From assembly GCF_029433105.1 (NCBI RefSeq), contig NZ_JARNTW010000001.1:868001-932000 (forward strand): a stretch of 64,000 nucleotides of DNA, given 5' to 3'. Below the pieces are notes generated by a model. The model made no database searches. It saw only the letters and a list, made by a program, of their open reading frames with translations, and was not told the origin of the DNA. Both the position numbers and the translations under genes were made by a program. Below are positions 1 through 64,000 of this stretch, in pieces (positions within the stretch are counted from its first letter, which is position 1; every line of letters begins with the position of its first letter). The DNA comes from Runella sp. MFBS21 (GTDB lineage: Bacteria > Bacteroidota > Bacteroidia > Cytophagales > Spirosomataceae).

Positions 1-1319
1 TTTTGTCTTATTTAGGAAGGGTGAATTATACTTTCAAAGACCGCTACTTGCTCACCGCAAGCTATCGGGCCGATGGGTCGTCTAGGTTTGGGAAAAACAA
101 TAAATGGGGCTATTTCCCTTCTGCTGCTTTTGCTTGGCGAGCCATTGAGGAGGATTTCATGAAACAGCAGACGATTTTATCGGATTTGAAATTCAGAGTG
201 TCTTGGGGACAAACCGGCAATACCGCCCTTAGCCCTTACCAAACCCTCAATAGCCTGAGTTCTTATCAGACCATTTTTGGAAACGATTTGGCGATTGGCT
301 ATGCCCCTAGCAGCAGTTTGTCAAATCCTACCTTGAAGTGGGAAACCACCACTCAGACCGATATCGGGGTAGACTTAGGGTTTTTGCGGGACCGCCTTCG
401 AGTCACCGCCGATTATTATATGAAAGACACCAAAGATTTGTTGGCCATTGTATCCCTTCCTACTTCGGCGGGTTATGCTAGTACGACTCAAAACATCGGC
501 GAAATCCAAAACTCTGGTGTCGAACTTGGGATAGATGCTAATGTGTTTTCGGGAGAATTCAAATGGGATATTTCAGCAAATGCTTCTTTCAATCGCAATA
601 AGGTTAAATACTTGGTAGGAGGTAGCGATATTTTTGGAGCTGCTTTGCAAAATCCCTTAGGAGTACCCGTAAGTTTGGTGAGAGTAGGGCAGCCCGTGGG
701 TGTTTTCTTTGGCTACCAAGAAAATGGCCTCAATGAAAAAGGTGAAATTGTTTTCAAAGACCTCAACAACGACGGTGTCATCAATACCAATGATAAAACC
801 ATCATCGGTAATCCCAACCCTAAAGCTATTTTTGGTTTTAGCTCATCGGCTTCTTATAAAAACTTCGAACTCAACCTATTTCTTCAGGGAGTGCAGGGGG
901 TAGATTTGTTTAATTTCAACGTGGCGAGTTTTGCCAACAGTTTCAATTTTGGGGAAAATCAAATCAAAGATTTATATCTCAATCGTTGGACGCCGCAAAA
1001 CCCTAACTCCACTGCCAAATATCCCAAGGTCAGTGTGAATACCAAGTTTAGAGAATCTGATCGGTATGTTGAAAATGGCTCTTTCATGCGTTTGAAAAAC
1101 ATTCAGTTGGCCTACAACATTCCGACCTCAGGCATCAAATGGCTGCGCAAAGCCCAAGTATATGTAAGTGGTCAAAACCTGCTCACCCTTACCAAATACT
1201 CTTGGTACGACCCCGAAGTAAGCACCTTAGGTGGCAGTACGTCTATCAGCCCAGGTGTAGATCAGTTTGGTTATCCTGTTGCCAAAACAATCACCCTTGG
1301 CGCTCGTCTTGGTTTTTAA
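1..1319 (+). CDS. SusC/RagA-type TonB-dependent transporter, C-terminal part
   Basis: This is the last ~438 residues of a SusC outer-membrane beta-barrel; the N-terminus, plug and TonB-interacting region lie upstream of the window. The visible part matches the family C-terminal barrel: YTFKDRYLLTASYRADGSSRFG near the left edge, SWGQTGN, the WETTTQTDIGVDLGF stretch, DLNNDGVINTNDKTIIG and a closing FGYPVAKTITLGARLGF that ends in aromatic Phe, as barrel proteins do. The apparent TTG start at position 3 is only the first in-frame codon of the window, not a real start. The SusD partner begins 8 nt downstream, so the two form one transcript. It would import an oligosaccharide or glycoside captured by SusD. 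The substrate is unknown. The family call is secure. Confidence 0.95.
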   Translation, partial: LSYLGRVNYTFKDRYLLTASYRADGSSRFGKNNKWGYFPSAAFAWRAIEEDFMKQQTILSDLKFRVSWGQTGNTALSPYQTLNSLSSYQTIFGNDLAIGYAPSSSLSNPTLKWETTTQTDIGVDLGFLRDRLRVTADYYMKDTKDLLAIVSLPTSAGYASTTQNIGEIQNSGVELGIDANVFSGEFKWDISANASFNRNKVKYLVGGSDIFGAALQNPLGVPVSLVRVGQPVGVFFGYQENGLNEKGEIVFKDLNNDGVINTNDKTIIGNPNPKAIFGFSSSASYKNFELNLFLQGVQGVDLFNFNVASFANSFNFGENQIKDLYLNRWTPQNPNSTAKYPKVSVNTKFRESDRYVENGSFMRLKNIQLAYNIPTSGIKWLRKAQVYVSGQNLLTLTKYSWYDPEVSTLGGSTSISPGVDQFGYPVAKTITLGARLGF

Positions 1320-1327
1320 TTTCCTAA

Positions 1328-2806
1328 ATGAAATCGAATATGAAAAAGATATTTTTTGCTTGCTTGGTCTTATTTCTTACCTCATGTGAACGCCTGTTGG
1401 AAGAAGTTCCTACCGACCGTTTGTCTCAAGAAAACTTCTATCAGAGCAAAGATGATTTGATTGCTGCCCTGAATGCGGTGTATTCACAAGTACGCGGAGC
1501 CAACTCCTACGGGACCAATTACCCCGCGCAGCTAAATGGTATGGCCGATTATTGTATTTCACGAGGTACTCAAATACCCGTGAGTGAATTTCAGGGATTG
1601 GACGGCACAAACATCGCCCGCACCGATGCCGTATGGAGAGATTTGTACCAAAGTATCAATTCAGCCAATATCGTGATTCAGGTTACGCCCAACGTCGCTT
1701 CGGTAAGCGAAGCCGACAAGAGTGCGATTGTGGCCGAAGCACGGTTTTTGAGGGCTTTCAATTACTATAATTTGGTGAGAAATTATGGCGGTGTCCCTTT
1801 ACGAACAGCGCCTATTTTTGAGGTATCACAGGCCAGAGGAAAAAGGGCTTCGGTAGAAGAAGTCTATAAACTCATCATTGAAGATTTGCAATTTGCCGAA
1901 AACTCCCTGCCCAAAACCGTATCTGCTGGGCAAGCGGGGCGTCCTACTCAAGGAGCGGCCAAATTGCTCCTAGCCAGTGTCTACTTAACGCGTGAAAACT
2001 GGGCAGGTGCGCGCGACAAAGCCGACGAAGTAATAAAGTCGGGCGTGTATTCTTTGGTAGAAGTAAAAACTTCGGATGATTTTGAAAAACTTTTCGGGGC
2101 AGATTTAGCCACTACGCCCGAAGAAGTATTTTATATCAAATATGCTCGCATTACAGGGCAAGGCTGGGGATATCCGAGCTATCAACATCCGGCAGATGGC
2201 CCTTATACCACGGGAGTAAGAGCCCATTTTACTTTGCCTACTTTGCCCCTTATCCGCGATTGGTCCGACAAAGACCTTCGTAAAGACTACAATTTGTATT
2301 CATCCTATACCAATCGTAGCGGCCGCCTTACTACTTTTCCCGCCGCCGAACCGATTTGCTTCCGTAAGTTTAGGGATTTGCCAGCCAATCCTGCTGGTAA
2401 TGATTTTCCAGTATTGCGATATGCGGAAGCGCTTCTCATCTATGCCGAAGCGGCAAGTCAAGCCAATGGCGGGCCTACCGCCCAAGCACTCGAAGCTCTC
2501 AATAAAGTGCACCGTAGAGCCTATGGTTATTTATCTACCACTACTTCGCCCGTTGATTTTTCTTTGGCGGGACTATCGGCTGCTTCGTTTAGAGATTTGG
2601 TCATGACCGAAAGAGCCTATGAGTTTATGATGGAAGCAAGCCGCTGGTACGACCTTAAACGGCTAGGCACTACCAAATTAAAAGAAGTTATCAAAACTGC
2701 TCGTGGCAAAGATGTCAAAGATACTCACTTGATGTGGCCTATTCCTAAACAAGAAATGGACAATAACCCTGATTTATCAGCTTCGGATCAAAACCCTGGC
2801 TATTAA
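1328..2806 (+). CDS. SusD/RagB family outer-membrane lipoprotein
   Basis: This is a 492-residue SusD-type surface lipoprotein that lids the SusC barrel and captures substrate. A lipoprotein signal ends in the lipobox LTSC with Cys20. Family landmarks are LRAFNYYNLVRNYGGVPL in the TPR-like core, RYAEALLIYAEAA, and the C-terminal RAYEFMMEASRWYDLKRLG, with the usual ending DQNPGY. An alternative ATG at 1340 would remove four residues and leave the signal intact; either start is possible. It follows susC by 8 nt and precedes an FAD oxidoreductase by 68 nt, which suggests a susC-susD-oxidoreductase operon. The substrate cannot be read from the sequence. Confidence 0.95.
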   Translation: MKSNMKKIFFACLVLFLTSCERLLEEVPTDRLSQENFYQSKDDLIAALNAVYSQVRGANSYGTNYPAQLNGMADYCISRGTQIPVSEFQGLDGTNIARTDAVWRDLYQSINSANIVIQVTPNVASVSEADKSAIVAEARFLRAFNYYNLVRNYGGVPLRTAPIFEVSQARGKRASVEEVYKLIIEDLQFAENSLPKTVSAGQAGRPTQGAAKLLLASVYLTRENWAGARDKADEVIKSGVYSLVEVKTSDDFEKLFGADLATTPEEVFYIKYARITGQGWGYPSYQHPADGPYTTGVRAHFTLPTLPLIRDWSDKDLRKDYNLYSSYTNRSGRLTTFPAAEPICFRKFRDLPANPAGNDFPVLRYAEALLIYAEAASQANGGPTAQALEALNKVHRRAYGYLSTTTSPVDFSLAGLSAASFRDLVMTERAYEFMMEASRWYDLKRLGTTKLKEVIKTARGKDVKDTHLMWPIPKQEMDNNPDLSASDQNPGY

Positions 2807-2874
2807 GCACCTATTCAATAGTAAAAAAATGACAAAACAGTCTTTAGTTTAAACCAAAACAACTCTGCATTCTG

Positions 2875-4557
2875 ATGAAAAGAAATATGTTTTTGACGTG
2901 GTTGATTCCATGCGTTTTGCTGTTTTCGAGCCATAAAATGGGTTCAGAAGCTACTTCGGCGGATGCCCAAACCGTGGCGGCGACGCGCAAAGCGGATATT
3001 ATCGTATATGGAGGAACTTCGTCGGCGGTGATTGCGGCCGTTCAAGCAAAAAAAATGGGTAAATCCGTCATTGTCGTTTCTCCCGACAAACACCTCGGCG
3101 GACTTACGTCGGGTGGCTTGGGCTTTACCGATACTGGCAACAAAGAAGTGATTGGAGGACTTTCGCGGGAGTTTTATCAACGTCTGTATCAGCATTATCA
3201 AAAAGATGCTTCATGGCAATGGCAGAAAAAAGAAGAATATGGCAACAAAGGCCAAGGTACCCCTGCCCTCGACGGAGCCAACCGCACCATGTGGATTTTT
3301 GAACCTCATGCTGCTGAAGGAGTTTATGAAGATTTTGTGAAAGAATACGGCCTTACTATTTATCGCAACGAGTGGCTCGACCGTTCTGCCAAAGGCATCA
3401 CTAAAAAAGGAGGAAGTATTACTTCAATCCGTACTTTGAGTGGTAATGTGTACGAAGGAAAAATGTTTATTGATGCTACTTATGAAGGCGATTTGATGGC
3501 CGCCGCCGGGGTCAAGTTTCATGTAGGTCGCGAAGCCAATAGTGTTTACAACGAAAAATGGAACGGCGTACAAGTGGGCGTTTTTCAGCATCGCCATTAT
3601 TTCAAAGACAAAATCAGTCCTTACAAAATAGAAGGAGACCCTAAAAGTGGTTTGTTGCCAGAGGTATCGGCTTTGCCTCCCGGCAAAAACGGCGAAGGTG
3701 ATGACAAGATTCAGGCCTATTGTTTTCGGATGTGTTTGAGCAATCACCCCGACAATCGGATTCCTTTTCCTAAACCAGAAGGCTATGATCCTAATCGCTA
3801 CGAACTTTATGCACGCGTGTTTAAGGCAGGATGGCGCGAAACTTACGACAAGTTTGATCCCATTCCTAACCGCAAAACCGATACCAACAATCACGGACCT
3901 TTTAGTACCGACTACATCGGCAAAAACTATGATTATCCCAATGCTTCCTACGAGCGCCGCCGCCAAATCATCAAAGAGCATGAGTTGTACCAAAAAGGCT
4001 TGATGTATTTCCTCCAAAATGATGCGCGGGTACCAGCCGACGTACAAGACAAAATGAAGCAATGGGGGCTGCCCAAAGACGAGTTTAAAGACAATGGCGG
4101 ATGGCCACATCAGCTTTACATCCGTGAAGCTCGCCGCATGCTTGGGGAGTTTGTAATGACCGAAGCCGACGCCCTTGGCAAAACCAAAGTGCCGAATCCA
4201 ATTGGTATGGGCTCGTATGCGTTGGATTCTCACAATGCACAGCGATTTGTGACCGAAGATGGCTATGTACAAAATGAAGGTGACATCGGAGTGCATCCCG
4301 ATAAGCCTTATTCGATTGCTTATGGGTCGATTTTGCCCAAAGAAAATGAATGCAACAACTTGCTGGTATCTGTTTGTGTATCAAGCTCTCATATTGCTTA
4401 TGGCTCAATTCGGATGGAGCCAGTATTTATGATATTGGGGCAGTCGGCTGCTACAGCCGCCGCCCTTGCGATAGATAGTAAAGTGTCGCCACAAAAGCTA
4501 CCCTACGAGAAATTGAAGGAAGTTTTGCTCAAAGACAAACAACGCTTAGAGTGGTAA
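2875..4557 (+). CDS. FAD-dependent oxidoreductase family protein (PF12831-like), exported
   Basis: This 560-residue protein belongs to the FAD_oxidored family often seen beside SusC/SusD pairs and sometimes labelled xanthan-lyase-like. It has a signal-like hydrophobic N-terminus (residues 4-18), so it probably acts in the periplasm. The Rossmann start is at residues 41-56 and reads VYGGTSSAV. The last Gly of GxGxxG is Ala51, and the acidic residue normally closing beta-2 is Ser69, so FAD binding may be altered. The C-terminal block with ILPKENECNNLL and SSSHIAYGSIRMEP is conserved with the two paralogues at 54069-57271. It lies 68 nt after susD and a terminator follows. Family membership is firm; the reaction is not known, and oxidation of a sugar is only an inference from context. 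Confidence 0.85.
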   Translation: MKRNMFLTWLIPCVLLFSSHKMGSEATSADAQTVAATRKADIIVYGGTSSAVIAAVQAKKMGKSVIVVSPDKHLGGLTSGGLGFTDTGNKEVIGGLSREFYQRLYQHYQKDASWQWQKKEEYGNKGQGTPALDGANRTMWIFEPHAAEGVYEDFVKEYGLTIYRNEWLDRSAKGITKKGGSITSIRTLSGNVYEGKMFIDATYEGDLMAAAGVKFHVGREANSVYNEKWNGVQVGVFQHRHYFKDKISPYKIEGDPKSGLLPEVSALPPGKNGEGDDKIQAYCFRMCLSNHPDNRIPFPKPEGYDPNRYELYARVFKAGWRETYDKFDPIPNRKTDTNNHGPFSTDYIGKNYDYPNASYERRRQIIKEHELYQKGLMYFLQNDARVPADVQDKMKQWGLPKDEFKDNGGWPHQLYIREARRMLGEFVMTEADALGKTKVPNPIGMGSYALDSHNAQRFVTEDGYVQNEGDIGVHPDKPYSIAYGSILPKENECNNLLVSVCVSSSHIAYGSIRMEPVFMILGQSAATAAALAIDSKVSPQKLPYEKLKEVLLKDKQRLEW

Positions 4558-4587
4558 AATACTTTACAATTGGTTAGTAATCCCAAA

Positions 4588-4617
4588 AGCCTCAGTGATT
4601 TTCGCTGGGGCTTTTTA
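4588..4617 (+). terminator. Rho-independent terminator after the susCD/FAD oxidoreductase genes
   Basis: A 10-bp stem (4588-4597 with 4603-4612, two G-T pairs, 5-nt TTTT-type loop region) is followed by five T. It lies 31 nt after the FAD oxidoreductase stop codon. Confidence 0.8.
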
Positions 4618-5011
4618 TTTGACGTTTTTAGCCAAAAAACAGGGGTAGTAATTACCCATAGCTTTCTTTAAAAAATAAGATAAAACCATAAATGAAGGAA
4701 AGATTTGAAAGCCAGGAGTTCCAATAATCTAGCATAATATTCAAATATCTCCTTCAAAAAGAGAACGGTGAAGCAAATAAGTGAAATTTTCAAGCTAACT
4801 GATAATCAATATTTTATTCCTAAAATTTCTTAAACAAAAAGCATTTTTATCTCACCTAAACTTCATCGAACAGGTATGTAAAGGATAGTAATCCATTGTG
4901 TTTTTAGAAATATTTGAATATAATATTGACTCTTGTTGAGGAGTTAAGTAATAAAGAGAGCCAAATACCGCCGAAACCAACAAAAAACATACAATCAAAC
5001 GCAACATAATA
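4618..5011. other. AT-rich intergenic region, no gene seen
   Basis: This 394-bp gap has no convincing ORF on either strand. It holds a small palindrome (GGGTA/TACCC near 4643-4658) and the possible promoter listed separately. Its left end is the terminator of the upstream operon, so it marks the start of a new transcription unit. Confidence 0.5.
4896..4928 (+). promoter_or_regulatory. Possible Bacteroidota-type promoter for the DUF1080 gene
   Basis: TTG at 4896-4898 is followed after 22 nt by TAATATTG at 4921-4928, one mismatch from the TAnnTTTG -7 element. It would give a leader of about 80 nt before the ATG at 5012. The spacing is slightly long, so this is a weak call. Confidence 0.3.
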
Positions 5012-5809
5012 ATGATCAGTACTTTCAAACTTAGATATTTCACGTTGGGCTTGATAGCAGCCCTTTTTGTATCGTTTAGCTTCGATGCCATGAGCCAAGG
5101 AAAAAAAGCAAAAAAGGCAAAGAAAGACAAAGAGGGTTTTGTAAAAATATTTGACGGAAAATCGTTAGATGGCTGGGAAGGTGACCCTACCTATTGGCGG
5201 GTTGAAAACGGAAATTTGGTGGGAGAAATAACCCCTGCTACTCTGTTGAAAGCCAATTCTTTTATCATCTGGCAAGGTGGCGAGCCTGCCGATTTTGAGT
5301 TGAAAGGCGAATTCAACATCGCCGCTGCTGGCAATTCTGGTATCAATTATCGTAGTGTACGCGTTCCGGATGTTCCTTTTGCTTTGAAAGGGTACCAAGC
5401 AGATATCGACGGAAAGATTAATTATACGGGTCAAAACTACGAAGAACGCGGACGTACAACGCTGGCTTATCGTGGTCAAAAAACCAATATCAGTCCTTAT
5501 TCAGGCGAAGCTACTCCTCAAGCGGTACGTTCTAAAGTACAAAGAAATGCTTGGACCAATTTGACCGTGACGGGTTCGTTGGGCAGCAGCGATTCTCTCA
5601 AAACATTAATCAAAAGCGAAGACTGGAATGAGTTTCATTTGGTCATCAAAGGCAATCACCTCAAACACTACATCAATGGCGTGCTGATGAGCGAAGTAAT
5701 CGACGAAGATACCGTCAATGGCAAAGCGAGTGGGTTGTTGGGTGTACAAGTGCACGTAGGCCCGCCGATGAAAGTACAGTACCGTAATCTACGCATCAAG
5801 CAGTTGTAA
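5012..5809 (+). CDS. DUF1080 (3-keto-disaccharide hydrolase family) protein, exported
   Basis: This 265-residue protein has a signal peptide (residues 1-29, ending near DAMSQG), a short Lys-rich linker (KKAKKAKKDKEG) and one DUF1080/PF06439 domain. The domain begins with FVKIFDGKSLDGWEG and includes WRVENGNLVGEI, NSGINYRS, WNEFHLVIKGNHLKHYING and GLLGVQVHVGPPMKVQYRNLRIK. The fold is a concanavalin-like beta-sandwich, and members in Bacteroides hydrolyse 3-keto-glycosides in the periplasm. It starts a unit bounded by terminators on both sides (4588 and 5826), so it may be transcribed alone, though the following genes are mostly isomerase/epimerases. The domain is clear; the substrate is inferred. 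Confidence 0.88.
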   Translation: MISTFKLRYFTLGLIAALFVSFSFDAMSQGKKAKKAKKDKEGFVKIFDGKSLDGWEGDPTYWRVENGNLVGEITPATLLKANSFIIWQGGEPADFELKGEFNIAAAGNSGINYRSVRVPDVPFALKGYQADIDGKINYTGQNYEERGRTTLAYRGQKTNISPYSGEATPQAVRSKVQRNAWTNLTVTGSLGSSDSLKTLIKSEDWNEFHLVIKGNHLKHYINGVLMSEVIDEDTVNGKASGLLGVQVHVGPPMKVQYRNLRIKQL

Positions 5810-5825
5810 AATAAAGATTGGATGA

Positions 5826-5857
5826 GCCAAGGTGAGTTTTCACCTTGGCACTGTTTT
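5826..5857 (+). terminator. Rho-independent terminator after the DUF1080 gene
   Basis: A perfect 10-bp stem, GCCAAGGTGA (5826-5835) with TCACCTTGGC (5840-5849) and a GTTT loop, is followed by ACTGTTTTT. Confidence 0.85.
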
Positions 5858-5875
5858 TATAAAAATCCGTACATT

Positions 5876-5911
5876 ATCCACAATTGTCAACTGAAATCCA
5901 CAATAGTTGAC
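5876..5911. promoter_or_regulatory. Operator-like repeat pair upstream of the epimerase gene
   Basis: Two direct copies of ATCCACAATWGT start at 5876 and 5896, exactly 20 nt apart (about two helical turns). They overlap a perfect inverted repeat, GTCAAC (5886-5891) and GTTGAC (5906-5911), centred over 14 nt. The site is 35 nt before the ATG at 5947. It looks like a regulator-binding site; no regulator can be assigned. Confidence 0.4.
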
Positions 5912-5946
5912 CCTTTAACTTAAAATTAAATAGGCTCAAAATTAAG

Positions 5947-6798
5947 ATGAACAAAATAGGTTTTAATGTATTGGCTTGGTCGGCAGGAATGTCGGAAGAA
6001 CTTTTTCCAATCCTCGACCGATTAAAAAAAATCGGTTACGACGGCGTTGAGTTTTTTGTAGGCGCACCTGACGATGCGATGTACAAAAAAGTGGGAGAGC
6101 ATGCTCGTTCGTTGGGATTAGGAGTAACTACAGTGACAGTGGTAAGTCCTGACATGAACCCTATTCACGAGTCAGCCACGGTACGAGCCAAATCCCTCGA
6201 CCGCATCAAATGGGCCATCGACCGCTCGCATGACCTCAATTCGACCGTATTGTGTGGGCCTTTCCATTCGGCACACGCCCACTTTGCAGCACATCCAGCT
6301 TTAGAAGAAGAGTATGCGCGCAGTGCTGAAGTCCTTCATGCGGCTGGCGAACATGCCGCTTCGGGCAATATCGTGTTGGCGATAGAAGCACTCAATCGTT
6401 TTGAGTGCTATCTCTGTAATACCATGGAGCAATTGTCGAAATTGGTAAAAATGGCTGACCATCCCCATGTGAGGGCTATGTTTGATACCCACCACGCCAA
6501 TATCGAAGAAAAAAAATACGACAAAGCTATCAATACGATTGCGCCCGTGCTGAGTCACGTACACATCAGCGAAAATGACCGAGGAACCCCCGGCGACGGT
6601 CATGTGCCTTGGGATGCCGCTTTCTCTTCTTTGGCAGCGATAGACTATAAAGGATGGCTTACCATTGAGGCTTTTTCCAGAAATGACCCTGATTTTGCCA
6701 ATGCTATCAACGTATGGCGTGAATACAACGACCCTTGGCACATTGCCGAAGAAGGATTAAAGTTTATCAAAGAAATGGGAGCCAAGCAAGGACTTTAG
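5947..6798 (+). CDS. Sugar isomerase/epimerase, TIM barrel (D-tagatose 3-epimerase-like)
   Basis: This 283-residue AP_endonuc_2/xylose-isomerase-like TIM barrel has no signal peptide and is probably cytoplasmic. The four metal and catalytic positions are in place: Glu147 in AIEALNRFECYL, Asp180 in MFDTHHANIEE, His206 in HVHISENDRGTPGDGH, and Glu241 in WLTIEAFSRND. Their spacing equals that of D-tagatose 3-epimerase (152/185/211/246) with a constant offset of five, so C3 epimerisation of a free ketose or keto-sugar is a fair inference. It is followed 37 nt later by the ThuA gene and probably starts the 5947-9595 gene run. The exact sugar is unknown. Confidence 0.9.
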   Translation: MNKIGFNVLAWSAGMSEELFPILDRLKKIGYDGVEFFVGAPDDAMYKKVGEHARSLGLGVTTVTVVSPDMNPIHESATVRAKSLDRIKWAIDRSHDLNSTVLCGPFHSAHAHFAAHPALEEEYARSAEVLHAAGEHAASGNIVLAIEALNRFECYLCNTMEQLSKLVKMADHPHVRAMFDTHHANIEEKKYDKAINTIAPVLSHVHISENDRGTPGDGHVPWDAAFSSLAAIDYKGWLTIEAFSRNDPDFANAINVWREYNDPWHIAEEGLKFIKEMGAKQGL

Positions 6799-6835
6799 CC
6801 TTTTTATTATTTATCCGAAATCCTACACCTTTTAT

Positions 6836-7918
6836 ATGAAGCATATTCAGCATCTATTATTGCTTTTATCTTTTTTGGCGGTTGGTAGTAGTTTTCAAAT
6901 CTCTCCTACCTCATCCAAGAATGCTACTCCTAAGGACGATTTAGAAAAATATCGTGTTGTATATCAGGGAGAAAAAGGGCCTGGTGTTGGAAAAAATATT
7001 GTTTTTATAGCTTCTGACCATGAATATCGCGGTGAAGAAACATTGCCTGCTTTGGCACGGATATTAGCCAAGCGTTTTGGATTTACTTGCACGGTGATTT
7101 TTGCTCTCGACGACCAAGGTAATATTCTACCCGGCAGCTCCAACTTACGAGGATTGGAAGTATTAGATAAGGCTGATTTGATGTTTATTTTCACGCGTTT
7201 TTCACATTTTGAAAACGCCGAAATGCAACACATCGATGATTATCTAAAACGTGGCAAACCCGTCATTGGTCTTCGTACCGCAACTCATGCTTTTGATATT
7301 AAAAATGACCCTACATGGGAGCACTATGGCTGGAATTATAAAGGCCATAAAACCGCTTGGAAGGATGGATTTGGAGAAGTAGTGCTAGGCGAAACATGGG
7401 TGTCACATTATGGTACAAACCACAAACAATCGTCAAGATTGATTCCCGACGAAGCACACGCTAAACATGCAATCCTGAGAGGAGTCAAAGATATGTGGGT
7501 GCAGTCAGGTGGCTACACCGCTGATCCCAAAAATGCTACTATAATCGCGCGAGGTGAAGTACTCAATGGTATGACTCCCGATGCAGCACCAGATCCAAAC
7601 AAAAAACTACTTCCAGTAGCTTGGGTGCGCAATTATACCTTAGAATCAGGAGCAAGCGGACGGGTATTTGCTACTACTCACGGTGCTTCTGAGGATTTGC
7701 TCAATGAGGGTTTTCGTCGAATGCTCATCAACGCTGTTTTTTGGACAATGGGTCTTGAAAAGAAAATCAAACCCAATAGTGATATTGACTTTGTAGGGCC
7801 TTATAAGCCTACCACGTTCAATTTTACGGGTTATAAAGCCAATGTCAAACCAGCCGATTTAGCGGGCTGGGATTCGTTGATTATGCCAGGAGAAGTGGTA
7901 AAAAAAGAAAAAAAGTGA
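6836..7918 (+). CDS. ThuA-like domain protein, exported
   Basis: This 360-residue protein has a hydrophobic signal (residues 6-22) and a ThuA domain (roughly residues 50-310) of the class I glutamine-amidotransferase-like fold. Landmarks are GKNIVFIASDHEYRGEETLPAL, ADLMFIFTRFSHFE, YLKRGKPVIGLRTATHAF and a late GRVFATTHGASEDLLNEGFRRMLINAVFW. ThuA of rhizobia belongs to trehalose/3-keto-trehalose utilisation; Bacteroidota and PVC homologues are usually periplasmic and poorly characterised. It sits between two TIM-barrel epimerases with 30-37 nt gaps, which supports a shared sugar pathway. The fold is clear; the reaction is unproven. Confidence 0.87.
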   Translation: MKHIQHLLLLLSFLAVGSSFQISPTSSKNATPKDDLEKYRVVYQGEKGPGVGKNIVFIASDHEYRGEETLPALARILAKRFGFTCTVIFALDDQGNILPGSSNLRGLEVLDKADLMFIFTRFSHFENAEMQHIDDYLKRGKPVIGLRTATHAFDIKNDPTWEHYGWNYKGHKTAWKDGFGEVVLGETWVSHYGTNHKQSSRLIPDEAHAKHAILRGVKDMWVQSGGYTADPKNATIIARGEVLNGMTPDAAPDPNKKLLPVAWVRNYTLESGASGRVFATTHGASEDLLNEGFRRMLINAVFWTMGLEKKIKPNSDIDFVGPYKPTTFNFTGYKANVKPADLAGWDSLIMPGEVVKKEKK

Positions 7919-7948
7919 TTTTTTAAATTCATTTGACATACTACAAAA

Positions 7949-8776
7949 ATGACAGAAAAACTTCCGTTTCGTTTTGGTTCAGAGGTATATACTTGGTTTA
8001 TGAGTGGCAATGGCCAAACCCACCAAGGACGTCTAGGACATATGATTGAAATCATTGCGCAAGCAGGCTTTACCGGAATTCAACCTATTTTTACTTGGAT
8101 GGGAGATTTGGTAGACCCTGAGCGTTTGGCTGCCAAGCTCAAAGAACAAGGTATTGAATTAGCAGCCTTGGCGTTGGCACAAGAATGGAACGGAACCGAA
8201 GAATCAGACAGTGAGCGTATCGTAGCCGACAATGCCATTAGCTTATTGACACACTTTCCGGGGGCGGTATTGAATACCGTCCAAATCCCAACGGGACGTC
8301 ATAGCATAGAAGAACGTCGCAAAAGTTTGGTAAACATTGTCAATTCTGTTTCGGCTCGTGCCAAGGAAAAAGGGATTGAATGTAGTTTTCATCCCAACTC
8401 TCCTCATACTTCTATTATCCGTACCGAAGAAGATTACAAAATAGTTTTGGAATCGCTTGATACGCGTGTTACAGGCTGGACTCCCGATGTAGGTCACATC
8501 ATCAATGGTGATATGGATCCGCTTTCTAAAATGAAAGAATATCAGTCGCTTATCAATCACGTTCATTATAAAGATTGGGATGGTTCCCCGGAGTTTGCAC
8601 TTATGGGTAAAGGCAAAGTGGATTTTGTTTCCATCACTCAATGGCTCAAAGACATCAACTACGATGGTTGGATTATTTGCGAAGACGAAGGAGCAGAAGC
8701 GTTGGAAGACCCTGATTTTGTAACCTTACACGATGGTCGCTGGATTACGACTGAACTTATTCCGAACCTAAAATAA
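7949..8776 (+). CDS. Sugar phosphate isomerase/epimerase family TIM barrel (IolE/IolI-like)
   Basis: This 275-residue AP_endonuc_2 TIM barrel has no signal peptide. Likely metal ligands are His148 in CSFHPNSPHTS (His where epimerases of the 5947 type carry Glu), Asp180 in TPDVGHIING, His206 in HVHYKDW, and Glu245 in IICEDEG. The FHPN and TPDVGH motifs resemble inosose dehydratase/isomerase (IolE/IolI) relatives, so dehydration or isomerisation of a keto-sugar or inosose is possible. It starts 30 nt after the ThuA gene and is followed after 9 nt by an alpha/beta hydrolase, so the three are probably one transcript. Confidence 0.88.
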   Translation: MTEKLPFRFGSEVYTWFMSGNGQTHQGRLGHMIEIIAQAGFTGIQPIFTWMGDLVDPERLAAKLKEQGIELAALALAQEWNGTEESDSERIVADNAISLLTHFPGAVLNTVQIPTGRHSIEERRKSLVNIVNSVSARAKEKGIECSFHPNSPHTSIIRTEEDYKIVLESLDTRVTGWTPDVGHIINGDMDPLSKMKEYQSLINHVHYKDWDGSPEFALMGKGKVDFVSITQWLKDINYDGWIICEDEGAEALEDPDFVTLHDGRWITTELIPNLK

Positions 8777-8785
8777 TCAATAAGA

Positions 8786-9595
8786 ATGCCTATTGTAGAA
8801 ACCAACGGACTCAAGCTATACTACGAAGAGCGTGGCTCTGCCTCAGCGCAGCCCCTATTACTGATTATGGGGATTACGGCACCCGGCTCAGTATGGGAGC
8901 CTCATGTGGCTTATTGGGAAAAATACTTTCGGTGCATTGTGGTCGATAACCGTGGCGTAGGAAAAACCGATAAACCTGCGGGACCTTATACTACTGCTCA
9001 AATGGCCGACGACTATGCAGGGTTGCTGGATGCCCTCAATCTCGAAAAGGTAAAAGTAGTAGGTTGCTCTATGGGTAGCACTATTGCGCAGCAGTTGGCG
9101 ATTCGTCATCCTCAAAAAGTGAGTTCACTCGTGCTAATGTGCCCTTGGGCGCGCTGCGACAATGTGGCAAAGGCGATTTTTCAACACATCATGACTTGCA
9201 AAGCACGTTTTCGCCCCGAAGAATTTAGCCACTATATTCAGTTGCTGATTTATTCTAAAGCTTCTTGGGATGACGAAAAAGTCGCGGCGGAGCTAGCCGA
9301 AGGGCGTCAACAAGCAGCTATTGGAGCTGAGCCACAGCCTCTACACGCCCTTGAAGGTCAAGCATGGGCTTGTATTACGCACAATGCCCTAGAATCCCTT
9401 CCTACGCTTACCCAACCGGCTTTGGTGATTGGGGGTAAAGAGGATATTTTCACTCCTGTATGGATGGCCGAAGAAGTAGCTAAGGCAATTCCCAAAGCTG
9501 ATTTGTACTTATACGAAAAAGCAGGGCACATTTTCCATTTCGAAAAACTAGAAGATTTTAATGAAAGAGTCAAAAGTTGGTTATTGGTGCATTAA
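8786..9595 (+). CDS. Alpha/beta hydrolase
   Basis: This 269-residue single-domain alpha/beta hydrolase has no signal peptide. The nucleophile elbow is GCSMGS with Ser95; the acid is probably Asp220 in IGGKEDIFTP and the base His248 in KAGHIFHFE. An oxyanion-hole region (LLIMGITAPGSVW) and DNRGVGKTDKP complete the family pattern. It is similar to 3-oxoadipate enol-lactonase and related lactonases or esterases, and a sugar-lactonase or ester role fits the surrounding sugar genes, but that is inference. The start lies 9 nt after the epimerase stop. Confidence 0.88.
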   Translation: MPIVETNGLKLYYEERGSASAQPLLLIMGITAPGSVWEPHVAYWEKYFRCIVVDNRGVGKTDKPAGPYTTAQMADDYAGLLDALNLEKVKVVGCSMGSTIAQQLAIRHPQKVSSLVLMCPWARCDNVAKAIFQHIMTCKARFRPEEFSHYIQLLIYSKASWDDEKVAAELAEGRQQAAIGAEPQPLHALEGQAWACITHNALESLPTLTQPALVIGGKEDIFTPVWMAEEVAKAIPKADLYLYEKAGHIFHFEKLEDFNERVKSWLLVH

Positions 9596-9767
9596 AAAAT
9601 CATAATTTTTTATTTGATTAGTGCATTGTATTCAATTTTGACAAGTTTTAAAACTCAATTTGTTGGGAAAAATTTGAGAGTATATCAGTATCCCACAAGG
9701 CGGTCATTCAAAACCCAATTGATGAAGGCTTTGTCCTTCTTTTAACCTTAATTTTTAGACATAGTCG

Positions 9768-10805
9768 ATGAACGCATCAAAGCCATCTTGGACCAATAAA
9801 CTTTCAAATGTAGCACAGTGGGGAGGCATCGAGACGTCGGTGATTGATAATGGCGCAGGGCGCGGTACTCGTATAGCTTGGTTCAATACAGGAGCAGGGT
9901 TAAGGTACAAAGTCGTCATAGACCGTGCGATGGATATTGCCGATGCATTTTACAACCAACACGGTTTGGCTTGGATAAGTCACGCTGGGGTGATGTCGCC
10001 TCAGCCCTTTTCGGATAAAGGAATCGATTGGTTAAAAACTTTCACGGGAGGTCTTTTGACTACTTGTGGTCTCGCACACGTGGGAGGCCCTGAATCAGAC
10101 GAGTATGGCGAACGGGGTCTACATGGACAAATCAGCAATATCGCCGCAGAAATAGAATCTATCATTCAACCCGACCCATTGGCTGGAAAAATGGAAATGA
10201 GTATTACGGGTGTGATGCGCGAAACAAAAATCTTCGGTCCTAGTTTGGAGTTACGTCGCACTATTTCTAGCACCCTTGGCGAACCCGTATTGCGTATCCA
10301 CGACGAAGTACTGAATCGAGGAAATACCCCTGCCCCCTTGATGTTGTTGTATCATTTCAATTTTGGGTGGCCCTTGGCCGATGAAGGTACTCAAATCTTG
10401 TGGGAAGGAGATTGGCAACCTCGTTTTGGCCCCGAAAAAGCCAAAATATTCAAAGAAGGAAATGATTTCAAAACTTGCCCTCCACCGCCCGAAGACCACC
10501 TTGGTTCGGGAGAAGAGGTAGCCTTTATCGACCCTACTGCCGATGAGACAGGGCGCTGCATGTGTGGTTTGCATAATCCTAACTTGGGAGTCACCCTAAA
10601 GCTCTATTTCCAAAAGAATCAATTGCCTCATCTTACCAACTGGCAACATTGGGGCAAAAATGAATATGTTACAGGGCTAGAGCCAGGTACGCATCCACCT
10701 ATTGGACAGGCAAGTGCCCGAGCCCAAAACACGCTCATCTATCTTGCTCCTGGTGAGCGCCGTATCTATGACTTAACCATAGATGTGCGGGGCAGCGAAG
10801 CCTAA
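9768..10805 (+). CDS. DUF4432 aldose 1-epimerase-like protein
   Basis: This 345-residue cytoplasmic protein matches the DUF4432 galactose-mutarotase-like beta-supersandwich. Landmarks are WGGIETSVIDNGAGRGTRI, YKVVIDRAMDIADAFY, TGGLLTTCGLAHVGGP, GLHGQISNIAA, LLYHFNFGWPLADEG and the late VTGLEPGTHPP with Glu, as in mutarotase-type active sites. It probably acts on a hexose, pentose or keto-sugar anomer; the substrate is unknown. The 172-nt gap upstream holds no clear terminator (only a weak GAAGG/CCTTC hairpin near 9725-9740), and a metal cupin follows 75 nt later. Confidence 0.87.
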   Translation: MNASKPSWTNKLSNVAQWGGIETSVIDNGAGRGTRIAWFNTGAGLRYKVVIDRAMDIADAFYNQHGLAWISHAGVMSPQPFSDKGIDWLKTFTGGLLTTCGLAHVGGPESDEYGERGLHGQISNIAAEIESIIQPDPLAGKMEMSITGVMRETKIFGPSLELRRTISSTLGEPVLRIHDEVLNRGNTPAPLMLLYHFNFGWPLADEGTQILWEGDWQPRFGPEKAKIFKEGNDFKTCPPPPEDHLGSGEEVAFIDPTADETGRCMCGLHNPNLGVTLKLYFQKNQLPHLTNWQHWGKNEYVTGLEPGTHPPIGQASARAQNTLIYLAPGERRIYDLTIDVRGSEA

Positions 10806-10880
10806 ATCCCCAAAAAGAATCTTTCTAAAAACAAACACATATCAATTCAATCGTGCAAAAGCACTTATTATAACAATACA

Positions 10881-12095
10881 ATGGCAAATATAAGTTTAGC
10901 AGCAAAAGCGCTTGAACAAGGCAAAGGAATTTTACGCTTAGCTCCTACGTGGGTACCTCGCTCTTTTTGTGTACCAGGACGCCGCATCAAGCTTCACCCT
11001 GATGATTATTATGTATTGGGTGGTGTGCGTGGTGGTATCGATGAGCGTTGGCTATCGTCAACTACTCCTGCCAAAAATGGCCCACTCACTGGCGAGCATG
11101 AAGGACTCAGTAAAGTAGTATATGAAGAGGGAGGACAAACCGAGCAAATCCTCTTGAAAGATGTCATTGATGAGCTAAAAGGCGAAATCATCGGCGACCG
11201 TCTTTGGGATGAATATCAAAGCTGGCCGATGTACTCTAAGTTTTTTGATAACATGGGGCCACTTCCTCACCATATTCACCACAATGATGAAGAAGCCGCT
11301 AAAATCGGGCAATTGGGTAAGCCAGAAGCCTATTATTATCCCCCTCAGCTTAACAATCACGGCGGTGACTTTCCTTATACCTTCTTCGGAATTGCGCCCG
11401 GTACTACCAAAGAGCAAATCAAAGAGTGCTTGATGAACTTCACCAAAGGCGACAACAAAATCACCATGTATTCGCAAGCTTTCCCGCTTATTCCGGGTAC
11501 AGGCTGGGATGTGCCTCCAGGGATGTTGCACGCGCCGGGTAGCCTTTGTACTTATGAGCCTCAAAAAGCATCAGACGTATTTGCGATGTATCAATCGCTC
11601 GTAAATGAGGCCGTCATTCCCGAAGAATTGCTTTGGAACGGTACGCCTCCTGAGCGTATTGGGGACTATGACCAATTGATGGAAGTAATCGACTGGGATC
11701 TCAATACCAACCCCAATCTTCTCGAAACGCGTTTTATGCGTCCTATTCCAGTAAATCCTGATGTAGAAACAGAAGGCTACAGCGAAGTGTGGGTTTGCTA
11801 CCGTTCAGAGGCATTTAGCGCTAAAGAATTGACCGTATATCCAGGTCAAACAGTTACTATCAAAGATAGCGCAGCCTATGGTTTAATTATGATGCAAGGT
11901 CATGGTAAAATGGGCGAATGGAATATTGAAACACCTGCTTTGATTCGTTACGGACAACTTACCAACGATGAGTTTTTTGTAACTGAAAAAGCGGCCAAAG
12001 AAGGCGTAACCATTACAAACTATTCTTCAACCGACCCCATCGTGATGTTGAAGCATTTTGGGCCTAATAACCCTGACTTAACAGTAGTTAAATAA
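10881..12095 (+). CDS. Cupin-fold metal protein, mannose-6-phosphate isomerase-like
   Basis: This 404-residue protein has no signal peptide. The cupin metal signature is visible as PLPHHIHHND (His130, 131, 133, 134), followed by a conserved Glu149 region (KPEAYYYPP) and His217 in PPGMLHAPGSLCTYEP, as in class I phosphomannose isomerases and their sugar-isomerase relatives. A second cupin-like domain covers roughly residues 290-390. It is probably a sugar isomerase that works with the neighbouring DUF4432 protein. A REP-like hairpin begins 9 nt after its stop, and the RAYT island separates it from the next sugar gene. Confidence 0.75.
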   Translation: MANISLAAKALEQGKGILRLAPTWVPRSFCVPGRRIKLHPDDYYVLGGVRGGIDERWLSSTTPAKNGPLTGEHEGLSKVVYEEGGQTEQILLKDVIDELKGEIIGDRLWDEYQSWPMYSKFFDNMGPLPHHIHHNDEEAAKIGQLGKPEAYYYPPQLNNHGGDFPYTFFGIAPGTTKEQIKECLMNFTKGDNKITMYSQAFPLIPGTGWDVPPGMLHAPGSLCTYEPQKASDVFAMYQSLVNEAVIPEELLWNGTPPERIGDYDQLMEVIDWDLNTNPNLLETRFMRPIPVNPDVETEGYSEVWVCYRSEAFSAKELTVYPGQTVTIKDSAAYGLIMMQGHGKMGEWNIETPALIRYGQLTNDEFFVTEKAAKEGVTITNYSSTDPIVMLKHFGPNNPDLTVVK

Positions 12096-12104
12096 AACAC
12101 AAGT

Positions 12105-12140
12105 CCCTACGGGGGAATCTGATGAGATTCCCCCGTAGGG
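12105..12140. repeat. Head-to-head REP-like pair forming a 16-bp hairpin
   Basis: CCCTACGGGGGAATCT (12105-12120) is the perfect reverse complement of 12125-12140, with a GATG loop. Each arm contains the CCC-TACG-GGG core of the neighbouring REP-like repeats, so this is two elements in opposite orientation. No T-tract follows, so it is not a classical terminator, though it may end or protect the cupin mRNA. Confidence 0.8.
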
Positions 12141-12172
12141 CTTACATAAACAGTAAAGAAAAATCAACAATA

Positions 12173-12304
12173 CCCCATAGGGGTTACAAATCGGTAGAAA
12201 TAATAGAATAAGGAAGAATTCAACAATGCTCCGTAGGGGTTACATAGCGGTAAAAACAAACGATAGGAAAACAATGATGCCCCGTAGGGGCTAAATATCG
12301 GTAA
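12173..12304 (+). repeat. Three REP-like palindromes upstream of the RAYT gene
   Basis: Copies begin at 12173, 12229 and 12280. Each has a core such as CCCCGTAGGGG (variants CCCCATAGGGG, CTCCGTAGGGG) and a tail close to CTACATATCGGTAG. Read on the minus strand, the tail puts GTAG, GTAA or TTAG directly 5' of the hairpin. Spacing between copies is 51-56 nt. The last copy ends 2 nt before the transposase GTG start. Confidence 0.85.
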
Positions 12305-12306
12305 CC

Positions 12307-12768
12307 GTGGCAAATACCTTTACTCAAATACATGTACATCTGGTATTTGCCGTCAAATATCGTCAAGCCATCATTCAACAAAAATGGAAAAATGATTTAT
12401 ATAAATATGCCACAGGCATTATTCAAAACAATGGACATAAATTATTGATTATAAATGGAATGCCAGATCATGTTCACATACTGATTGGATTTCGTACCAC
12501 ACAAACTCTTTCAGACCTAGTGCGTGATATAAAACAAATGACATCATTGTGGATAAATGAAAATAAACTAACGAGTCAAAAATTTGCTTGGCAAGAGGGA
12601 TATGGTGCATTTTCATACGGACAATCTCAATTACCAACTATTATAAAATACATCGAAAATCAGGAAGAACATCATAAGAAAAAGACATTTAGGGAAGAAT
12701 ACATGGCGTTTTTAAGGCTTTTTGAGATAGAATTTGATGAAAAATATATTTTCAAAGAAATAGAGTAA
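12307..12768 (+). CDS. RAYT: REP-associated tyrosine transposase (IS200/IS605-type Y1 HUH)
   Basis: This 153-residue single-domain Y1 transposase starts at GTG and reads MANTFTQIHVHLVFAVKYR, the usual N-terminus of Bacteroidota IS200-type proteins. The HUH motif is His55-Val-His57 in GMPDHVHILIG, and the catalytic Tyr is probably Tyr115 in IIKYIENQEEHHKKK. No tnpB or IS605 partner is present, and the gene is flanked on both sides by many copies of a short REP-like palindrome, the hallmark of domesticated RAYTs that move and maintain REP sequences. It sits inside a run of sugar genes, all on the same strand. The frame is intact, so it may be functional. Confidence 0.9.
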   Translation: MANTFTQIHVHLVFAVKYRQAIIQQKWKNDLYKYATGIIQNNGHKLLIINGMPDHVHILIGFRTTQTLSDLVRDIKQMTSLWINENKLTSQKFAWQEGYGAFSYGQSQLPTIIKYIENQEEHHKKKTFREEYMAFLRLFEIEFDEKYIFKEIE

Positions 12769-12889
12769 AGTTTAGCACCTACGGTGCATAGAGGTATGTG
12801 GGCTGATTTGTTTGCTACCGATATACAACTCCTAGCGGAGTAAATGAAGAAGCCAAAAATGCCCCATAGGGGCTACATATCGGTAGAAA
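12765..12889 (+). repeat. 125-bp repeat unit A of the REP island (BIME-like)
   Basis: The unit holds a GCACC-TAC-GGTGC hairpin (12775-12787), an inverted tail plus ACTCC/GGAGT hairpin (12815-12841), and a forward REP copy (12862-12886). The same unit recurs at 12907-13031 with about four substitutions. The opposite orientations within one unit resemble bacterial interspersed mosaic elements. It begins at the transposase stop codon. Confidence 0.85.
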
Positions 12890-12906
12890 GGATAAGAATA
12901 GAAGAA

Positions 12907-13031
12907 GTAAAGTTTAGCACCTACGGTGCATAGGGATATGTGGGCTGATTTGTTTGCTACCGATATACAACTCCTAACGGAGTAAATGAAGAAGCCAAAA
13001 ATGCCCCGTAGGGGCTACATATCGGTAGAAA
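12907..13031 (+). repeat. 125-bp repeat unit B of the REP island (BIME-like)
   Basis: This is a direct copy of 12765-12889 at a 142-bp offset, separated from it by 17 bp. Its forward REP core is at 13004-13028, with CCCCGTAGGGG where unit A has CCCCATAGGGG; that change keeps the palindrome-like shape. Confidence 0.85.
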
Positions 13032-13062
13032 CAAAACATGGACGAAAGAAAAGTCAACCATG

Positions 13063-13143
13063 CCCCGTAGGGGCTATATATCGGTAGAAAGGATAAGAAT
13101 AAAGGTTAAAAAATGCCCCATAGGGGCTACATATTATCGGTAA
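13063..13143 (+). repeat. Two further REP-like palindromes
   Basis: Copies at 13063-13087 (tail CTATATATCGGTAG) and 13116-13143 (tail with a 3-nt insertion, CTACATATTATCGGTAA) end the island about 50 nt before the next sugar gene. Confidence 0.8.
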
Positions 13144-13193
13144 ATCATCATAAACCAACAACATAAATCAAAATAAATAAACCTTTTCAAACT

Positions 13194-14228
13194 ATGCCAG
13201 AGAATAATTATCCTAAACTCCACAACGCCACATGGCCTGGGATTGTGGGGAAAGGCCCTGATTCAGAGCCAGCTATTGCACTTGACACCATGCTCGAAAT
13301 GACGGCCGCTGCTGAGGTAGATGGTGTTAAATTCGATGGAGTGGATTTAGGACTTTTTGATCCTCATTACGACCTAGATACATCAGATGACGGTATCAAA
13401 CGTCTCGCTGATAAAGTAGCCAATCATGGCCTTCAAATTGGTAGCTTAGTAGCGCCTATTTGGGGTGGACCTGCCATGGGTACCAAAGAACAACGAGCTG
13501 AATTTGTAGAAATGGTTCGTAAATCTTGCCAAATCGGTCAAAAACTCCGTGAAATGGGCATCCGTCCTAATGGTATTGTACGTATCGACTCAGCTAGTAG
13601 TCCGCACGATTGGGCACTTGACCCTGTTGGCAATACCAAATTGATCGCTCAAACCTTCCGTGAAGCTGCTGATGTGGCTGCCGACTTTGGCGAGCGTCTT
13701 GCAGCAGAAGGCGAAATTTGCTGGGGCGGTATGCATTCATGGAAATACATGATAGAAACGCTCGAAGCTGTCGATCGTAAAAACGTTGGTTTCCAGGCGG
13801 ATATGTCGCACACGACCCTTTATTTGTTGGGCTACAATGCTCCTGAGCACCGCGTATTGCCCGAAGATTTTCAGTGGGGTGATCGCGAGACTTTCCTTGA
13901 AGGCTTGAAAAAACTGACGGCGGCCCTTCGCCCTTGGACGATTGACTTCCACGTGGCTCAAAACGATGGTACTGTGTTTGGCTCAGGCTCGCACGACAAG
14001 ACAGGCCGCCACTGCCTTGCCACTGATCCTAATGGAAAACTTGACATTACGCATGATGCAGGTCTTTGGCTACGCGACGAAAGTGGCGAACTTACCAAAG
14101 CCTTCCGTCATATTTGTTGGGATGGCTGTATGTTCCCGAATGCGGTTATGACCGAACAAAAAACTTGGAACGACATCTTGGCTGCTATGATTAAAGTACG
14201 TCAAGTACACGGTTGGTACGAGGCCTAA
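13194..14228 (+). CDS. Sugar isomerase/epimerase family TIM barrel protein
   Basis: This 344-residue AP_endonuc_2-type TIM barrel has no signal peptide. Likely metal ligands are Glu174 in [12 protein letters not shown], Asp203 in [11 protein letters not shown], His253 in IDFHVAQND and Asp310 in [10 protein letters not shown]. It is longer than the 275-283-residue epimerases at 5947 and 7949 because of inserted loops around residues 210-235 and 255-285. It is followed 71 nt later by a Gfo/Idh/MocA dehydrogenase, with a 15-bp hairpin between them. This dehydrogenase-isomerase pairing is typical of keto-sugar or inositol-type pathways. The substrate is unknown. Confidence 0.87.
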
Positions 14229-14238
14229 TTTTATTAGG

Positions 14239-14274
14239 AAACTTTCTCTTAAAGTAGTTTTTAAGAGAAAGTTT
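14239..14274. promoter_or_regulatory. Perfect 15-bp intercistronic hairpin
   Basis: AAACTTTCTCTTAAA (14239-14253) pairs perfectly with 14260-14274 around a 6-nt loop. It lies between the epimerase stop and the Gfo/Idh ATG at 14300, with no T-tract after it, so mRNA processing, stability or attenuation is more likely than full termination. Confidence 0.6.
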
Positions 14275-14299
14275 GAAAACGACTAAACTCATTAACAAA

Positions 14300-15463
14300 A
14301 TGGCACAAAAAAAACACATAAGAATCGGATTGGTGGGAACAGGTTTGATGGGCCGCACCCACGCCAATGGATACAACCGTATCGCTAACTTTTTTCCTGA
14401 ATTAGAATATCAACCTGTATTGAAAGCAGTATGCTCACGCAATCCTGAGAAAGTACAGGCTTTTGCAGAGCAATGGGGATTTGAATCGTACGAGACTGAC
14501 TGGAAAGCATTGGTGGCTCGCGACGACATTGATGCCGTCGACATCTGTACTCCTAACGACTCTCACGCCGAAATCGCCCTTGCCGCTGCCGCAGCTGGCA
14601 AAATGATTTTGTGCGAAAAACCCCTTTCACGTACTTTAGCCGAAGGGGAGGCTATGGTTGAAGCTGCTGAGAAGGCTGGCATAGCTACTACAGTATGGTA
14701 CAATTATCGTCGGATTCCGGCGGTAACTTTAGCCAAACAAATTGTAGATTCGGGCAAATTGGGCAAGATTTTTCACTACCGTGCCAACTTTCTCCAAGAT
14801 TGGACCATCAATGCCGACCTTCCACAAGGTGGAACAGGGCTTTGGCGGATGGATGTTGATTCGGCAGGCTCAGGCGTAACGGGTGACTTGCTCGCTCACT
14901 GTATTGATACCGCTATGTGGCTCAATGGCGCTATCACCGATGTATCGGCCATGACAGAAACTTTCGTAAAGCAGCGTATGCACCAAGTGACGGGCAAAAT
15001 GACCCCCGTTGGTATCGATGATGCGTGTATTTTCCATTGTCATTTCGAAAATGGTTCTTTAGGGTTGTTTGAGTCAACGCGCTACGCCCGTGGACACAAG
15101 GCACTTTATACATTCGAAATCAACGGTGAGCATGCTTCTATCCGCTGGGACTTGCATGACCTCAACCGCCTAGAATACTTCGATCACAGCGATCAATCTA
15201 TCGTACGCGGATGGCGCTCAATCCACGTGACCGACGGCGACCAACCTTACATGAATCGTTGGTGGATTCCGGGCTGTGGTATCGGGTATGAACATAGCTT
15301 TATCCACCAAGTAGCCGATTTCTTGAAAAGCCTCGAAACAGGAGAGCCTTGTGGTCCTACATTTAGAGATGCTTTACAAACACAAAAAGTATGCGAAGCG
15401 GTGATTGCCTCGGCCAATTCTCGTAGCTGGAAAGATACGGGCGTGGAAGGCCATATTGGTTAA
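14300..15463 (+). CDS. Gfo/Idh/MocA family NAD(P)-dependent oxidoreductase
   Basis: This 388-residue dehydrogenase has no signal peptide. The Rossmann motif is [18 protein letters not shown] (residues 9-26), the EKP motif is CEKPLS (Glu106-Lys107-Pro108), and the catalytic region is [16 protein letters not shown] with Asp196, His200 and Asp203. Members oxidise a sugar or inositol hydroxyl, often at C3. I chose the ATG at 14300 because the Rossmann strand starts four residues later; an in-frame TTG at 14273 would add nine residues from inside the upstream hairpin. It ends a gene run and is followed by two hairpins, the second a terminator. Confidence 0.92.
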
Positions 15464-15479
15464 ATAATACTTGATAGTT

Positions 15480-15551
15480 ATACTAAGTTTTAAGGACTTA
15501 GTATAATTCATTAAAAACCTCTTGAAGCGCGGACAAGTGTTCGCGCTTTTT
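15480..15551 (+). terminator. Double hairpin with Rho-independent terminator after the Gfo/Idh gene
   Basis: A first stem, ATACTAAGT (15480-15488) with ACTTAGTAT (15496-15504), is followed by a second, AGCGCG-type stem (15526-15534 with 15539-15547) running into five T at 15547-15551. The second is the classical terminator. Confidence 0.8.
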
Positions 15552-15790
15552 CTGTGGGAGATGATAAATTTTAGATAATGGTCTTATCCTACCACGCCTT
15601 TCCGTAGAAAAGGAATCTTGATTCTTAGGACTTGTGAATGTCGTTACATTTGCAAACAGTAAGTAAAAAACTTAAATATAGTTTTGCAAAATAGCCTTCT
15701 GAATGAGGTAGCAAGTTTACTGCCTAGATTGAGAGGTTTGAAGATAGCCCTATCTTATAAAATAAGAGAAAACTCGCAGTTTGAGATGTA
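15552..15790. other. Intergenic region between convergent genes
   Basis: No ORF is supported. It holds overlapping small palindromes, AAGATAG-CC-CTATCTT (15741-15756) and TCTTAT-AAA-ATAAGA (15753-15767), which may help end the minus-strand regulator transcript. Confidence 0.4.
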
Positions 15791-16507
15791 TTAATTATTA
15801 CGTGAAATAGTATGCATCTGAATGTGCTTCTGGTTGATTTTGTTGCGGTATAAGTCTCCAATCGGAATCTGCTCGCCGTTTACTAGTTGTATATCGTTTT
15901 TGCCAATACGAGCTATGGCATCCCTATGTACGAGATAAGAGCGGTGTACTCTCAAAAACACATCATGTTTGAGTTTTTCGGCCAGACTGCTGATTGTCAA
16001 AATCGGCAGATATACTTCATTTTTTGTCACTATTTGAACAAAATTTTCTTGAGCCTTCATGTAAAGTACATCTCTATAGCGAATCTGTATATAATTAAGG
16101 TTTTCTCTTACAAAAAAGTACGGCTCAACCGAGGCTAGTTCGATGGCGGTGTCCATACGTAGGCGTACTTTTTCAATGGCTTTCAAAAACCGATCATATT
16201 CCAGCGGCTTAAGCAAAAAATCAACGGGCGATACTTCATAACAATCCAGAGCATAATCGCGGTGGGCTGTTACGAAGATAACCAAGGGAGGAGCCTGGAG
16301 ACTTTTTACAAAATTCAAACCTGATAGGTCGGGCATTTCGATGTCGCAGATAAGAAGATCTATTTTTTGCTCGGCGATGAGTTCATAGGCTTGCATGGCC
16401 GAATCACAAGTACCTATCAGATGAAGGAGTGGGTTCATGTCCACAAACTTTGCAACTATTTTTTGCCAGTATGGAGCATCGTCAATAATAAGGGTGTTAA
16501 TTTTCAT
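15791..16507 (-). CDS. LytTR-family response regulator
   Basis: This 238-residue two-domain regulator has a receiver (residues 3-118) with the acidic pocket IDDA, phospho-acceptor Asp55 in LLICDIEMPD, VTAHRDYALD and Lys in FLLKPLEYDRF. A C-terminal LytTR DNA-binding domain (about 135-235) carries ALFY-type landmarks: DVLYMKAQENFVQI, VYLPILTISSLAEKL and FLRVHRSYLVH. The partner LytS-type kinase is not adjacent, so it is an orphan here. It is transcribed against the Gfo/Idh gene and divergently from the ABC transporter, and a promoter-like element sits just upstream. It may regulate neighbouring sugar genes, but its targets cannot be inferred from the sequence alone. Confidence 0.92.
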   Translation of the reverse strand: MKINTLIIDDAPYWQKIVAKFVDMNPLLHLIGTCDSAMQAYELIAEQKIDLLICDIEMPDLSGLNFVKSLQAPPLVIFVTAHRDYALDCYEVSPVDFLLKPLEYDRFLKAIEKVRLRMDTAIELASVEPYFFVRENLNYIQIRYRDVLYMKAQENFVQIVTKNEVYLPILTISSLAEKLKHDVFLRVHRSYLVHRDAIARIGKNDIQLVNGEQIPIGDLYRNKINQKHIQMHTISRNN

Positions 16508-16523
16508 AAAAGTACTCTAATTT

Positions 16524-16554
16524 AAAGGATAGTTTGTGGGTGTTTGTTGACAAA
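16524..16554 (-). promoter_or_regulatory. Possible promoter of the LytTR regulator gene
   Basis: On the minus strand, TTTG (plus 16551-16554) is followed after exactly 19 nt by TATCCTTT (plus 16524-16531), two mismatches from TAnnTTTG. It sits 17 nt before the ATG. The -33 box lies in TGTTGACAAAT (16545-16555), repeated at 16641-16651. Confidence 0.4.
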
Positions 16555-16867
16555 TCAATAGGTTTAGTCAATTAGTGTAATTTCTATTTTAAAGTAACCT
16601 AATATATTTATTAATTTTGACTTGGATTTATGAGATGTTGTGTTGACAAATGTAACAAAATAAGCCAATCCTCCGTGTGCATTTAATTATAATCTGGGTC
16701 ATTTTGGCATTGTAATTAAAAAATAAAATAGGTTGACTCACAAGGGAATTCAAAATTGATACCAAAACTATAAAATACATTAGAAAATTGTCCTAACTTT
16801 TCCTAAAACCACCTGTGAGAGTATAAGTTATTTAATTTTCTTTACCCTACTTTAATTTAGTTTTTTG

Positions 16868-16898
16868 AGCGGGCTGTGAATCTCACAGCCCGCTTTTT
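16868..16898. terminator. Strong bidirectional-looking terminator without an upstream gene
   Basis: AGCGGGCTGTGA (16868-16879) pairs perfectly with TCACAGCCCGCT (16883-16894) around ATC, followed by further T. On the minus strand the hairpin also runs into an AAAAAA/T-rich flank. No coding gene ends just upstream on either strand. Confidence 0.75.
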
Positions 16899-16987
16899 AG
16901 TATCTACCAGTGAAAAGAGGAGGTAGGTTTTGACTATTTGGTGAGACTCTCTATGAGTATTTTATGCCCTTTTTGTGCTTATTATGG

Positions 16988-16995
16988 TAATTTTG
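16988..16995 (+). promoter_or_regulatory. Possible -7 element for the ABC transporter operon
   Basis: TAATTTTG matches the Bacteroidota TAnnTTTG element exactly and lies 22 nt before the ATG at 17018. No clear TTTG is found at the expected spacing upstream, so the call is weak. Confidence 0.35.
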
Positions 16996-17017
16996 CCACC
17001 AAAGGGCTAATTATAAA

Positions 17018-18505
17018 ATGACCCTCAATCCTGATTATATTCTTCAAGTTTCTAATCTTACCAAGTCATTTTCGGGTATAAAAGCGCTCGAAGGTGTTCA
17101 ACTCAACGTACGTAGAGGTGAAGTCCATGCCATTATGGGTGAAAATGGTGCTGGCAAATCCACCTTCATGAAGATTTTGATGGGACTGCTGCAAGCGGAT
17201 GCAGGGCAGGTTTTTTTTGAAGGAGAAGAGTTGCGCCATAGCAGTGTTCATGAGGCATTGAAGAGAGGCATTTCGATGATTCACCAAGAGATATTGATGG
17301 TGCCAGAATTGACCGTAGCACAAAATATTTTTTTGGGAAGAGAAAATACCCCATGGCTCAAAGACCATGTTCGCGAGCAGGAAGCTGCGGAACTATTGAC
17401 GCAATTGGGAATGAAGCTCAATCCGCGTACCAAAATGAAATACCTCAGTGTCGCTGAAATGCAAATGGTCGAAATTGCCAAAGCTATTTCTAACAATGCC
17501 AAGGTGATTATCATGGATGAGCCTACGTCGGCCATTTCGGACAAGGAAGTAGATGCGCTTTTCAAAATCATTCGTGACCTCAAGGCGCAAGGTGTGGCTA
17601 TTTTGTATATCTCTCACAAAATGAACGAGATTTATGAAATCACGGATACTATCACTGTGCTACGCGATGGTAAGTATATCGGAACCAAAAGCACCAAAGA
17701 TATAGACAACAAGCATCTTATCGCTATGATGGTAGGGCGCGAAATAGAAAGCTTATTTCCGCTTGCACTAGCTTCTAAAGGAGAAGTATTACTAGAAGTA
17801 AAAAACCTTAGCAGTAAAGGAAAATTTGAGGATATTAGCTTTGAAGTAAAAGCAGGAGAAGTACTTGGTTTGGCAGGACTCATGGGTGCGGGGCGTACCG
17901 AAATTGCCCGAGCGATTTTTGGGCTGGATGCATTCGATGGGGGAGAAGTATGGCTCAAAGGCGAAAAAGTAACTATAAAATCTCCTCAAGAAGCTATCAA
18001 AGCTGGCATAGGCTACGTAAGCGAAGACCGCAAAGGATTAGGCTTTATTCCAGGATTATCTGTGAAGCAGAATATCACCTTATCGAGTTTGCGGCGCCAC
18101 TCAAAGCGAGGGCTTCTGCAATCAAAAAGCGAAGAAGAAATTGCAAATCGGACCATTTCGGAGCTTAAAATCAAGGCATCGAGTATGGAGCAAAAGGTGC
18201 GTTATCTAAGTGGAGGCAATCAACAAAAAGTCGTCATTGGGAAAGTACTTCAGGCATCGCCAGAAGTGGTTATTTTGGACGAACCTACGAGAGGGATTGA
18301 CATTGGCGCTAAATCCGAAATTTATAAACTGATTCGTGACCTCACAGCCCGTGGGATGGCGGTGGTGATGATTTCTTCAGAGTTACCCGAAATCTTAGGG
18401 ATGAGTGATCGTATTTTGGTGTTGTCGCAGGGGAAACAAACTGCCCTTTTGAACAAAGAAGAGGCATCGCAAGAAACAATCATGCGGTATGCTATGCATG
18501 AATAA
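17018..18505 (+). CDS. Sugar ABC transporter ATP-binding protein (RbsA/MglA type)
   Basis: This 495-residue protein has two fused ABC domains, as in RbsA, MglA and XylG. The first has Walker A GENGAGKST (residues 41-49), a degenerate signature (LSVAEMQMVEIAKAIS) and Walker B VIIMDEPTSAIS. The second has the degenerate Walker A GLMGAGRTEIARAIFG, a good LSGGNQQKVVIGKVL signature and VVILDEPTRGIDIG, the usual asymmetry of this family. It would energise import of a monosaccharide through the inner membrane. The permease overlaps its 3' end and a binding lipoprotein follows, so this is a complete rbsACB-like operon. Sugar specificity is unknown. Confidence 0.95.
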   Translation: MTLNPDYILQVSNLTKSFSGIKALEGVQLNVRRGEVHAIMGENGAGKSTFMKILMGLLQADAGQVFFEGEELRHSSVHEALKRGISMIHQEILMVPELTVAQNIFLGRENTPWLKDHVREQEAAELLTQLGMKLNPRTKMKYLSVAEMQMVEIAKAISNNAKVIIMDEPTSAISDKEVDALFKIIRDLKAQGVAILYISHKMNEIYEITDTITVLRDGKYIGTKSTKDIDNKHLIAMMVGREIESLFPLALASKGEVLLEVKNLSSKGKFEDISFEVKAGEVLGLAGLMGAGRTEIARAIFGLDAFDGGEVWLKGEKVTIKSPQEAIKAGIGYVSEDRKGLGFIPGLSVKQNITLSSLRRHSKRGLLQSKSEEEIANRTISELKIKASSMEQKVRYLSGGNQQKVVIGKVLQASPEVVILDEPTRGIDIGAKSEIYKLIRDLTARGMAVVMISSELPEILGMSDRILVLSQGKQTALLNKEEASQETIMRYAMHE

Positions 18506-19496
18506 TTTAGTTTTTAAAAGAGAGAATAAATACTTATATACGGTGAAAAATACCTTTAAAATAAATACCAGAGGACTAGGGCAATACGGCATTTTTGTAG
18601 CTTTTGTGCTTATTTGTTTATTATTATCTTTTATAACACCCAAGTTTCTAACAGTTTCCAACTGGACTATTATTATCACTCAAGTATCTATCAATGCATT
18701 GCTCGCCTTTGGAGTGACATTTGTGATCATTACGGGTGGAATCGATTTGTCGCTAGGTTCGGTGGTGGCAGTTACGGGGGTTGTAGCTGCCTCAATGGCA
18801 CATCCTGATACCTATCCCGTAGTGGTTCCGGTTTTGGTAGGAATTTTGGCTGGCGTGTCTATGGGGGCGCTCAATGGAGTCGTTATTACAAAGAGCAAAG
18901 TTCCACCTTTTATTGTGACGCTTGGGATGATGACCATCGGTCGAGGGTTGGCGTTGATTTTGAGTAAGGGTCGCCCTATCTCTAACCTTTCTGACGAATT
19001 TAACTTTATTGGAGGAGGTCAAATTATGGGTATTCCCTTGCCCATTATTATTTTGATAATAGCTTTTGTGATTTGCTCTATTATTTTAAAAAAAACCGTT
19101 TTGGGAAGATATATCTACGCGGTAGGTGGTAATGAACAAGCTGCCAAAGCTTCAGGGATTAGAGTAAATAAAGTGAAAATGGCCGTTTATACCCTTTGCG
19201 GCGGTTTGGCGGCTTTAGCGGGGATTTTGCTTACTTCTCGTATCACTACTGGGCAACCCAATGCGGGTGTAGGCTTTGAACTAGATGCTATTGCGGCGGC
19301 TATCATTGGTGGTACGAGCACATCGGGCGGTACTGGCACGATGACTGGTACCTTGATTGGGGCATTGCTGATAGGTGTAATTAGTAATGGTCTTGATTTG
19401 CTCAATGTGACCTCTTATTATCAACAAGTAGTGATGGGGGCGATTATTATTGGAGCGGTAGTTCTAGATAGCTGGAACCAATCCTCCCAAAAATAA
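18498..19496 (+). CDS. Sugar ABC transporter permease (RbsC type)
   Basis: This ~332-residue BPD_transp_2 permease has eight to ten membrane segments; clear ones include GIFVAFVLICLLLSFI and LPIIILIIAFVICSIIL. Family landmarks are ITGGIDLSLGSVVAVTGVV, the cytoplasmic loop YAVGGNEQAAKASGIRVNKVK and AAAIIGGTSTSGGTGTM. I prefer the ATG at 18498, which overlaps the ATPase gene by 8 nt; another in-frame ATG at 18489 would add three residues. Translation is probably coupled to the ATPase gene. With the ATPase and the binding lipoprotein it forms one importer. Confidence 0.95.
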   Translation: MNNLVFKRENKYLYTVKNTFKINTRGLGQYGIFVAFVLICLLLSFITPKFLTVSNWTIIITQVSINALLAFGVTFVIITGGIDLSLGSVVAVTGVVAASMAHPDTYPVVVPVLVGILAGVSMGALNGVVITKSKVPPFIVTLGMMTIGRGLALILSKGRPISNLSDEFNFIGGGQIMGIPLPIIILIIAFVICSIILKKTVLGRYIYAVGGNEQAAKASGIRVNKVKMAVYTLCGGLAALAGILLTSRITTGQPNAGVGFELDAIAAAIIGGTSTSGGTGTMTGTLIGALLIGVISNGLDLLNVTSYYQQVVMGAIIIGAVVLDSWNQSSQK

Positions 19497-19551
19497 ACGT
19501 CTCATAAAGCTGATTTAGAAAACGATTTTATAAAATATTAATTGATTCAAA

Positions 19552-20484
19552 ATGAGAATTATAAATTTAAGTTTGCTGGTTTTAGTAGCGTTGTTAGGAG
19601 GCTGTAATCAATCTTCAAGTGAGGATAAAAGCAGTGGCGATAAACTGACGGTGGGAGTGACGATGTTGAGTATGCAAAATGAGTTTATTGTCAACGTGAG
19701 TGATGAAATGGAAAAAAAAGCCAAAGAGCTAGGCGTAGAGCTTATCACTGTCGACGCCGAACGCTCTGCCCTAAAGCAGATTGAGCAGGTTGAGAGTTTT
19801 ATTGCTCAAAAAGTAGATGTGATTGTGATGAACCCTTGTGAGGTAGAAGCAAGTTCACCTGCTGTAACGAAGGCGTTAGCGGCCAAAATCCCGATTATTA
19901 ATGTCAATTCTGAGACCACCGCTGCTCCTTCGGCTTTCGTGGGGTCGGATGATGTAGAATCGGGGCGTATCGCTATGAAATACATTGCCGAAAAACTCGG
20001 CGGAAAAGGAAACGTATTGATGATGCATGGATATATGGGGCAAGCAGCTCAGATCAAAAGAGAGCAAGGCGCTCGTGAGATTTTAAAGCAGTATCCCAAT
20101 CTCAAACTCCTAGCACACCAAACAGCCGAATGGGATCGCGCTAAATCTATGGCTTTGATGGAAAACTGGATACAGTCATATGGTAAGGATATCAACGCGG
20201 TATTTGCTCAAAACGATGAAATGGGTATGGGTGCCGTCAAAGCTCTTACCGATGCTGGTTTAAAAGATAAAGTGATTGTGGTAAGTATTGATGCAATTCC
20301 TGATGCTCTACAGGCTGTAAAGAAAGGAACTCTCAATGCCACAGTTTTCCAAAATGCGCCACAACAGGGCGCAAAAGCCATAGAAACGGCCGTGAAAATA
20401 GCCAAAGGCGAGGCCTATGAAAAGTCAGTTTTGATTCCCTTTCAGCTGGTGACGGCCGAAAACGTGGCGCAGTTTGCGAAGTAG
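19552..20484 (+). CDS. Sugar-binding lipoprotein of the ABC importer (RbsB type, Peripla_BP_4)
   Basis: This 310-residue periplasmic-binding protein has a lipoprotein signal ending in LLGGC (Cys18) and a Ser/Asp-rich linker. The binding-protein core starts LTVGVTMLSMQNEFIVNV and includes VDVIVMNPCEVEASSPAVTKAL, VGSDDVESGRIAMKYIAEKLGGKG, REQGAREIL and VFAQNDEMGMGAVKAL, all typical of RbsB-like proteins. The Asn-Asp (QNDEMG) and Asp (SIDAIPDAL) positions are the usual sugar contacts. Anchoring a binding protein to the inner membrane is unusual for RbsB of Gram-negatives but fits Bacteroidota. It is 55 nt downstream of the permease. The ligand is unknown. Confidence 0.93.
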   Translation: MRIINLSLLVLVALLGGCNQSSSEDKSSGDKLTVGVTMLSMQNEFIVNVSDEMEKKAKELGVELITVDAERSALKQIEQVESFIAQKVDVIVMNPCEVEASSPAVTKALAAKIPIINVNSETTAAPSAFVGSDDVESGRIAMKYIAEKLGGKGNVLMMHGYMGQAAQIKREQGAREILKQYPNLKLLAHQTAEWDRAKSMALMENWIQSYGKDINAVFAQNDEMGMGAVKALTDAGLKDKVIVVSIDAIPDALQAVKKGTLNATVFQNAPQQGAKAIETAVKIAKGEAYEKSVLIPFQLVTAENVAQFAK

Positions 20485-20490
20485 CTTCTA

Positions 20491-20536
20491 AAGCCTATGT
20501 TTTGAACAAGTACATAGGTTTCAAAGCGTTTTTTAA
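20491..20536 (+). terminator. Probable terminator after the ABC operon
   Basis: A 10-bp stem (20491-20500 with 20512-20521, one G-T pair) lies 6 nt after the stop; a run of six T follows 8 nt later, which is a little far for a canonical terminator. Confidence 0.45.
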
Positions 20537-20840
20537 AATATATTCAGAATAATTTTTTCATAAAATCTTACATTTCTCTATCTCTCAATAATTCCCTCTT
20601 TTTATATCTAATTTAGCCTAGAATAGGAAGAGATAATAAACGTTTGAAAATAGATTAAATTATTGATTATTAATGAATTAAGTGTCTATTTTGGCCACTT
20701 GAAATGTGTGCTTGTGCTTCTACCTATAGGTCTCTCCTTAAAGGCTTGATTTTTCTTTATTACTTACTTGTACAATTTATGGGTAGAATGTCATTCTTAC
20801 AGGATGGCATAGGATAGTTGTTTTGAGAGTGTTTCAAATA
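20537..20840. other. AT-rich intergenic region, no gene seen
   Basis: No ORF is supported. A small AGAATG/CATTCT palindrome lies near 20785-20797. The region leads into the promoter-like element at 20841-20873. Confidence 0.4.
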
Positions 20841-20873
20841 TTTGTATAATCTTATGGATTTATGGTACTTTTC
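20841..20873 (+). promoter_or_regulatory. Probable Bacteroidota-type promoter for the susC gene
   Basis: TTTG (20841-20844), 21 nt, TACTTTTC (20866-20873), one mismatch from TAnnTTTG. The predicted start would leave a leader of about 48 nt before the ATG at 20928. Confidence 0.5.
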
Positions 20874-20927
20874 TGAAAGTCTATGAGATTGTCATCTATC
20901 TACTTTTAACCTTTAAATTATTAACAA

Positions 20928-23900
20928 ATGGAACAAAGATCTATCCTACTTAGAAGGGGGCTTTGGGGGTCAAGCTTTATCTTGGCACTGGTGATGTTTT
21001 TTTCCTCCACATCTTTTGCTCAAAAAACGGTCCAAGGAAAAGTGACCGGTCAAGAAGGTGAGGTTTTAGCGGGGGTAAGTGTGACTGTCAAAGGAACCAC
21101 CCGTGGAACTACCACTGATGGCGAAGGGAATTACAAAGTAGATGTAGCCAATACCGCTACTTTAGTATTTAGCTACATTGGGTACACGGCCAAAGAAGTG
21201 CAAGTAGGAAGTCAGTCAACGATCAATGTGATTTTGAGTACTGACAACAAAATCCTTAACGAAATCGTAGTAGTGGGCTATGGTAGTCAAGTGAAAAAAG
21301 AAGTAACAGGAGCTGTTCAGACCATTACGTCTAAAGAAATCAAAGACATTCCCGTTTCGCAGATTGCCCAAAAACTTCAAGGGCAAGTAGCGGGGGTACA
21401 AATCAACCAAACCACAGGCCGTCCTGGACAAGGAATGAACGTACGTATTCGTGGTCAGCTTTCTGTAACTGCGGGTAGTGACCCATTGTATGTAATCGAT
21501 GGTTTTCCTATCACAGGTAATATCGGCGCTATCAACCCTGACGAAATCGAAGATATTTCTATTTTGAAAGATGCGGCTTCTACTTCCTTGTATGGTTCGA
21601 GAGCTGCCAATGGGGTAGTGCTTATCACTACCAAAAGAGGGAAGTCGGGTCAGACAAACGTAAGTTTAAATGTTTTTACTGGAACGCAGGTCGTGCCTAA
21701 AAAAGGCCGTTTTGCAATGATGGACGCTGTAGAATTTGCGCAATTTAAAAAAGAATATTACGAAGACCAGGGAGATCCTGTGCCTGTTGAGTTTCAAAAC
21801 CCTTCGCAATACGAAGGTAAAAACAATGACTGGTATGACGCTCTCCTTCGTCGCGCTCCTGTACAAAGCTACAACTTGACGGTAACGTCTAATAAAGACC
21901 GAGTAAGTACTTCGGTAGTAGCAGGGGTATTTAATCAACAAGGGGTAGTACTCAATACCAAATATCAACGCTACTCGCTTCGCTTAAACTCTGAGTACAA
22001 AGTGTCAGATAAAGTAACATTAGGGGTAAACATTGCACCTAACTATGTATTTGACAATACACCACGTACCGACGGTGACCGTGGTACAGGTATCTTATTT
22101 AATGCTATCCACACTTGGCCAGTGATGCCTATCCGTGACGAAAAAGGTGAGTTGACGCTTTTTAACCGTTTTCCTTCAAGTACTGGTAACATCTTCGCTT
22201 ATCCTAACTGGGTAAGAGCCGCTTATGAGCTAGTAAATGAAACTCGTCAAGTGAATTTACTTTCAAATGCTTTTGTAGCTTATAGCCCTATTAAAGGTTT
22301 GACGTTCAAATCGTCGATGAACGTAGAATTGCTCAATCAAAAATTCTTCTTCTTCAATCCATCGACTGCCACTAACGCCATCAACACGGCTATTCCTGTT
22401 ACAGCCAATACAATCCGCGAATACACGGATGATCTTGGATGGTTGAACGAAAATTTGGCTACTTATTCTAAATCTTTCAATAATCACAACTTTGAGCTTT
22501 TGGCTGGTTATACCAACCAAAGTTATAGAAGGGAAACAAGCCGTATTCAAGCGGATACATATGCTGATGACCGCCTTCCAACTATCCAAGGGGGTATCAA
22601 TATCAACCGTGGTGGTACCAACAGTAACGTACAAGAATGGAGACTTACTTCTTTGCTTTCACGTTTGACTTACAACTACAAAGGCAAATATCTATTCACA
22701 GCATCTATTCGTCGTGATGGCTCTTCTCGTTTTGGTTCAAACAATCGTTGGGGTACATTCCCTTCATTGTCAGCAGGATGGGTATTATCTGATGAGGATT
22801 TTATGAAACAGTATAGTGCTATTTCTTTTGCTAAATTGAGAGCTAGTATAGGCATAACGGGTAACAATAACATCGGTAACTATACCCAATATGCTCTTAT
22901 TAACAATACCGTAAACGTAGCATTTGGAAACAACGTAGCGGCTGGTGCTGTGGTATCTTCACTTGCCAACTCTAATCTTGGTTGGGAAACTACCCGTCAG
23001 ATAGATTTAGGATTTGACATGGGTTTCCTCAATGACCGTTTCCAATTTACTTACGACTACTATCTTAAAAATACCACCAACTTGTTGTACGCAGTTCAAA
23101 TCCCACAAGAGTCGGGTTTTGGTAACTTCAACGACAACATTGGTGAAATTAAATTCTGGGGACATGAGTTTTCGTTAAATTCTCGTATTCTTGACGGTAA
23201 ATTGAAATGGAATGCAAATGCTAATATCTCTTTCAACCGCAATAAAGTTATTGCTCTTGCCCAAGGTATTGACCGTGTGTATGGTTTGCACCACATTACA
23301 AAAGTAGGATATCCGTTTGGTCAATTCTATGGACACTTGGCAAATGGAGTGTATAAAGATGCTGAAGACCTTAAAAATTCTCCAGTGGTGCCAGGTCGCT
23401 CTACCATAGGTAGTATCAAGCTTGTGGATATCAACGGTGATGGTGTCTTGACCAACGGTGGCGACAAAGATGACCGTACTATTTTGGGTAATCCTTTCCC
23501 TAAATTTACTTATGGTATTACTACCAACTTATCGTATGGAAATTTTGACTTTAGTGTGGTAGGTTCTGGTTCGCAAGGCAATCAGCTTTGGGTGCGCCAT
23601 TTGTATAGTACTGCCAACCTTGACGGGGTATTTAATCTTCACAGAGAAGTGAAGTACCGTTGGCGCTCAGAAGCCAATCCCGGCAAAGGATTCTATGGTA
23701 CTACTGTAGGTGGGGGTACTGTGACGGGTATCGAGCGTGACTGGCAAAACAGCCGCTTTGTAGCCGACGCGTCTTTCTTTACCATCAAAAACATCACATT
23801 AGGTTATACTATCAACAAACCTAACAAGCTGTTCCGTTCTGCGCGTGTGTATGCGTCAATCCAACAAGCATTTGTTTTCACCAAATACTGGGGTGGTTCC

Positions 23901-24023
23901 AATCCTGAAACAAGTGCCCAACAAAATGGTGCTGGTGACGGTGGAAACCTGAGCCCAGGTGTGGACTTGTTTAACTATCCTGTGCCACGTACTTCAACTC
24001 TTGGTGTAAACTTTAATTTCTAA
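20928..24023 (+). CDS. SusC/RagA TonB-dependent outer-membrane transporter
   Basis: This full-length 1031-residue SusC has a signal peptide (residues 1-32, ending TSFAQ), a CarboxypepD_reg-like domain (about 34-115, with VKGTTRGTTTDGEGNY), a plug from about 118 (IVVVGYGSQVKKEVTGAV, SDPLYVIDGFP, SILKDAASTSLYGSRAANGV) and a long barrel ending in GVNFNF. It lacks the N-terminal STN signalling domain found in the three sigma/FecR-linked SusC proteins of this window, which agrees with the absence of a sigma/FecR pair here. It is followed by susD after 72 nt and lies directly downstream of the ABC importer. Confidence 0.96.
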   Translation: MEQRSILLRRGLWGSSFILALVMFFSSTSFAQKTVQGKVTGQEGEVLAGVSVTVKGTTRGTTTDGEGNYKVDVANTATLVFSYIGYTAKEVQVGSQSTINVILSTDNKILNEIVVVGYGSQVKKEVTGAVQTITSKEIKDIPVSQIAQKLQGQVAGVQINQTTGRPGQGMNVRIRGQLSVTAGSDPLYVIDGFPITGNIGAINPDEIEDISILKDAASTSLYGSRAANGVVLITTKRGKSGQTNVSLNVFTGTQVVPKKGRFAMMDAVEFAQFKKEYYEDQGDPVPVEFQNPSQYEGKNNDWYDALLRRAPVQSYNLTVTSNKDRVSTSVVAGVFNQQGVVLNTKYQRYSLRLNSEYKVSDKVTLGVNIAPNYVFDNTPRTDGDRGTGILFNAIHTWPVMPIRDEKGELTLFNRFPSSTGNIFAYPNWVRAAYELVNETRQVNLLSNAFVAYSPIKGLTFKSSMNVELLNQKFFFFNPSTATNAINTAIPVTANTIREYTDDLGWLNENLATYSKSFNNHNFELLAGYTNQSYRRETSRIQADTYADDRLPTIQGGININRGGTNSNVQEWRLTSLLSRLTYNYKGKYLFTASIRRDGSSRFGSNNRWGTFPSLSAGWVLSDEDFMKQYSAISFAKLRASIGITGNNNIGNYTQYALINNTVNVAFGNNVAAGAVVSSLANSNLGWETTRQIDLGFDMGFLNDRFQFTYDYYLKNTTNLLYAVQIPQESGFGNFNDNIGEIKFWGHEFSLNSRILDGKLKWNANANISFNRNKVIALAQGIDRVYGLHHITKVGYPFGQFYGHLANGVYKDAEDLKNSPVVPGRSTIGSIKLVDINGDGVLTNGGDKDDRTILGNPFPKFTYGITTNLSYGNFDFSVVGSGSQGNQLWVRHLYSTANLDGVFNLHREVKYRWRSEANPGKGFYGTTVGGGTVTGIERDWQNSRFVADASFFTIKNITLGYTINKPNKLFRSARVYASIQQAFVFTKYWGGSNPETSAQQNGAGDGGNLSPGVDLFNYPVPRTSTLGVNFNF

Positions 24024-24095
24024 AAAAGTCGATTTTGATTGAAGCTTCTTTCAAAGCCTAATCAAGTTAAATCAACTTAAACACATTGAACACAA

Positions 24096-25604
24096 ATGAA
24101 AAAATCAATCATATTCTCTATTGCTTTAAGTTTAGGAGCATTTAGCTGTAGTGACGACTTCCTGACGGTAGTACCCGAGACTGCGTTAAGTTCTGCTACT
24201 TTCTTCAAAACGGAGTCAGACTTTATACAAGCTGCCAATGGGGCTTATGCTCCTCTGCGTTCGCTTCACAATATCAACTCGCACTATTTGGCCGAGCAGC
24301 ACTCCGACAATGCTAGATATGTACGTAACATCTTGTTTGGAGCTACTGAAAACCAGTCTAACTTAGCTGATTTTAACGTACCAACTGCGAATGGAATCAC
24401 TACCAATTCAAACGTCCTTACGGCGTATCGTCAAAACTACCTTATCATTGCGCGTGCCAATCAGATTTTGGCGCTGATAGATGCGGCTACGATTCCAGAT
24501 GCGACCAAGAAAAACGTAAAAGGCCAAGCATTGTTTTTGCGGGCATTGTCTTATTTGGAGTTAGCGCGTTATTTTAACCGTGCTCCGCTTCAATTGACTC
24601 CAGTAAGCAATCGTTTGGAGGCTGCTGCTCCTCTTGCAGAAGCCAACCAATTGTATGATCAAATCATCAAAGATGCTACAGAAGCAGTAGGGCTATTGCC
24701 TGCAAAATCAGCTCAAGAAGCGGGTCGTGCTACTTCAGGAGCAGCGCGTGCGTTGTTAGCAAATGCTTACATCATCCAGAAAAAGTGGGCTGAAGCCGAA
24801 ACTCAGCTTCGCGCCATAGTGACAAGCAATGAGTATAGCTTAATGCCAACCTATGCAGATGCATTCTCGACCAGCACTAGCAACAAAAACAACAAAGAAT
24901 CAGTGTTTGAGGTGCAATTTTTGGAAGGCTCACAAGGACTTAATGGTAACTTTTTGTATAACATGATTCCTTATCCTATTGCGGCCAATGAGCTGGTGAC
25001 TATTACTGGTACTACCAACCCTCAACCTTTGTCAGGAGAAGGTAACAATATCCCTACCCCTGATATGATAGAGGCTTACGAGACAGGAGATGCTCGCAAA
25101 GATGCGACGATTGGGTACATTACTTTGTCGGGAGCGTTGCATGTCAACAAAACTTTCCCATACATCAAAAAATATGCGAAGCCACACGCTTTGCACAACA
25201 ACCACGGAACCAACTGGCCTATCTATCGCTATTCGGAAGTATTGTTGTTTTTGGCGGAAGCTTTGGTGGAGCAAAATAAATTGGCTGATGCTTTGCCGTT
25301 TATCAATCAAGTCCGTACTCGTGCAGGTTTGCCAAATGCTACGGTAGGCAGCCAAGCTGCCATGCGTGATTTGGTGTATAAAGAAAGACGTGTGGAGTTG
25401 GCATTTGAAGCAAAACGCTTGCACGATTTGGTACGTACGGGTCGTTTAGAGACGGTCATCAAAGCCTACGGCGACCGTGTAAAAGCCAATAAAGCGAGAT
25501 ATTATTTTCCTGAGGCAGGATTTGTACCAGGCGACGCCTTTTCCAACATAAGTCCTTATTATGGGCTTCCTGCGGCAGAGGCTGACTTGAGTCCTAACTT
25601 CTAA
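24096..25604 (+). CDS. SusD/RagB family outer-membrane lipoprotein
   Basis: This 502-residue SusD lipoprotein has a signal ending GAFSC (Cys18). Core landmarks are LFLRALSYLELARYFN, GRATSGAARALLANAYI, RYSEVLLFLAEALVEQ and the C-terminal YKERRVELAFEAKRLHDLVRTG. It should lid the SusC encoded just upstream and bind the transported glycan or glycoside. A terminator follows, so the next genes may have their own promoter even though they are on the same strand. Confidence 0.95.
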   Translation: MKKSIIFSIALSLGAFSCSDDFLTVVPETALSSATFFKTESDFIQAANGAYAPLRSLHNINSHYLAEQHSDNARYVRNILFGATENQSNLADFNVPTANGITTNSNVLTAYRQNYLIIARANQILALIDAATIPDATKKNVKGQALFLRALSYLELARYFNRAPLQLTPVSNRLEAAAPLAEANQLYDQIIKDATEAVGLLPAKSAQEAGRATSGAARALLANAYIIQKKWAEAETQLRAIVTSNEYSLMPTYADAFSTSTSNKNNKESVFEVQFLEGSQGLNGNFLYNMIPYPIAANELVTITGTTNPQPLSGEGNNIPTPDMIEAYETGDARKDATIGYITLSGALHVNKTFPYIKKYAKPHALHNNHGTNWPIYRYSEVLLFLAEALVEQNKLADALPFINQVRTRAGLPNATVGSQAAMRDLVYKERRVELAFEAKRLHDLVRTGRLETVIKAYGDRVKANKARYYFPEAGFVPGDAFSNISPYYGLPAAEADLSPNF

Positions 25605-25610
25605 ATAATG

Positions 25611-25645
25611 TCGGGTCAGTCAGAAAAGGCTGACCCGAACTTTTT
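25611..25645 (+). terminator. Rho-independent terminator after susD
   Basis: An 11-bp stem (25611-25621 with 25628-25638, one T-G pair, AGAAAA loop) is followed by AC and five T. Confidence 0.85.
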
Positions 25646-25785
25646 CAAGAAGCTAGTGGCCTATTCCTAAAATAGTTGAGTAAAAACAATTGACATATGC
25701 GCTTTTAACGGTGAGTTTATTCCCAAAAAGTGGCTCTAAAAAAGGGATTTTAATCAACAAATTTTATCTTATCAATTCTAAAGTT

Positions 25786-28491
25786 ATGTATCCTAAACAC
25801 CGTTTTTCTTCTGTTTTGTTGGTGATAGTAGCTCTTTTTGTGTTTGGAGCTTCTTTCACAATCCTTCAGAAAACAGAGCCGGCCATCAATGGTCGAGACA
25901 ATCCGAAGGTCGAGAAATTAAAACTTCAGCCTGGTTTTGTGGCCGAACACCTCTATAGCCCTTCTGACAACAAACAGGGCTCGTGGGTAGCAATGACTTT
26001 TGACGACAAAGGCCGAATGATTACTTCCGATCAGTATGGTACCTTATATCGAATCGTAATTCCGGCGATTGGACAAGGCACCAAGCCCACTTCAGTGGAG
26101 CCGTTGAAAATTGGAAAAGGTACCGAAATCGATACTATCGGTATGGGGTATGCCAATGGGCTATTGTATGCTTTTAATAGCCTTTATGTAATGATTAACA
26201 ATGGCAAAAACAACAAAACTTTTCCCCGAAGAAGTGGTTTGTATCGCTTACAAGACACTGACAATGACGACCAATACGACAAAATTACTTTGATTAAGGA
26301 ATTGGTAGGTGATGGCGAGCACGGACCTCACAGCATTATTTTATCGCCTGATAAAAAATCGCTTTTTGTGATTGCCGGGAACCATACCGATGTACCTAAA
26401 ATGGATGCCTATCGCTTGCCTTCTAACTGGCAAGAAGATAACCTTTTTCCACTTATCAAAGACCCTCGCGGCCACGCCAACGACCGCATGGCACCGGGTG
26501 GCTGGATTGCCAATCTTGACCCTGAAGGAAAGCGTTGGGAGTTGATCAGTGCTGGTTATCGTAATGCCTTTGATATGGCTTTCAACGAAGTGGGAGATTT
26601 GTTTGTGTATGATGCTGATATGGAGTGGGATTTTGGTTTACCTTGGTATCGTCCTACGCGTATTTGCCATGCTACAAGTGCCAGCGAATGGGGATGGCGT
26701 ACTGGAAATAGCAAATGGTCGGCTACTTTCCCCGACAACTTGCCGCCTGTAATGAACATCGGACAGGGATCGCCTACCAACTTGATTCACCTCAAAGACG
26801 CCAAATTCCCTGCTAAATATAAAAGAACGCTCTTAGCTTTTGACTGGAGCTTTGGTATCATGCACGGAATTCATTTAAAACCTTCTGGTTCTACCTATAC
26901 TGCTGAGCATGAGGAGTTTTTGTCGGGTATTCCACTTCCTCTTACGGATGGGGTTATTGGCCCTGACGGTGCGTTGTATTTCTTGACTGGTGGGCGTCGA
27001 TTGGAGGCTGATATGTATCGCGTGTATTACAATGGAACTGAGAATACGGCACCTGTGGCAGCTGCTCCTATCAATAAAGAAAATGAATTAAGAAGAAGCT
27101 TAGAGCGTTTTCATGGAGACCCTGACCCTGCGGCTATTGCCACTGCATGGCCTTATCTCAAACACCCTGACCGCTTCATTCGCTACGCCGCTAGATTGGC
27201 GGTAGAGCATCAGCCCGTAGCAGAATGGCAGGCCAAGGCCTTGAGCGAAAAAGACCCTATAACTTCTATCAATGCCATTATCGCATTGGCGCGTCAAGGC
27301 AAACCTGAAAACAAAAGTGCAATGATTAAATCATTGCTCAATGTCAACTTTAAATCATTGTCAGAATCTCAGCAACTGGATATTTTGCGTGCTTTTGAAT
27401 TGATATTTTTAAGAACAGGACAGCCTGATGCTACTCAAAACGCCCAAATAGCAGCGTATCTGAATCCATATTATCCTGCTACAGGAGCTGATTTGAATCG
27501 TGCCCTTAGCAAAGCCTTGATTTATTTGGAAGCACCAGGGGTGATTCCTAAGACATTGGCACTTCTTGAAGCTAAAGAGCAGCCTACCAATCTTACCGCT
27601 GGAGGTTCTACTGCTACAGCTTCTGCTGAGTTGATTATGAGAAATCCACAGTATGGTTTGGATATTGCGGATATGTTGAAAAACATGCCTCCTGCTCAGC
27701 AAACTTACTACGCTACGATGTTGAGTTTGGCTAAAAAAGGTTGGACACCTGAATTACACGAGCGTTATTTCAAGTGGTTTTATAAAGCATTCAGCTACAA
27801 AGGTGGCCGTAGTTACGTTGGGTTTATTGACAGAGCTCGCAAACTAGCTTTGAAAAATGTACCTGAAAACAAAGTGGCTTATTACGACAAACTTTCGGGA
27901 GGGGAATTGTTGAGCAAATCAGGTAATGATCTTGTGAAAATTACCTATCCAAAAGGCCCCGGTAGAAACTGGAAAATGGATAATGCTATGCCTATACTCG
28001 AAGCAGGGCTGACCAACCGTAATTTCCAAAATGGAAAAAATATGTACGAAGCTATCACCTGTAACCGCTGCCACAGTATGCGCGGAGAAGGTGGAAGTAT
28101 TGGTCCTGATTTGACTCAACTAGGTACTCGCTTCTCAGCCAAAGATATGCTAGAGGCCATTATTGACCCAAGCAAAGCAATATCTGACCAATATGCTGCT
28201 ACGCATTTTACGCTTAAAAATGGACAGTCGATTGTGGGGCGTTTGACCAACGAAGATGCTAATACCTATTATGTATCTCAAAACCCCTATGAGCCTGAAA
28301 CCGTAGTGAAAATTCCGAAAAAGAATGTAGTTTCTCATAAATATTCACCTGTTTCGATTATGTTCGGAAACCTCATCAATAGCCTCAACGAAGAAGAATT
28401 AAAAGACTTGATGGCTTATTTGATGGCGGGAGGAAACGAAAAGAATCCAATTTTTGCCGCCAAAACCGAAACAAAAAGCGGCGATAAATAA
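25786..28491 (+). CDS. PVC-type haem-binding protein: beta-propeller dehydrogenase, HEAT-like and cytochrome c domains
   Basis: This 901-residue exported protein starts at the ATG 25786, directly followed by a signal peptide (SSVLLVIVALFVFGASF); an upstream in-frame TTG at 25690 would put 32 unlikely residues in front of it. Residues ~45-440 resemble the sorbosone-dehydrogenase-like propeller (EHGPHSIILSPDKKSLFV, RNAFDMAFNEVGDLFVYDADMEWD without the full stretch). Residues ~450-730 are alpha-helical, HEAT-like. The C-terminus has a c-type haem site CNRCH (Cys759, Cys762, His763) in the TIGR02603-type haem-binding domain. It probably oxidises a sugar in the periplasm and passes electrons to the haem. 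A Tat-signal isomerase gene starts 7 nt later. Confidence 0.87.
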   Translation: MYPKHRFSSVLLVIVALFVFGASFTILQKTEPAINGRDNPKVEKLKLQPGFVAEHLYSPSDNKQGSWVAMTFDDKGRMITSDQYGTLYRIVIPAIGQGTKPTSVEPLKIGKGTEIDTIGMGYANGLLYAFNSLYVMINNGKNNKTFPRRSGLYRLQDTDNDDQYDKITLIKELVGDGEHGPHSIILSPDKKSLFVIAGNHTDVPKMDAYRLPSNWQEDNLFPLIKDPRGHANDRMAPGGWIANLDPEGKRWELISAGYRNAFDMAFNEVGDLFVYDADMEWDFGLPWYRPTRICHATSASEWGWRTGNSKWSATFPDNLPPVMNIGQGSPTNLIHLKDAKFPAKYKRTLLAFDWSFGIMHGIHLKPSGSTYTAEHEEFLSGIPLPLTDGVIGPDGALYFLTGGRRLEADMYRVYYNGTENTAPVAAAPINKENELRRSLERFHGDPDPAAIATAWPYLKHPDRFIRYAARLAVEHQPVAEWQAKALSEKDPITSINAIIALARQGKPENKSAMIKSLLNVNFKSLSESQQLDILRAFELIFLRTGQPDATQNAQIAAYLNPYYPATGADLNRALSKALIYLEAPGVIPKTLALLEAKEQPTNLTAGGSTATASAELIMRNPQYGLDIADMLKNMPPAQQTYYATMLSLAKKGWTPELHERYFKWFYKAFSYKGGRSYVGFIDRARKLALKNVPENKVAYYDKLSGGELLSKSGNDLVKITYPKGPGRNWKMDNAMPILEAGLTNRNFQNGKNMYEAITCNRCHSMRGEGGSIGPDLTQLGTRFSAKDMLEAIIDPSKAISDQYAATHFTLKNGQSIVGRLTNEDANTYYVSQNPYEPETVVKIPKKNVVSHKYSPVSIMFGNLINSLNEEELKDLMAYLMAGGNEKNPIFAAKTETKSGDK

Positions 28492-28498
28492 TCCCCTT

Positions 28499-29389
28499 AT
28501 GGCAGAAGGTTCATCTCGTCGTTCGGCACTCAAATCAATAGTGGGCAGTACAGCTTTGCTGGCTGCCCCTATTTCGCTTACAGAAGCTATGGCGGCTTCT
28601 GCGCAAGCATTAGGTCCTGCCTTGAATGGCCGCATCAAACAATCGGTGTGCCGTTGGTGCTACAGCAAAATTCCTCTCGAAGACCTTTGCAAAGAAGCCA
28701 AGGCCATAGGCATACAGTCGATAGAGCTGCAAGGCCCTAAAGAATGGCCTATTATTCAACAATACGGTTTGACTTGCGCCCTCCCCAATGGTGCGGGTAT
28801 GGGTATTGAAAAAGGCTTCAACAACCCCGCCTATCATGATGAATTGGTGGCTAGCTACGAAGCGATTTTTCCTAAACTTGTGGAAGCAGGACTGAATACG
28901 ATTATCTGTTTTTCGGGAAATCGTAAGGGGATTTCGGACGAAGAGGGCTTGGAGCATTGTACCAAAGGTCTTAAACGCCTTATGGCTGCTGCCGAAAAAC
29001 ACAAGGTAACGATGATTATGGAGCTTCTCAATAGCAAAGTCAATCACAAAGATTACCAATGTGACCATAGCGAATGGGGCGTTGAGTTGTGTAAGCGGGT
29101 AGGTTCGGAGCGTTTTAAGCTATTGTATGATATTTACCATATGCAAATCATGGAGGGAGATATCATCGCAAGCATTAAGAAAAATCATATGTATTTTGGT
29201 CATTATCACACAGGCGGTGTACCTGGTCGCGCCGAAATCGATGATACCCAAGAATTAAACTATTCCGCTATCATGAAGGCTATCGCCGATACGGGGTATC
29301 AGGGTTTTGTGGGGCAAGAATTTATTCCCAAACGTCCCGACCCAATCGCTTCATTGAAGCAAGCTTTCCAGATTTGTGATGTGTCTTGA
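28499..29389 (+). CDS. Hydroxypyruvate isomerase-like TIM barrel with Tat signal
   Basis: This 296-residue protein has a twin-arginine signal (SSRRSALK at residues 5-12, then a hydrophobic stretch to about residue 36) and an AP_endonuc_2 TIM barrel. Metal positions are Glu175 in MIMELLNSKVNHKDY, Asp211 in LLYDIYHMQI, His235 in FGHYHTGGVPGR and Glu274 in FVGQEFIPKRP, the hydroxypyruvate-isomerase arrangement. I chose the ATG at 28499, 7 nt after the upstream stop, because it places the Arg pair correctly. Export through Tat implies folding with metal in the cytoplasm before secretion and a periplasmic job on keto-sugars beside the haem dehydrogenase. Confidence 0.85.
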   Translation: MAEGSSRRSALKSIVGSTALLAAPISLTEAMAASAQALGPALNGRIKQSVCRWCYSKIPLEDLCKEAKAIGIQSIELQGPKEWPIIQQYGLTCALPNGAGMGIEKGFNNPAYHDELVASYEAIFPKLVEAGLNTIICFSGNRKGISDEEGLEHCTKGLKRLMAAAEKHKVTMIMELLNSKVNHKDYQCDHSEWGVELCKRVGSERFKLLYDIYHMQIMEGDIIASIKKNHMYFGHYHTGGVPGRAEIDDTQELNYSAIMKAIADTGYQGFVGQEFIPKRPDPIASLKQAFQICDVS

Positions 29390-29413
29390 TATCCTCTAAG
29401 TTATTTATACTTC

Positions 29414-29447
29414 AACGGCCTCTGCTTCCAAAGCAAAGGCCGTTTTT
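29414..29447 (+). terminator. Rho-independent terminator
   Basis: AACGGCCT (29414-29421) pairs with AGGCCGTT (29437-29444), with an inner TGCTT/AAGCA stem, followed by T-run. It ends the haem dehydrogenase/isomerase unit. Confidence 0.85.
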
Positions 29448-29784
29448 GTTTTGAGGGATTTTCCAAAAGGTTAGTTATGATATCAACGCTACTCAAGGCC
29501 ATATTATGTAGATGTTGGATTAATTTAATCGGAATAATATTTTGTTTAAGTGGTTGTTTTATTTGTTTTTATACTGAATTTTTGGTGCAACTAGGGGTTG
29601 AAAAGAATATGTTAGAATATTCTTCCGTTTAACCCGATTTTAGTGTGCTTCACCCTATAAAAACAACGCTTCATCCTAATTCCCTTTTTTACCCCAGAAA
29701 TAGCTGCCACTTTTGTAGAGTCAAACACGACATAACAGCCAAAAACAATAAATAATACAGCCAACTTTAAGACAAAACTAAATC
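29448..29784. other. AT-rich intergenic region before the repeat-protein gene
   Basis: No ORF or clear promoter is seen. A GAATATTC palindrome lies near 29617-29624. The repeat-protein ATG follows the A-rich sequence ACTAAATC. Confidence 0.4.
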
Positions 29785-30354
29785 ATGAAAACTCTATTTG
29801 CCACCGCCGCTTTAAGCCTTCTTACTTTGAGCACTATTGCAGAAGCTCAGAATGGAAAAAACCAAACAGAAATCGCTACTCAATTGGTAGCTTCGTTGCC
29901 TACTCAAGATTTTGAAATATATACCACTGCTTCTTATATCCATGTAAATGGAGCCGCTTTGGTAGCTTCTCTACCTATCGTAGATGAAAATGTACAAACA
30001 AGCATCACATGGGTAAATGCTCAGGCTTTGGTAGCTTCTCTACCTATCGTTGACGAAAATGTAGAAATGCCTACTTTGAGAAACGTTGGAAATTTGGTAG
30101 CAACCTTGCCTACAGTAGATGAAAATGTGGAGATGCCTTCTTTGAATAGCATCAACCCTAAAGCTTTAGTAGCTTCGTTGCCTATCATGGATGAAAACGT
30201 AGAAACTCCTGCTTTGAAAGTGAATATGACAAAATGGATGGCTGCTTTGCCTATCAGCGATGAGCATATCCAAACAAGCGTAGTAGTAGATACTTACATC
30301 AAAGCTACAGACTTGAAAAATCATTCAGTAGCAACTCGTTTGACTGAAGAATAA
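29785..30354 (+). CDS. Secreted repeat protein of unknown function (six LVASLP...DENV repeats)
   Basis: I do not recognise this 189-residue protein. It has a signal peptide (residues 1-21, ending AEAQ) and then six degenerate repeats of 22-25 residues, starting at residues 34, 59, 82, 104, 128 and about 151. The unit is (A)LVASLPIVDENVE/Q followed by 8-12 variable residues; the first (LVASLPTQDFEI) and last (MAALPISDEHIQ) are the most diverged. There is no Cys, no lipobox and no membrane segment after the signal. Repeated acidic DENV motifs could bind metal or another protein; this is speculation. It stands alone between a terminator upstream and a shared terminator downstream. The gene is credible because of codon use, signal peptide and terminator. 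Confidence 0.85.
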   Translation: MKTLFATAALSLLTLSTIAEAQNGKNQTEIATQLVASLPTQDFEIYTTASYIHVNGAALVASLPIVDENVQTSITWVNAQALVASLPIVDENVEMPTLRNVGNLVATLPTVDENVEMPSLNSINPKALVASLPIMDENVETPALKVNMTKWMAALPISDEHIQTSVVVDTYIKATDLKNHSVATRLTEE

Positions 30355-30384
30355 TAAATTCGCTAGTTTCCAAATCAGATATAG

Positions 30385-30431
30385 AAGGCGTGTCAGAAAG
30401 AGATAAAACTCTGAAGACACGCCTTTTTTGG
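30385..30431. terminator. Bidirectional terminator between the repeat protein and the lipoprotein
   Basis: AAGGCGTGTC (30385-30394) pairs with GACACGCCTT (30416-30425), followed by T on the plus strand; it lies between convergent genes. Confidence 0.8.
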
Positions 30432-30453
30432 TGTTTTTAATAAAACATATTAA

Positions 30454-30900
30454 TTATTTTTTTCCATAAAAAACCACTGTAGATTTTGGGTCAGCATTTG
30501 GAAAAGTAACTCCCAATTCTCCATTCATCAAAGAAGCGAGTTTAGTAGTGCCTTGGTATCCTTCTATTTCACCAGAAGAAGATTTTTTTAGCGTTAAACT
30601 TTCGTGAGTAGAAAAGGAATCACTGCTTTTGCCGGCCTTATCAGTTAGTGTAAACGTAATTCTAAAAGTAGCTGTCTCATCGCTGATTTTGATGACACTA
30701 ATTTTTGAGGTCGCTGTTACACCAGAGGTATTAGTAGCAGGCAGATTTACGCGGGTTGTACCACCTACGGTATAGTAGGTACCATTGTATTCCCCCGCCA
30801 TTTGATCAGCTAAAATAGGCTCTGGATCTTCTTTTTTGCAGGATGCTAGCATTACTATCAATCCGATAGTTACAAAGCAGAATTTAAAAAATGATTTCAT
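30454..30900 (-). CDS. Small lipoprotein of unknown function
   Basis: This is a 148-residue lipoprotein with signal MKSFFKFCFVTIGLIVMLASC (lipobox LASC, Cys21) and the CKKEDPEP linker start common in Bacteroidota lipoproteins. The mature part (AGEYNGTYYTVGGTTRVN, ISDETATFRITFTLTDKAG, LTLKKSSSGEIEGYQG) looks like a small beta-sandwich or lipocalin-like domain. No specific function can be assigned. It is convergent with the repeat-protein gene and divergent from the TPR sensor kinase. Confidence 0.85.
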   Translation of the reverse strand: MKSFFKFCFVTIGLIVMLASCKKEDPEPILADQMAGEYNGTYYTVGGTTRVNLPATNTSGVTATSKISVIKISDETATFRITFTLTDKAGKSSDSFSTHESLTLKKSSSGEIEGYQGTTKLASLMNGELGVTFPNADPKSTVVFYGKK

Positions 30901-30986
30901 AGTAGTAATTCATTGAAAGGATGAATGCGTTTGAAGATACACTACAAATAGTCTTACAAAACTAGGCTTTGCTAAACGCTTAAGTC

Positions 30987-31033
30987 AATCCTCCAAAAAG
31001 CGGATTTTAATAAAATCTGCCTTTTGGAGGATT
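30987..31033. promoter_or_regulatory. Long terminator-like hairpin between divergent genes
   Basis: AATCCTCCAAAA (30987-30998) pairs perfectly with 31022-31033 and continues inward for ten more mostly paired positions around an AAT loop. T-rich sequence follows on the plus strand. No gene ends here on either strand. Confidence 0.6.
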
Positions 31034-31045
31034 TTATTAAATGGT

Positions 31046-31076
31046 TTTGTTTCAGAACTTTACGCTGCTAAATTAG
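31046..31076 (+). promoter_or_regulatory. Probable promoter for the sensor kinase gene
   Basis: TTTG (31046-31049), 19 nt, TAAATTAG (31069-31076), one mismatch from TAnnTTTG, 25 nt before the ATG at 31101. Confidence 0.5.
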
Positions 31077-31100
31077 AGGAGAATTGAATGACTCTATTTT

Positions 31101-33077
31101 ATGAAAAACACCTTTGCCCTTCTTTTAATGATAGTGCTTTGTCCGCGAGTATTATGGGCACAGCAGGCTTATATTAATGAGTATCGAAAACAACTTGCCG
31201 CCGAGAAAATCGATACTTCTCGGATTCATATCATTGGCGATTTGGCAAGAATGCTAATCATGAACTCAGATACTTCCGAAGCGCTTAAATTGCTCAAGGA
31301 AGGATTGCAGCTTAGCCAAAAACATAGGTATGATTATGGCTTTGGGCATATTTATAATGGTTATGGTATTTTATATCTAGAGACTTCACGCTTTGTCGAA
31401 GCGGAAGCATACTTTCAAAAAAGCCATGATTACTTTAAAAAAAGTATAAAAGATACAGCACCTCTTGGAGTGGCTACCGCCCTTGCCAATCTGAGTCAGA
31501 TTGCGGAAGAAAAGCGTGACATTGAAAAAGCCGTTGGGCTAAAATTAAAAGCGCTTGAAGTCTGGAATGCCACTTCCTTTCCTGAAAGATATGTAGCCGT
31601 AGGAAATTTATATGTAAGCATTGCGGGACTTTACAGTAAAGAAAAGCTATTTGAGAAAGCTATTTATTACAACAAAAAAGGAATTGACACGCGCCTTAAT
31701 GCCAATATAAGAGATAGTGATTTGGCAACTTCTTACATTTTTTTGGTCAATGCTTTTATAAGAAATCATCAACTAGATAGTGCTTCGGCGTACTTATCTA
31801 CAGTAGAAGAGATTGTAAATGAAATCAAAAGCCCAGTTCTCTACATGCGATACTATGGTATTTTAGGAGAGATTGCTTTTGAAAAGTCCCAATTTGAAGC
31901 AGCACTAGAAAGCAATAAAATGATGCTTCAATACGCCCAACAATCCCAAAAAGTAGCCTATGAAATAAGTGCCCATTTAAGTATAGGAAAGTGTCTTCAA
32001 AGGCTGAGGCAATTTAAACAAGCTTTGCCTTTTTTTAAACAGGCGCTTTTGATTTCCCAAAAAAACAATCGCCTAGAAACCCAAAAAAATGCCCTACAAG
32101 GATTGGCAGAAGTGTCTCATCAACTAGCTAATGATAAAGCAGCATTTAGATATTTATCTGAGTATTTGGTCTTGAATGATAGTATTCAAGCAGAAGAAAC
32201 CAAGATTAAACTCAACGAAATTGACACCAAATATCAGACAGCTCAAAAAGAAAATCAAATACTGACTTTGGAAAAAGATAAACAGTATCAGAGAGCATGG
32301 ATATATAGTTTGTTGGGAGGAATGTTGCTGTTGGCAGTGGTGATTGGATTTGGGTACCAAAATCTTTCAAACCAACGTAAAATAGCGCAACAACAAACTC
32401 TTTTAAAAGAAAAAGAAATACAACAACTCGAAAAAGAGCGACAACTTTTAGCGACCAATTCCATCTTAAAAGGACAAGAAGAAGAACGAACGCGCGTGGC
32501 AAGGGATTTACACGATGGATTGGGAGGAATTCTGACAACTGTTAAACTAACTTTAAATCAAGTGAGAGGAAATTTTATTTTGCCAGAAGCTAGTGTGGGG
32601 GTATTTAGCCGCGCACTTGATCAATTAGATGGTGCTATCAATGAAATGAGGCGTGTTGCACATAGCATGATGCCCGAAACGCTCGTGAAATATGGCTTAA
32701 TTGACTCACTCAGAGATTTTTGTGAAGATATCAATGAAACAGGACAGATTCGCATCAAATACCAGTTTTTGGGAATAGACCAAAGATTAGAGTCTTCCAC
32801 AGAAGTTATATTGTATCGCATAGTGCAGGAATTAATCAACAATATCCTTAAACATGCTCAGGCATCTGAGGCTTATCTACAACTAATAAAACAAGAAAGT
32901 GTGATTCATCTTACGGTAGAAGATAATGGAAAAGGATTTGCTCCTATTGCAATAAACCGTCATAAAAGTGCGGGTATGACCAATGTCGAAAATCGAGTGG
33001 CTTATTTAGGAGGCACGATAGATATCCAAAGTCAACCTAATGAAGGCACTTCAATCTTGATAGAAATCCCAGTTTAA
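31101..33077 (+). CDS. TPR-containing sensor histidine kinase (NarL-system type)
   Basis: This 658-residue membrane kinase has a signal peptide (about residues 1-21), a periplasmic array of TPR-like helices (about 25-345; FVEAEAYFQKSHDYF, ALPFFKQALLISQ), a coiled linker, one membrane segment (about 398-418, SLLGGMLLLAVVIGFGY), another coiled coil, then a HisKA_3 dimerisation domain with phospho-acceptor His471 in ARDLHDGLGGILTT and an HATPase_c domain (ELINNILKHAQAS, VEDNGKGFAP). It signals to the NarL-type regulator encoded 16 nt downstream. The TPR sensor suggests a protein or peptide ligand, but the signal is unknown. Confidence 0.93.
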   Translation: MKNTFALLLMIVLCPRVLWAQQAYINEYRKQLAAEKIDTSRIHIIGDLARMLIMNSDTSEALKLLKEGLQLSQKHRYDYGFGHIYNGYGILYLETSRFVEAEAYFQKSHDYFKKSIKDTAPLGVATALANLSQIAEEKRDIEKAVGLKLKALEVWNATSFPERYVAVGNLYVSIAGLYSKEKLFEKAIYYNKKGIDTRLNANIRDSDLATSYIFLVNAFIRNHQLDSASAYLSTVEEIVNEIKSPVLYMRYYGILGEIAFEKSQFEAALESNKMMLQYAQQSQKVAYEISAHLSIGKCLQRLRQFKQALPFFKQALLISQKNNRLETQKNALQGLAEVSHQLANDKAAFRYLSEYLVLNDSIQAEETKIKLNEIDTKYQTAQKENQILTLEKDKQYQRAWIYSLLGGMLLLAVVIGFGYQNLSNQRKIAQQQTLLKEKEIQQLEKERQLLATNSILKGQEEERTRVARDLHDGLGGILTTVKLTLNQVRGNFILPEASVGVFSRALDQLDGAINEMRRVAHSMMPETLVKYGLIDSLRDFCEDINETGQIRIKYQFLGIDQRLESSTEVILYRIVQELINNILKHAQASEAYLQLIKQESVIHLTVEDNGKGFAPIAINRHKSAGMTNVENRVAYLGGTIDIQSQPNEGTSILIEIPV

Positions 33078-33093
33078 TAATTTTAACTTTTTT

Positions 33094-33711
33094 ATGATTA
33101 ATGTCTTTATTGTGGATGACCATCCACTGGTGGTAGAAGGTCTGAAGTCACTTTTATATGGTATGGACGACATACAGATAGTAGCCACCGCTGCGAATGC
33201 CTTTGAGGCTTTTGAAATCCTTCAAAAGGTCAATATTGATATTGCCTTCTTGGATATTAATTTGCCAGATGTCAATGGCATTGAATTATGTAAAAAAATC
33301 AAAGGAAAGTGGCCAAATATTAAGTGTATAGCACTTACTACTTCCAACGAGCGCACTATTATTGGGCGGATGATGCAAAATGGCGCAGTAGGATATCTGA
33401 TGAAAAGCTCTTCCAAAGATGAACTCATCAGGGCGATTAGGCAAGTGTATGAGGGAGGCTATTTCATGAATGTAACTATGAGCGAACCCGTCGTTGATAG
33501 ATCATTGACAGTGCCGTTTTTAACTCGTCGTGAAAAAGAAGTTCTGGGACTCATTGCTGATGGTATGACCAATGTCGAAATTGCCGATAAACTTTTTGTG
33601 AGTCCTACAACCATAAAAACTCACCGTGAAAACTTGTTGATGAAATTTGGGGTATCAAACACCGCTTCTCTTATCAAAGTCGCAGCCCAGCAAGGACTTT
33701 TAGAAGAGTAA
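33094..33711 (+). CDS. NarL/FixJ-type response regulator
   Basis: This 205-residue regulator has a receiver domain (residues 2-118; FIVDDHPLVVEGL, phospho-acceptor Asp54 in AFLDINLPDVNG, ALTTSNER, YLMKSSSKDEL) and a LuxR-type HTH (about 140-200; LTRREKEVLGLIADGMTN, IADKLFVSPTTIKTHR). It starts 16 nt after the TPR kinase and is its cognate partner. Targets are unknown; the nearby lipoprotein or secreted repeat protein are candidates only by position. Confidence 0.95.
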   Translation: MINVFIVDDHPLVVEGLKSLLYGMDDIQIVATAANAFEAFEILQKVNIDIAFLDINLPDVNGIELCKKIKGKWPNIKCIALTTSNERTIIGRMMQNGAVGYLMKSSSKDELIRAIRQVYEGGYFMNVTMSEPVVDRSLTVPFLTRREKEVLGLIADGMTNVEIADKLFVSPTTIKTHRENLLMKFGVSNTASLIKVAAQQGLLEE

Positions 33712-33731
33712 CAGCAGAAACAAAAGCTTTA

Positions 33732-34763
33732 TTATTTTTCCTGACTGCGCCATTGCTCGGCTTTTTTCCCTACCCACCAAAACGACAGCGCTAGGATAGA
33801 AAAGAAAATACCTTTGTGGGTACGGTCCCAAAAATACTCAAAGTAGCGCGTGTAAATATTCAACAAGAAAAACACTAGACATACATCACGAAGCCGTTCG
33901 TTTTTGATTTTGAAGGCATAAATCGTAAGGCCAGTAATCACAATCGTAAAACCTACAGCCCAATACCACAAGGTTTGCTGTTTGATATTTGACCAGCGCT
34001 CAAAATCATCATAGTTTCCAAAAATAGAAAGCTGCCAAGCGGCCAACAAAAACAAAATAAGCCCGAATACATACGTAACTCGCTCAAATGAATAAAGAGG
34101 CTTGATTTTTTTAACCAACCATGAGCTTCCCCACACCACAAGCCCCGCCAATGTCAGACTAAGTGGATAATTCATGCCTGCAAACCTAAAATGTCCACCA
34201 GACCATTGGTAGGTTTGGGCCACCCACCAGCTTACCAACGCAAACAAAGCAACTGTCCAGAGAAGACTAGAAGGCAAAAAAGTAGCCACTAATGCGTACG
34301 ACAATGTAGCTATCAACAAAGAGGGGCCATAATGCGAATCTTCTAACAGGCCCAAGCTTCGGCTCCAATACGCAATTGCCACAGCCATACTGAGGGCGAT
34401 AGTGATGGTGTAAGACTCATTGCTTATGTGAGAATTAGGGTTTTTTAAATATCTTTTTCGGGCTAAGTAAATGAACGTCCCCGCTATCAAGGTGAATACA
34501 ATACCCACGCTTGCCTCCGAAAATTCCCATTGCTTGCGTAGGAGTTCAATCCATTTTTCGTCAATGACCAAGGCCCCAAAAGCCAATAACCCGCACGAAA
34601 CGGCCGAAATAAAAGCGTACCAAGTGATGGTATCGATATTCGAATTCTTGATTTCGTAAGAATTACGTAGGTCACTCGCCAACTCTGGGGAAATGGTTTG
34701 GGTTGTGACCCAATGTTGAATAGCGTTGTTGAGAGTGGCAGCTTCTTTTTTATCTAACTTCAT
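33732..34763 (-). CDS. DUF2157-like multi-pass membrane protein
   Basis: This 343-residue protein has a soluble N-terminal part (residues 1-45, LDKKEAATLNNAIQHWVTTQ) followed by about nine or ten membrane segments, the DUF2157 layout; segments include YAFISAVSCGLLAFGALVI and the late LVFFLLNIYTRYFEYFWD, a motif typical of this group. The function of the family is unknown. It is convergent with the response regulator (20-nt gap) and codirectional with the EcsC gene upstream. Confidence 0.85.
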   Translation of the reverse strand: MKLDKKEAATLNNAIQHWVTTQTISPELASDLRNSYEIKNSNIDTITWYAFISAVSCGLLAFGALVIDEKWIELLRKQWEFSEASVGIVFTLIAGTFIYLARKRYLKNPNSHISNESYTITIALSMAVAIAYWSRSLGLLEDSHYGPSLLIATLSYALVATFLPSSLLWTVALFALVSWWVAQTYQWSGGHFRFAGMNYPLSLTLAGLVVWGSSWLVKKIKPLYSFERVTYVFGLILFLLAAWQLSIFGNYDDFERWSNIKQQTLWYWAVGFTIVITGLTIYAFKIKNERLRDVCLVFFLLNIYTRYFEYFWDRTHKGIFFSILALSFWWVGKKAEQWRSQEK

Positions 34764-34908
34764 ATTATACTGTTTTTTTAGAACATTAAATGAATAAAAA
34801 ATCTCATGCCAGAAGCGTAAGTGTGGCTAGATTTCTAAATTAGGAAAAAGGAAGCAGAGACTGAAAATTTTTTGAGTAAGCGGTCTTCAAATTTATTGAA
34901 TCGTATTT

Positions 34909-35643
34909 TTAGGTTAATTTTTTCGTTGTTTCTTCCCACCGCATTCGATAGGCATTCATAGCAGTTTTGCCTAGCTTGTCGATAAGGCGATAGTTAACTA
35001 CCACACCTACCGCAGCGCCGATTCCTGGGATGAGCTGAGCCATTTTGGCAAGGTCGATATAATCACGATATTCTTGTTGAAATTGTCTCCAATCGAAAGC
35101 ATGGATATCTTCAGGTAATAATTTGCTTTTGTGTTCCCAATCTACCATCTGTAAATAGACTTCTTTGCGGCGCTGCTGACTCGAAAATGCCAATTGGAAA
35201 ATATGCAAGATATAAACACGCTCGCGGTAGTCGTCGATAGGGTAGCCATACTGAGCAGCTATATCAAAAAGTAGCTTAAGCTTGATACTGAGCAGTAGGG
35301 GAAAATCGGCAATCGCCAATAAAAAACCTCCTGCACCTGCCACCCCTCCTTCGGCAGCACCGGCGGTTTTGTAAAAACTGATGCGTTTGAAAACAGCAGC
35401 TTCGCGCAGCTCAAAAGTAGGAGCGGGACTGGGCTGAGGAGTGATGAATTCGGCACCAAACAAAACCGCGCGCGTCATTTGTTTGATAGTGGTCGTAATG
35501 ACCTCATGGATTTTCTCAGGAATAAGATTGTTGACCCAAGTCTGTATCGATTTGGCAAGCCGATTAGCCGCCGAAGGCTTTCTGAGCATTTGACGTTGCC
35601 ATTGTTTAAGTTCTTTGAGGGCGAGTTGTTCGTAAGGGGTCAT
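34909..35643 (-). CDS. EcsC family protein
   Basis: This 244-residue protein matches the EcsC family: N-terminal MTPYEQLALKELKQWQ, a Gly/Ala-rich hydrophobic region (AAEGGVAGAGGFLLAIADFP, about residues 94-113), and the C-terminal LIPGIGAAVGVVVNYRLIDKLG, which may touch or enter membrane. EcsC was named for a protein linked to an ABC exporter in Bacillus, but this family branch is uncharacterised. No ABC exporter lies nearby. It ends 145 nt before the DUF2157 gene, so the two may be cotranscribed. Confidence 0.87.
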   Translation of the reverse strand: MTPYEQLALKELKQWQRQMLRKPSAANRLAKSIQTWVNNLIPEKIHEVITTTIKQMTRAVLFGAEFITPQPSPAPTFELREAAVFKRISFYKTAGAAEGGVAGAGGFLLAIADFPLLLSIKLKLLFDIAAQYGYPIDDYRERVYILHIFQLAFSSQQRRKEVYLQMVDWEHKSKLLPEDIHAFDWRQFQQEYRDYIDLAKMAQLIPGIGAAVGVVVNYRLIDKLGKTAMNAYRMRWEETTKKLT

Positions 35644-35812
35644 AAATGAAAGTGCGATTTTGTTTTTGATAAAGGTTTGTAAGTCAGTAGTTTGTGTAGG
35701 AAAATGATAATTAGTGTACCAATACGTAGTTGGGGTGTAAAAAAATTAAAAAATTTTTAGAAAAAATAGGATTAAAAAACACAGTTTGTGCCATTAGTAT
35801 ATAGAACGGCCC

Positions 35813-35844
35813 TTGGTCTCAATACGAAGATACGCATACATTTA
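35813..35844 (+). promoter_or_regulatory. Possible promoter of the ECF sigma/FecR unit
   Basis: TTG (35813-35815), 21 nt, TACATTTA (35837-35844), one mismatch from TAnnTTTG. A start near 35851 fits the GTG at 35881 and argues against the longer frame beginning at 35788. Confidence 0.4.
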
Positions 35845-35880
35845 TTTCTAACCCTTATACTCTTTTATCCTTATTGTTTT

Positions 35881-36471
35881 GTGATACCACATCATCCTCA
35901 TACTACTCTTTGGAATGCTTTTCGTGAAGGCGATCGTAGTGCGTTTAAGCGTATTTATGAGTTGTACGCCCGAGATTTGGTGAGCTATGGGTACAAAATC
36001 ACGGCCAATGTCCAATTGATAGAAGATTGTATTCATGACCTTTTCATTGAACTTTGGCAGAGTCGTGGTAATCTCAGCGAGACAGATTCTATCAAATTTT
36101 ATTTGTTTAGGTCGCTGCGCAACAAAATCACTCGGGTACAGCAGCGTGATGTATTTTATCAAGCTACGGATGTGGGCGAAATAGATACCACCGAAGAAGA
36201 CGATTTTATCGAAAACCAACTGATAAAAAATGAAGGTCAAGAAGAAATGCTGCGCCAACTCCGCGAAGGCTATCGGCTGCTAAGTCCGCGTCAGCAGCAG
36301 GCCATTGATTTGCGATACACGCATCATTTTTCTAACGAAGAAGTCGCCCATATTATGGGAGTCAATTATCAATCAGCTTGCCGATTTATCTACACTGCCC
36401 TCAAAACCTTGCGCGAAACAGTACGCATTTTTTCAGTATTGATAGCTGTAAGTGCAAACTATATTTTCTAA
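35881..36471 (+). CDS. RNA polymerase ECF sigma factor
   Basis: This ~197-residue ECF sigma factor has region 2 (LWNAFREGDRSAFKRIYELY, then VQLIEDCIHDLFIELWQS) and region 4 (LSPRQQQAIDLRYTHHFSNE, then EEVAHIMGVNYQSACRFIYTALK). I place the start at GTG 35881, because homologues begin shortly before LWNAFREGD and a promoter-like element lies at 35813-35844; an open frame upstream to GTG 35788 exists. No ATG is available. It is followed 57 nt later by its FecR-type anti-sigma factor and then STN-type SusC and SusD, the trans-envelope sugar-sensing switch of Bacteroidota. Confidence 0.9.
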   Translation: MIPHHPHTTLWNAFREGDRSAFKRIYELYARDLVSYGYKITANVQLIEDCIHDLFIELWQSRGNLSETDSIKFYLFRSLRNKITRVQQRDVFYQATDVGEIDTTEEDDFIENQLIKNEGQEEMLRQLREGYRLLSPRQQQAIDLRYTHHFSNEEVAHIMGVNYQSACRFIYTALKTLRETVRIFSVLIAVSANYIF

Positions 36472-36528
36472 TCGAAGTCAGAATACTATATCCATACCCT
36501 TTTCCTATTCTTTATTACATTTTACCCG

Positions 36529-37617
36529 ATGAACTATTATCAATATACTGCCGAAGACTTTGCCGCTGACGACTACTTCAAGGAGTGGGTTTGTTCGCCG
36601 ACGGCAGAGAGCGAAACTTTTTGGAGAAATTTTTTGCGAGACTATCCCGAGCGCTATTATCATGTGGAAGAAGCAAAGCGTTTGGTAAGGGGACTTCAGC
36701 ATCTCAATCTTACCCCTGATGCAGCGAAGTCGGTGCACCATATTTGGTGGCGTATCGAAAACACAATCAACGGCCTCGAAACACCTATCATGGCGCATCC
36801 TTCTCATCGTTGGACTCCTCGCCTATGGCTTGCTGCTGCTATCGTAATAGTAGGGCTTGGAGCAGGATGGGTATGGTGGAGTAGCTACGATGAACACCGC
36901 ACTGTATCGCCCTTGGCGACACCGTATGTAGCTGTGCCAGAATGGGTAGAGGCTGTCAATGGAGCCGACAAAACCATGCTCATACAGCTATCTGACGGTA
37001 GCATAGTGCAGCTAGAAAAAAATAGCCGATTAAAGTATCCTACCGAGTTTAGCAAAATAAAACGAGAAGTGTATCTAGTAGGTGGGGCTTTTTTTGACGT
37101 ACAAAAAAATCCTAATCGTCCTTTTTTGGTTTTTGCCAATGGTTTGGTTACGAGGGTGTTAGGGACAAGCTTTCACGTAAAGGCTTATCAAAAAGATCCC
37201 AATGTGACAGTGGCCGTAAAAACGGGTCGAGTATCTGTGTATGCAGACCGGCCTCATCCACAGCAAGACCCTGAGGTAGCAGGAGTAGTACTTACACCCA
37301 ACCAAAAAGCGGTGTTTCATCGTGAAGAAGCTACCATTAGTAAGTTGCTCGTAGAGGCACCGGCGCTTCAGTTGCCACCCGCCGAAATGGCGCATTTGAT
37401 ATTTGAGGCTGCCCCTGCCAAAAAGGTATTTGAGGCCTTAGAAAAAGCCTACGGAGTAGAAGTGCTATTTGATGAGGAAATTATCAAGAATTGCACTCTG
37501 ACGATTAATTTGACTGACGAAAATCTATATCAAAAATTGGAAGTAATCTGTAAAGTGCTGGATGCCAGTTATAAACTTATCGACGGGCAAATCATCATTT
37601 ACAGTAAAGAGTGCTAA
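36529..37617 (+). CDS. FecR-family anti-sigma factor
   Basis: This 362-residue anti-sigma protein has a cytoplasmic N-terminal domain (about 1-95), one membrane segment (about 104-122, WLAAAIVIVGLGAGWVWW), a periplasmic FecR domain (LSDGSIVQLEKNSRLKYP, EVYLVGGAFFDVQKN, VLGTSFHVKAY) and a C-terminal DUF4974 domain (FEALEKAYGVEVLFDEE, LTINLTDENLYQKLEVI). It holds the upstream sigma factor inactive until the STN domain of the downstream SusC signals substrate uptake. It ends 269 nt before susC, with structured leader sequence between. Confidence 0.94.
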   Translation: MNYYQYTAEDFAADDYFKEWVCSPTAESETFWRNFLRDYPERYYHVEEAKRLVRGLQHLNLTPDAAKSVHHIWWRIENTINGLETPIMAHPSHRWTPRLWLAAAIVIVGLGAGWVWWSSYDEHRTVSPLATPYVAVPEWVEAVNGADKTMLIQLSDGSIVQLEKNSRLKYPTEFSKIKREVYLVGGAFFDVQKNPNRPFLVFANGLVTRVLGTSFHVKAYQKDPNVTVAVKTGRVSVYADRPHPQQDPEVAGVVLTPNQKAVFHREEATISKLLVEAPALQLPPAEMAHLIFEAAPAKKVFEALEKAYGVEVLFDEEIIKNCTLTINLTDENLYQKLEVICKVLDASYKLIDGQIIIYSKEC

Positions 37618-37757
37618 AGACTACTAACCTATGCCCTGAATAAACATTAGTATTTTAACTATTGGATAAACAGTGTGCTTATCATAAAACTATTCTTAAA
37701 CCTTTAATGCTCATTTGATTTTATGACTTCAAACCCCTTACTCTTTTAATTAAAAAG

Positions 37758-37858
37758 CATCAGCAGTGTTAGGACCACTACTGATGCCATCGCCTCCTTG
37801 TGATTTTAGCCGATCAGCAAGCGTCTTTTGGTAAGACGTGTAGGAGGAGTTTTTGCTC
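37758..37858 (+). promoter_or_regulatory. Structured leader between fecR-like gene and susC
   Basis: Two potential hairpins lie here: 37758-37786 (CATCAG/CTGATG, 10 of 11 paired) and a longer one around CCTCC (37793-37797) and GGAGG before GTTTTTG near 37850, with an inner CGTCTT/AAGACG. The second resembles an attenuator; start of the sigma-dependent promoter cannot be told. Confidence 0.4.
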
Positions 37859-37886
37859 AATTCTTAAACAAAAACAATCAAATCTA

Positions 37887-40800
37887 ATGAAAAAAAAGGT
37901 ACGTTTCAAACCCTTCGTGTATCACCTTATGAAAATTTCACTGATACAATGCCTACTGGCGGTGATTTTTACGGGTGTATCGCTAGCTCGTGTGGCTAGT
38001 GCCCAAGAGATACTCAATCAAAGAGTGACCATCCATGTCGAAAATCAAGAAATAAAAAAAGCACTTTCGGCTTTAGAAAAACAGGCCAAAGTCCGCTTTG
38101 CGTATCGCCCAGCAGCCCTTCCGTATGATAAAAAAGTGACGTTGATTGCTTCCAATGAACCTCTAGCTCAGGTACTTGGTCGCCTTATTAAGCCTCTAAA
38201 ATTGCGTTATGAGATAGTGGGGCATCAGATTATTTTGAGTCGTGAAAAAGAAAGTGAGAGTCCTAGTTCATCTTTAAATACTATTCCGAAAGTAAGAACG
38301 CTGCCTTTTGCCAAGCGTGTGAATGGAACCGTAACCGACGAAAACAATGCTGGTTTGCCCGGAGTAAGTGTGGTAGTAAAGGGTACTACTAGAGGCACTA
38401 CTACCAACGCAGAGGGACGTTTTGATATTGAAGTGCCCAACGACAATTCTATTCTTGTATTTAGCTATTTGGGTTATTTCTCCCAAGAAGTTGCGGTGGG
38501 AAATCAAACCCAACTCAATGTCTCTTTAAAAGTAGACACAAAATCGTTGGAAGAAGTAGTAGTGGTAGGATATGGAGTGCAGCGTAAGAGTGATTTGACC
38601 GGCTCCGTAGGAACAGTGAAAGGAGAGACACTCCAAGAGCGCCCCGCAGCTTCGCTCAATCAAGCCCTATCAGGGCGTATCACAGGGGTCAATGTGTCGG
38701 TCAACTCGGGGCGTCCGGGGGGACGAGCCAATATCCGTATTCGAGGAAATACCTCAGTAAGTGTGGCCAACAACCCACTATATGTAATTGATGGTGTGAT
38801 TTTGAATGCAACTGATTTGGGAAATGGTAGTACGCCTATCGATTATATTAATCCCAATGACATTTCTTCTATCGAAGTATTAAAAGATGCTTCGGCTACG
38901 GCTATTTATGGAGCTAGGGGAGCGAATGGCGTCATCTTGGTGACCACCAAACGTGGTAGTCAAGATGGAGGTCGGGTAAGTTATGATACAGATTTTAGTG
39001 TTGGGACCCTTCCGCGCAAAATCCCATTGCTCAACTCGGCGGAGTTTTTGCGGGTGGAAGAAATTGCCTATGCCAATGCCCAAAAGTATGACCCCGTAGG
39101 CTGGGCTGGTGGCAAATACGTAGACCCCAAAACCAAACGAACCAATCCCCTCTTGTTTGATGCTACCGGCAAACCTCTATATGATACCGATTGGCAAGAT
39201 GAGGCTTTCCGCAAAGCATTTACCCAAAACCACCAACTTTCTTTTACGGGCGGAAATTCCAAAGATAATTTTGGCCTATACCTTGGCTATCGCAACGAAG
39301 ACGGGTTGATGAAAGAATCTTGGCTCAAGCGTTTTTCGGGGCGTTTTGTGATGGATAGCCAAATCAAAAAATGGCTTAAAGTAGGTGGTAGCTTGAGTTA
39401 TAATGACCAAAATGAAAGCCAAGTAGACCCCCTCGGAGCAGGTGGAATCATCGCGATGCGTCAGGTATTAGAAGCATTGCCTATCATTCCCGTAAAATAT
39501 CCTGATGGCCGTTGGGGTGGTAATGAAGACTATCCTGGTATGGAAGGTGGTGGCAATCCTATCCATGTAGCTACAGAGCGTTTGTATTATCTAAAAACCC
39601 AAACGATGTTGGGTAATATTTATACCAATATCAACTTGGCCAAAGGGTTGGAGCTAAGAACTACCCTCGGAACCAACATCATCAATCAGCGGATTGATTA
39701 CTACGGTGGGCGGACTCTCAACTATATCTCTCGCAACCAAGGTGGCGATGCATCTATTACCAATGAACGCCACAATTCATGGCAGTTTGAAAACTATCTT
39801 ACTTACAACAAAAAAATAAACAAAGACCATTCGCTCAATGCCTTGTTGGGGCTTGCTTGGCAGCACGTAGATAGATTCAATTCGGTAGCTCGAGCGCAGC
39901 GTTTCCAAGATGACTACTTCCAATTCAACAACCTTGGCGCTGGTGCGGTAGCTTTGGCGCCTTCGTCGGGAGTGAGTGCTTATGGCTTGAACTCTTATTT
40001 TGGGCGTTTTAACTACAACTTAAAGGAAAAATACTTACTGACCTTCACGGGACGTATTGATGGGTCTTCTAAGTTTGGTTCATCCAATCGCTATGCGATG
40101 TTTCCGTCAGCGGCTTTGGCATGGAGGGTGATAGAAGAAGATTTTATGAAAAATCTGCCTTTTGTTTCCAATTTAAAACTGCGTACTAGCTTTGGCGTAA
40201 CAGGAAATTCCGAAATTACCGCTTATCAAGCCTTGGCAGGATTGGGCAATTACTCGGTGATTTTTAATAACGCTCGTCAGATTGGGATTGGCGTAAACCG
40301 CTTGGCAAACCCAGATTTGCGCTGGGAAAAAACCACCCAAGTAGATGCTGGAGTAGAAATAGGGCTTTTCAATAATCGTATCATGCTTGAAGCCGATGTG
40401 TATCGTAAGCTTACTACCGATATGCTTTTGAGCGCACCCGTACCGTCGAGCAGCGGTTTTACGACAGTAAGCCAAAACGTAGGAAGTATGGAAAACCGTG
40501 GGATAGAGTTGGGCATCAATACCGTCAATTTTGCCCGTCCTAATTTCTCATGGAATTCTACTTTCAATATTTCTATTAACCGAAACAAAGTTATTGCCCT
40601 CACAGGGGGAGCCGATATTTTCAATGGTTCTACGATTATCCGTGAAGGAGAGCCTGTAGGTTCGTTTTTTGGATTTGTACACCAAGGTACGTGGAGCCTA
40701 AATGAAGAATCAGAAGCGGCCAAATACCTCAAAAAGCCAGGCGACATCAAATACCAAGATGTGAACGGAGATGGTCGTATCAACGACAACGACCGCGTTA

Positions 40801-41315
40801 TTATCGGAAAAGGAATCCCTGATGGGTTCGGGACCTTGATCAACACACTGGCTCACCGAAATTTTGAGCTTACCGTAGATTTGCAGTTTATGTATGGCAA
40901 CGATGTGCTGTTTAGAAGTAAACACTCCGCCGAAGACCGCACAGGTATCGCCAATAGCTTCAAGACGGTGTTGAATGCATGGACGCCCGAAAATCAAAAT
41001 ACACCACTCGCTCAGCTCAGACCCGTATCGGCAGGCTATAATACCAACAACGACACCGACCGCGTACGTGACGGCTCTTTCTTGAGAGGCCGCAACTTGC
41101 TGCTTTCTTATCGCTTCCCTACGAAGGTTATCGAAAAAATTCACCTCAATCGGTTAAGAGCATTTGCATCGGTACAAAACTTCTTCCTGAGCACCAAGTA
41201 TGAGGGCTATGACCCAGAAGTTTCTACTTCAGGCTCGGCATTTGACCAAGGGGTGGATTTGTATGCTTATCCCAAACCTCGCGTTTTTATGGTGGGGCTA
41301 AACATAGGTTTGTAA
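37887..41315 (+). CDS. SusC/RagA transporter with N-terminal STN signalling domain
   Basis: This 1142-residue protein starts at ATG 37887 with a long signal peptide (about 1-40, ending ARVASAQ); the open frame upstream to 37800 is not signal-like. Domains in order are STN (about 45-115, VTIHVENQEIKKALSALEKQ), CarboxypepD_reg-like (about 145-225, VVVKGTTRGTTTNAEGRF), plug (VVVVGYGVQRKSDLTGSVG, NNPLYVIDGVI, IEVLKDASATAIYGARGANG) and barrel to GLNIGL. The STN domain ties it to the FecR/sigma pair upstream, so uptake should induce its own operon. SusD follows after 28 nt. Confidence 0.96.
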   Translation: MKKKVRFKPFVYHLMKISLIQCLLAVIFTGVSLARVASAQEILNQRVTIHVENQEIKKALSALEKQAKVRFAYRPAALPYDKKVTLIASNEPLAQVLGRLIKPLKLRYEIVGHQIILSREKESESPSSSLNTIPKVRTLPFAKRVNGTVTDENNAGLPGVSVVVKGTTRGTTTNAEGRFDIEVPNDNSILVFSYLGYFSQEVAVGNQTQLNVSLKVDTKSLEEVVVVGYGVQRKSDLTGSVGTVKGETLQERPAASLNQALSGRITGVNVSVNSGRPGGRANIRIRGNTSVSVANNPLYVIDGVILNATDLGNGSTPIDYINPNDISSIEVLKDASATAIYGARGANGVILVTTKRGSQDGGRVSYDTDFSVGTLPRKIPLLNSAEFLRVEEIAYANAQKYDPVGWAGGKYVDPKTKRTNPLLFDATGKPLYDTDWQDEAFRKAFTQNHQLSFTGGNSKDNFGLYLGYRNEDGLMKESWLKRFSGRFVMDSQIKKWLKVGGSLSYNDQNESQVDPLGAGGIIAMRQVLEALPIIPVKYPDGRWGGNEDYPGMEGGGNPIHVATERLYYLKTQTMLGNIYTNINLAKGLELRTTLGTNIINQRIDYYGGRTLNYISRNQGGDASITNERHNSWQFENYLTYNKKINKDHSLNALLGLAWQHVDRFNSVARAQRFQDDYFQFNNLGAGAVALAPSSGVSAYGLNSYFGRFNYNLKEKYLLTFTGRIDGSSKFGSSNRYAMFPSAALAWRVIEEDFMKNLPFVSNLKLRTSFGVTGNSEITAYQALAGLGNYSVIFNNARQIGIGVNRLANPDLRWEKTTQVDAGVEIGLFNNRIMLEADVYRKLTTDMLLSAPVPSSSGFTTVSQNVGSMENRGIELGINTVNFARPNFSWNSTFNISINRNKVIALTGGADIFNGSTIIREGEPVGSFFGFVHQGTWSLNEESEAAKYLKKPGDIKYQDVNGDGRINDNDRVIIGKGIPDGFGTLINTLAHRNFELTVDLQFMYGNDVLFRSKHSAEDRTGIANSFKTVLNAWTPENQNTPLAQLRPVSAGYNTNNDTDRVRDGSFLRGRNLLLSYRFPTKVIEKIHLNRLRAFASVQNFFLSTKYEGYDPEVSTSGSAFDQGVDLYAYPKPRVFMVGLNIGL

Positions 41316-41343
41316 TCGTTGATTCACATTAAAGTAAACTCAA

Positions 41344-42849
41344 ATGAAATACAATATAAAATTTTTCAGTCGATTGGCGATTTGTGGAACCCTGCTTTTT
41401 TCGGCAGGTAGCTGTTCGGAGTTTTTGGAAGAACCCGACCGTTCCAATTTTACCATGGAAAACTATTTTACGAAGCCCGAACACGCCGAAAGTGTGGTCA
41501 ACTCCATTTATGAAAACCTCCGAAATGTATTAGGGGGAGGGTTTAATGGTGCCCCTTGGATGATGCTTGAGTTTGCCACAGGGCTGGCCAATACCGAATT
41601 AGGCCAAGCACAAAACAGTATTTTTGTTAGAAACTTGGTCAACAACTCTGATAATGGCTATGGTGCTACCTATTGGACCAACCATTATCGTGGTATTGCC
41701 AACGCAAATTTGGCCATTGCCAAAATCCCTGGTATCAATATGGACGAAGCCGCCAAAAAACGCTACTTGGGCGAGGCTAGATATTTGCGGGCGTTGTATT
41801 ACTATGAGTTGGTAAGGATGTTTGGAAGCATTCCACTCATCAAAGAACCTGTAGATTTGAAATCAACAGATTTGTACGCGCCACAATCACCGGTAGAAGA
41901 TGTTTATAAGCTCATTGAGGCAGATTTGGTGGAGGCCGAATCTTCAGGACTACCCTATACCGATGCTACGGGACGGGTATCGTTGGGAGCCATAAAATCG
42001 CTCTTGTCGAGTGTTTATTTAACAATGGCTGGCTATCCTCTTCAAAAAGGAGCGGAATATTATAAAAAAGCAGCTGACAAGGCGCAAGAGGTGATTCAAT
42101 CGGGGCGTTATAGTCTTTTTCCTTCGTATGATGACCTTCACAATCCCGCTAAGAAAAACACCGGTGAAAATATTTTCATGGTACAGTTTGCGGCCTTCAT
42201 TTTGCCTTCCAACTGGCAAACGTCTATCATTCCTTACAACCAAGGGATTTCGGCTTATACCGATGAAACAGGAGCAATTTTTGCCAATAAAGAATTTGTG
42301 GAATCGTACGAACAAGGCGATAAACGCGTAGCAGAAAAACAATTTTACTATAAAACGTTTTCGTTGCGGAGCGACCGTACCAAAACCCGTGATTTGGGCG
42401 GTTATTATCTTTACAAACACTTCGATACAGAAGCGCAACTTTCTACCACAAGTAGCAACCTAAACTGGACTGTAATGCGCTATGCTCAGGTGTTGTTGAC
42501 CTATGCCGAAGCAGCCAATGAAGTAGGAGGACCCTCGGCAGCTGTATATGAGGCTGTGAATGCGATTCGTAAAAGGGCTGAACTGCCTGCTTTGGCTGGC
42601 TTGTCGAAAGAGCAACTCCGCGAAGCTATCTGGCGCGAACGCTGGTATGAGTTAAGTTTTGAAAACATCACATGGTACGACATGGTGCGTTTGCGCAAGG
42701 CCTTTAATGTGAGCACCCGCAAGTTTGAAGATTATGTAGGACACAAATTCTCCTACGGCCCCGTATTAAAAGAAAGAGAGCTGTTGTTTCCGGTACCTAC
42801 TGCCGAAATCCGCAACAACGGCAAATTGAAGCAGAACCCGGGTTATTAG
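41344..42849 (+). CDS. SusD/RagB family outer-membrane lipoprotein
   Basis: This 501-residue SusD has a lipoprotein signal ending SAGSC (Cys24). Landmarks are YLRALYYYELVRMFGSIPL, RYAQVLLTYAEAANEVG, and REAIWRERWYELSFENITW near the C-terminus, ending KQNPGY. It is the lid for the SusC 28 nt upstream and closes the sigma/FecR/SusC/SusD unit; a strong hairpin follows. Confidence 0.95.
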   Translation: MKYNIKFFSRLAICGTLLFSAGSCSEFLEEPDRSNFTMENYFTKPEHAESVVNSIYENLRNVLGGGFNGAPWMMLEFATGLANTELGQAQNSIFVRNLVNNSDNGYGATYWTNHYRGIANANLAIAKIPGINMDEAAKKRYLGEARYLRALYYYELVRMFGSIPLIKEPVDLKSTDLYAPQSPVEDVYKLIEADLVEAESSGLPYTDATGRVSLGAIKSLLSSVYLTMAGYPLQKGAEYYKKAADKAQEVIQSGRYSLFPSYDDLHNPAKKNTGENIFMVQFAAFILPSNWQTSIIPYNQGISAYTDETGAIFANKEFVESYEQGDKRVAEKQFYYKTFSLRSDRTKTRDLGGYYLYKHFDTEAQLSTTSSNLNWTVMRYAQVLLTYAEAANEVGGPSAAVYEAVNAIRKRAELPALAGLSKEQLREAIWRERWYELSFENITWYDMVRLRKAFNVSTRKFEDYVGHKFSYGPVLKERELLFPVPTAEIRNNGKLKQNPGY

Positions 42850-42874
42850 TTCCATAAATAAGTAGATAGTAGTG

Positions 42875-42910
42875 ATACCGTAAGCATGTTTTATGGCGTG
42901 CTTACGGTAT
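42875..42910 (+). terminator. Probable terminator hairpin after susD
   Basis: ATACCGTAAGCATG (42875-42888) pairs with 42897-42910 (14 bp with one wobble). T-content after the stem is low, so termination may be partial. Confidence 0.55.
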
Positions 42911-43010
42911 AAAGCCTTCCTTTAACTCTTTATTAAGAGTTGTTAAAATAATCCGTCATTTACAAAATGCTTCTGCCTGAGAAAAGAAGCCTCCCAAATC
43001 ATTGCCACAT

Positions 43011-43910
43011 ATGAGTATTAGTGTTAAAAACCAGCGTTTTATGGCTCGCTTTGTGAGCCATGTATGCCTTCTTATGGCCCTTGTTATCGGGGCTTTTGCC
43101 TATTCTAAACCTACCCCCAAAGTCAAAGAAAAACCTCTGGTGGTGTTTGTAGCTGGCGACCATGAGTATAGCGGTGAGCAAACTTTGCCTTTGATTGCGG
43201 CCGAATTAGAAAAAAATTATGGAGTGCGTGCAAAAGTCATCAAATCGTATCCTGACCAAAATGCCGAGAAGGATATTCCAGGCTTAGAAGTTCTTCGAGA
43301 AGCAGATTTGGCGATATTCTTTTTACGCTGGCGACAATTGCCTCCCGAGCAGCTTCAGTATATCGACGAATACCTCAAATCGGGTAAGCCGGTGATGGGT
43401 TTTCGGACTACCACTCATGCTTTCAATTTCCCTAAAGGACATCCATCCGAAATTTGGAATGCTTTTGGAGAAAGGGCTTTTGGCTCGCCTCCGGGCTGGG
43501 GAAGAGCAGGGCATACACATTATGGACACAATAGCTCCACCGATGTGACGATTGCTCCAGAAGCTGCGAAAAATCCAATACTTACCGGTGTGGCCCCTTC
43601 ATTCCATGTACGTTCTTGGCTTTATCGCGTGCGTCCTGATTATCCACCTCAAGATGCCACTGTTTTATTGATGGGCAAATCCGTTAATCCTGACAAAGCG
43701 GCTATCGACAATCCCGTAGCGTGGACTTGGAAAAACAAAGAAGGTGCGAAGGTGTTTTTTACAACCCTAGGGCATCCCGAAGACTTCAAAGACGAGCCTC
43801 TTCAACACCTCACTATCAACGCCATTCATTGGTTGTTGGGTAAGCCTGTTCCTAAAAAATGGAAAGGGAAAATTGACATTAATGTGCCTTATCGGGGTAT
43901 TGTTAAATAA
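43011..43910 (+). CDS. ThuA-like domain protein, exported
   Basis: This 299-residue ThuA protein starts at ATG 43011 (an in-frame TTG at 43002 is less likely). A signal peptide (about 12-31, VSHVCLLMALVIGAFAYS) precedes the ThuA domain, with KPLVVFVAGDHEYSGEQTLP, LEVLREADLAIFFLRWRQLP, YLKSGKPVMGFRTTTHAF and GAKVFFTTLGHPEDF. It is a shorter paralogue of the 6836-7918 protein. It is followed 61 nt later by the SGNH-like/haem dehydrogenase, a pairing common in PVC and Bacteroidota genomes, where both act in the periplasm. The reaction is unknown. Confidence 0.88.
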   Translation: MSISVKNQRFMARFVSHVCLLMALVIGAFAYSKPTPKVKEKPLVVFVAGDHEYSGEQTLPLIAAELEKNYGVRAKVIKSYPDQNAEKDIPGLEVLREADLAIFFLRWRQLPPEQLQYIDEYLKSGKPVMGFRTTTHAFNFPKGHPSEIWNAFGERAFGSPPGWGRAGHTHYGHNSSTDVTIAPEAAKNPILTGVAPSFHVRSWLYRVRPDYPPQDATVLLMGKSVNPDKAAIDNPVAWTWKNKEGAKVFFTTLGHPEDFKDEPLQHLTINAIHWLLGKPVPKKWKGKIDINVPYRGIVK

Positions 43911-43971
43911 AACCCTTGGCTTTCAACGCAAATAATCAAAAATAAACCCTTCATATAAAATCCACAAACCC

Positions 43972-46900
43972 ATGAAATTAAGCATCAAGGGATTGTTCGT
44001 GGCAGTTGGAACGATGGTGATTGGATTTAGTTCTTTCCAGTCTACTCCGCCCAACGCCCTGCAAGTTGAAAAAGGAAGTCATATTTCGTTGATTGGGGGC
44101 AATTTAGGCTCTCGAATGATGAACTATGGATTCTTTGAAACCGAAATGTACGTTCGGTATCCCGACAATTCATTACTGATTCGTAATATGTGTGACGGTG
44201 GCGATACCCCCGGATTCCGTCCTCATGCTAGCCGCAATACTCCCTGGGCTTTTCCGGGTGCTGAAAAATTTCAGACCGAATTTGCAACCAATTCGCACAG
44301 CGAAGGGCATTTTGAATATCCTGATGAATGGCTTACGCGCCTCAAAACCGACATCATTGTGGCGATGTTTGGCTACAGTGAGTCTTTCCAAGGCAAAGAA
44401 GGAGTAGAAAATTATAAAGCCGAATTGGACGCATTCATCAAATGGACGCTCAATCAAAAATACAACGGTAAATCAGCCCCTCAACTTGCCATCGTATCGC
44501 CGACTGCTTTTGAAGATTTGTCGTCTATTTATGATGTACCCAATGGCAAAAAAGAAAACGAGAACTTGTGGCTTTATACCCAAGCCATGAAAGAAGTAGC
44601 GGAGCGCAACAATGTACTTTTTGTGGATGCTTTTACCCCTTCTAAGCAATGGTACGCCGAAAGCAAAGACCCCTTGACGATTGATGGCTCGCAGCTCAAC
44701 GAAGAAGGCTATAAAAAGTTTTCGCTTTTGTTGACCGACAAAGTATTTGGCAAAACCTCCGCTAAGGCAGAGTCGAATCGTCAACTTGTGAAGGAGATGG
44801 TTTTGGAAAAAAACTGGATGTGGCACAACGACTACAAAATCCCCAACGGTGTACACGTTTATGGGCGGCGCTACAATCCTTTTGGGCCTGATAATTATCC
44901 TGCTGAGATTGAGAAGATTCGACAAATGACTTCTATTCGGGATAGTGCCGTATGGCTTGCCGCTACCCAAGGTAAAAAAATGGACCTCGCCGCCGCGGAT
45001 AAAAATACCCGTACATTGCCTGAGGTGAAGACCAATTTCAATCCTGACAAAAATGGTAGTCTGACCTATCTTTATGGCCAAGATGCCCTAAGCAAACTCA
45101 AAGTACCAGACGGATTTAAGATAGAACTGTTTGCTTCGGAGCAGGAGTTCCCAGATTTGGCTAAACCAATGCAGATGTCGTTTGACAATAAAGGCCGTCT
45201 GTGGGTAGCAGCTATGCCAAGCTATCCGCATTATAAGCCTGGCGATACCAAACCCAACGACAAAATCATCATCATTGAGGATACCAATGGTGATGGCAAA
45301 GCCGATAAAAGTACCGTTTTTGCTGATCATTTGCATTTGCCGCTTGGCTTCGAAATGGCTCCTGAAGGTGTGTATGTTTCGCAAGGAACCAACCTCAAAC
45401 TTTTCACAGATACCAACGGAGATGATAAAGCAGATAAAGTGGAAATTATCATGAGTGGATTTGACGACCACGATACGCACCACAACAGTAGTGCTTTCTG
45501 TGCCGATCCCTCAGGAGCAATTTATACGGGAGAGGGGGTGTTTTTGCACACAAGTGTAGAAACTTCTTATGGTACAGTAAGGGCTACCAATGGCGGATTT
45601 TATCGTTATAGCCCACAACTCAAAAAATTAGAACGCACTGCTCAGTTGTCTATCCCTAATCCTTGGGGAATTGCCTTTGATGAATGGGGACAACCTTTCT
45701 TTGCCGAGACTTCTAGCCCAGATGTGCGCTGGATGATGCCAGGAAGTGTATTGCCTCGCTATGGCGAAGCTACCCATAAGTCGTTTCAGCTTATTGAAGA
45801 TAAGCATCGGGTACGGCCTACATCAGGCTTAGAGTTTGTGTCGAGCCGTCACTTCCCTGACGAACTTCAAGGTGCACTTCTCATCAACAATACCATTGGG
45901 TTTTTGGGAACCAAAGCCCATAGCATGGTAGATGACGGCACGGGCTACAAAAGCCGTCATTTGGTGGATTTGATTGTAAGCGAAGACCGCAACTTCCGTC
46001 CAGTGGATATGGAATTTGCACCTGATGGCTCTTTGTATGTGATTGATTGGCACAATATCCTGATTGGGCATATGCAGCACAATGCCCGTGACCCCCTTCG
46101 CGATCACATGCACGGGCGTGTATATCGGATTACGTATCCTTCGCGCCCTCTCGTCAAACCTGCGAAAGTAGATGGTGCAAGTATTGATGAGCTACTTGAA
46201 AACCTCAAGCTGCCAGAATACCGTACCCGTTATCGGACGCGTCGCGAATTGAGAGAGCATAATCCTGCTCAGGTACTTACAAAATTAAATGCTTGGATAG
46301 CCAAACTCGATAAAAAAGCCCCTCGTTATGAGCATCATTTATTAGAAGGGCTTTGGGTGAGCTGGGGATTGGACAAAGTCGATCAAAAATTGCTACGTCA
46401 ATTGCTCAAAGCTAAGGATTATCACGTAAGAGCGGCGGCCGTACAAGTAGTAAGATACACGGGGCATCAAGTGGCTGACCAAGCGGAGCTACTCATGCAA
46501 GCTGTAAAAGACGAAAACAGTCGCGTGCGTCTAGTGGCGATTGTGGCAGCATCTTGGTTGCCTAAGGAAAAGGGCTTGCCTATCTTGGCTGAAGCTGCAA
46601 AAAAACCACTTGACGAGTGGATGGTTAACGCCCACGAAACGGCAGTGGCTCACTTAAGTGGAACCTCAGTCAAGAAAGCCAAGGAAGCCGAAACCAAATC
46701 TAACCTCAAAGGTGCCGAGGCAGAGCTTTTTGCGATGGGCAAAGAAATCTATGGCAAAGAAGGCTACTGTGTCACTTGTCACCAAGCCGATGGCAAAGGT
46801 TTGTCAGCATCGGGTTTCCCTCCACTGACAGGCAATAAGTGGGTGCAAGGTAGTGAAGAACGGCTCATTAAAATTGTGTTGAAAGGACTCATGGGACCTT

Positions 46901-47130
46901 TGGAAATTAACGGCGTAAAATACGCGGGCCAAGTGCCAATGACTCCTTACGGTGGGTTGCTCAACGACAAAGAAGTAGCGGCGGTATTGACCTACGTTCG
47001 CAATTCTTTCGGGAATCAAGCGTCTGCTATCTCGCCTGAGAAGGTGAAACAAGTACGGGCGGCTACTGAGAGTAAGAAGGATTTTTATACCACTACCAAG
47101 CTCCTAAGTGAACATCCTTTAGAAAAATAG
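43972..47130 (+). CDS. Fusion: SGNH-like domain, PVC-type dehydrogenase propeller, HEAT-like region, cytochrome c
   Basis: This 1052-residue exported protein has a signal peptide (about 1-22). Residues ~32-260 resemble an SGNH/GDSL hydrolase, but the Ser block reads IGGNLGSRM (Asn44, no Ser) and the His block reads TIDGSQLNEEGY (Gln241, no His), so the esterase triad is absent. Residues ~370-720 are the PVC-type sorbosone-dehydrogenase-like propeller (KVPDGFKIELFASEQEFPDL, NTNGDGKADKSTVF-type calcium-like loops at ~440 and ~480). Residues ~740-915 are helical repeats, and the C-terminus has a c-type haem site CVTCH (Cys933, Cys936, His937). It follows a ThuA gene by 61 nt and ends at a terminator. 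Periplasmic sugar oxidation is inferred. Confidence 0.85.
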   Translation: MKLSIKGLFVAVGTMVIGFSSFQSTPPNALQVEKGSHISLIGGNLGSRMMNYGFFETEMYVRYPDNSLLIRNMCDGGDTPGFRPHASRNTPWAFPGAEKFQTEFATNSHSEGHFEYPDEWLTRLKTDIIVAMFGYSESFQGKEGVENYKAELDAFIKWTLNQKYNGKSAPQLAIVSPTAFEDLSSIYDVPNGKKENENLWLYTQAMKEVAERNNVLFVDAFTPSKQWYAESKDPLTIDGSQLNEEGYKKFSLLLTDKVFGKTSAKAESNRQLVKEMVLEKNWMWHNDYKIPNGVHVYGRRYNPFGPDNYPAEIEKIRQMTSIRDSAVWLAATQGKKMDLAAADKNTRTLPEVKTNFNPDKNGSLTYLYGQDALSKLKVPDGFKIELFASEQEFPDLAKPMQMSFDNKGRLWVAAMPSYPHYKPGDTKPNDKIIIIEDTNGDGKADKSTVFADHLHLPLGFEMAPEGVYVSQGTNLKLFTDTNGDDKADKVEIIMSGFDDHDTHHNSSAFCADPSGAIYTGEGVFLHTSVETSYGTVRATNGGFYRYSPQLKKLERTAQLSIPNPWGIAFDEWGQPFFAETSSPDVRWMMPGSVLPRYGEATHKSFQLIEDKHRVRPTSGLEFVSSRHFPDELQGALLINNTIGFLGTKAHSMVDDGTGYKSRHLVDLIVSEDRNFRPVDMEFAPDGSLYVIDWHNILIGHMQHNARDPLRDHMHGRVYRITYPSRPLVKPAKVDGASIDELLENLKLPEYRTRYRTRRELREHNPAQVLTKLNAWIAKLDKKAPRYEHHLLEGLWVSWGLDKVDQKLLRQLLKAKDYHVRAAAVQVVRYTGHQVADQAELLMQAVKDENSRVRLVAIVAASWLPKEKGLPILAEAAKKPLDEWMVNAHETAVAHLSGTSVKKAKEAETKSNLKGAEAELFAMGKEIYGKEGYCVTCHQADGKGLSASGFPPLTGNKWVQGSEERLIKIVLKGLMGPLEINGVKYAGQVPMTPYGGLLNDKEVAAVLTYVRNSFGNQASAISPEKVKQVRAATESKKDFYTTTKLLSEHPLEK

Positions 47131-47151
47131 ACTTAAAATAATTAATTTCTC

Positions 47152-47197
47152 AAAAAGGCTTTGTATGGTGTGTTGGCATCAGCAAAGCCTTTTTTTG
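47152..47197 (+). terminator. Rho-independent terminator after the fusion dehydrogenase gene
   Basis: AAAAAGGCTTTG (47152-47163) pairs with CAAAGCCTTTTT (47183-47194), followed by more T. Confidence 0.85.
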
Positions 47198-47315
47198 TGA
47201 TAAAATTCTGGCCACTCAAAAATTTATTTCATAAAGTATTCAAAACACTAAGGGGACTTTTTCCAAAACTTGTCTTTTATATAAAGAGTCAAAGAAATTT
47301 TTATCCAAAATTGAT

Positions 47316-47972
47316 ATGGTGCAAGTGGCTTTCCCAGATTATACCGACGACCAACCTGCGCAGTCTCAGTCATCATCGCTGTCGGGGGAAAGAAGCGACC
47401 TGACGGAAGCATTGTCAGAAAAAGGCCGATTGCATGATACAGAGTTTTTTCTGAAATCTACCTTTGAAGACAATCCCTCCAAAGGATGTGCTTTGTTGTT
47501 TAGGCGGTATCACAAGGCACTCTGCAATCATGCCGTTCGGTTTGTGTATTCCAAAGAAATTGCCGAAGACTTGGTAGCAGATGTATTCTGTAAATTTTGG
47601 AAAACAAAAGCTTATGAATCCATTGCCACTTCATATCGATTGTATTTGTTTCGAAGTGTAAGAAATGAGGCCATCAATTATCTCAGGTGGGAATTTAAAG
47701 AGACCGAAGAAATAGAACAAGCCGTGCAGAGGGAGTCATCATTGGGGCATCAGCCCGACCATGCCACTCAATATGAAGAAGTATGCCGTAAGGTGGAAGA
47801 ATTGGTCGAAACGCTACCTCCTCAGTGTCAGAAGGTTTTTTTATTGAGTCGTTTTGAAGGTAAAAAATACCAAGAAATTGCCGACGAATTAAGCATCTCT
47901 ATCAAAACGGTGGAAGTTCATTTAGGAAAGGCGCTGGGTATCATGCGGAGCGGTCTTAAAATGTATTTATGA
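47316..47972 (+). CDS. RNA polymerase ECF sigma factor
   Basis: This 218-residue ECF sigma has a ~48-residue acidic/polar N-terminal extension, region 2 (ALLFRRYHKALCNHAVRFVY, IAEDLVADVFCKFWK) and region 4 (LPPQCQKVFLLSRFEGKKYQ, IADELSISIKTVEVHLGKAL). It is a close paralogue of the sigma factor at 58276-58947, with the same N-terminal extension layout. It starts the second sigma/FecR/SusC/SusD unit; FecR follows after 49 nt. Confidence 0.93.
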   Translation: MVQVAFPDYTDDQPAQSQSSSLSGERSDLTEALSEKGRLHDTEFFLKSTFEDNPSKGCALLFRRYHKALCNHAVRFVYSKEIAEDLVADVFCKFWKTKAYESIATSYRLYLFRSVRNEAINYLRWEFKETEEIEQAVQRESSLGHQPDHATQYEEVCRKVEELVETLPPQCQKVFLLSRFEGKKYQEIADELSISIKTVEVHLGKALGIMRSGLKMYL

Positions 47973-48021
47973 CTAAGGGGATTTGGCCTGATTCTCATCT
48001 TTAATAGTAAAAGCACCATCG

Positions 48022-49032
48022 ATGAAAACAGAGATAAGCAAAGGATTGGTTTTTAGCTATTTTGCATCCAAAGCCTCTCCACTCCAGCGGAAGCTGGTAG
48101 AAGAATGGTTCAAAACCAATGAAGAGCAATACTACGAATGGCTCGAAGAATGGGAAAGTACGCATCCGCAATACTTGCCCGATAGCGAGGCTGCATTATT
48201 GAAATATGAAGCTTTTTTGGAAAATAACCCCCAATCTGTTGAATCTTATGTTGTTTCTTCTGAAGAGCAAGTGCAGGTATTGCCACTTAGACCAACCCCT
48301 TGGCGGAAGTGGGGTGTAGCGGCGGCAGTAATGGTAGGGGTGATGACAATCGCAGGTTGGTTTTTTCGAGACAATCTACTTTATCAAACACATCAAACAA
48401 CTTTTGGCGAAACGGAGTCTCTGACCCTCAAAGATGGTACTCACGTAACCCTCAATGCTAATTCTTCCTTAAGAATACCACGTTTTGGTTTTAGCCAAAC
48501 CGCACGAGAAGTATTCCTGACAGGAGAAGCCAATTTTGAAGTGACACATCAAGCTAATCACCAAAAATTTGTGGTAAAAACTGACAGAAACTTCGAAGTA
48601 GTGGTACTAGGGACGGAGTTTACGGTATATGCGCGTCAGCGCATTTCGAAGGTGGTTCTCAACAAAGGAAAAGTAAAGGTACAATACCAAGAAGGCAATA
48701 CCCAAAAACATTTGATGATGAAACCAGGTGATTTGATAACCCTTGATAACCAAAATCGCCTTTCACGAAAAGTAACGAATCAGCCCCAAAACTATGCGGC
48801 TTGGGAACAAAAACGCTTTGTCTTTGAAGAAACTACTCTACAAGAAGTGGCCTATCTACTCCAAGAAAATTACGGATTAGAGGTCGAAATCAGCAGCAAA
48901 CCGCTGGCCGAACGCGTGATTATGGGCTCTTTCCGCGCCGAAAATGTGGACGAATTGTTACGCTCTATTTCTGAACTTTTAGACATCAACGTGGTCAGGC
49001 AGGGCAATCGCGTGCAGCTGACCGACAAGTAA
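48022..49032 (+). CDS. FecR-family anti-sigma factor
   Basis: This 336-residue anti-sigma protein has an N-terminal sigma-binding part (about 1-92), one membrane segment (about 96-113, WGVAAAVMVGVMTIAGWF), a FecR domain (LTLKDGTHVTLNANSSLRIP, EVFLTGEANFEVTHQ, VLGTEFTVYA) and a DUF4974 end (FEETTLQEVAYLLQENYGLE). It is strongly similar, domain for domain, to the protein at 59043-60038. It should control the sigma factor just upstream and receive a signal from the SusC gene 30 nt downstream. Confidence 0.94.
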   Translation: MKTEISKGLVFSYFASKASPLQRKLVEEWFKTNEEQYYEWLEEWESTHPQYLPDSEAALLKYEAFLENNPQSVESYVVSSEEQVQVLPLRPTPWRKWGVAAAVMVGVMTIAGWFFRDNLLYQTHQTTFGETESLTLKDGTHVTLNANSSLRIPRFGFSQTAREVFLTGEANFEVTHQANHQKFVVKTDRNFEVVVLGTEFTVYARQRISKVVLNKGKVKVQYQEGNTQKHLMMKPGDLITLDNQNRLSRKVTNQPQNYAAWEQKRFVFEETTLQEVAYLLQENYGLEVEISSKPLAERVIMGSFRAENVDELLRSISELLDINVVRQGNRVQLTDK

Positions 49033-49062
49033 TTCAATAGCATACATTCAACTCTAGTTTTT

Positions 49063-52000
49063 ATGAATAAACAAATACAAAAAGCCTCAAAAATGGGGCT
49101 TATGATAGGTGTATTGTTTTTTGGGAAGCAATTGGGCTGGTCGCAGCAAGCCTTTGCCAAAGCCCAAGACAATCCTCAAAAGACGGCAGAGCAGACTCGC
49201 TATGGCGCCCCTCGTCTCCTCAAAGACGTACTTAGCGACCTAAAAACCCAATATGGGGTCGAAATTATGTTTGAGCGAAAAGTCGTGGAAGGGATGACCG
49301 TAAGGCCTGAAGTAATCAACAATCGGTGGGATGTAGAAAAAAACTTAACGCATATTTTACGTCCGTTAGGGTTGCGATTTAAGAAGGTAAATAACAGTTC
49401 TTATTTGGTGATTGCAGCAGATAAAAAAGCGCAAAAATCCGCTGAAAATACCTCGGCAACTCAGCAAGAAATGGAAGCTGAGGTGGTTGGGACAAAATCC
49501 CCTCAGGAAATTGCGCCTTTGCAAAGAGTATCACATCAAAATGCCTTAGAGCAGGTCATCAAAGGCAAAGTGGTAGATGCTGATAAAGGAGAAGCATTAC
49601 CAGGAGTAAATATTTTGTTGAAAGGAACTCAACGAGGAGCTACTACCAATCCGAATGGAGAGTTCTCAATCATCGTTCCTAATGAGAAAGCAATTCTAGT
49701 TTTTAGCTTTGTCGGCTATGAATCACAAGAATTAGTGGTAGGTAATCGTACACAATTCGACATTAGTCTTAAAACGGATACCAAAGCCCTCAGTGAAGTG
49801 GTAGTAGTAGGGTATGGTGCTGTGAAAAAACGAGATTTGACAGGTTCAGTGAGTTCTATTGGGTCAACTGAATTGAAAGCTCAACCCGTGAGTTCATTTA
49901 ATCAAGCCCTGCAAGGGCGTGTATCAGGAGTGCAAGTAACCAACTCCTCCAATGCTCCTGGCGGTGGAATTACGATTCGGATTAGAGGTGGTAATTCTAT
50001 TTCAGCTAGTAACGACCCTCTCTATGTCATTGATGGTTTTCCAGTTACTAATCCTGCACCCGCAACAGGAGCAGGCAACTCGACCCTATATCCTAACCCG
50101 CTAGCGACAATCAATCCTAATGATATCGAATCTATAGAAATCTTAAAAGATGCCTCTGCTACGGCCATTTATGGGTCTCGTGGAGCCAATGGAGTGGTAT
50201 TGGTTACTACCAAACGTGGTAAAGAAGGACAAGCTACGGTTGATTTCGATGTTTATTATGGATATCAAAAAGTTACAAAAATGCTTGATATGGCTACTGC
50301 AGAGGAGCATACTGCCTCCAAAAACGAGCAATTAAGAAACCTGAATTTTGCCGAACGCTACGGAAATCCAACGGGAGCGTACCCCAAAAAACCATCGGAG
50401 TATGGGGTGGGTACTAACTGGCAAAAAGAGATTTTTCGGGGAGCACCGATGCAAAATTACCAGTTGTCTGTTTCGGGTGGAACGGACAAGTTGAGGTATA
50501 TTGTCAGTGGCAATTATTTCAACCAAGACGGGATTGTGATTACTTCTAATTTCAAGCGTTATACTTCTCGTATTAATTTAGATGCCAGAGTCAGTAATCG
50601 ACTAAAAATAGGCACTAATTTTACCATAACGCGCAGTTATAACAATAGTGTCAATGAAATAGGAAGTAATAGCTTGGTAGGATTGGCACTGCGAGCTTCT
50701 CCTGCTAGTCCTATTTATGATGCAACGGGCAATTATCAGCTTCTAAATGTAGGGCCAGGTTCGGGATTTAGCTCGGTCGCCAATCCTGTAGCAGTGGCTA
50801 GGACTAGCACCAATCTTCTCACTAGTGACCGTGTACTAGGAAGTATTTTTGGGGATATTACGCTCGCAGAGGGTTTGACTGCACGCATCAGTATAGGTAC
50901 GGATATTCTCAATTCTCGTCGCAACATCTTCTATACGCCCCAGACACTCATTGCTAATACTGTGAATGGCTATGGGAGTAATGGCACCTCTAACAACATT
51001 AATTTGCTGAATGAAAACATCTTGACCTATACAAAGAGCTTTAATGAGCATACGTTTGATGCCGTAGCAGGGGTGACATTTCAGAGCAATCGTGAAGAAC
51101 GCACCTACTCTGAAGCGCAAGATTTTCCAAATTACACCCTTGGCGCAAACAACATTGGGTTAGCAAACAAACCGCTTCCATCAACGGGGGGAGTGCAGGA
51201 ATGGGGATTGAACTCCTATTTAGGACGGCTGAATTATCGTTTCAAAGATCGTTATTTGCTGACCATTACAGGTAGAGTGGATGGTTCGTCGCGTTTCGGA
51301 GCTAATAACAAGTATGGATTTTTTCCATCAGGAGCATTTGCTTGGCGGATTTCGGATGAGAACTTTTTAAAAAATAACCGTTGGATAAGTGAGCTAAAAC
51401 TGCGCTTGAGTTATGGTATCACAGGAAATGACGGGATCGGTCTTTACAATTCATTGTCACAGTATAGCACTGCACGTACGGTATTTGGTGATCAAGAAGT
51501 GTTGATGATTCAGGCTTCACGTATCGCCAATCCAGATTTGCGTTGGGAAAAAACCGCTCAACTTGATGCTGGTTTTGATTTGGGATTATTCAACAATCGT
51601 CTTCAATTGACTGCTGATTATTATATCAAAACTACCACAGATTTGTTGCTAGGCGTTGAACTACCTGCCACCACTGGTTTTACAAGTGTTACTAGAAATG
51701 TGGGTAGTTTGGAGAATAAAGGCGTGGAGCTAAGCATCAATTCGGTCAATATAGACGGTAAATTTCAATGGAAAACCAATGGTAATATCTCATTTAATCG
51801 TAATAAGGTTATCAGACTCAACAATGCAGACCAGTTTTTTACGGGCAATTCCATCGTGAAAGTTGGGGAGTCTGTTGGTTCATTTTACGGAAACGTCTTT
51901 GATGGTATTTGGCAAACAGCCGACGAAATCAAAGCAGCAGGGACATTGGCTCGTTCGGGAGATTTGCCTGGTGCTATTCGTTATAAGGACTTAAATGGAG

Positions 52001-52536
52001 ATGGAATCTTTAATGAAGCCACCGACCGCCAGATTTTGGGGACTGGACTTCCCAAGTTTATTTTTGGTCTGACTAATACTCTTTCTTATCAATCTTTTGA
52101 TTTATCTATTTTTCTGCAAGGTACACAGGGAAACAAACTGTTGAATGTTACACGGAAATCAATGGAACAGTCAGATCCGAGTGATAACTTACTCCGAACG
52201 GTCATTGAGGGTGCTTGGCGGGCTGATAAACCATCGAATACATTGCCGTCGATTCGGCAGTGGCGAAATACTGGAACAGACTCATTCTATATTGAAGATG
52301 GTTCATTTCTCCGCGTCAAAAATGTATCGTTGGGCTATCAACTCCCTATTCGGACAAAGTTTGTTAAACGGGCACGTGTTTACGTAAGTGGCCAAAACTT
52401 ATGGACTTTTACTTCTTATCGGGGTTTTGATCCAGAAGTAAACTCTGATTTTACGAGCAATGTTCAGTACGGTGTCGACAATTATGCTTATCCTGCTGCT
52501 CGTACATTTACTTGTGGTGCTACCCTTTCTTTCTGA
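49063..52536 (+). CDS. SusC/RagA transporter with STN-like N-terminal domain
   Basis: This 1157-residue protein has a weak signal region (about 1-33), a diverged STN-like domain (about 45-125, LKDVLSDLKTQYGVEIMFER), a polar linker, a CarboxypepD_reg-like domain (about 165-245, ILLKGTQRGATTNPNGEF), a plug (VVVVGYGAVKKRDLTGSVSS, NDPLYVIDGFP, IEILKDASATAIYGSRGANG) and a barrel ending in ATLSF. The STN-like part links it to the FecR/sigma pair upstream. SusD starts 20 nt after the stop. Confidence 0.95.
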   Translation: MNKQIQKASKMGLMIGVLFFGKQLGWSQQAFAKAQDNPQKTAEQTRYGAPRLLKDVLSDLKTQYGVEIMFERKVVEGMTVRPEVINNRWDVEKNLTHILRPLGLRFKKVNNSSYLVIAADKKAQKSAENTSATQQEMEAEVVGTKSPQEIAPLQRVSHQNALEQVIKGKVVDADKGEALPGVNILLKGTQRGATTNPNGEFSIIVPNEKAILVFSFVGYESQELVVGNRTQFDISLKTDTKALSEVVVVGYGAVKKRDLTGSVSSIGSTELKAQPVSSFNQALQGRVSGVQVTNSSNAPGGGITIRIRGGNSISASNDPLYVIDGFPVTNPAPATGAGNSTLYPNPLATINPNDIESIEILKDASATAIYGSRGANGVVLVTTKRGKEGQATVDFDVYYGYQKVTKMLDMATAEEHTASKNEQLRNLNFAERYGNPTGAYPKKPSEYGVGTNWQKEIFRGAPMQNYQLSVSGGTDKLRYIVSGNYFNQDGIVITSNFKRYTSRINLDARVSNRLKIGTNFTITRSYNNSVNEIGSNSLVGLALRASPASPIYDATGNYQLLNVGPGSGFSSVANPVAVARTSTNLLTSDRVLGSIFGDITLAEGLTARISIGTDILNSRRNIFYTPQTLIANTVNGYGSNGTSNNINLLNENILTYTKSFNEHTFDAVAGVTFQSNREERTYSEAQDFPNYTLGANNIGLANKPLPSTGGVQEWGLNSYLGRLNYRFKDRYLLTITGRVDGSSRFGANNKYGFFPSGAFAWRISDENFLKNNRWISELKLRLSYGITGNDGIGLYNSLSQYSTARTVFGDQEVLMIQASRIANPDLRWEKTAQLDAGFDLGLFNNRLQLTADYYIKTTTDLLLGVELPATTGFTSVTRNVGSLENKGVELSINSVNIDGKFQWKTNGNISFNRNKVIRLNNADQFFTGNSIVKVGESVGSFYGNVFDGIWQTADEIKAAGTLARSGDLPGAIRYKDLNGDGIFNEATDRQILGTGLPKFIFGLTNTLSYQSFDLSIFLQGTQGNKLLNVTRKSMEQSDPSDNLLRTVIEGAWRADKPSNTLPSIRQWRNTGTDSFYIEDGSFLRVKNVSLGYQLPIRTKFVKRARVYVSGQNLWTFTSYRGFDPEVNSDFTSNVQYGVDNYAYPAARTFTCGATLSF

Positions 52537-52556
52537 ACAGATTAACAAAATTAAAG

Positions 52557-53981
52557 ATGAAAAAAACGACTTTATTTTCGGCGTTGTTTACAGTATTTCT
52601 GTTGACAGCATGTGAAAAAAACTTAGAGGAGGTACCTCTTAGTTTTTTTGAAGAATCAAATTCCTTCAACTCTGCCGCTGACGCCACTTCTGCAATCAAT
52701 GGCGTATATGACCGACTCAAAAATATCTATGGCATGACCATGATAAATTTGGCTGACCTCAACAGTGATGAGTGTGAAGTACGCGAAGACAATGGCAGTG
52801 GAGATGAGATACATAAGAATCTATTTAACAGTGGAACGAGCTTGTTTGATGGGTTTTACACCAATAGCTACGTATTAATTGACCGCGCCAATCGAGTGAT
52901 TGCGAATGTCCCAAAGATTACGATGGATACCAAACTACGTGATCAAATTGTGGGCGAAGCCAAGTTTTTGAGGGCGTTAACATACTTTAATTTGGTACGG
53001 GCTTTTGGCGATATACCACTTGTGACGAGTGTTTCCAATGATGTTATCAATGTTCAAATCCCCCGCGAACCAGCCGAAAAAGTGTATCAGCAAATTATCT
53101 CTGATTTACAAGAGGCTGAAAAAACGCTCCCAGTAAGATATACAGCGGCTTCCGAAAATGGAAGAGCAACGATTGGAGCAGCTAAATCCATGTTGGCAAA
53201 GGTATATTTAACCCGTAAAGACTGGGCTAATGCTGCTTCTAAAGCAAAGGAAGTCATTGATTCCAAAGCATACGCTTTGTTCGCTGATTTTAAGGATGTC
53301 TTTTTACCCGAAAAAGAAAATGGTACTGAACATATTTTTTCGATTCAATACAGTTGTGTCTTGCCTGCGTATGGCAGTCCAATGGCCGTGAATTTTTCTA
53401 TATACTTCAGCTATCCTATTAATTTGACGGGAGGAAGCTATCAAGTAGTACCGCAACACGCCGCTTCATACTTATCAGGAGATTTACGTAAAGACGTAAC
53501 GGTTATTTATGAGAAAAAAATAGCCAACGGCACCGTAGTAGCCTCACGTACGGGGCCTCATTTGGACAAATATTGGGATCCACAAGCCTGTGGGTCGCAG
53601 TCGGCGCGAAACAACTTTTTAGTCATTCGCTATGCAGATGTATTGTTGATGTATGCCGAAGCCCTGAATGAATTAAATGGCCCTACTACTGAAGCTTATA
53701 CAGCCATTAATTTAGTGCGAGCGAGGGCACGAAAAACTCCAGCAGATTTAAAAGACTTCAGTAACCTGACTCAAACGCAATTGCGTGAGGCAATTTGGCA
53801 AGAAAGAAGTTGGGAGCTTTGCTTTGAAGGACATCGTCGTTGGGATTTGTTAAGAATAGGAAAGTATATCGAAAAGATGAAAAAAATAGGAATAAATGCT
53901 GAAGCAAAACATTTGCTTTATCCTATTCCTATTCAAGAGATTGATGTAAACCCAGCTTTGGTACAAAACCCAGGTTATTGA
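52557..53981 (+). CDS. SusD/RagB family outer-membrane lipoprotein
   Basis: This 474-residue SusD starts at ATG 52557, giving a proper lipoprotein signal with lipobox LTAC (Cys19); the longer in-frame start at 52512 overlaps susC and adds non-signal residues. Landmarks are KFLRALTYFNLVRAFGDIPL, RYADVLLMYAEALNELNGP and REAIWQERSWELCFEGHRRW, ending VQNPGY. It partners with the SusC just upstream. Confidence 0.94.
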   Translation: MKKTTLFSALFTVFLLTACEKNLEEVPLSFFEESNSFNSAADATSAINGVYDRLKNIYGMTMINLADLNSDECEVREDNGSGDEIHKNLFNSGTSLFDGFYTNSYVLIDRANRVIANVPKITMDTKLRDQIVGEAKFLRALTYFNLVRAFGDIPLVTSVSNDVINVQIPREPAEKVYQQIISDLQEAEKTLPVRYTAASENGRATIGAAKSMLAKVYLTRKDWANAASKAKEVIDSKAYALFADFKDVFLPEKENGTEHIFSIQYSCVLPAYGSPMAVNFSIYFSYPINLTGGSYQVVPQHAASYLSGDLRKDVTVIYEKKIANGTVVASRTGPHLDKYWDPQACGSQSARNNFLVIRYADVLLMYAEALNELNGPTTEAYTAINLVRARARKTPADLKDFSNLTQTQLREAIWQERSWELCFEGHRRWDLLRIGKYIEKMKKIGINAEAKHLLYPIPIQEIDVNPALVQNPGY

Positions 53982-53998
53982 TTGTTGATGATAGTATG

Positions 53999-54035
53999 GC
54001 CATTCTGAGCCTGGAAGCTAACCTCTCAGAATGGC
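53999..54035 (+). promoter_or_regulatory. Intercistronic hairpin after susD
   Basis: GCCATTCTGAG (53999-54009) pairs perfectly with CTCAGAATGGC (54025-54035). No T-tract follows directly, so it may lower expression of the downstream FAD genes relative to susCD rather than stop transcription. Confidence 0.55.
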
Positions 54036-54068
54036 TTAGATATTCACTTTTTACACTTTTATTTTAAT

Positions 54069-55643
54069 ATGAAAATTTGTCTTACTCTTTTAATAATACT
54101 GAATACTTGGATTGCGTATGCTCAGGCTTCTTTCGATGTTGTGGTATATGGCGGAACACCAGGCGGTGTCATTGCTGCGGTGGCTGCTGCTCGTGAAGGT
54201 GCAAAAGTGATGCTTATTGAGCAGACAAAACATGTTGGAGGACTGAATACCAGTGGTATTGGCACTGCCGAGTCCGAACACATGATTGAAGAAACTATTT
54301 CGGGATTACCGTTAGAGTTTTATAGTCGTATGAGTCAATTTTACGGAAAAACTAAAACCGAATTTTACTTTGAATCGCATGTAGCAGAGAAAGTCTTCAA
54401 TGACCTGTTAGCAGAAGCTAAAGTCAAGGTTATCTATGAAGCATTTGCTCAAAAAGTAAGTAAGAAAAATGCTGCTATTCATACCATTACTTTATCAAAC
54501 GGCACCACCGTCACAGGCAAAGTATTCATTGATGCTACCTATGAAGGAGATTTGATGGCACGGTCGGGAGTGTCTTATACCTATGGGCGTGAAAGCAAAG
54601 ACCAGTATGGTGAGTCATTGGCGGGTGTAAGGTTTATTGATACTCCTATTGAAGCCTCTCCCTATGATGATAATGGCAAATTGCTACCTGGATTTGTTGA
54701 ACGAAGCACACTTACTGATGGGCAAGCCGATAAACGAGTGATGAATTATAACTTTCGGGTGATGATGTCAACAAGAGATGACCGAGTTCCTTTTCCTAAA
54801 CCCGAACGTTATGAACCACAGCGTTATATATTGCTTTCGAGATGGCTTAAAAATGAACCTAATGTCAAATTCAAAGACATCATTGATTTGTACGGTTGGA
54901 ATTACCCTAAAGGTAAATACGAAACCAACAACAAACAGAAATCAATCATCTCTTTAGGTCACTTTGGTGGGAATGTCAACTACCCCGATGCCGATTATCC
55001 CGAAAGACAAGCTATTTATGATGACCATAAAAACTGGACTTTGGGTCTATTATATTACTTGGCCAACGACCCCTCAGTCCCACGTAGTTTACACGATGCG
55101 GTAAATCAATATGGTCTTACGGGTGATGAATTCAAAGACAACGGAAACTTTCCTTACTATCTTTATATTCGTGAAGCACGACGAATGAAGGGCGAATTGA
55201 TACAGACCCAAAAAGATATTTTAGAAGAACGTACAAAACCCGATGCGATTTGTTTGGGTTCGCATTGGATAGATAGTCATCACGTACAACGGGTGGCTGT
55301 ATCTAAAACCCAATTTGTCAATGAAGGACGAATCTGGGAAGTATTGACCAAACCCTATGAGTTTTCGTACCGTACTATTTTGCCCAAGCAGCAAGAATGC
55401 ACCAATCTGCTTGTGCCTGTATGCTTATCGGTGTCGCATGTTGCGTTTTGTTCGGCACGGGTGGAATGTACGTGGATGCAGCTAGGCAATAGTGCGGGCA
55501 TTGCAGCAGCGATGGCCGCTCGTCAAAAAAAATCCGTTCAAAAATTAAGCACCACTGATTTACAGACGAATTTGAAAAAAAGAGGGGTGATTTTGAGTAT
55601 TAATCATCAAATTTGGGACGGAGAAAAAGATGGTAAAAAATGA
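54069..55643 (+). CDS. FAD-dependent oxidoreductase family protein (PF12831-like), exported
   Basis: This 524-residue protein has a short signal peptide (about 1-20, ending YAQA) and a near-canonical FAD motif: VYGGTPGGVIAAVAAAREG (from residue 27) with Glu51 closing the second strand (LIEQTKHVGG). The conserved C-terminal block ILPKQQECTNLLVPVCLSVS and QLGNSAGIAAAMA matches its paralogues at 2875 and 55640. It is the first of two oxidoreductases downstream of susCD; the next gene overlaps its stop by 4 nt. Periplasmic oxidation of the imported glycoside or a sugar released from it is likely but unproven. Confidence 0.87.
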   Translation: MKICLTLLIILNTWIAYAQASFDVVVYGGTPGGVIAAVAAAREGAKVMLIEQTKHVGGLNTSGIGTAESEHMIEETISGLPLEFYSRMSQFYGKTKTEFYFESHVAEKVFNDLLAEAKVKVIYEAFAQKVSKKNAAIHTITLSNGTTVTGKVFIDATYEGDLMARSGVSYTYGRESKDQYGESLAGVRFIDTPIEASPYDDNGKLLPGFVERSTLTDGQADKRVMNYNFRVMMSTRDDRVPFPKPERYEPQRYILLSRWLKNEPNVKFKDIIDLYGWNYPKGKYETNNKQKSIISLGHFGGNVNYPDADYPERQAIYDDHKNWTLGLLYYLANDPSVPRSLHDAVNQYGLTGDEFKDNGNFPYYLYIREARRMKGELIQTQKDILEERTKPDAICLGSHWIDSHHVQRVAVSKTQFVNEGRIWEVLTKPYEFSYRTILPKQQECTNLLVPVCLSVSHVAFCSARVECTWMQLGNSAGIAAAMAARQKKSVQKLSTTDLQTNLKKRGVILSINHQIWDGEKDGKK

Positions 55644-57271
55644 GAAAAACACTGACGTTGTTGTTCACTTTTTGGGGGCTGACTTCATTTCAGTTCCCCA
55701 AAAACCAAGTTTCTTATGATGTGGTCATCTATGGCGGAACGGCAGCGGGAGTGACGGCGGCGATTCAGTTGTCCAAAATGGGGAAAAGTGTAGCTCTCCT
55801 CGAACCTACTATGCACCTTGGCGGGATGAGTGTAGAAGGGCTCGGTGGAACCGACATTGACAACCATAAGGATTTTCAAAATAGCCCTGCTGTGGGAGGG
55901 TTGGCACTGGAATTTTATCGCCGTATAGCAAAAGTCTATGGAAGAGAAGAGGCTTTTGAGAACGCGCTCAATAACAAAGTCAAAAACACAAGTCTCTGGC
56001 GATTTGAGTCGAAGGTGGCAGAAAAGGTCTTTAATGATTGGATAAAAGAACATAAAATCGACGTATTTCTGGGGAGACGCTTGGCCGAGAATGCCCAAGC
56101 AGTAAGTAAAACAATGACCACTATTACCGAAATTCGTACCGAAAAAGGAGAAGTATTCAAGGGGAAAATCTTCATGGATGCGACCATTGAAGGAGATTTA
56201 CTGGCGCGGGCGGGTGTCAGTACAACGGTAGGGCGAGAGGCCAATGCCACTTATAATGAAACCCGAAATGGTATCCGAGCTGAGACAGATCATGCACAGT
56301 TTGTGGTCAAAGTCAATCCTTATAAAAATCCCAATGACCCAAACAGTGGAGTGATTCCGACAATTCAGGACGAACCACTAGGAACACCCGGCACGGGAGA
56401 TAAACGCCTGCAAGCATTTTGTTTTCGGATGTGTTTGACCAAAAACCCTGACAATCAAATTCCCTTCACAAAACCTACGCGCTATGACCGAGGCCAATAC
56501 GAGATTTATCTGCGTTATATCAAAGCAGGGGGGAAACTGTATCGGCCTAGCGCAGGACTTCCAAACGGCAAAACGGACTTAGGTGCGTGGCATGATTTAT
56601 CGCATAATCTCTACGGCATGAATATGGACTATCCCGAAGGGAGCTACGCTGTACGAGAAAGGATATTGGAAGAGCACAAGACGTTTACACAAGGGCTTTT
56701 TTATCTCTTAGCCCATGACCCTGAAGTAGGTCAACTCGACCCCGCCTTGCAAAAAGAATGGACAAGCTGGGGATTGGCCAAAGATGAATTTACTGACAAT
56801 GGCGGCTGGCCTCGAATGTTTTATGTACGTGATGCGCGCCGTATGGTGTCGGATTATGTGATTACGGAGCATCATGTCAAAAAACAAAACCCCACGCCTG
56901 TATCTGACCCTATCGGCATGGCGTATTGGCCTACAGACGTACACAGTGTGAGACGCATCGTAAAAGACGGCTATGCCTACAATGAAGGCTTTGTATTTGG
57001 GGGCGATTATTGGCAACCATTGCCTATTTCGTACCGGTCGCTGGTGCCCAAAGCCTCCCAATGTACCAACTTGATTACGCCTACTTGTCCCTCCTCAAGT
57101 CATATTGCTTATGGAGCGATTCGGCTAGAATGGACCTTTATGATTTTGGGGCAGTCTGCGGGTACGGCTGCGGCATTGGCACTCGACAAAAAAACTACGA
57201 TTCAAAAAGTAAGCTATACCGTATTGAAAGCTAAACTGTTGAAAGATAAACAGATACTGACGTTGGAGTAG
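55640..57271 (+). CDS. FAD-dependent oxidoreductase family protein (PF12831-like), exported
   Basis: This 543-residue paralogue has a signal-like N-terminus (about 3-18), FAD motif VIYGGTAAGVTAAIQLSKMG with Gly37 intact and Glu55 in ALLEPTMHLGGM. The C-terminal block (LVPKASQCTNLITPTCPSSS, ILGQSAGTAAALAL) is conserved. It overlaps the upstream paralogue by 4 nt (ATGA), so the two are translationally coupled and may form a heteromer or act on successive intermediates. It is closer in sequence to the protein at 2875-4557 than to its neighbour (shared CFRMCLTKNPDN, FTDNGGWP motifs). Confidence 0.88.
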   Translation: MRKTLTLLFTFWGLTSFQFPKNQVSYDVVIYGGTAAGVTAAIQLSKMGKSVALLEPTMHLGGMSVEGLGGTDIDNHKDFQNSPAVGGLALEFYRRIAKVYGREEAFENALNNKVKNTSLWRFESKVAEKVFNDWIKEHKIDVFLGRRLAENAQAVSKTMTTITEIRTEKGEVFKGKIFMDATIEGDLLARAGVSTTVGREANATYNETRNGIRAETDHAQFVVKVNPYKNPNDPNSGVIPTIQDEPLGTPGTGDKRLQAFCFRMCLTKNPDNQIPFTKPTRYDRGQYEIYLRYIKAGGKLYRPSAGLPNGKTDLGAWHDLSHNLYGMNMDYPEGSYAVRERILEEHKTFTQGLFYLLAHDPEVGQLDPALQKEWTSWGLAKDEFTDNGGWPRMFYVRDARRMVSDYVITEHHVKKQNPTPVSDPIGMAYWPTDVHSVRRIVKDGYAYNEGFVFGGDYWQPLPISYRSLVPKASQCTNLITPTCPSSSHIAYGAIRLEWTFMILGQSAGTAAALALDKKTTIQKVSYTVLKAKLLKDKQILTLE

Positions 57272-57290
57272 CAAAAGAATTTAAACAATG

Positions 57291-57325
57291 ATTTTGGAGG
57301 TTGTAGCACGCGCAACCTCCAAAAT
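57291..57325. terminator. Hairpin between convergent genes
   Basis: ATTTTGGAGGTTG (57291-57303) pairs perfectly with 57313-57325 (13 bp, 9-nt loop), but neither side has a clear T-tract. It may act as a shared 3' end. Confidence 0.45.
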
Positions 57326-57375
57326 ATAAATGTTAAAATGGCTGTCAATTCATGATTAAATGGGTTGGCAAGGTT

Positions 57376-57912
57376 TTATTTTACTTTGAAGTTTACTTCT
57401 AAATTTTCCCACAAAATCGCCACTGTTCCTTTGGGCGAAATGGTATAGGTAAGTTGCTCGTGAAATTTCGACGATTTTTTTGGTTTTACACTCACGCGCA
57501 AAGCGTCTTGCTTGTCATCATATTTGAAAGCACCCCATTGGTTAGGGACTTTATTAAAGATAATGGTCCATTCTTTTTCGTTAGGAATGGTAAAAAAGCC
57601 GTATTTGCCTTCGGCTAAGATTTGCCCTTCTACTTTTACATCTTGGCTTATCTCAAAGGTAGTAGCTTCGTTGGCACCTGCACGCCACACTTGCCCGTAA
57701 GGCACGAGTTCTCCCCATATTTTTCGACCTTTCACCGAAGGCTGCCCGTAGCTGATGGTAATGGTGGTGTTTTCTACTTTTTGCGAAACTTGGGCGGGGG
57801 GACTAGGTCGGCTGTTTTTGTCTTGAGCCCAAACCGAAAAACTTCCCAAACAAACTGCCAAGATCGTGAGTAAAGACAGGGTGATTTTTGCATTCTTTTG
57901 CATAGCTGACAT
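57376..57912 (-). CDS. DUF2911 domain protein, exported
   Basis: This 178-residue protein has a signal peptide (about 8-29, LSLLTILAVCLGSFSVWAQ) and one DUF2911 domain: VSQKVENTTITISYGQPSVK, GRKIWGELVPYGQVWRAGAN, GQILAEGKYGFFTIPNEKEW, WTIIFNKVPNQWGAFKYD. The domain has no known reaction. An internal ATG at 57903 would remove three residues. It is convergent with the FAD genes and upstream of, and divergent from, the third sigma/FecR unit. Confidence 0.9.
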   Translation of the reverse strand: MSAMQKNAKITLSLLTILAVCLGSFSVWAQDKNSRPSPPAQVSQKVENTTITISYGQPSVKGRKIWGELVPYGQVWRAGANEATTFEISQDVKVEGQILAEGKYGFFTIPNEKEWTIIFNKVPNQWGAFKYDDKQDALRVSVKPKKSSKFHEQLTYTISPKGTVAILWENLEVNFKVK

Positions 57913-58275
57913 AAAAATTTAGAATTGAAATAAGAATTGAGAACACAAATCTCTGCAAAGTGACATAGAAGACCTATGCAAACGGTGTTCAAATTGGAGC
58001 AAGTTTGTTCAAGCTTGTAATTTTCTAATAATCAGTGAGATAGTTTCTGTTTTTAGAGATGTGTGTTTTCAAGAAGAAGCCCTAAAAATAGTAGTGCAAG
58101 GGGACTCTTAAGAAAGAGGGGTTGAAGCTACCTACACCTTCTTTTGATATAAATTAAAAAAATAAGTAAAAAAATCCTATTTCTCACTAAGTGTTTTGTG
58201 CGGACAAAAACGTCTATCTCAAAAAACAGGTTTAAATAAAACGTTTCCAAGAAAAAACTTATCTTTATATAGAAA
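57913..58275. other. Intergenic region between divergent genes, no gene seen
   Basis: No ORF is supported in this 363-bp AT-rich gap. A TTTTGT...ACAAAA inverted repeat lies near 58193-58208. I found no convincing promoter pair for either flanking gene. Confidence 0.4.
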
Positions 58276-58947
58276 ATGAGAATGGTCAAGCATACTATGG
58301 AAGAAGAAGATAAGGCGCAACCGATTTTTGGGAGGCATGAGCGAGAAAATCCCGCCCCCAAACATACGGTGCTTGACCCCGAACGGATGATTAGAGTCGC
58401 TTTTGAGACCAATCCCGACACTGGCATAGCGTTGTTGTTTCAGCAATATTATCCATTGCTGTGCAGTCATGCTGTACGCTATGTTTCTTCAAAAGCCATT
58501 GCCGAAGATATTGTTTCGGATATTTTTTATGAGTTTCATACCCAGCATTTATACCGCACCATTACTACTTCTTTTCGAGCGTTTTTGTTTACATCGGTAA
58601 GGCACCGGGCTTTCGACTACGTAAGAAGCGAGATGCGCCGAAATACTTCGTTGGACAATGCCACGCAGTTTTCGATAGCCACGACCTACGAGCCCGACTC
58701 CATTACCCAATACGAAGAACTCTACCACGATGTCGAAAATGCCATCAACAGTATGCCTTTGAAACGCCGCCAAATCTATGTCATGCACCGTTTTGAAGGA
58801 AAAAAGTACCAAGAAATTGCCAATGAACTCAATCTTTCTCTTCGTACTATAGAGGCTCATTTGTACCAAGCTATCCGTCAGATTCGGACTTCTTTGAAAG
58901 ATAAGTGGCTCGCTATCGTGATGCTTATCGGCGGATGGTGGCTTTAA
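58276..58947 (+). CDS. RNA polymerase ECF sigma factor
   Basis: This 223-residue ECF sigma has a polar N-terminal extension (about 1-45, with an earlier ATG cluster at residues 1, 3 and 8), region 2 (ALLFQQYYPLLCSHAVRYVS, IAEDIVSDIFYEFH) and region 4 (MPLKRRQIYVMHRFEGKKYQ, IANELNLSLRTIEAHLYQAI). It is a paralogue of the factor at 47316-47972. A hydrophobic C-terminal tail (LAIVMLIGGWWL) is unusual for an ECF sigma and could be a weak membrane contact. FecR starts 95 nt downstream. Confidence 0.93.
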   Translation: MRMVKHTMEEEDKAQPIFGRHERENPAPKHTVLDPERMIRVAFETNPDTGIALLFQQYYPLLCSHAVRYVSSKAIAEDIVSDIFYEFHTQHLYRTITTSFRAFLFTSVRHRAFDYVRSEMRRNTSLDNATQFSIATTYEPDSITQYEELYHDVENAINSMPLKRRQIYVMHRFEGKKYQEIANELNLSLRTIEAHLYQAIRQIRTSLKDKWLAIVMLIGGWWL

Positions 58948-59042
58948 GATTTATATTCACGAATAAAAATATTCTAAAAAATAATCCACATCGCTAAGTG
59001 TTTTCGACGTTTCAACACGTCTTGTTTTTAAATCATTTCATC

Positions 59043-60038
59043 ATGAAAATGCACATAACCAAAGAAATGCTTTTCAATTACTTCGCTGGTAGAGCTACTG
59101 TTTTTCAGAAGCAGATGGTGGAGGAATGGGCACAAAACAACGAAAATCGAGAGTTGTTTTATGCTTATTTGGCTATGTGGGAAAGCGAACATCCACAGTA
59201 TATGGCTGATGCCACTGCTGCCTTAGCTCGTCATCAAGAACGAATGGGCGGCTATCAGAATCAAAAAGAAGAAGTAGAGGTTTTGGAAGTCGCTCCTCGA
59301 AAACTATCGTCATGGCTGTGGGCTGCTGCGTCAGTAGTATTGATATTAGCGGTGAGTAGTTGGCTATTCAGAGATACTATTCGGTACCAAACTTATCATA
59401 CCGCTTATGGTCAAACCCAGCGTTTGACATTGGGCGACGGGAGTCAAATCGTGCTCAATGCCAATTCGTCGCTTCGGGTGCCGCGTTTTGGTTTTGGTCA
59501 TCAAACCCGTGAAGTATATCTGACAGGAGAGGCTAATTTTTCGGTGACACATTTGCCCAATCACCAAAAATTTATTGTCAAAACTGGGCAAGAGTTTGAT
59601 GTAGTAGTGCTAGGAACCGAATTTGTGGTAAATACCCGCCCCAAGGTAGCGAAGGTAGTCTTAAACAAAGGTAAAGTACAACTGCGATATCAGGAAGGCA
59701 ACAATCAAAAACAACTTACGATGAAGCCCGGAGATTTGGTGACGCTCGAAGAAGGAGGCAAAATAAATTTGCATCAAATCCAAGAACCCCAAAACTACGC
59801 CGCTTGGCAGGACCATCGGTTTGTATTTGAAGAAACTACGCTACAGGAAGTAGCCCAGTTGTTTAAAGATAATTTTGGAGTAACTGTCGAAATCCCCGAA
59901 GCCGAACTTGCTCAATGGACACTTACGGGGTCGTTTACGGCGCACAATGCCGAAGAACTTTTAGAAACGCTTACGGAAGCTGCTAATCTTACTTACCAAA
60001 AAGAAGGAAAGAAAATCATCATAACCACCAATCCATAA
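59043..60038 (+). CDS. FecR-family anti-sigma factor
   Basis: This 331-residue anti-sigma starts at ATG 59043 (the open frame upstream to 58998 reads MFSTFQHVLF and has no parallel in the paralogue at 48022). It has a sigma-binding part, one membrane segment (about 93-110, LWAAASVVLILAVSSWLF), a FecR domain (LTLGDGSQIVLNANSSLRVP, EVYLTGEANFSVTHLP, VLGTEFVVNT) and a DUF4974 end (FEETTLQEVAQLFKDNFGVT). It is followed by an STN-type SusC after 18 nt. Confidence 0.94.
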   Translation: MKMHITKEMLFNYFAGRATVFQKQMVEEWAQNNENRELFYAYLAMWESEHPQYMADATAALARHQERMGGYQNQKEEVEVLEVAPRKLSSWLWAAASVVLILAVSSWLFRDTIRYQTYHTAYGQTQRLTLGDGSQIVLNANSSLRVPRFGFGHQTREVYLTGEANFSVTHLPNHQKFIVKTGQEFDVVVLGTEFVVNTRPKVAKVVLNKGKVQLRYQEGNNQKQLTMKPGDLVTLEEGGKINLHQIQEPQNYAAWQDHRFVFEETTLQEVAQLFKDNFGVTVEIPEAELAQWTLTGSFTAHNAEELLETLTEAANLTYQKEGKKIIITTNP

Positions 60039-60056
60039 CTCTAACGTTTTTTAAGA

Positions 60057-63000
60057 ATGAAAAAAACAATACAAACCCTATTGTTGGGGGTATTGCTGGG
60101 AGGGGTACAGCCAAGTTTTGCCCAATTTTTGGCCAGTGCTCAAACCAACCACAGCAAAGATGCCTCCCACAAGCCCTCCCAGAAAAAACTAAAGGATGTG
60201 TTGCGCGAGCTAAAAGAGCAGTATCGGGTAGATATTTTGTTTTTTGACCGCAATGTGGATGGGCTTATGGTAATGAGCAATGTCGTCAATCCCAATGCTA
60301 AACTGGAACAAAATCTCGAAGCACTTCTAAAACCTTTGGGACTGTATTACAAAAAATCAAAAAATGGAGGCTATGTCATTACCGACAAACGTACCGAAAG
60401 GAGGTCGGAGCAAAACGTGTCACGATTTCCCGAAGGTGACGCTCCGTCCGCCCCAAAAGCCCCAAGCCAATCCGCACCCGCAGCCATAGAAACGCTCGCG
60501 CCTGCCGTGGCCGAAGTCAATCGGGTAGTGGATAAAATCGTAAAAGGCAAAGTAACTGATGCCGAAAAAGGAGAATCCTTGCCAGGCGTAAACGTGATTA
60601 TCAAAGGAACGCAGCGAGGGACTACTACCAATCCTGACGGGGAGTTTTCGTTGAGTGTCCCCGACGACAATGCCGTGTTGGTATTTAGTTTCGTAGGTTA
60701 TGAATTACAAGAAGTGGTGGTAGGGAGTCGCACTCAACTGCCTATTGCGCTGAATGTTGACAACAAGTCGCTGGAAGAAGTAGTAGTAGTAGGGTACGGA
60801 ACTCAGAAGAAGAAAGACCTTACGGGAGCCATCGCAAGTGTGGATGTGGAAGCCACTCGATTGCAACCCAATACCAATGCTTCGCAAATCCTTAGAGGAA
60901 CTACAGCGGGAGTGCAGGTCATTGATAATGGCCGTCCCGGACAAGCCGGTACCATAAGAATCCGAGGAATCAATTCAATTTCAGCCAATAGTTCTCCCCT
61001 TATTGTACTAGATGGAATTATCTATGCGGGAGGCAATTTGGCCGATATTAACCCCAACGACATTGAAACCATTGATATTCTGAAAGATGCCAGTTCGACG
61101 GCCATTTATGGTTCTTTGGCCACCAACGGGGTCATTGAGATCACCACAAAAAAAGGAAAATCTGGCAAGCCTAAATTTACGTTTACTACCTATTTGGGGG
61201 CTTCTGATTATGCTTTTTTGCCTAATTACCGCACTCCTGAGCAGTACTTAGCGGCTCGTAAAGATGCCGAAGAAGCCGAAGGGGGAAGTGTGCCATTTTC
61301 GGTGATTGAACAGGCCAATATTGCCGCTGGAAAAACCATCAATCCTTTTCAGGAAATCAAACAAAGCGCTCCTATGTCAAATTATGAGCTCAATGTTTCA
61401 GGGAAAATGGATAGATTAAGTTACTTTTTTTCAGGAGCATATACCGACTCCAAATCGCCCGTTAGAGGGGATAATTTCAGCCGCTTGTCGAGCAGATTAA
61501 ACTTGGGCGTACAAGCCACTGATTGGCTCAAGTTGGGTATCAATTCTGGGTATTCTTCCAGAGATAATTCAGGGGTGAGAGCCAACCTTGTGGCTACTTC
61601 TTATTTGAGTCCTTTTGCAAGTTTATATTTAGAAGATGGCGTTTCGCCAAATCCTCTTCCACAAAACTGGGGCTTAGTAGCCAATCCATTGTTGGGAACG
61701 CTCTTAAATACCAACAAGTCAATCACTAATATACTTTTTGCGAATGCCTACGCCGATGTAAATCTTTTGGAAGGTTTGACCTACAAACTCAACGGAGGCT
61801 ATACCCGAACCGACTCCAAAACATTCACTTATAGCCCTACTTATGCTCCTACCAACCGTCTAGGTTCCGGCTCAAAAAGACACGGAGAAACCCAAAATTT
61901 TACCCTAGAAAATATTCTTAAATACCAACGCCGATTTGCCCAAGATCACAGTGTTGATTTGACCGTACTTTATGGGATTTATCAGTTATCAAATCAGTTT
62001 TCATTCCTATCAAGCCAAAATATTTTCAACGATGCGTTGGGATACAATTCGCTGGAAATTGGCGAAGGGTATGCCATTGATGTAGGCGCCACCCAAAACC
62101 GTCAAATCTCTTCTATGGCGCGCTTGGGCTATTCATTGAAAAGTAAATACTTCTTTACTTTAAGTGTGCGTAGAGACGGCTTTTCGGCTTTTGGAGAAGG
62201 ACGTAAATTCGGAACTTTCCCTTCCGCTGCCTTTAGCTGGAATGTAAGTGATGAAGATTTTATGAAGGATGTTAAAAAAATTGACTTCCTCAAGGTGCGG
62301 GCTTCATGGGGGCGCAACGGCAACCGAGGCGTGAGCGAATACTCTTCTTTAAGCCAAGTTGGGCAGCGGAATTATGTCTTTGGAGACGGCCAACCCGTAT
62401 CCATTGGTTTAATCCCTACCACGCTTGCCAATCCGAACTTGGGTTGGGAAACCACCGAAAGTTTCAATATTGGTACCGATGTTCAGGCTTTTTCAAGTCG
62501 TATTTCGGCTTCGCTCAATTTTTATGTTTCCAATACTTTCGACCTACTCTTGAATCAAACGATTCCGAATACCAACGGTTTTGAGGTTTTCTTGCGGAAT
62601 ATTGGCAAAACCAAAAACAAAGGATTTGAATTAGACCTCAAAACCAAGAATATCGAACGCGGCGATTGGGGATGGAATACCAATATCGCTTTCTCGCTCA
62701 ATAGAAACAAAATCGTACAACTCACGGGCAGAGATATCAACAACGACGGCATCGAAGACGATGACATTGCCAGTGGGTGGTTTATTGGGCAGCCTTTAGG
62801 TAGCAACTTTGACTATGTATTTGACGGAATTTTCCAACAAGGAGACGATTTGTCTTTAATCCCTGGTTCTAAGCCCGGAGACATAAAATTTAAAGACATT
62901 AGTGGCCCCAATGGCGTACCTGACGGCAAAATCACGCCCTTAGACCGTGCGGTATTACATAGCAATCAACCTAATTTTATTTTGGGAATTACCAATATCA

Positions 63001-63431
63001 TCAATTTCAAGAAATTTAGCTTGTCTTCTACCGTCAATATCAGAGAAGGAGGCTATAGTTCTAGCTCGCTCACCAATCCAGGTTCCAACTTTTTTGACCA
63101 AGCCAATTTCCTTAATCTTCCTTATTGGACTTCCTCTAATCCTATCAATACGCATCCCCGAATCAACTACCGTAATCCGCTCGGCTATGGTTTTTACGAA
63201 AGCCGCAGTTTCACCAGATTACAAGATGTGTCATTGTCTTACAATTTTTCGGATGCTTTGATGAAGAAGTTGAAAATCTCCAACCTTCAAGTATATGTCA
63301 GCGGCAAAAACCTATTTACGTGGACCAAATGGAACGGCTGGGACCCTGAGTTTGGTGGGGGCGGTCGCGACCCAGGCACTAATGGCCCGTTGCTTAAAAC
63401 ATTTATTGGTGGTATCAACATGTCATTTTAA
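60057..63431 (+). CDS. SusC/RagA transporter with STN-like N-terminal domain
   Basis: This 1124-residue protein has a signal peptide (about 1-22, ending PSFAQ), an STN-like domain (about 40-108, LKDVLRELKEQYRVDILFFD), a Pro/Ala-rich linker (about 125-150), a CarboxypepD_reg-like domain (about 160-240, VIIKGTQRGTTTNPDGEF), a plug (VVVVGYGTQKKKDLTGAIAS, SSPLIVLDGIIYAGG, IDILKDASSTAIYGSLATNG) and a barrel ending in GINMSF. YGSLATNG replaces the usual YGSRAANG in the plug. It is paralogous to the 49063 protein in its N-terminal third and diverged in the barrel, so a different substrate is likely. Confidence 0.95.
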   Translation: MKKTIQTLLLGVLLGGVQPSFAQFLASAQTNHSKDASHKPSQKKLKDVLRELKEQYRVDILFFDRNVDGLMVMSNVVNPNAKLEQNLEALLKPLGLYYKKSKNGGYVITDKRTERRSEQNVSRFPEGDAPSAPKAPSQSAPAAIETLAPAVAEVNRVVDKIVKGKVTDAEKGESLPGVNVIIKGTQRGTTTNPDGEFSLSVPDDNAVLVFSFVGYELQEVVVGSRTQLPIALNVDNKSLEEVVVVGYGTQKKKDLTGAIASVDVEATRLQPNTNASQILRGTTAGVQVIDNGRPGQAGTIRIRGINSISANSSPLIVLDGIIYAGGNLADINPNDIETIDILKDASSTAIYGSLATNGVIEITTKKGKSGKPKFTFTTYLGASDYAFLPNYRTPEQYLAARKDAEEAEGGSVPFSVIEQANIAAGKTINPFQEIKQSAPMSNYELNVSGKMDRLSYFFSGAYTDSKSPVRGDNFSRLSSRLNLGVQATDWLKLGINSGYSSRDNSGVRANLVATSYLSPFASLYLEDGVSPNPLPQNWGLVANPLLGTLLNTNKSITNILFANAYADVNLLEGLTYKLNGGYTRTDSKTFTYSPTYAPTNRLGSGSKRHGETQNFTLENILKYQRRFAQDHSVDLTVLYGIYQLSNQFSFLSSQNIFNDALGYNSLEIGEGYAIDVGATQNRQISSMARLGYSLKSKYFFTLSVRRDGFSAFGEGRKFGTFPSAAFSWNVSDEDFMKDVKKIDFLKVRASWGRNGNRGVSEYSSLSQVGQRNYVFGDGQPVSIGLIPTTLANPNLGWETTESFNIGTDVQAFSSRISASLNFYVSNTFDLLLNQTIPNTNGFEVFLRNIGKTKNKGFELDLKTKNIERGDWGWNTNIAFSLNRNKIVQLTGRDINNDGIEDDDIASGWFIGQPLGSNFDYVFDGIFQQGDDLSLIPGSKPGDIKFKDISGPNGVPDGKITPLDRAVLHSNQPNFILGITNIINFKKFSLSSTVNIREGGYSSSSLTNPGSNFFDQANFLNLPYWTSSNPINTHPRINYRNPLGYGFYESRSFTRLQDVSLSYNFSDALMKKLKISNLQVYVSGKNLFTWTKWNGWDPEFGGGGRDPGTNGPLLKTFIGGINMSF

Positions 63432-63443
63432 CATTTTCGAAAC

Positions 63444-64000
63444 ATGAAATCAAAATTTAAAGCCATATTACTTCTTTCACTTTTTGGGATTACCACTTCC
63501 TGTAGTGACGACTTTTTAAAGGAAGTTCCTTTAGATCGATTCAGCCCCGAAAACTTACTGACCAATACGGCAGGGTTTGATGCCGCCGTGGTAGGTTTGT
63601 ACGAAGGATCACGTCAAGAGCATATTATTGCTTCTAACAACTTCGAGTACATGACCGTAGGAACCGACCAAACCCAATGGGGGCGGAACGACTCGCGTGG
63701 AAATAAAGACTACAGTCTTCTCAACCCCAACTTAGATGCAACCATTGTCTATTGGGATTGGGCGTATAAAACCATGATTTTACGCTCCAATACCATTCTG
63801 GACGGTCTCAACAACCCCAATCTAAGCATCAGGACCGAAGACTTGAACAATATCAAAGGTCAGGCACTTTTCTTTCGGGCTTACACTTACAATTTTTTGG
63901 CGAATATTTACGGCGGTGTTCCGATTGTAAAGCAAACCATCACCGAACCCAAATTTGATTTTGTAAGAAACTCTCGGCTCGAAGTGTTGAACTTTGCGGC
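63444..64000 (+). CDS. SusD/RagB family lipoprotein, N-terminal part (cut by window end)
   Basis: An open frame starts at ATG 63444, 12 nt after the susC stop, and runs to the window end without a stop (185 full codons). It has a lipoprotein signal ending in ITTSC (Cys20), the typical SDDFLKEVPLDRFSPENLLT start and, near the edge, GQALFFRAYTYNFLANIYGG, the SusD TPR core. It is the lid partner of the SusC just upstream and completes the third sigma/FecR/SusC/SusD set. Confidence 0.93.
   Translation, partial: MKSKFKAILLLSLFGITTSCSDDFLKEVPLDRFSPENLLTNTAGFDAAVVGLYEGSRQEHIIASNNFEYMTVGTDQTQWGRNDSRGNKDYSLLNPNLDATIVYWDWAYKTMILRSNTILDGLNNPNLSIRTEDLNNIKGQALFFRAYTYNFLANIYGGVPIVKQTITEPKFDFVRNSRLEVLNFA

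Follow-up and report, generated by a model that had tools for sequence, protein, structure and literature searches.

The 64,000-nucleotide stretch of Runella sp. MFBS21 DNA analysed here (hereafter the window) contains a gene that was originally predicted to encode an unrecognised secreted protein made of short repeats. The locus raises the questions of whether this gene is real, whether its repeat unit belongs to any described family, and what an exported protein of such construction might do for the cell. The feature is real and undescribed: a conserved gene encodes an acidic tandem-repeat protein that carries an export signal, and this long form, as it is called below, is no one-off but represents a family restricted to the genus and apparently abundant.

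Gene architecture

The window protein begins with a predicted Sec-type signal peptide, continues with six degenerate repeats of 22-25 residues each, and ends in a non-repeated tail (Table 1); its repeat core follows the pattern L-[MVIL]-A-[SA]-L-P-T-x-D. In the window gene, successive cores from repeat 1 to repeat 6 are spaced 25, 23, 22, 24, and 23 residues apart. The mature protein contains five copies of the looser motif LxxxLPxxD (repeat 6 has W in place of the first L); when its residues were shuffled 20,000 times, 83 of the shuffled sequences contained the motif once and none more than once. The six degenerate repeats are confirmed. The consensus first read from them requires some qualification: LVASLP is exact in repeats 1, 2, 3, and 5 but reads LVATLP in repeat 4 and WMAALP in repeat 6, and the DENV motif is found in repeats 2-5 and in no other. 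Likewise, the description of the whole protein after the signal peptide as repeats was slightly overstated, because the last 30 residues lie outside the repeats and form a tail, the end of which (R..E) is retained in 13/13 long forms, the tail in genome G005 being shorter. The window protein has a pI of 4.4 and a net charge of -12 and is, as predicted, Cys-free, although 5/13 long forms carry one Cys.

Table 1. The repeat gene and its flanking signals, with positions in the window
Feature	Position	Strand	Basis or remark
Promoter -7-like box of Bacteroidota type, CACTTTTG	29708..29715	+	sequence, upstream-box counts
ACAGCCA leader copy 1	29735..29741	+	upstream-motif comparison
ACAGCCA leader copy 2	29757..29763	+	upstream-motif comparison
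Long-form tandem-repeat gene	29785..30354	+	ATG to TAA, stop codon included; 189 aa; exported (predicted)
Sec-type signal peptide (predicted), residues 1-21	29785..29847	+	likely cleaved after AEA before Q; inspection of sequence
Repeat 1 core, LVASLPTQD	29884..29910	+	residue 34
Repeat 2 core, LVASLPIVD	29959..29985	+	residue 59
Repeat 3 core, LVASLPIVD	30028..30054	+	residue 82
Repeat 4 core, LVATLPTVD	30094..30120	+	residue 104
Repeat 5 core, LVASLPIMD	30166..30192	+	residue 128
Repeat 6 core, WMAALPISD	30235..30261	+	residue 151
Non-repeated C-terminal tail, 30 residues, end TRLTEE	30262..30351	+	alignment of long forms
Intrinsic terminator, 12-pair stem then U run	30383..30430	+	folding of 30355-30445

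Export signal and database searches

By inspection, the N-terminus has the n-h-c organisation of a Sec signal peptide with an AxA cleavage site (MKTLFATAALSLLTLSTIAEA|Q), and A.AQ stands at the cleavage position in 13/13 long and 12/12 short forms aligned (the short form being a paralogue described below). The signal peptide is also the least changed part of the protein among long-form orthologues, with 3 of 286 residue comparisons differing. On these sequence signs, the long form is predicted to be exported. Neither of two more specialised routes is indicated, as the window protein has no lipobox Cys and matches no Por_Secre_tail model, the mark of type IX secretion cargo, in Pfam or NCBIfam at E up to 1.

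Searches of the window protein against family and structure collections returned only noise: the best matches had E values of 1 in Pfam (9.9 of the 27 bits needed), 0.074 in NCBIfam (11.8 of 1271 bits needed), 0.029 in PHROGs, and 0.23 in the PDB by phmmer. When 18 of the 25 family members were scanned singly against Pfam, matches scattered across 15 unrelated families, the best (E 0.0012) being to a family matched by 2/18, and a profile of 18 family members found nothing in the PDB to E 10. No title among the matches listed for Runella secretion and repeat proteins concerned this protein, and four peptide strings of the repeat did not occur in the text of the 5.39 million papers searched. The original claims that the repeat unit has no known family, and that an exported (predicted) repeat protein outside described families is encoded here, are thereby borne out.

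Distribution of the family

Homologues were sought in 59 genomes, namely that of MFBS21 and 58 relatives, and the long form was found in 13/13 Runella genomes (own plus 12 congeners). The prospect, raised with the original prediction, that the gene might lack any homologue is set aside by its recovery from 12/12 congeners searched. The sole named relative, in a search reaching close relatives only, was from Runella zeae DSM 19591 (95% identity over 189 residues), and it is from this match that the congener genomes take their genus label.

A short paralogue of 107-109 aa with two repeats is intact in 11/13 Runella genomes, was not found in G002 (an assembly that is 83% complete), and is degraded in G005, where its signal-peptide end is missing. 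In the MFBS21 genome (G000), it lies at G000:C18:31360-31683 on the minus strand and is 108 aa long. It shares with the long form the signal peptide type, a similar first unit, the LPTxD core, the ACAGCCA leader, and high codon bias; it differs in having two repeats rather than six, a C-terminus ending in RRADK rather than RLTEE, a near-neutral rather than acidic composition, and adjoining OmpA and helix-hairpin-helix-type genes. G018, from another genus of the same taxonomic family, has the short form, and the long form was not found there. In the simplest history, which is offered as an inference, the two-repeat form would be older and the long form would have arisen by duplication en route to Runella, followed by repeat gain.

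Wider profile searches gave the same picture. Among 222 genomes of the taxonomic family, 16 had matches at E<=0.01, of which 14 were credible (13 Runella and G018), while G228 and G234 (E 0.008-0.010) were read individually and judged chance matches. Among 390 genomes of the order, 12 had matches at E<=0.1, comprising seven Runella and five uninspected marginal cases at E 0.02-0.055; among 395 genomes of the phylum, the two with matches at E<=0.01 were Runella genomes. Both the order set and the phylum set sample larger groups. A plasmid search gave no match. Of the weak single-sequence matches (E above 0.03), the three that were read fell in 364-376-aa Runella proteins that resemble CoA-transferase-type enzymes by eye, and were rejected. 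A DNA pattern of the repeat core, which misses the window gene itself, gave 11 matches in the MFBS21 genome, one being the paralogue on C18; the two others that were read, at C1:96700 and C1:682645, have surroundings without a family member. In the genomes searched, credible members of the repeat family were limited to Runella and one further genus.

Repeat number, conservation, and selection

Repeat number in the long form is three in G005; four in G010, G001, G004, and G007; five in G003, G012, G009, G002, and G011; six in the MFBS21 genome and G008; and eight in G006, with a spacing of 22-25 residues throughout. Repeat number changes between species, as is evident from these counts, and would do so by in-frame duplication. 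The 51-nt units of the window gene are only 49-80% identical in nucleotides, so its own repeats are old, as was originally argued from their divergence in DNA. Elsewhere in the family, duplication has been more recent: inner repeats of the eight-repeat gene (L004/L077, G006:C270:2853-3548) reach 96% identity in DNA, reflecting recent tandem duplication in G006. The first unit and the last each remain recognisable as such from species to species.

When 70 distinct units are compared, the best-kept columns are L0, A+2, L+4, P+5, T+6, and D+8. The invariance of L0, L+4, P+5, and D+8 is partly due to selection of units, as these positions were built into the search pattern; A+2 (63/70) and T+6 (56/70) lie outside it. 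These columns bear on the suggestion of metal binding in the original prediction, under which the protein would be an acidic metal- or calcium-buffering protein with the DxNxE of DENVE as its ligand. The low pI, the negative charge, and the occurrence of DENV or DENVE in repeats 2-5 would suit such a role, but the sole residue of the DENVE stretch shared by 70/70 distinct repeats is the D of LPTxD (an invariance partly built into the search pattern), N at +10 being found in 34/70 and E at +12 in 39/70, and the paralogue is nearly neutral (net charge 0 to -3). Metal buffering is accordingly regarded as very improbable.

The long-form gene is under purifying selection, with dN/dS of 0.07-0.36 in 17/17 ortholog pairs tested. 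Between orthologues, 28/540 residue comparisons in the core differ (5.2%) versus 98/1199 in the linker (8.2%), a modest contrast drawn from pairs that are not independent. An abundant protein of this lineage with no specific binding role (a filler, a store, or a by-product retained through expression constraints) would sit comfortably with loose linkers and a family nearly restricted to one genus; purifying selection, the preservation of the core across species, and retention of the gene in G005, the smallest Runella genome listed (4.3 Mb), nonetheless make this reading rather unlikely.

Codon bias and expression signals

Codon weights were derived from 18 genes of the ribosomal cluster of the MFBS21 genome and borrowed for the other species. 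Codon adaptation of the window gene, at 0.798, ranks first among 42 window ORFs (next 0.698) and exceeds all 18 ribosomal-cluster reference genes (0.63-0.75); that of the paralogue is 0.745. Expressed as a z value, which is corrected for amino-acid content against local genes and which grows with gene length, codon bias is 2.9-7.2 in 12/13 long forms (G002 left out), 1.8-4.0 in 12 short forms, and 0.2-5.6 in the 18 reference genes. Zero to two local genes per genome equal or exceed the long form's z, with one or two doing so in 6/12 genomes. Codon bias is an indirect sign of expression, and repeats share codons; as the bias tops both window ORFs and ribosomal-cluster genes, the long form is probably abundant and strongly expressed.

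The flanks of the gene carry further signals. The promoter -7 element of Bacteroidota has the consensus TAnnTTTG, which the CACTTTTG box fits except at the first base. The form (C/T)ANNTTTG lies within 120 nt upstream of 21/25 family genes versus 7/42 window ORFs, the window gene among the seven. A sigma-70 consensus scan found 2 matches versus 3.3 expected. Downstream, the 91-nt stretch 30355-30445 folds at -27.4 kcal/mol (z -4.95), so that of the terminators originally ascribed to the gene one clear intrinsic terminator stands. Rfam gave two matches over the gene and its flanks, both below the gathering score.

Bacteroidota mostly lack Shine-Dalgarno signals. Within 100 nt upstream, ACAGCC is found in 24/25 family genes versus 11/290 other ORFs of the fetched loci, the sole exception, in G018, carrying ACAGCT; as the genes are related by descent, this count reflects retention and not 25 independent events. 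Genome-wide, ACAGCCA-N12-42-ATGAAA shows no excess over the reversed motif used as a control (32 versus 40 in the MFBS21 genome; 25 versus 27 in G010). When position is considered, 10 of 30 readable leader matches (of 32) in the MFBS21 genome fall at ORF starts, versus 1/16 for a permuted motif, where an ORF start required an ORF >=100 aa with <=40 open codons upstream and the permuted control was run in that genome only. Seven of these ten leader genes look exported by eye, both family genes included, as do eight of ten distinct leader genes at ORF starts in G010, the long form included; the ATGAAA requirement favours MK-starting signal peptides and may hence raise these shares. Small secreted genes of DUF3244-like type form a cluster among the leader genes of both species. 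ACAGCCA may thus be a leader element of exported-protein genes. A further proposal, that the leader marks high expression, was rejected, as the eight other leader genes of the MFBS21 genome have z values of 2.1 (two genes), -2.4 and -1.9, and -0.3 to 0.9 (four genes).

ACAGCCA also precedes exported-type genes at G000:C5:132160 and 133084 and at G010:C1:3761605-3762491, and the other ACAGCCA-led genes of the two Runella species include some for small DUF3244-like proteins and for proteins that, by eye, are TonB-receptor-like.

Genomic surroundings

The long form lies 3' of a TIM-barrel sugar-isomerase-like gene in 7/12 loci compared (own and G008 included; G002 left out), and in those seven the next common downstream gene is of membrane type by eye, three extra genes intervening in the MFBS21 genome and G008. 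In G010, G001, G004, G007, and G005, it is sited elsewhere. Because neighbours differ across the genus, no partner is tied to the long form; an operon partner was rejected on these grounds (5/12 loci lie elsewhere), and the gene is probably a stand-alone unit. Separately, the window carries at 30454-30900 on the minus strand a lipoprotein-like ORF of 148 aa (LASC by eye) that converges on the repeat gene, has no Pfam match to E 1, and has a relative in G008 alone among the loci compared.

The short form has more constant company, as in 11/11 intact Runella loci it is transcribed divergently from a gene of the OmpA family, behind which come two genes related to each other. In the MFBS21 genome, the first gene after OmpA matches a helix-hairpin-helix family over the cut-off and DUF4332 below it, the second has matches below the cut-off only, and both look membrane-bound by eye. 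The OmpA-family gene and the two related helix-hairpin-helix-type genes can be seen at L087:11107-13162 and in orthologues. In G005, the degraded paralogue (G005:C502:13709-13963; L071, L089) lies beyond the OmpA/helix-hairpin-helix genes, an arrangement that an inversion of those genes, cutting the paralogue, would produce.

These surroundings are of consequence for the notion, also present in the original prediction, of a pro-peptide-like protein, here a precursor cut into several related secreted peptides whose copy number would depend on the species. A signal peptide, multiple similar units in 3-8 copies, the homogenised inner units of G006, and the strong expression signal would all be expected of such a precursor. 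By eye, however, the units are not separated by any constant processing site, basic or otherwise; no gene for processing or for a receptor was recognised alongside, and neighbours differ between clades, which leaves this explanation distinctly improbable.

Structure prediction and a possible mode of action

AlphaFold2 modelled the window protein from a shallow alignment (13 related rows) with a mean pLDDT of 37.9 and a pTM of 0.12, placing isolated helices of 4-8 residues (28-35, 79-83, 102-105, 125-129, and 151-154) at five of the six cores. For the short form, pLDDT was 57.2 and pTM 0.19; the best block, with a mean pLDDT of 80 over residues 51-60, carries a helix at 56-63. The models weakly suggest short helices in an otherwise unfolded chain; with 12-13 related rows, low confidence may reflect either disorder or a fold that the program has not learned, and the support for disorder is weak because the alignments are shallow.

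The small solenoid raised in the original prediction would be a compact alpha-solenoid scaffold with two short helices per 23-residue unit and a turn at LP. The near-constant period of 22-25 residues and the strongly kept positions of the repeats would be natural in such a scaffold, the residues at -4/-6 (N, S) and T+6/E+9 may resemble helix caps, and AlphaFold2 needs alignments deeper than 13 rows. Against these points stand the low pLDDT and pTM (weak evidence at 13 rows), helices that are isolated and very short, the many changes tolerated in linkers, and the lack of any Pfam repeat-family match to E 1 for the window protein; a solenoid is thus considered unlikely.

Taken together, the layout, codon bias, export signal, and structure prediction make multivalent binding by a disordered envelope protein the most likely reading, held tentatively and at somewhat less than an even chance. 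The mature protein would be mostly disordered and would reside either in the periplasm or at the surface of the cell. Every 23-residue unit would present one short helix followed by LPTxD as a "sticker," with stickers separated by a "spacer" of approximately 14 variable acidic or polar residues, and the stickers may bind multivalently to an envelope partner or to one another. In-frame gain or loss of units would then alter valency. The two-repeat paralogue may work in the same way with low valency, conceivably close to the OmpA-type protein whose gene adjoins its own. A broader version, in which this disordered multivalent protein would be among the most abundant exported proteins of Runella, with the undescribed helix-LPTxD motif, an evolvable valency dial running from 2 to 8 motifs across paralogues and Runella species, and an ACAGCCA leader linking it to other exported-protein genes, is possible but on balance doubtful.

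Significance and comparison with known systems

New families of unknown function are not in themselves rare; what lifts this one above the ordinary is its codon bias, together with the repeat ladder and the common leader. An exported (predicted) protein that is coded like ribosomal genes, is found genus-wide, and has no known relative likely matters to the Runella cell envelope. The occurrence of 2, 3, 4, 5, 6, and 8 repeats within one family amounts to a natural experiment on the change and retention of motif number, and the ACAGCCA leader offers a testable handle on exported-protein gene expression in Bacteroidota.

Like type IX cargo bearing Por_Secre_tail, the window protein is a predicted exported protein of Bacteroidota whose C-terminal end is conserved, but it is set apart by the sorting domain, to which it has no match in Pfam or NCBIfam. 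The Runella DUF3244/Por_Secre_tail-like proteins (ATG at G000:C5:132190 and 133122) resemble it in being small, exported, and preceded by the ACAGCCA leader, and their codon bias is moderately raised (z 2.1 each), yet they belong to other sequence families (on weak to borderline matches) and are without LPTxD repeats. Sticker-and-spacer disordered repeat proteins are a general class in which brief hydrophobic motifs recur at even intervals, with variable polar linkers between them, and copy number varies. The long form has no sequence relation to them; its sequence layout, with even motifs, loose acidic linkers, and a variable copy number, fits the class.
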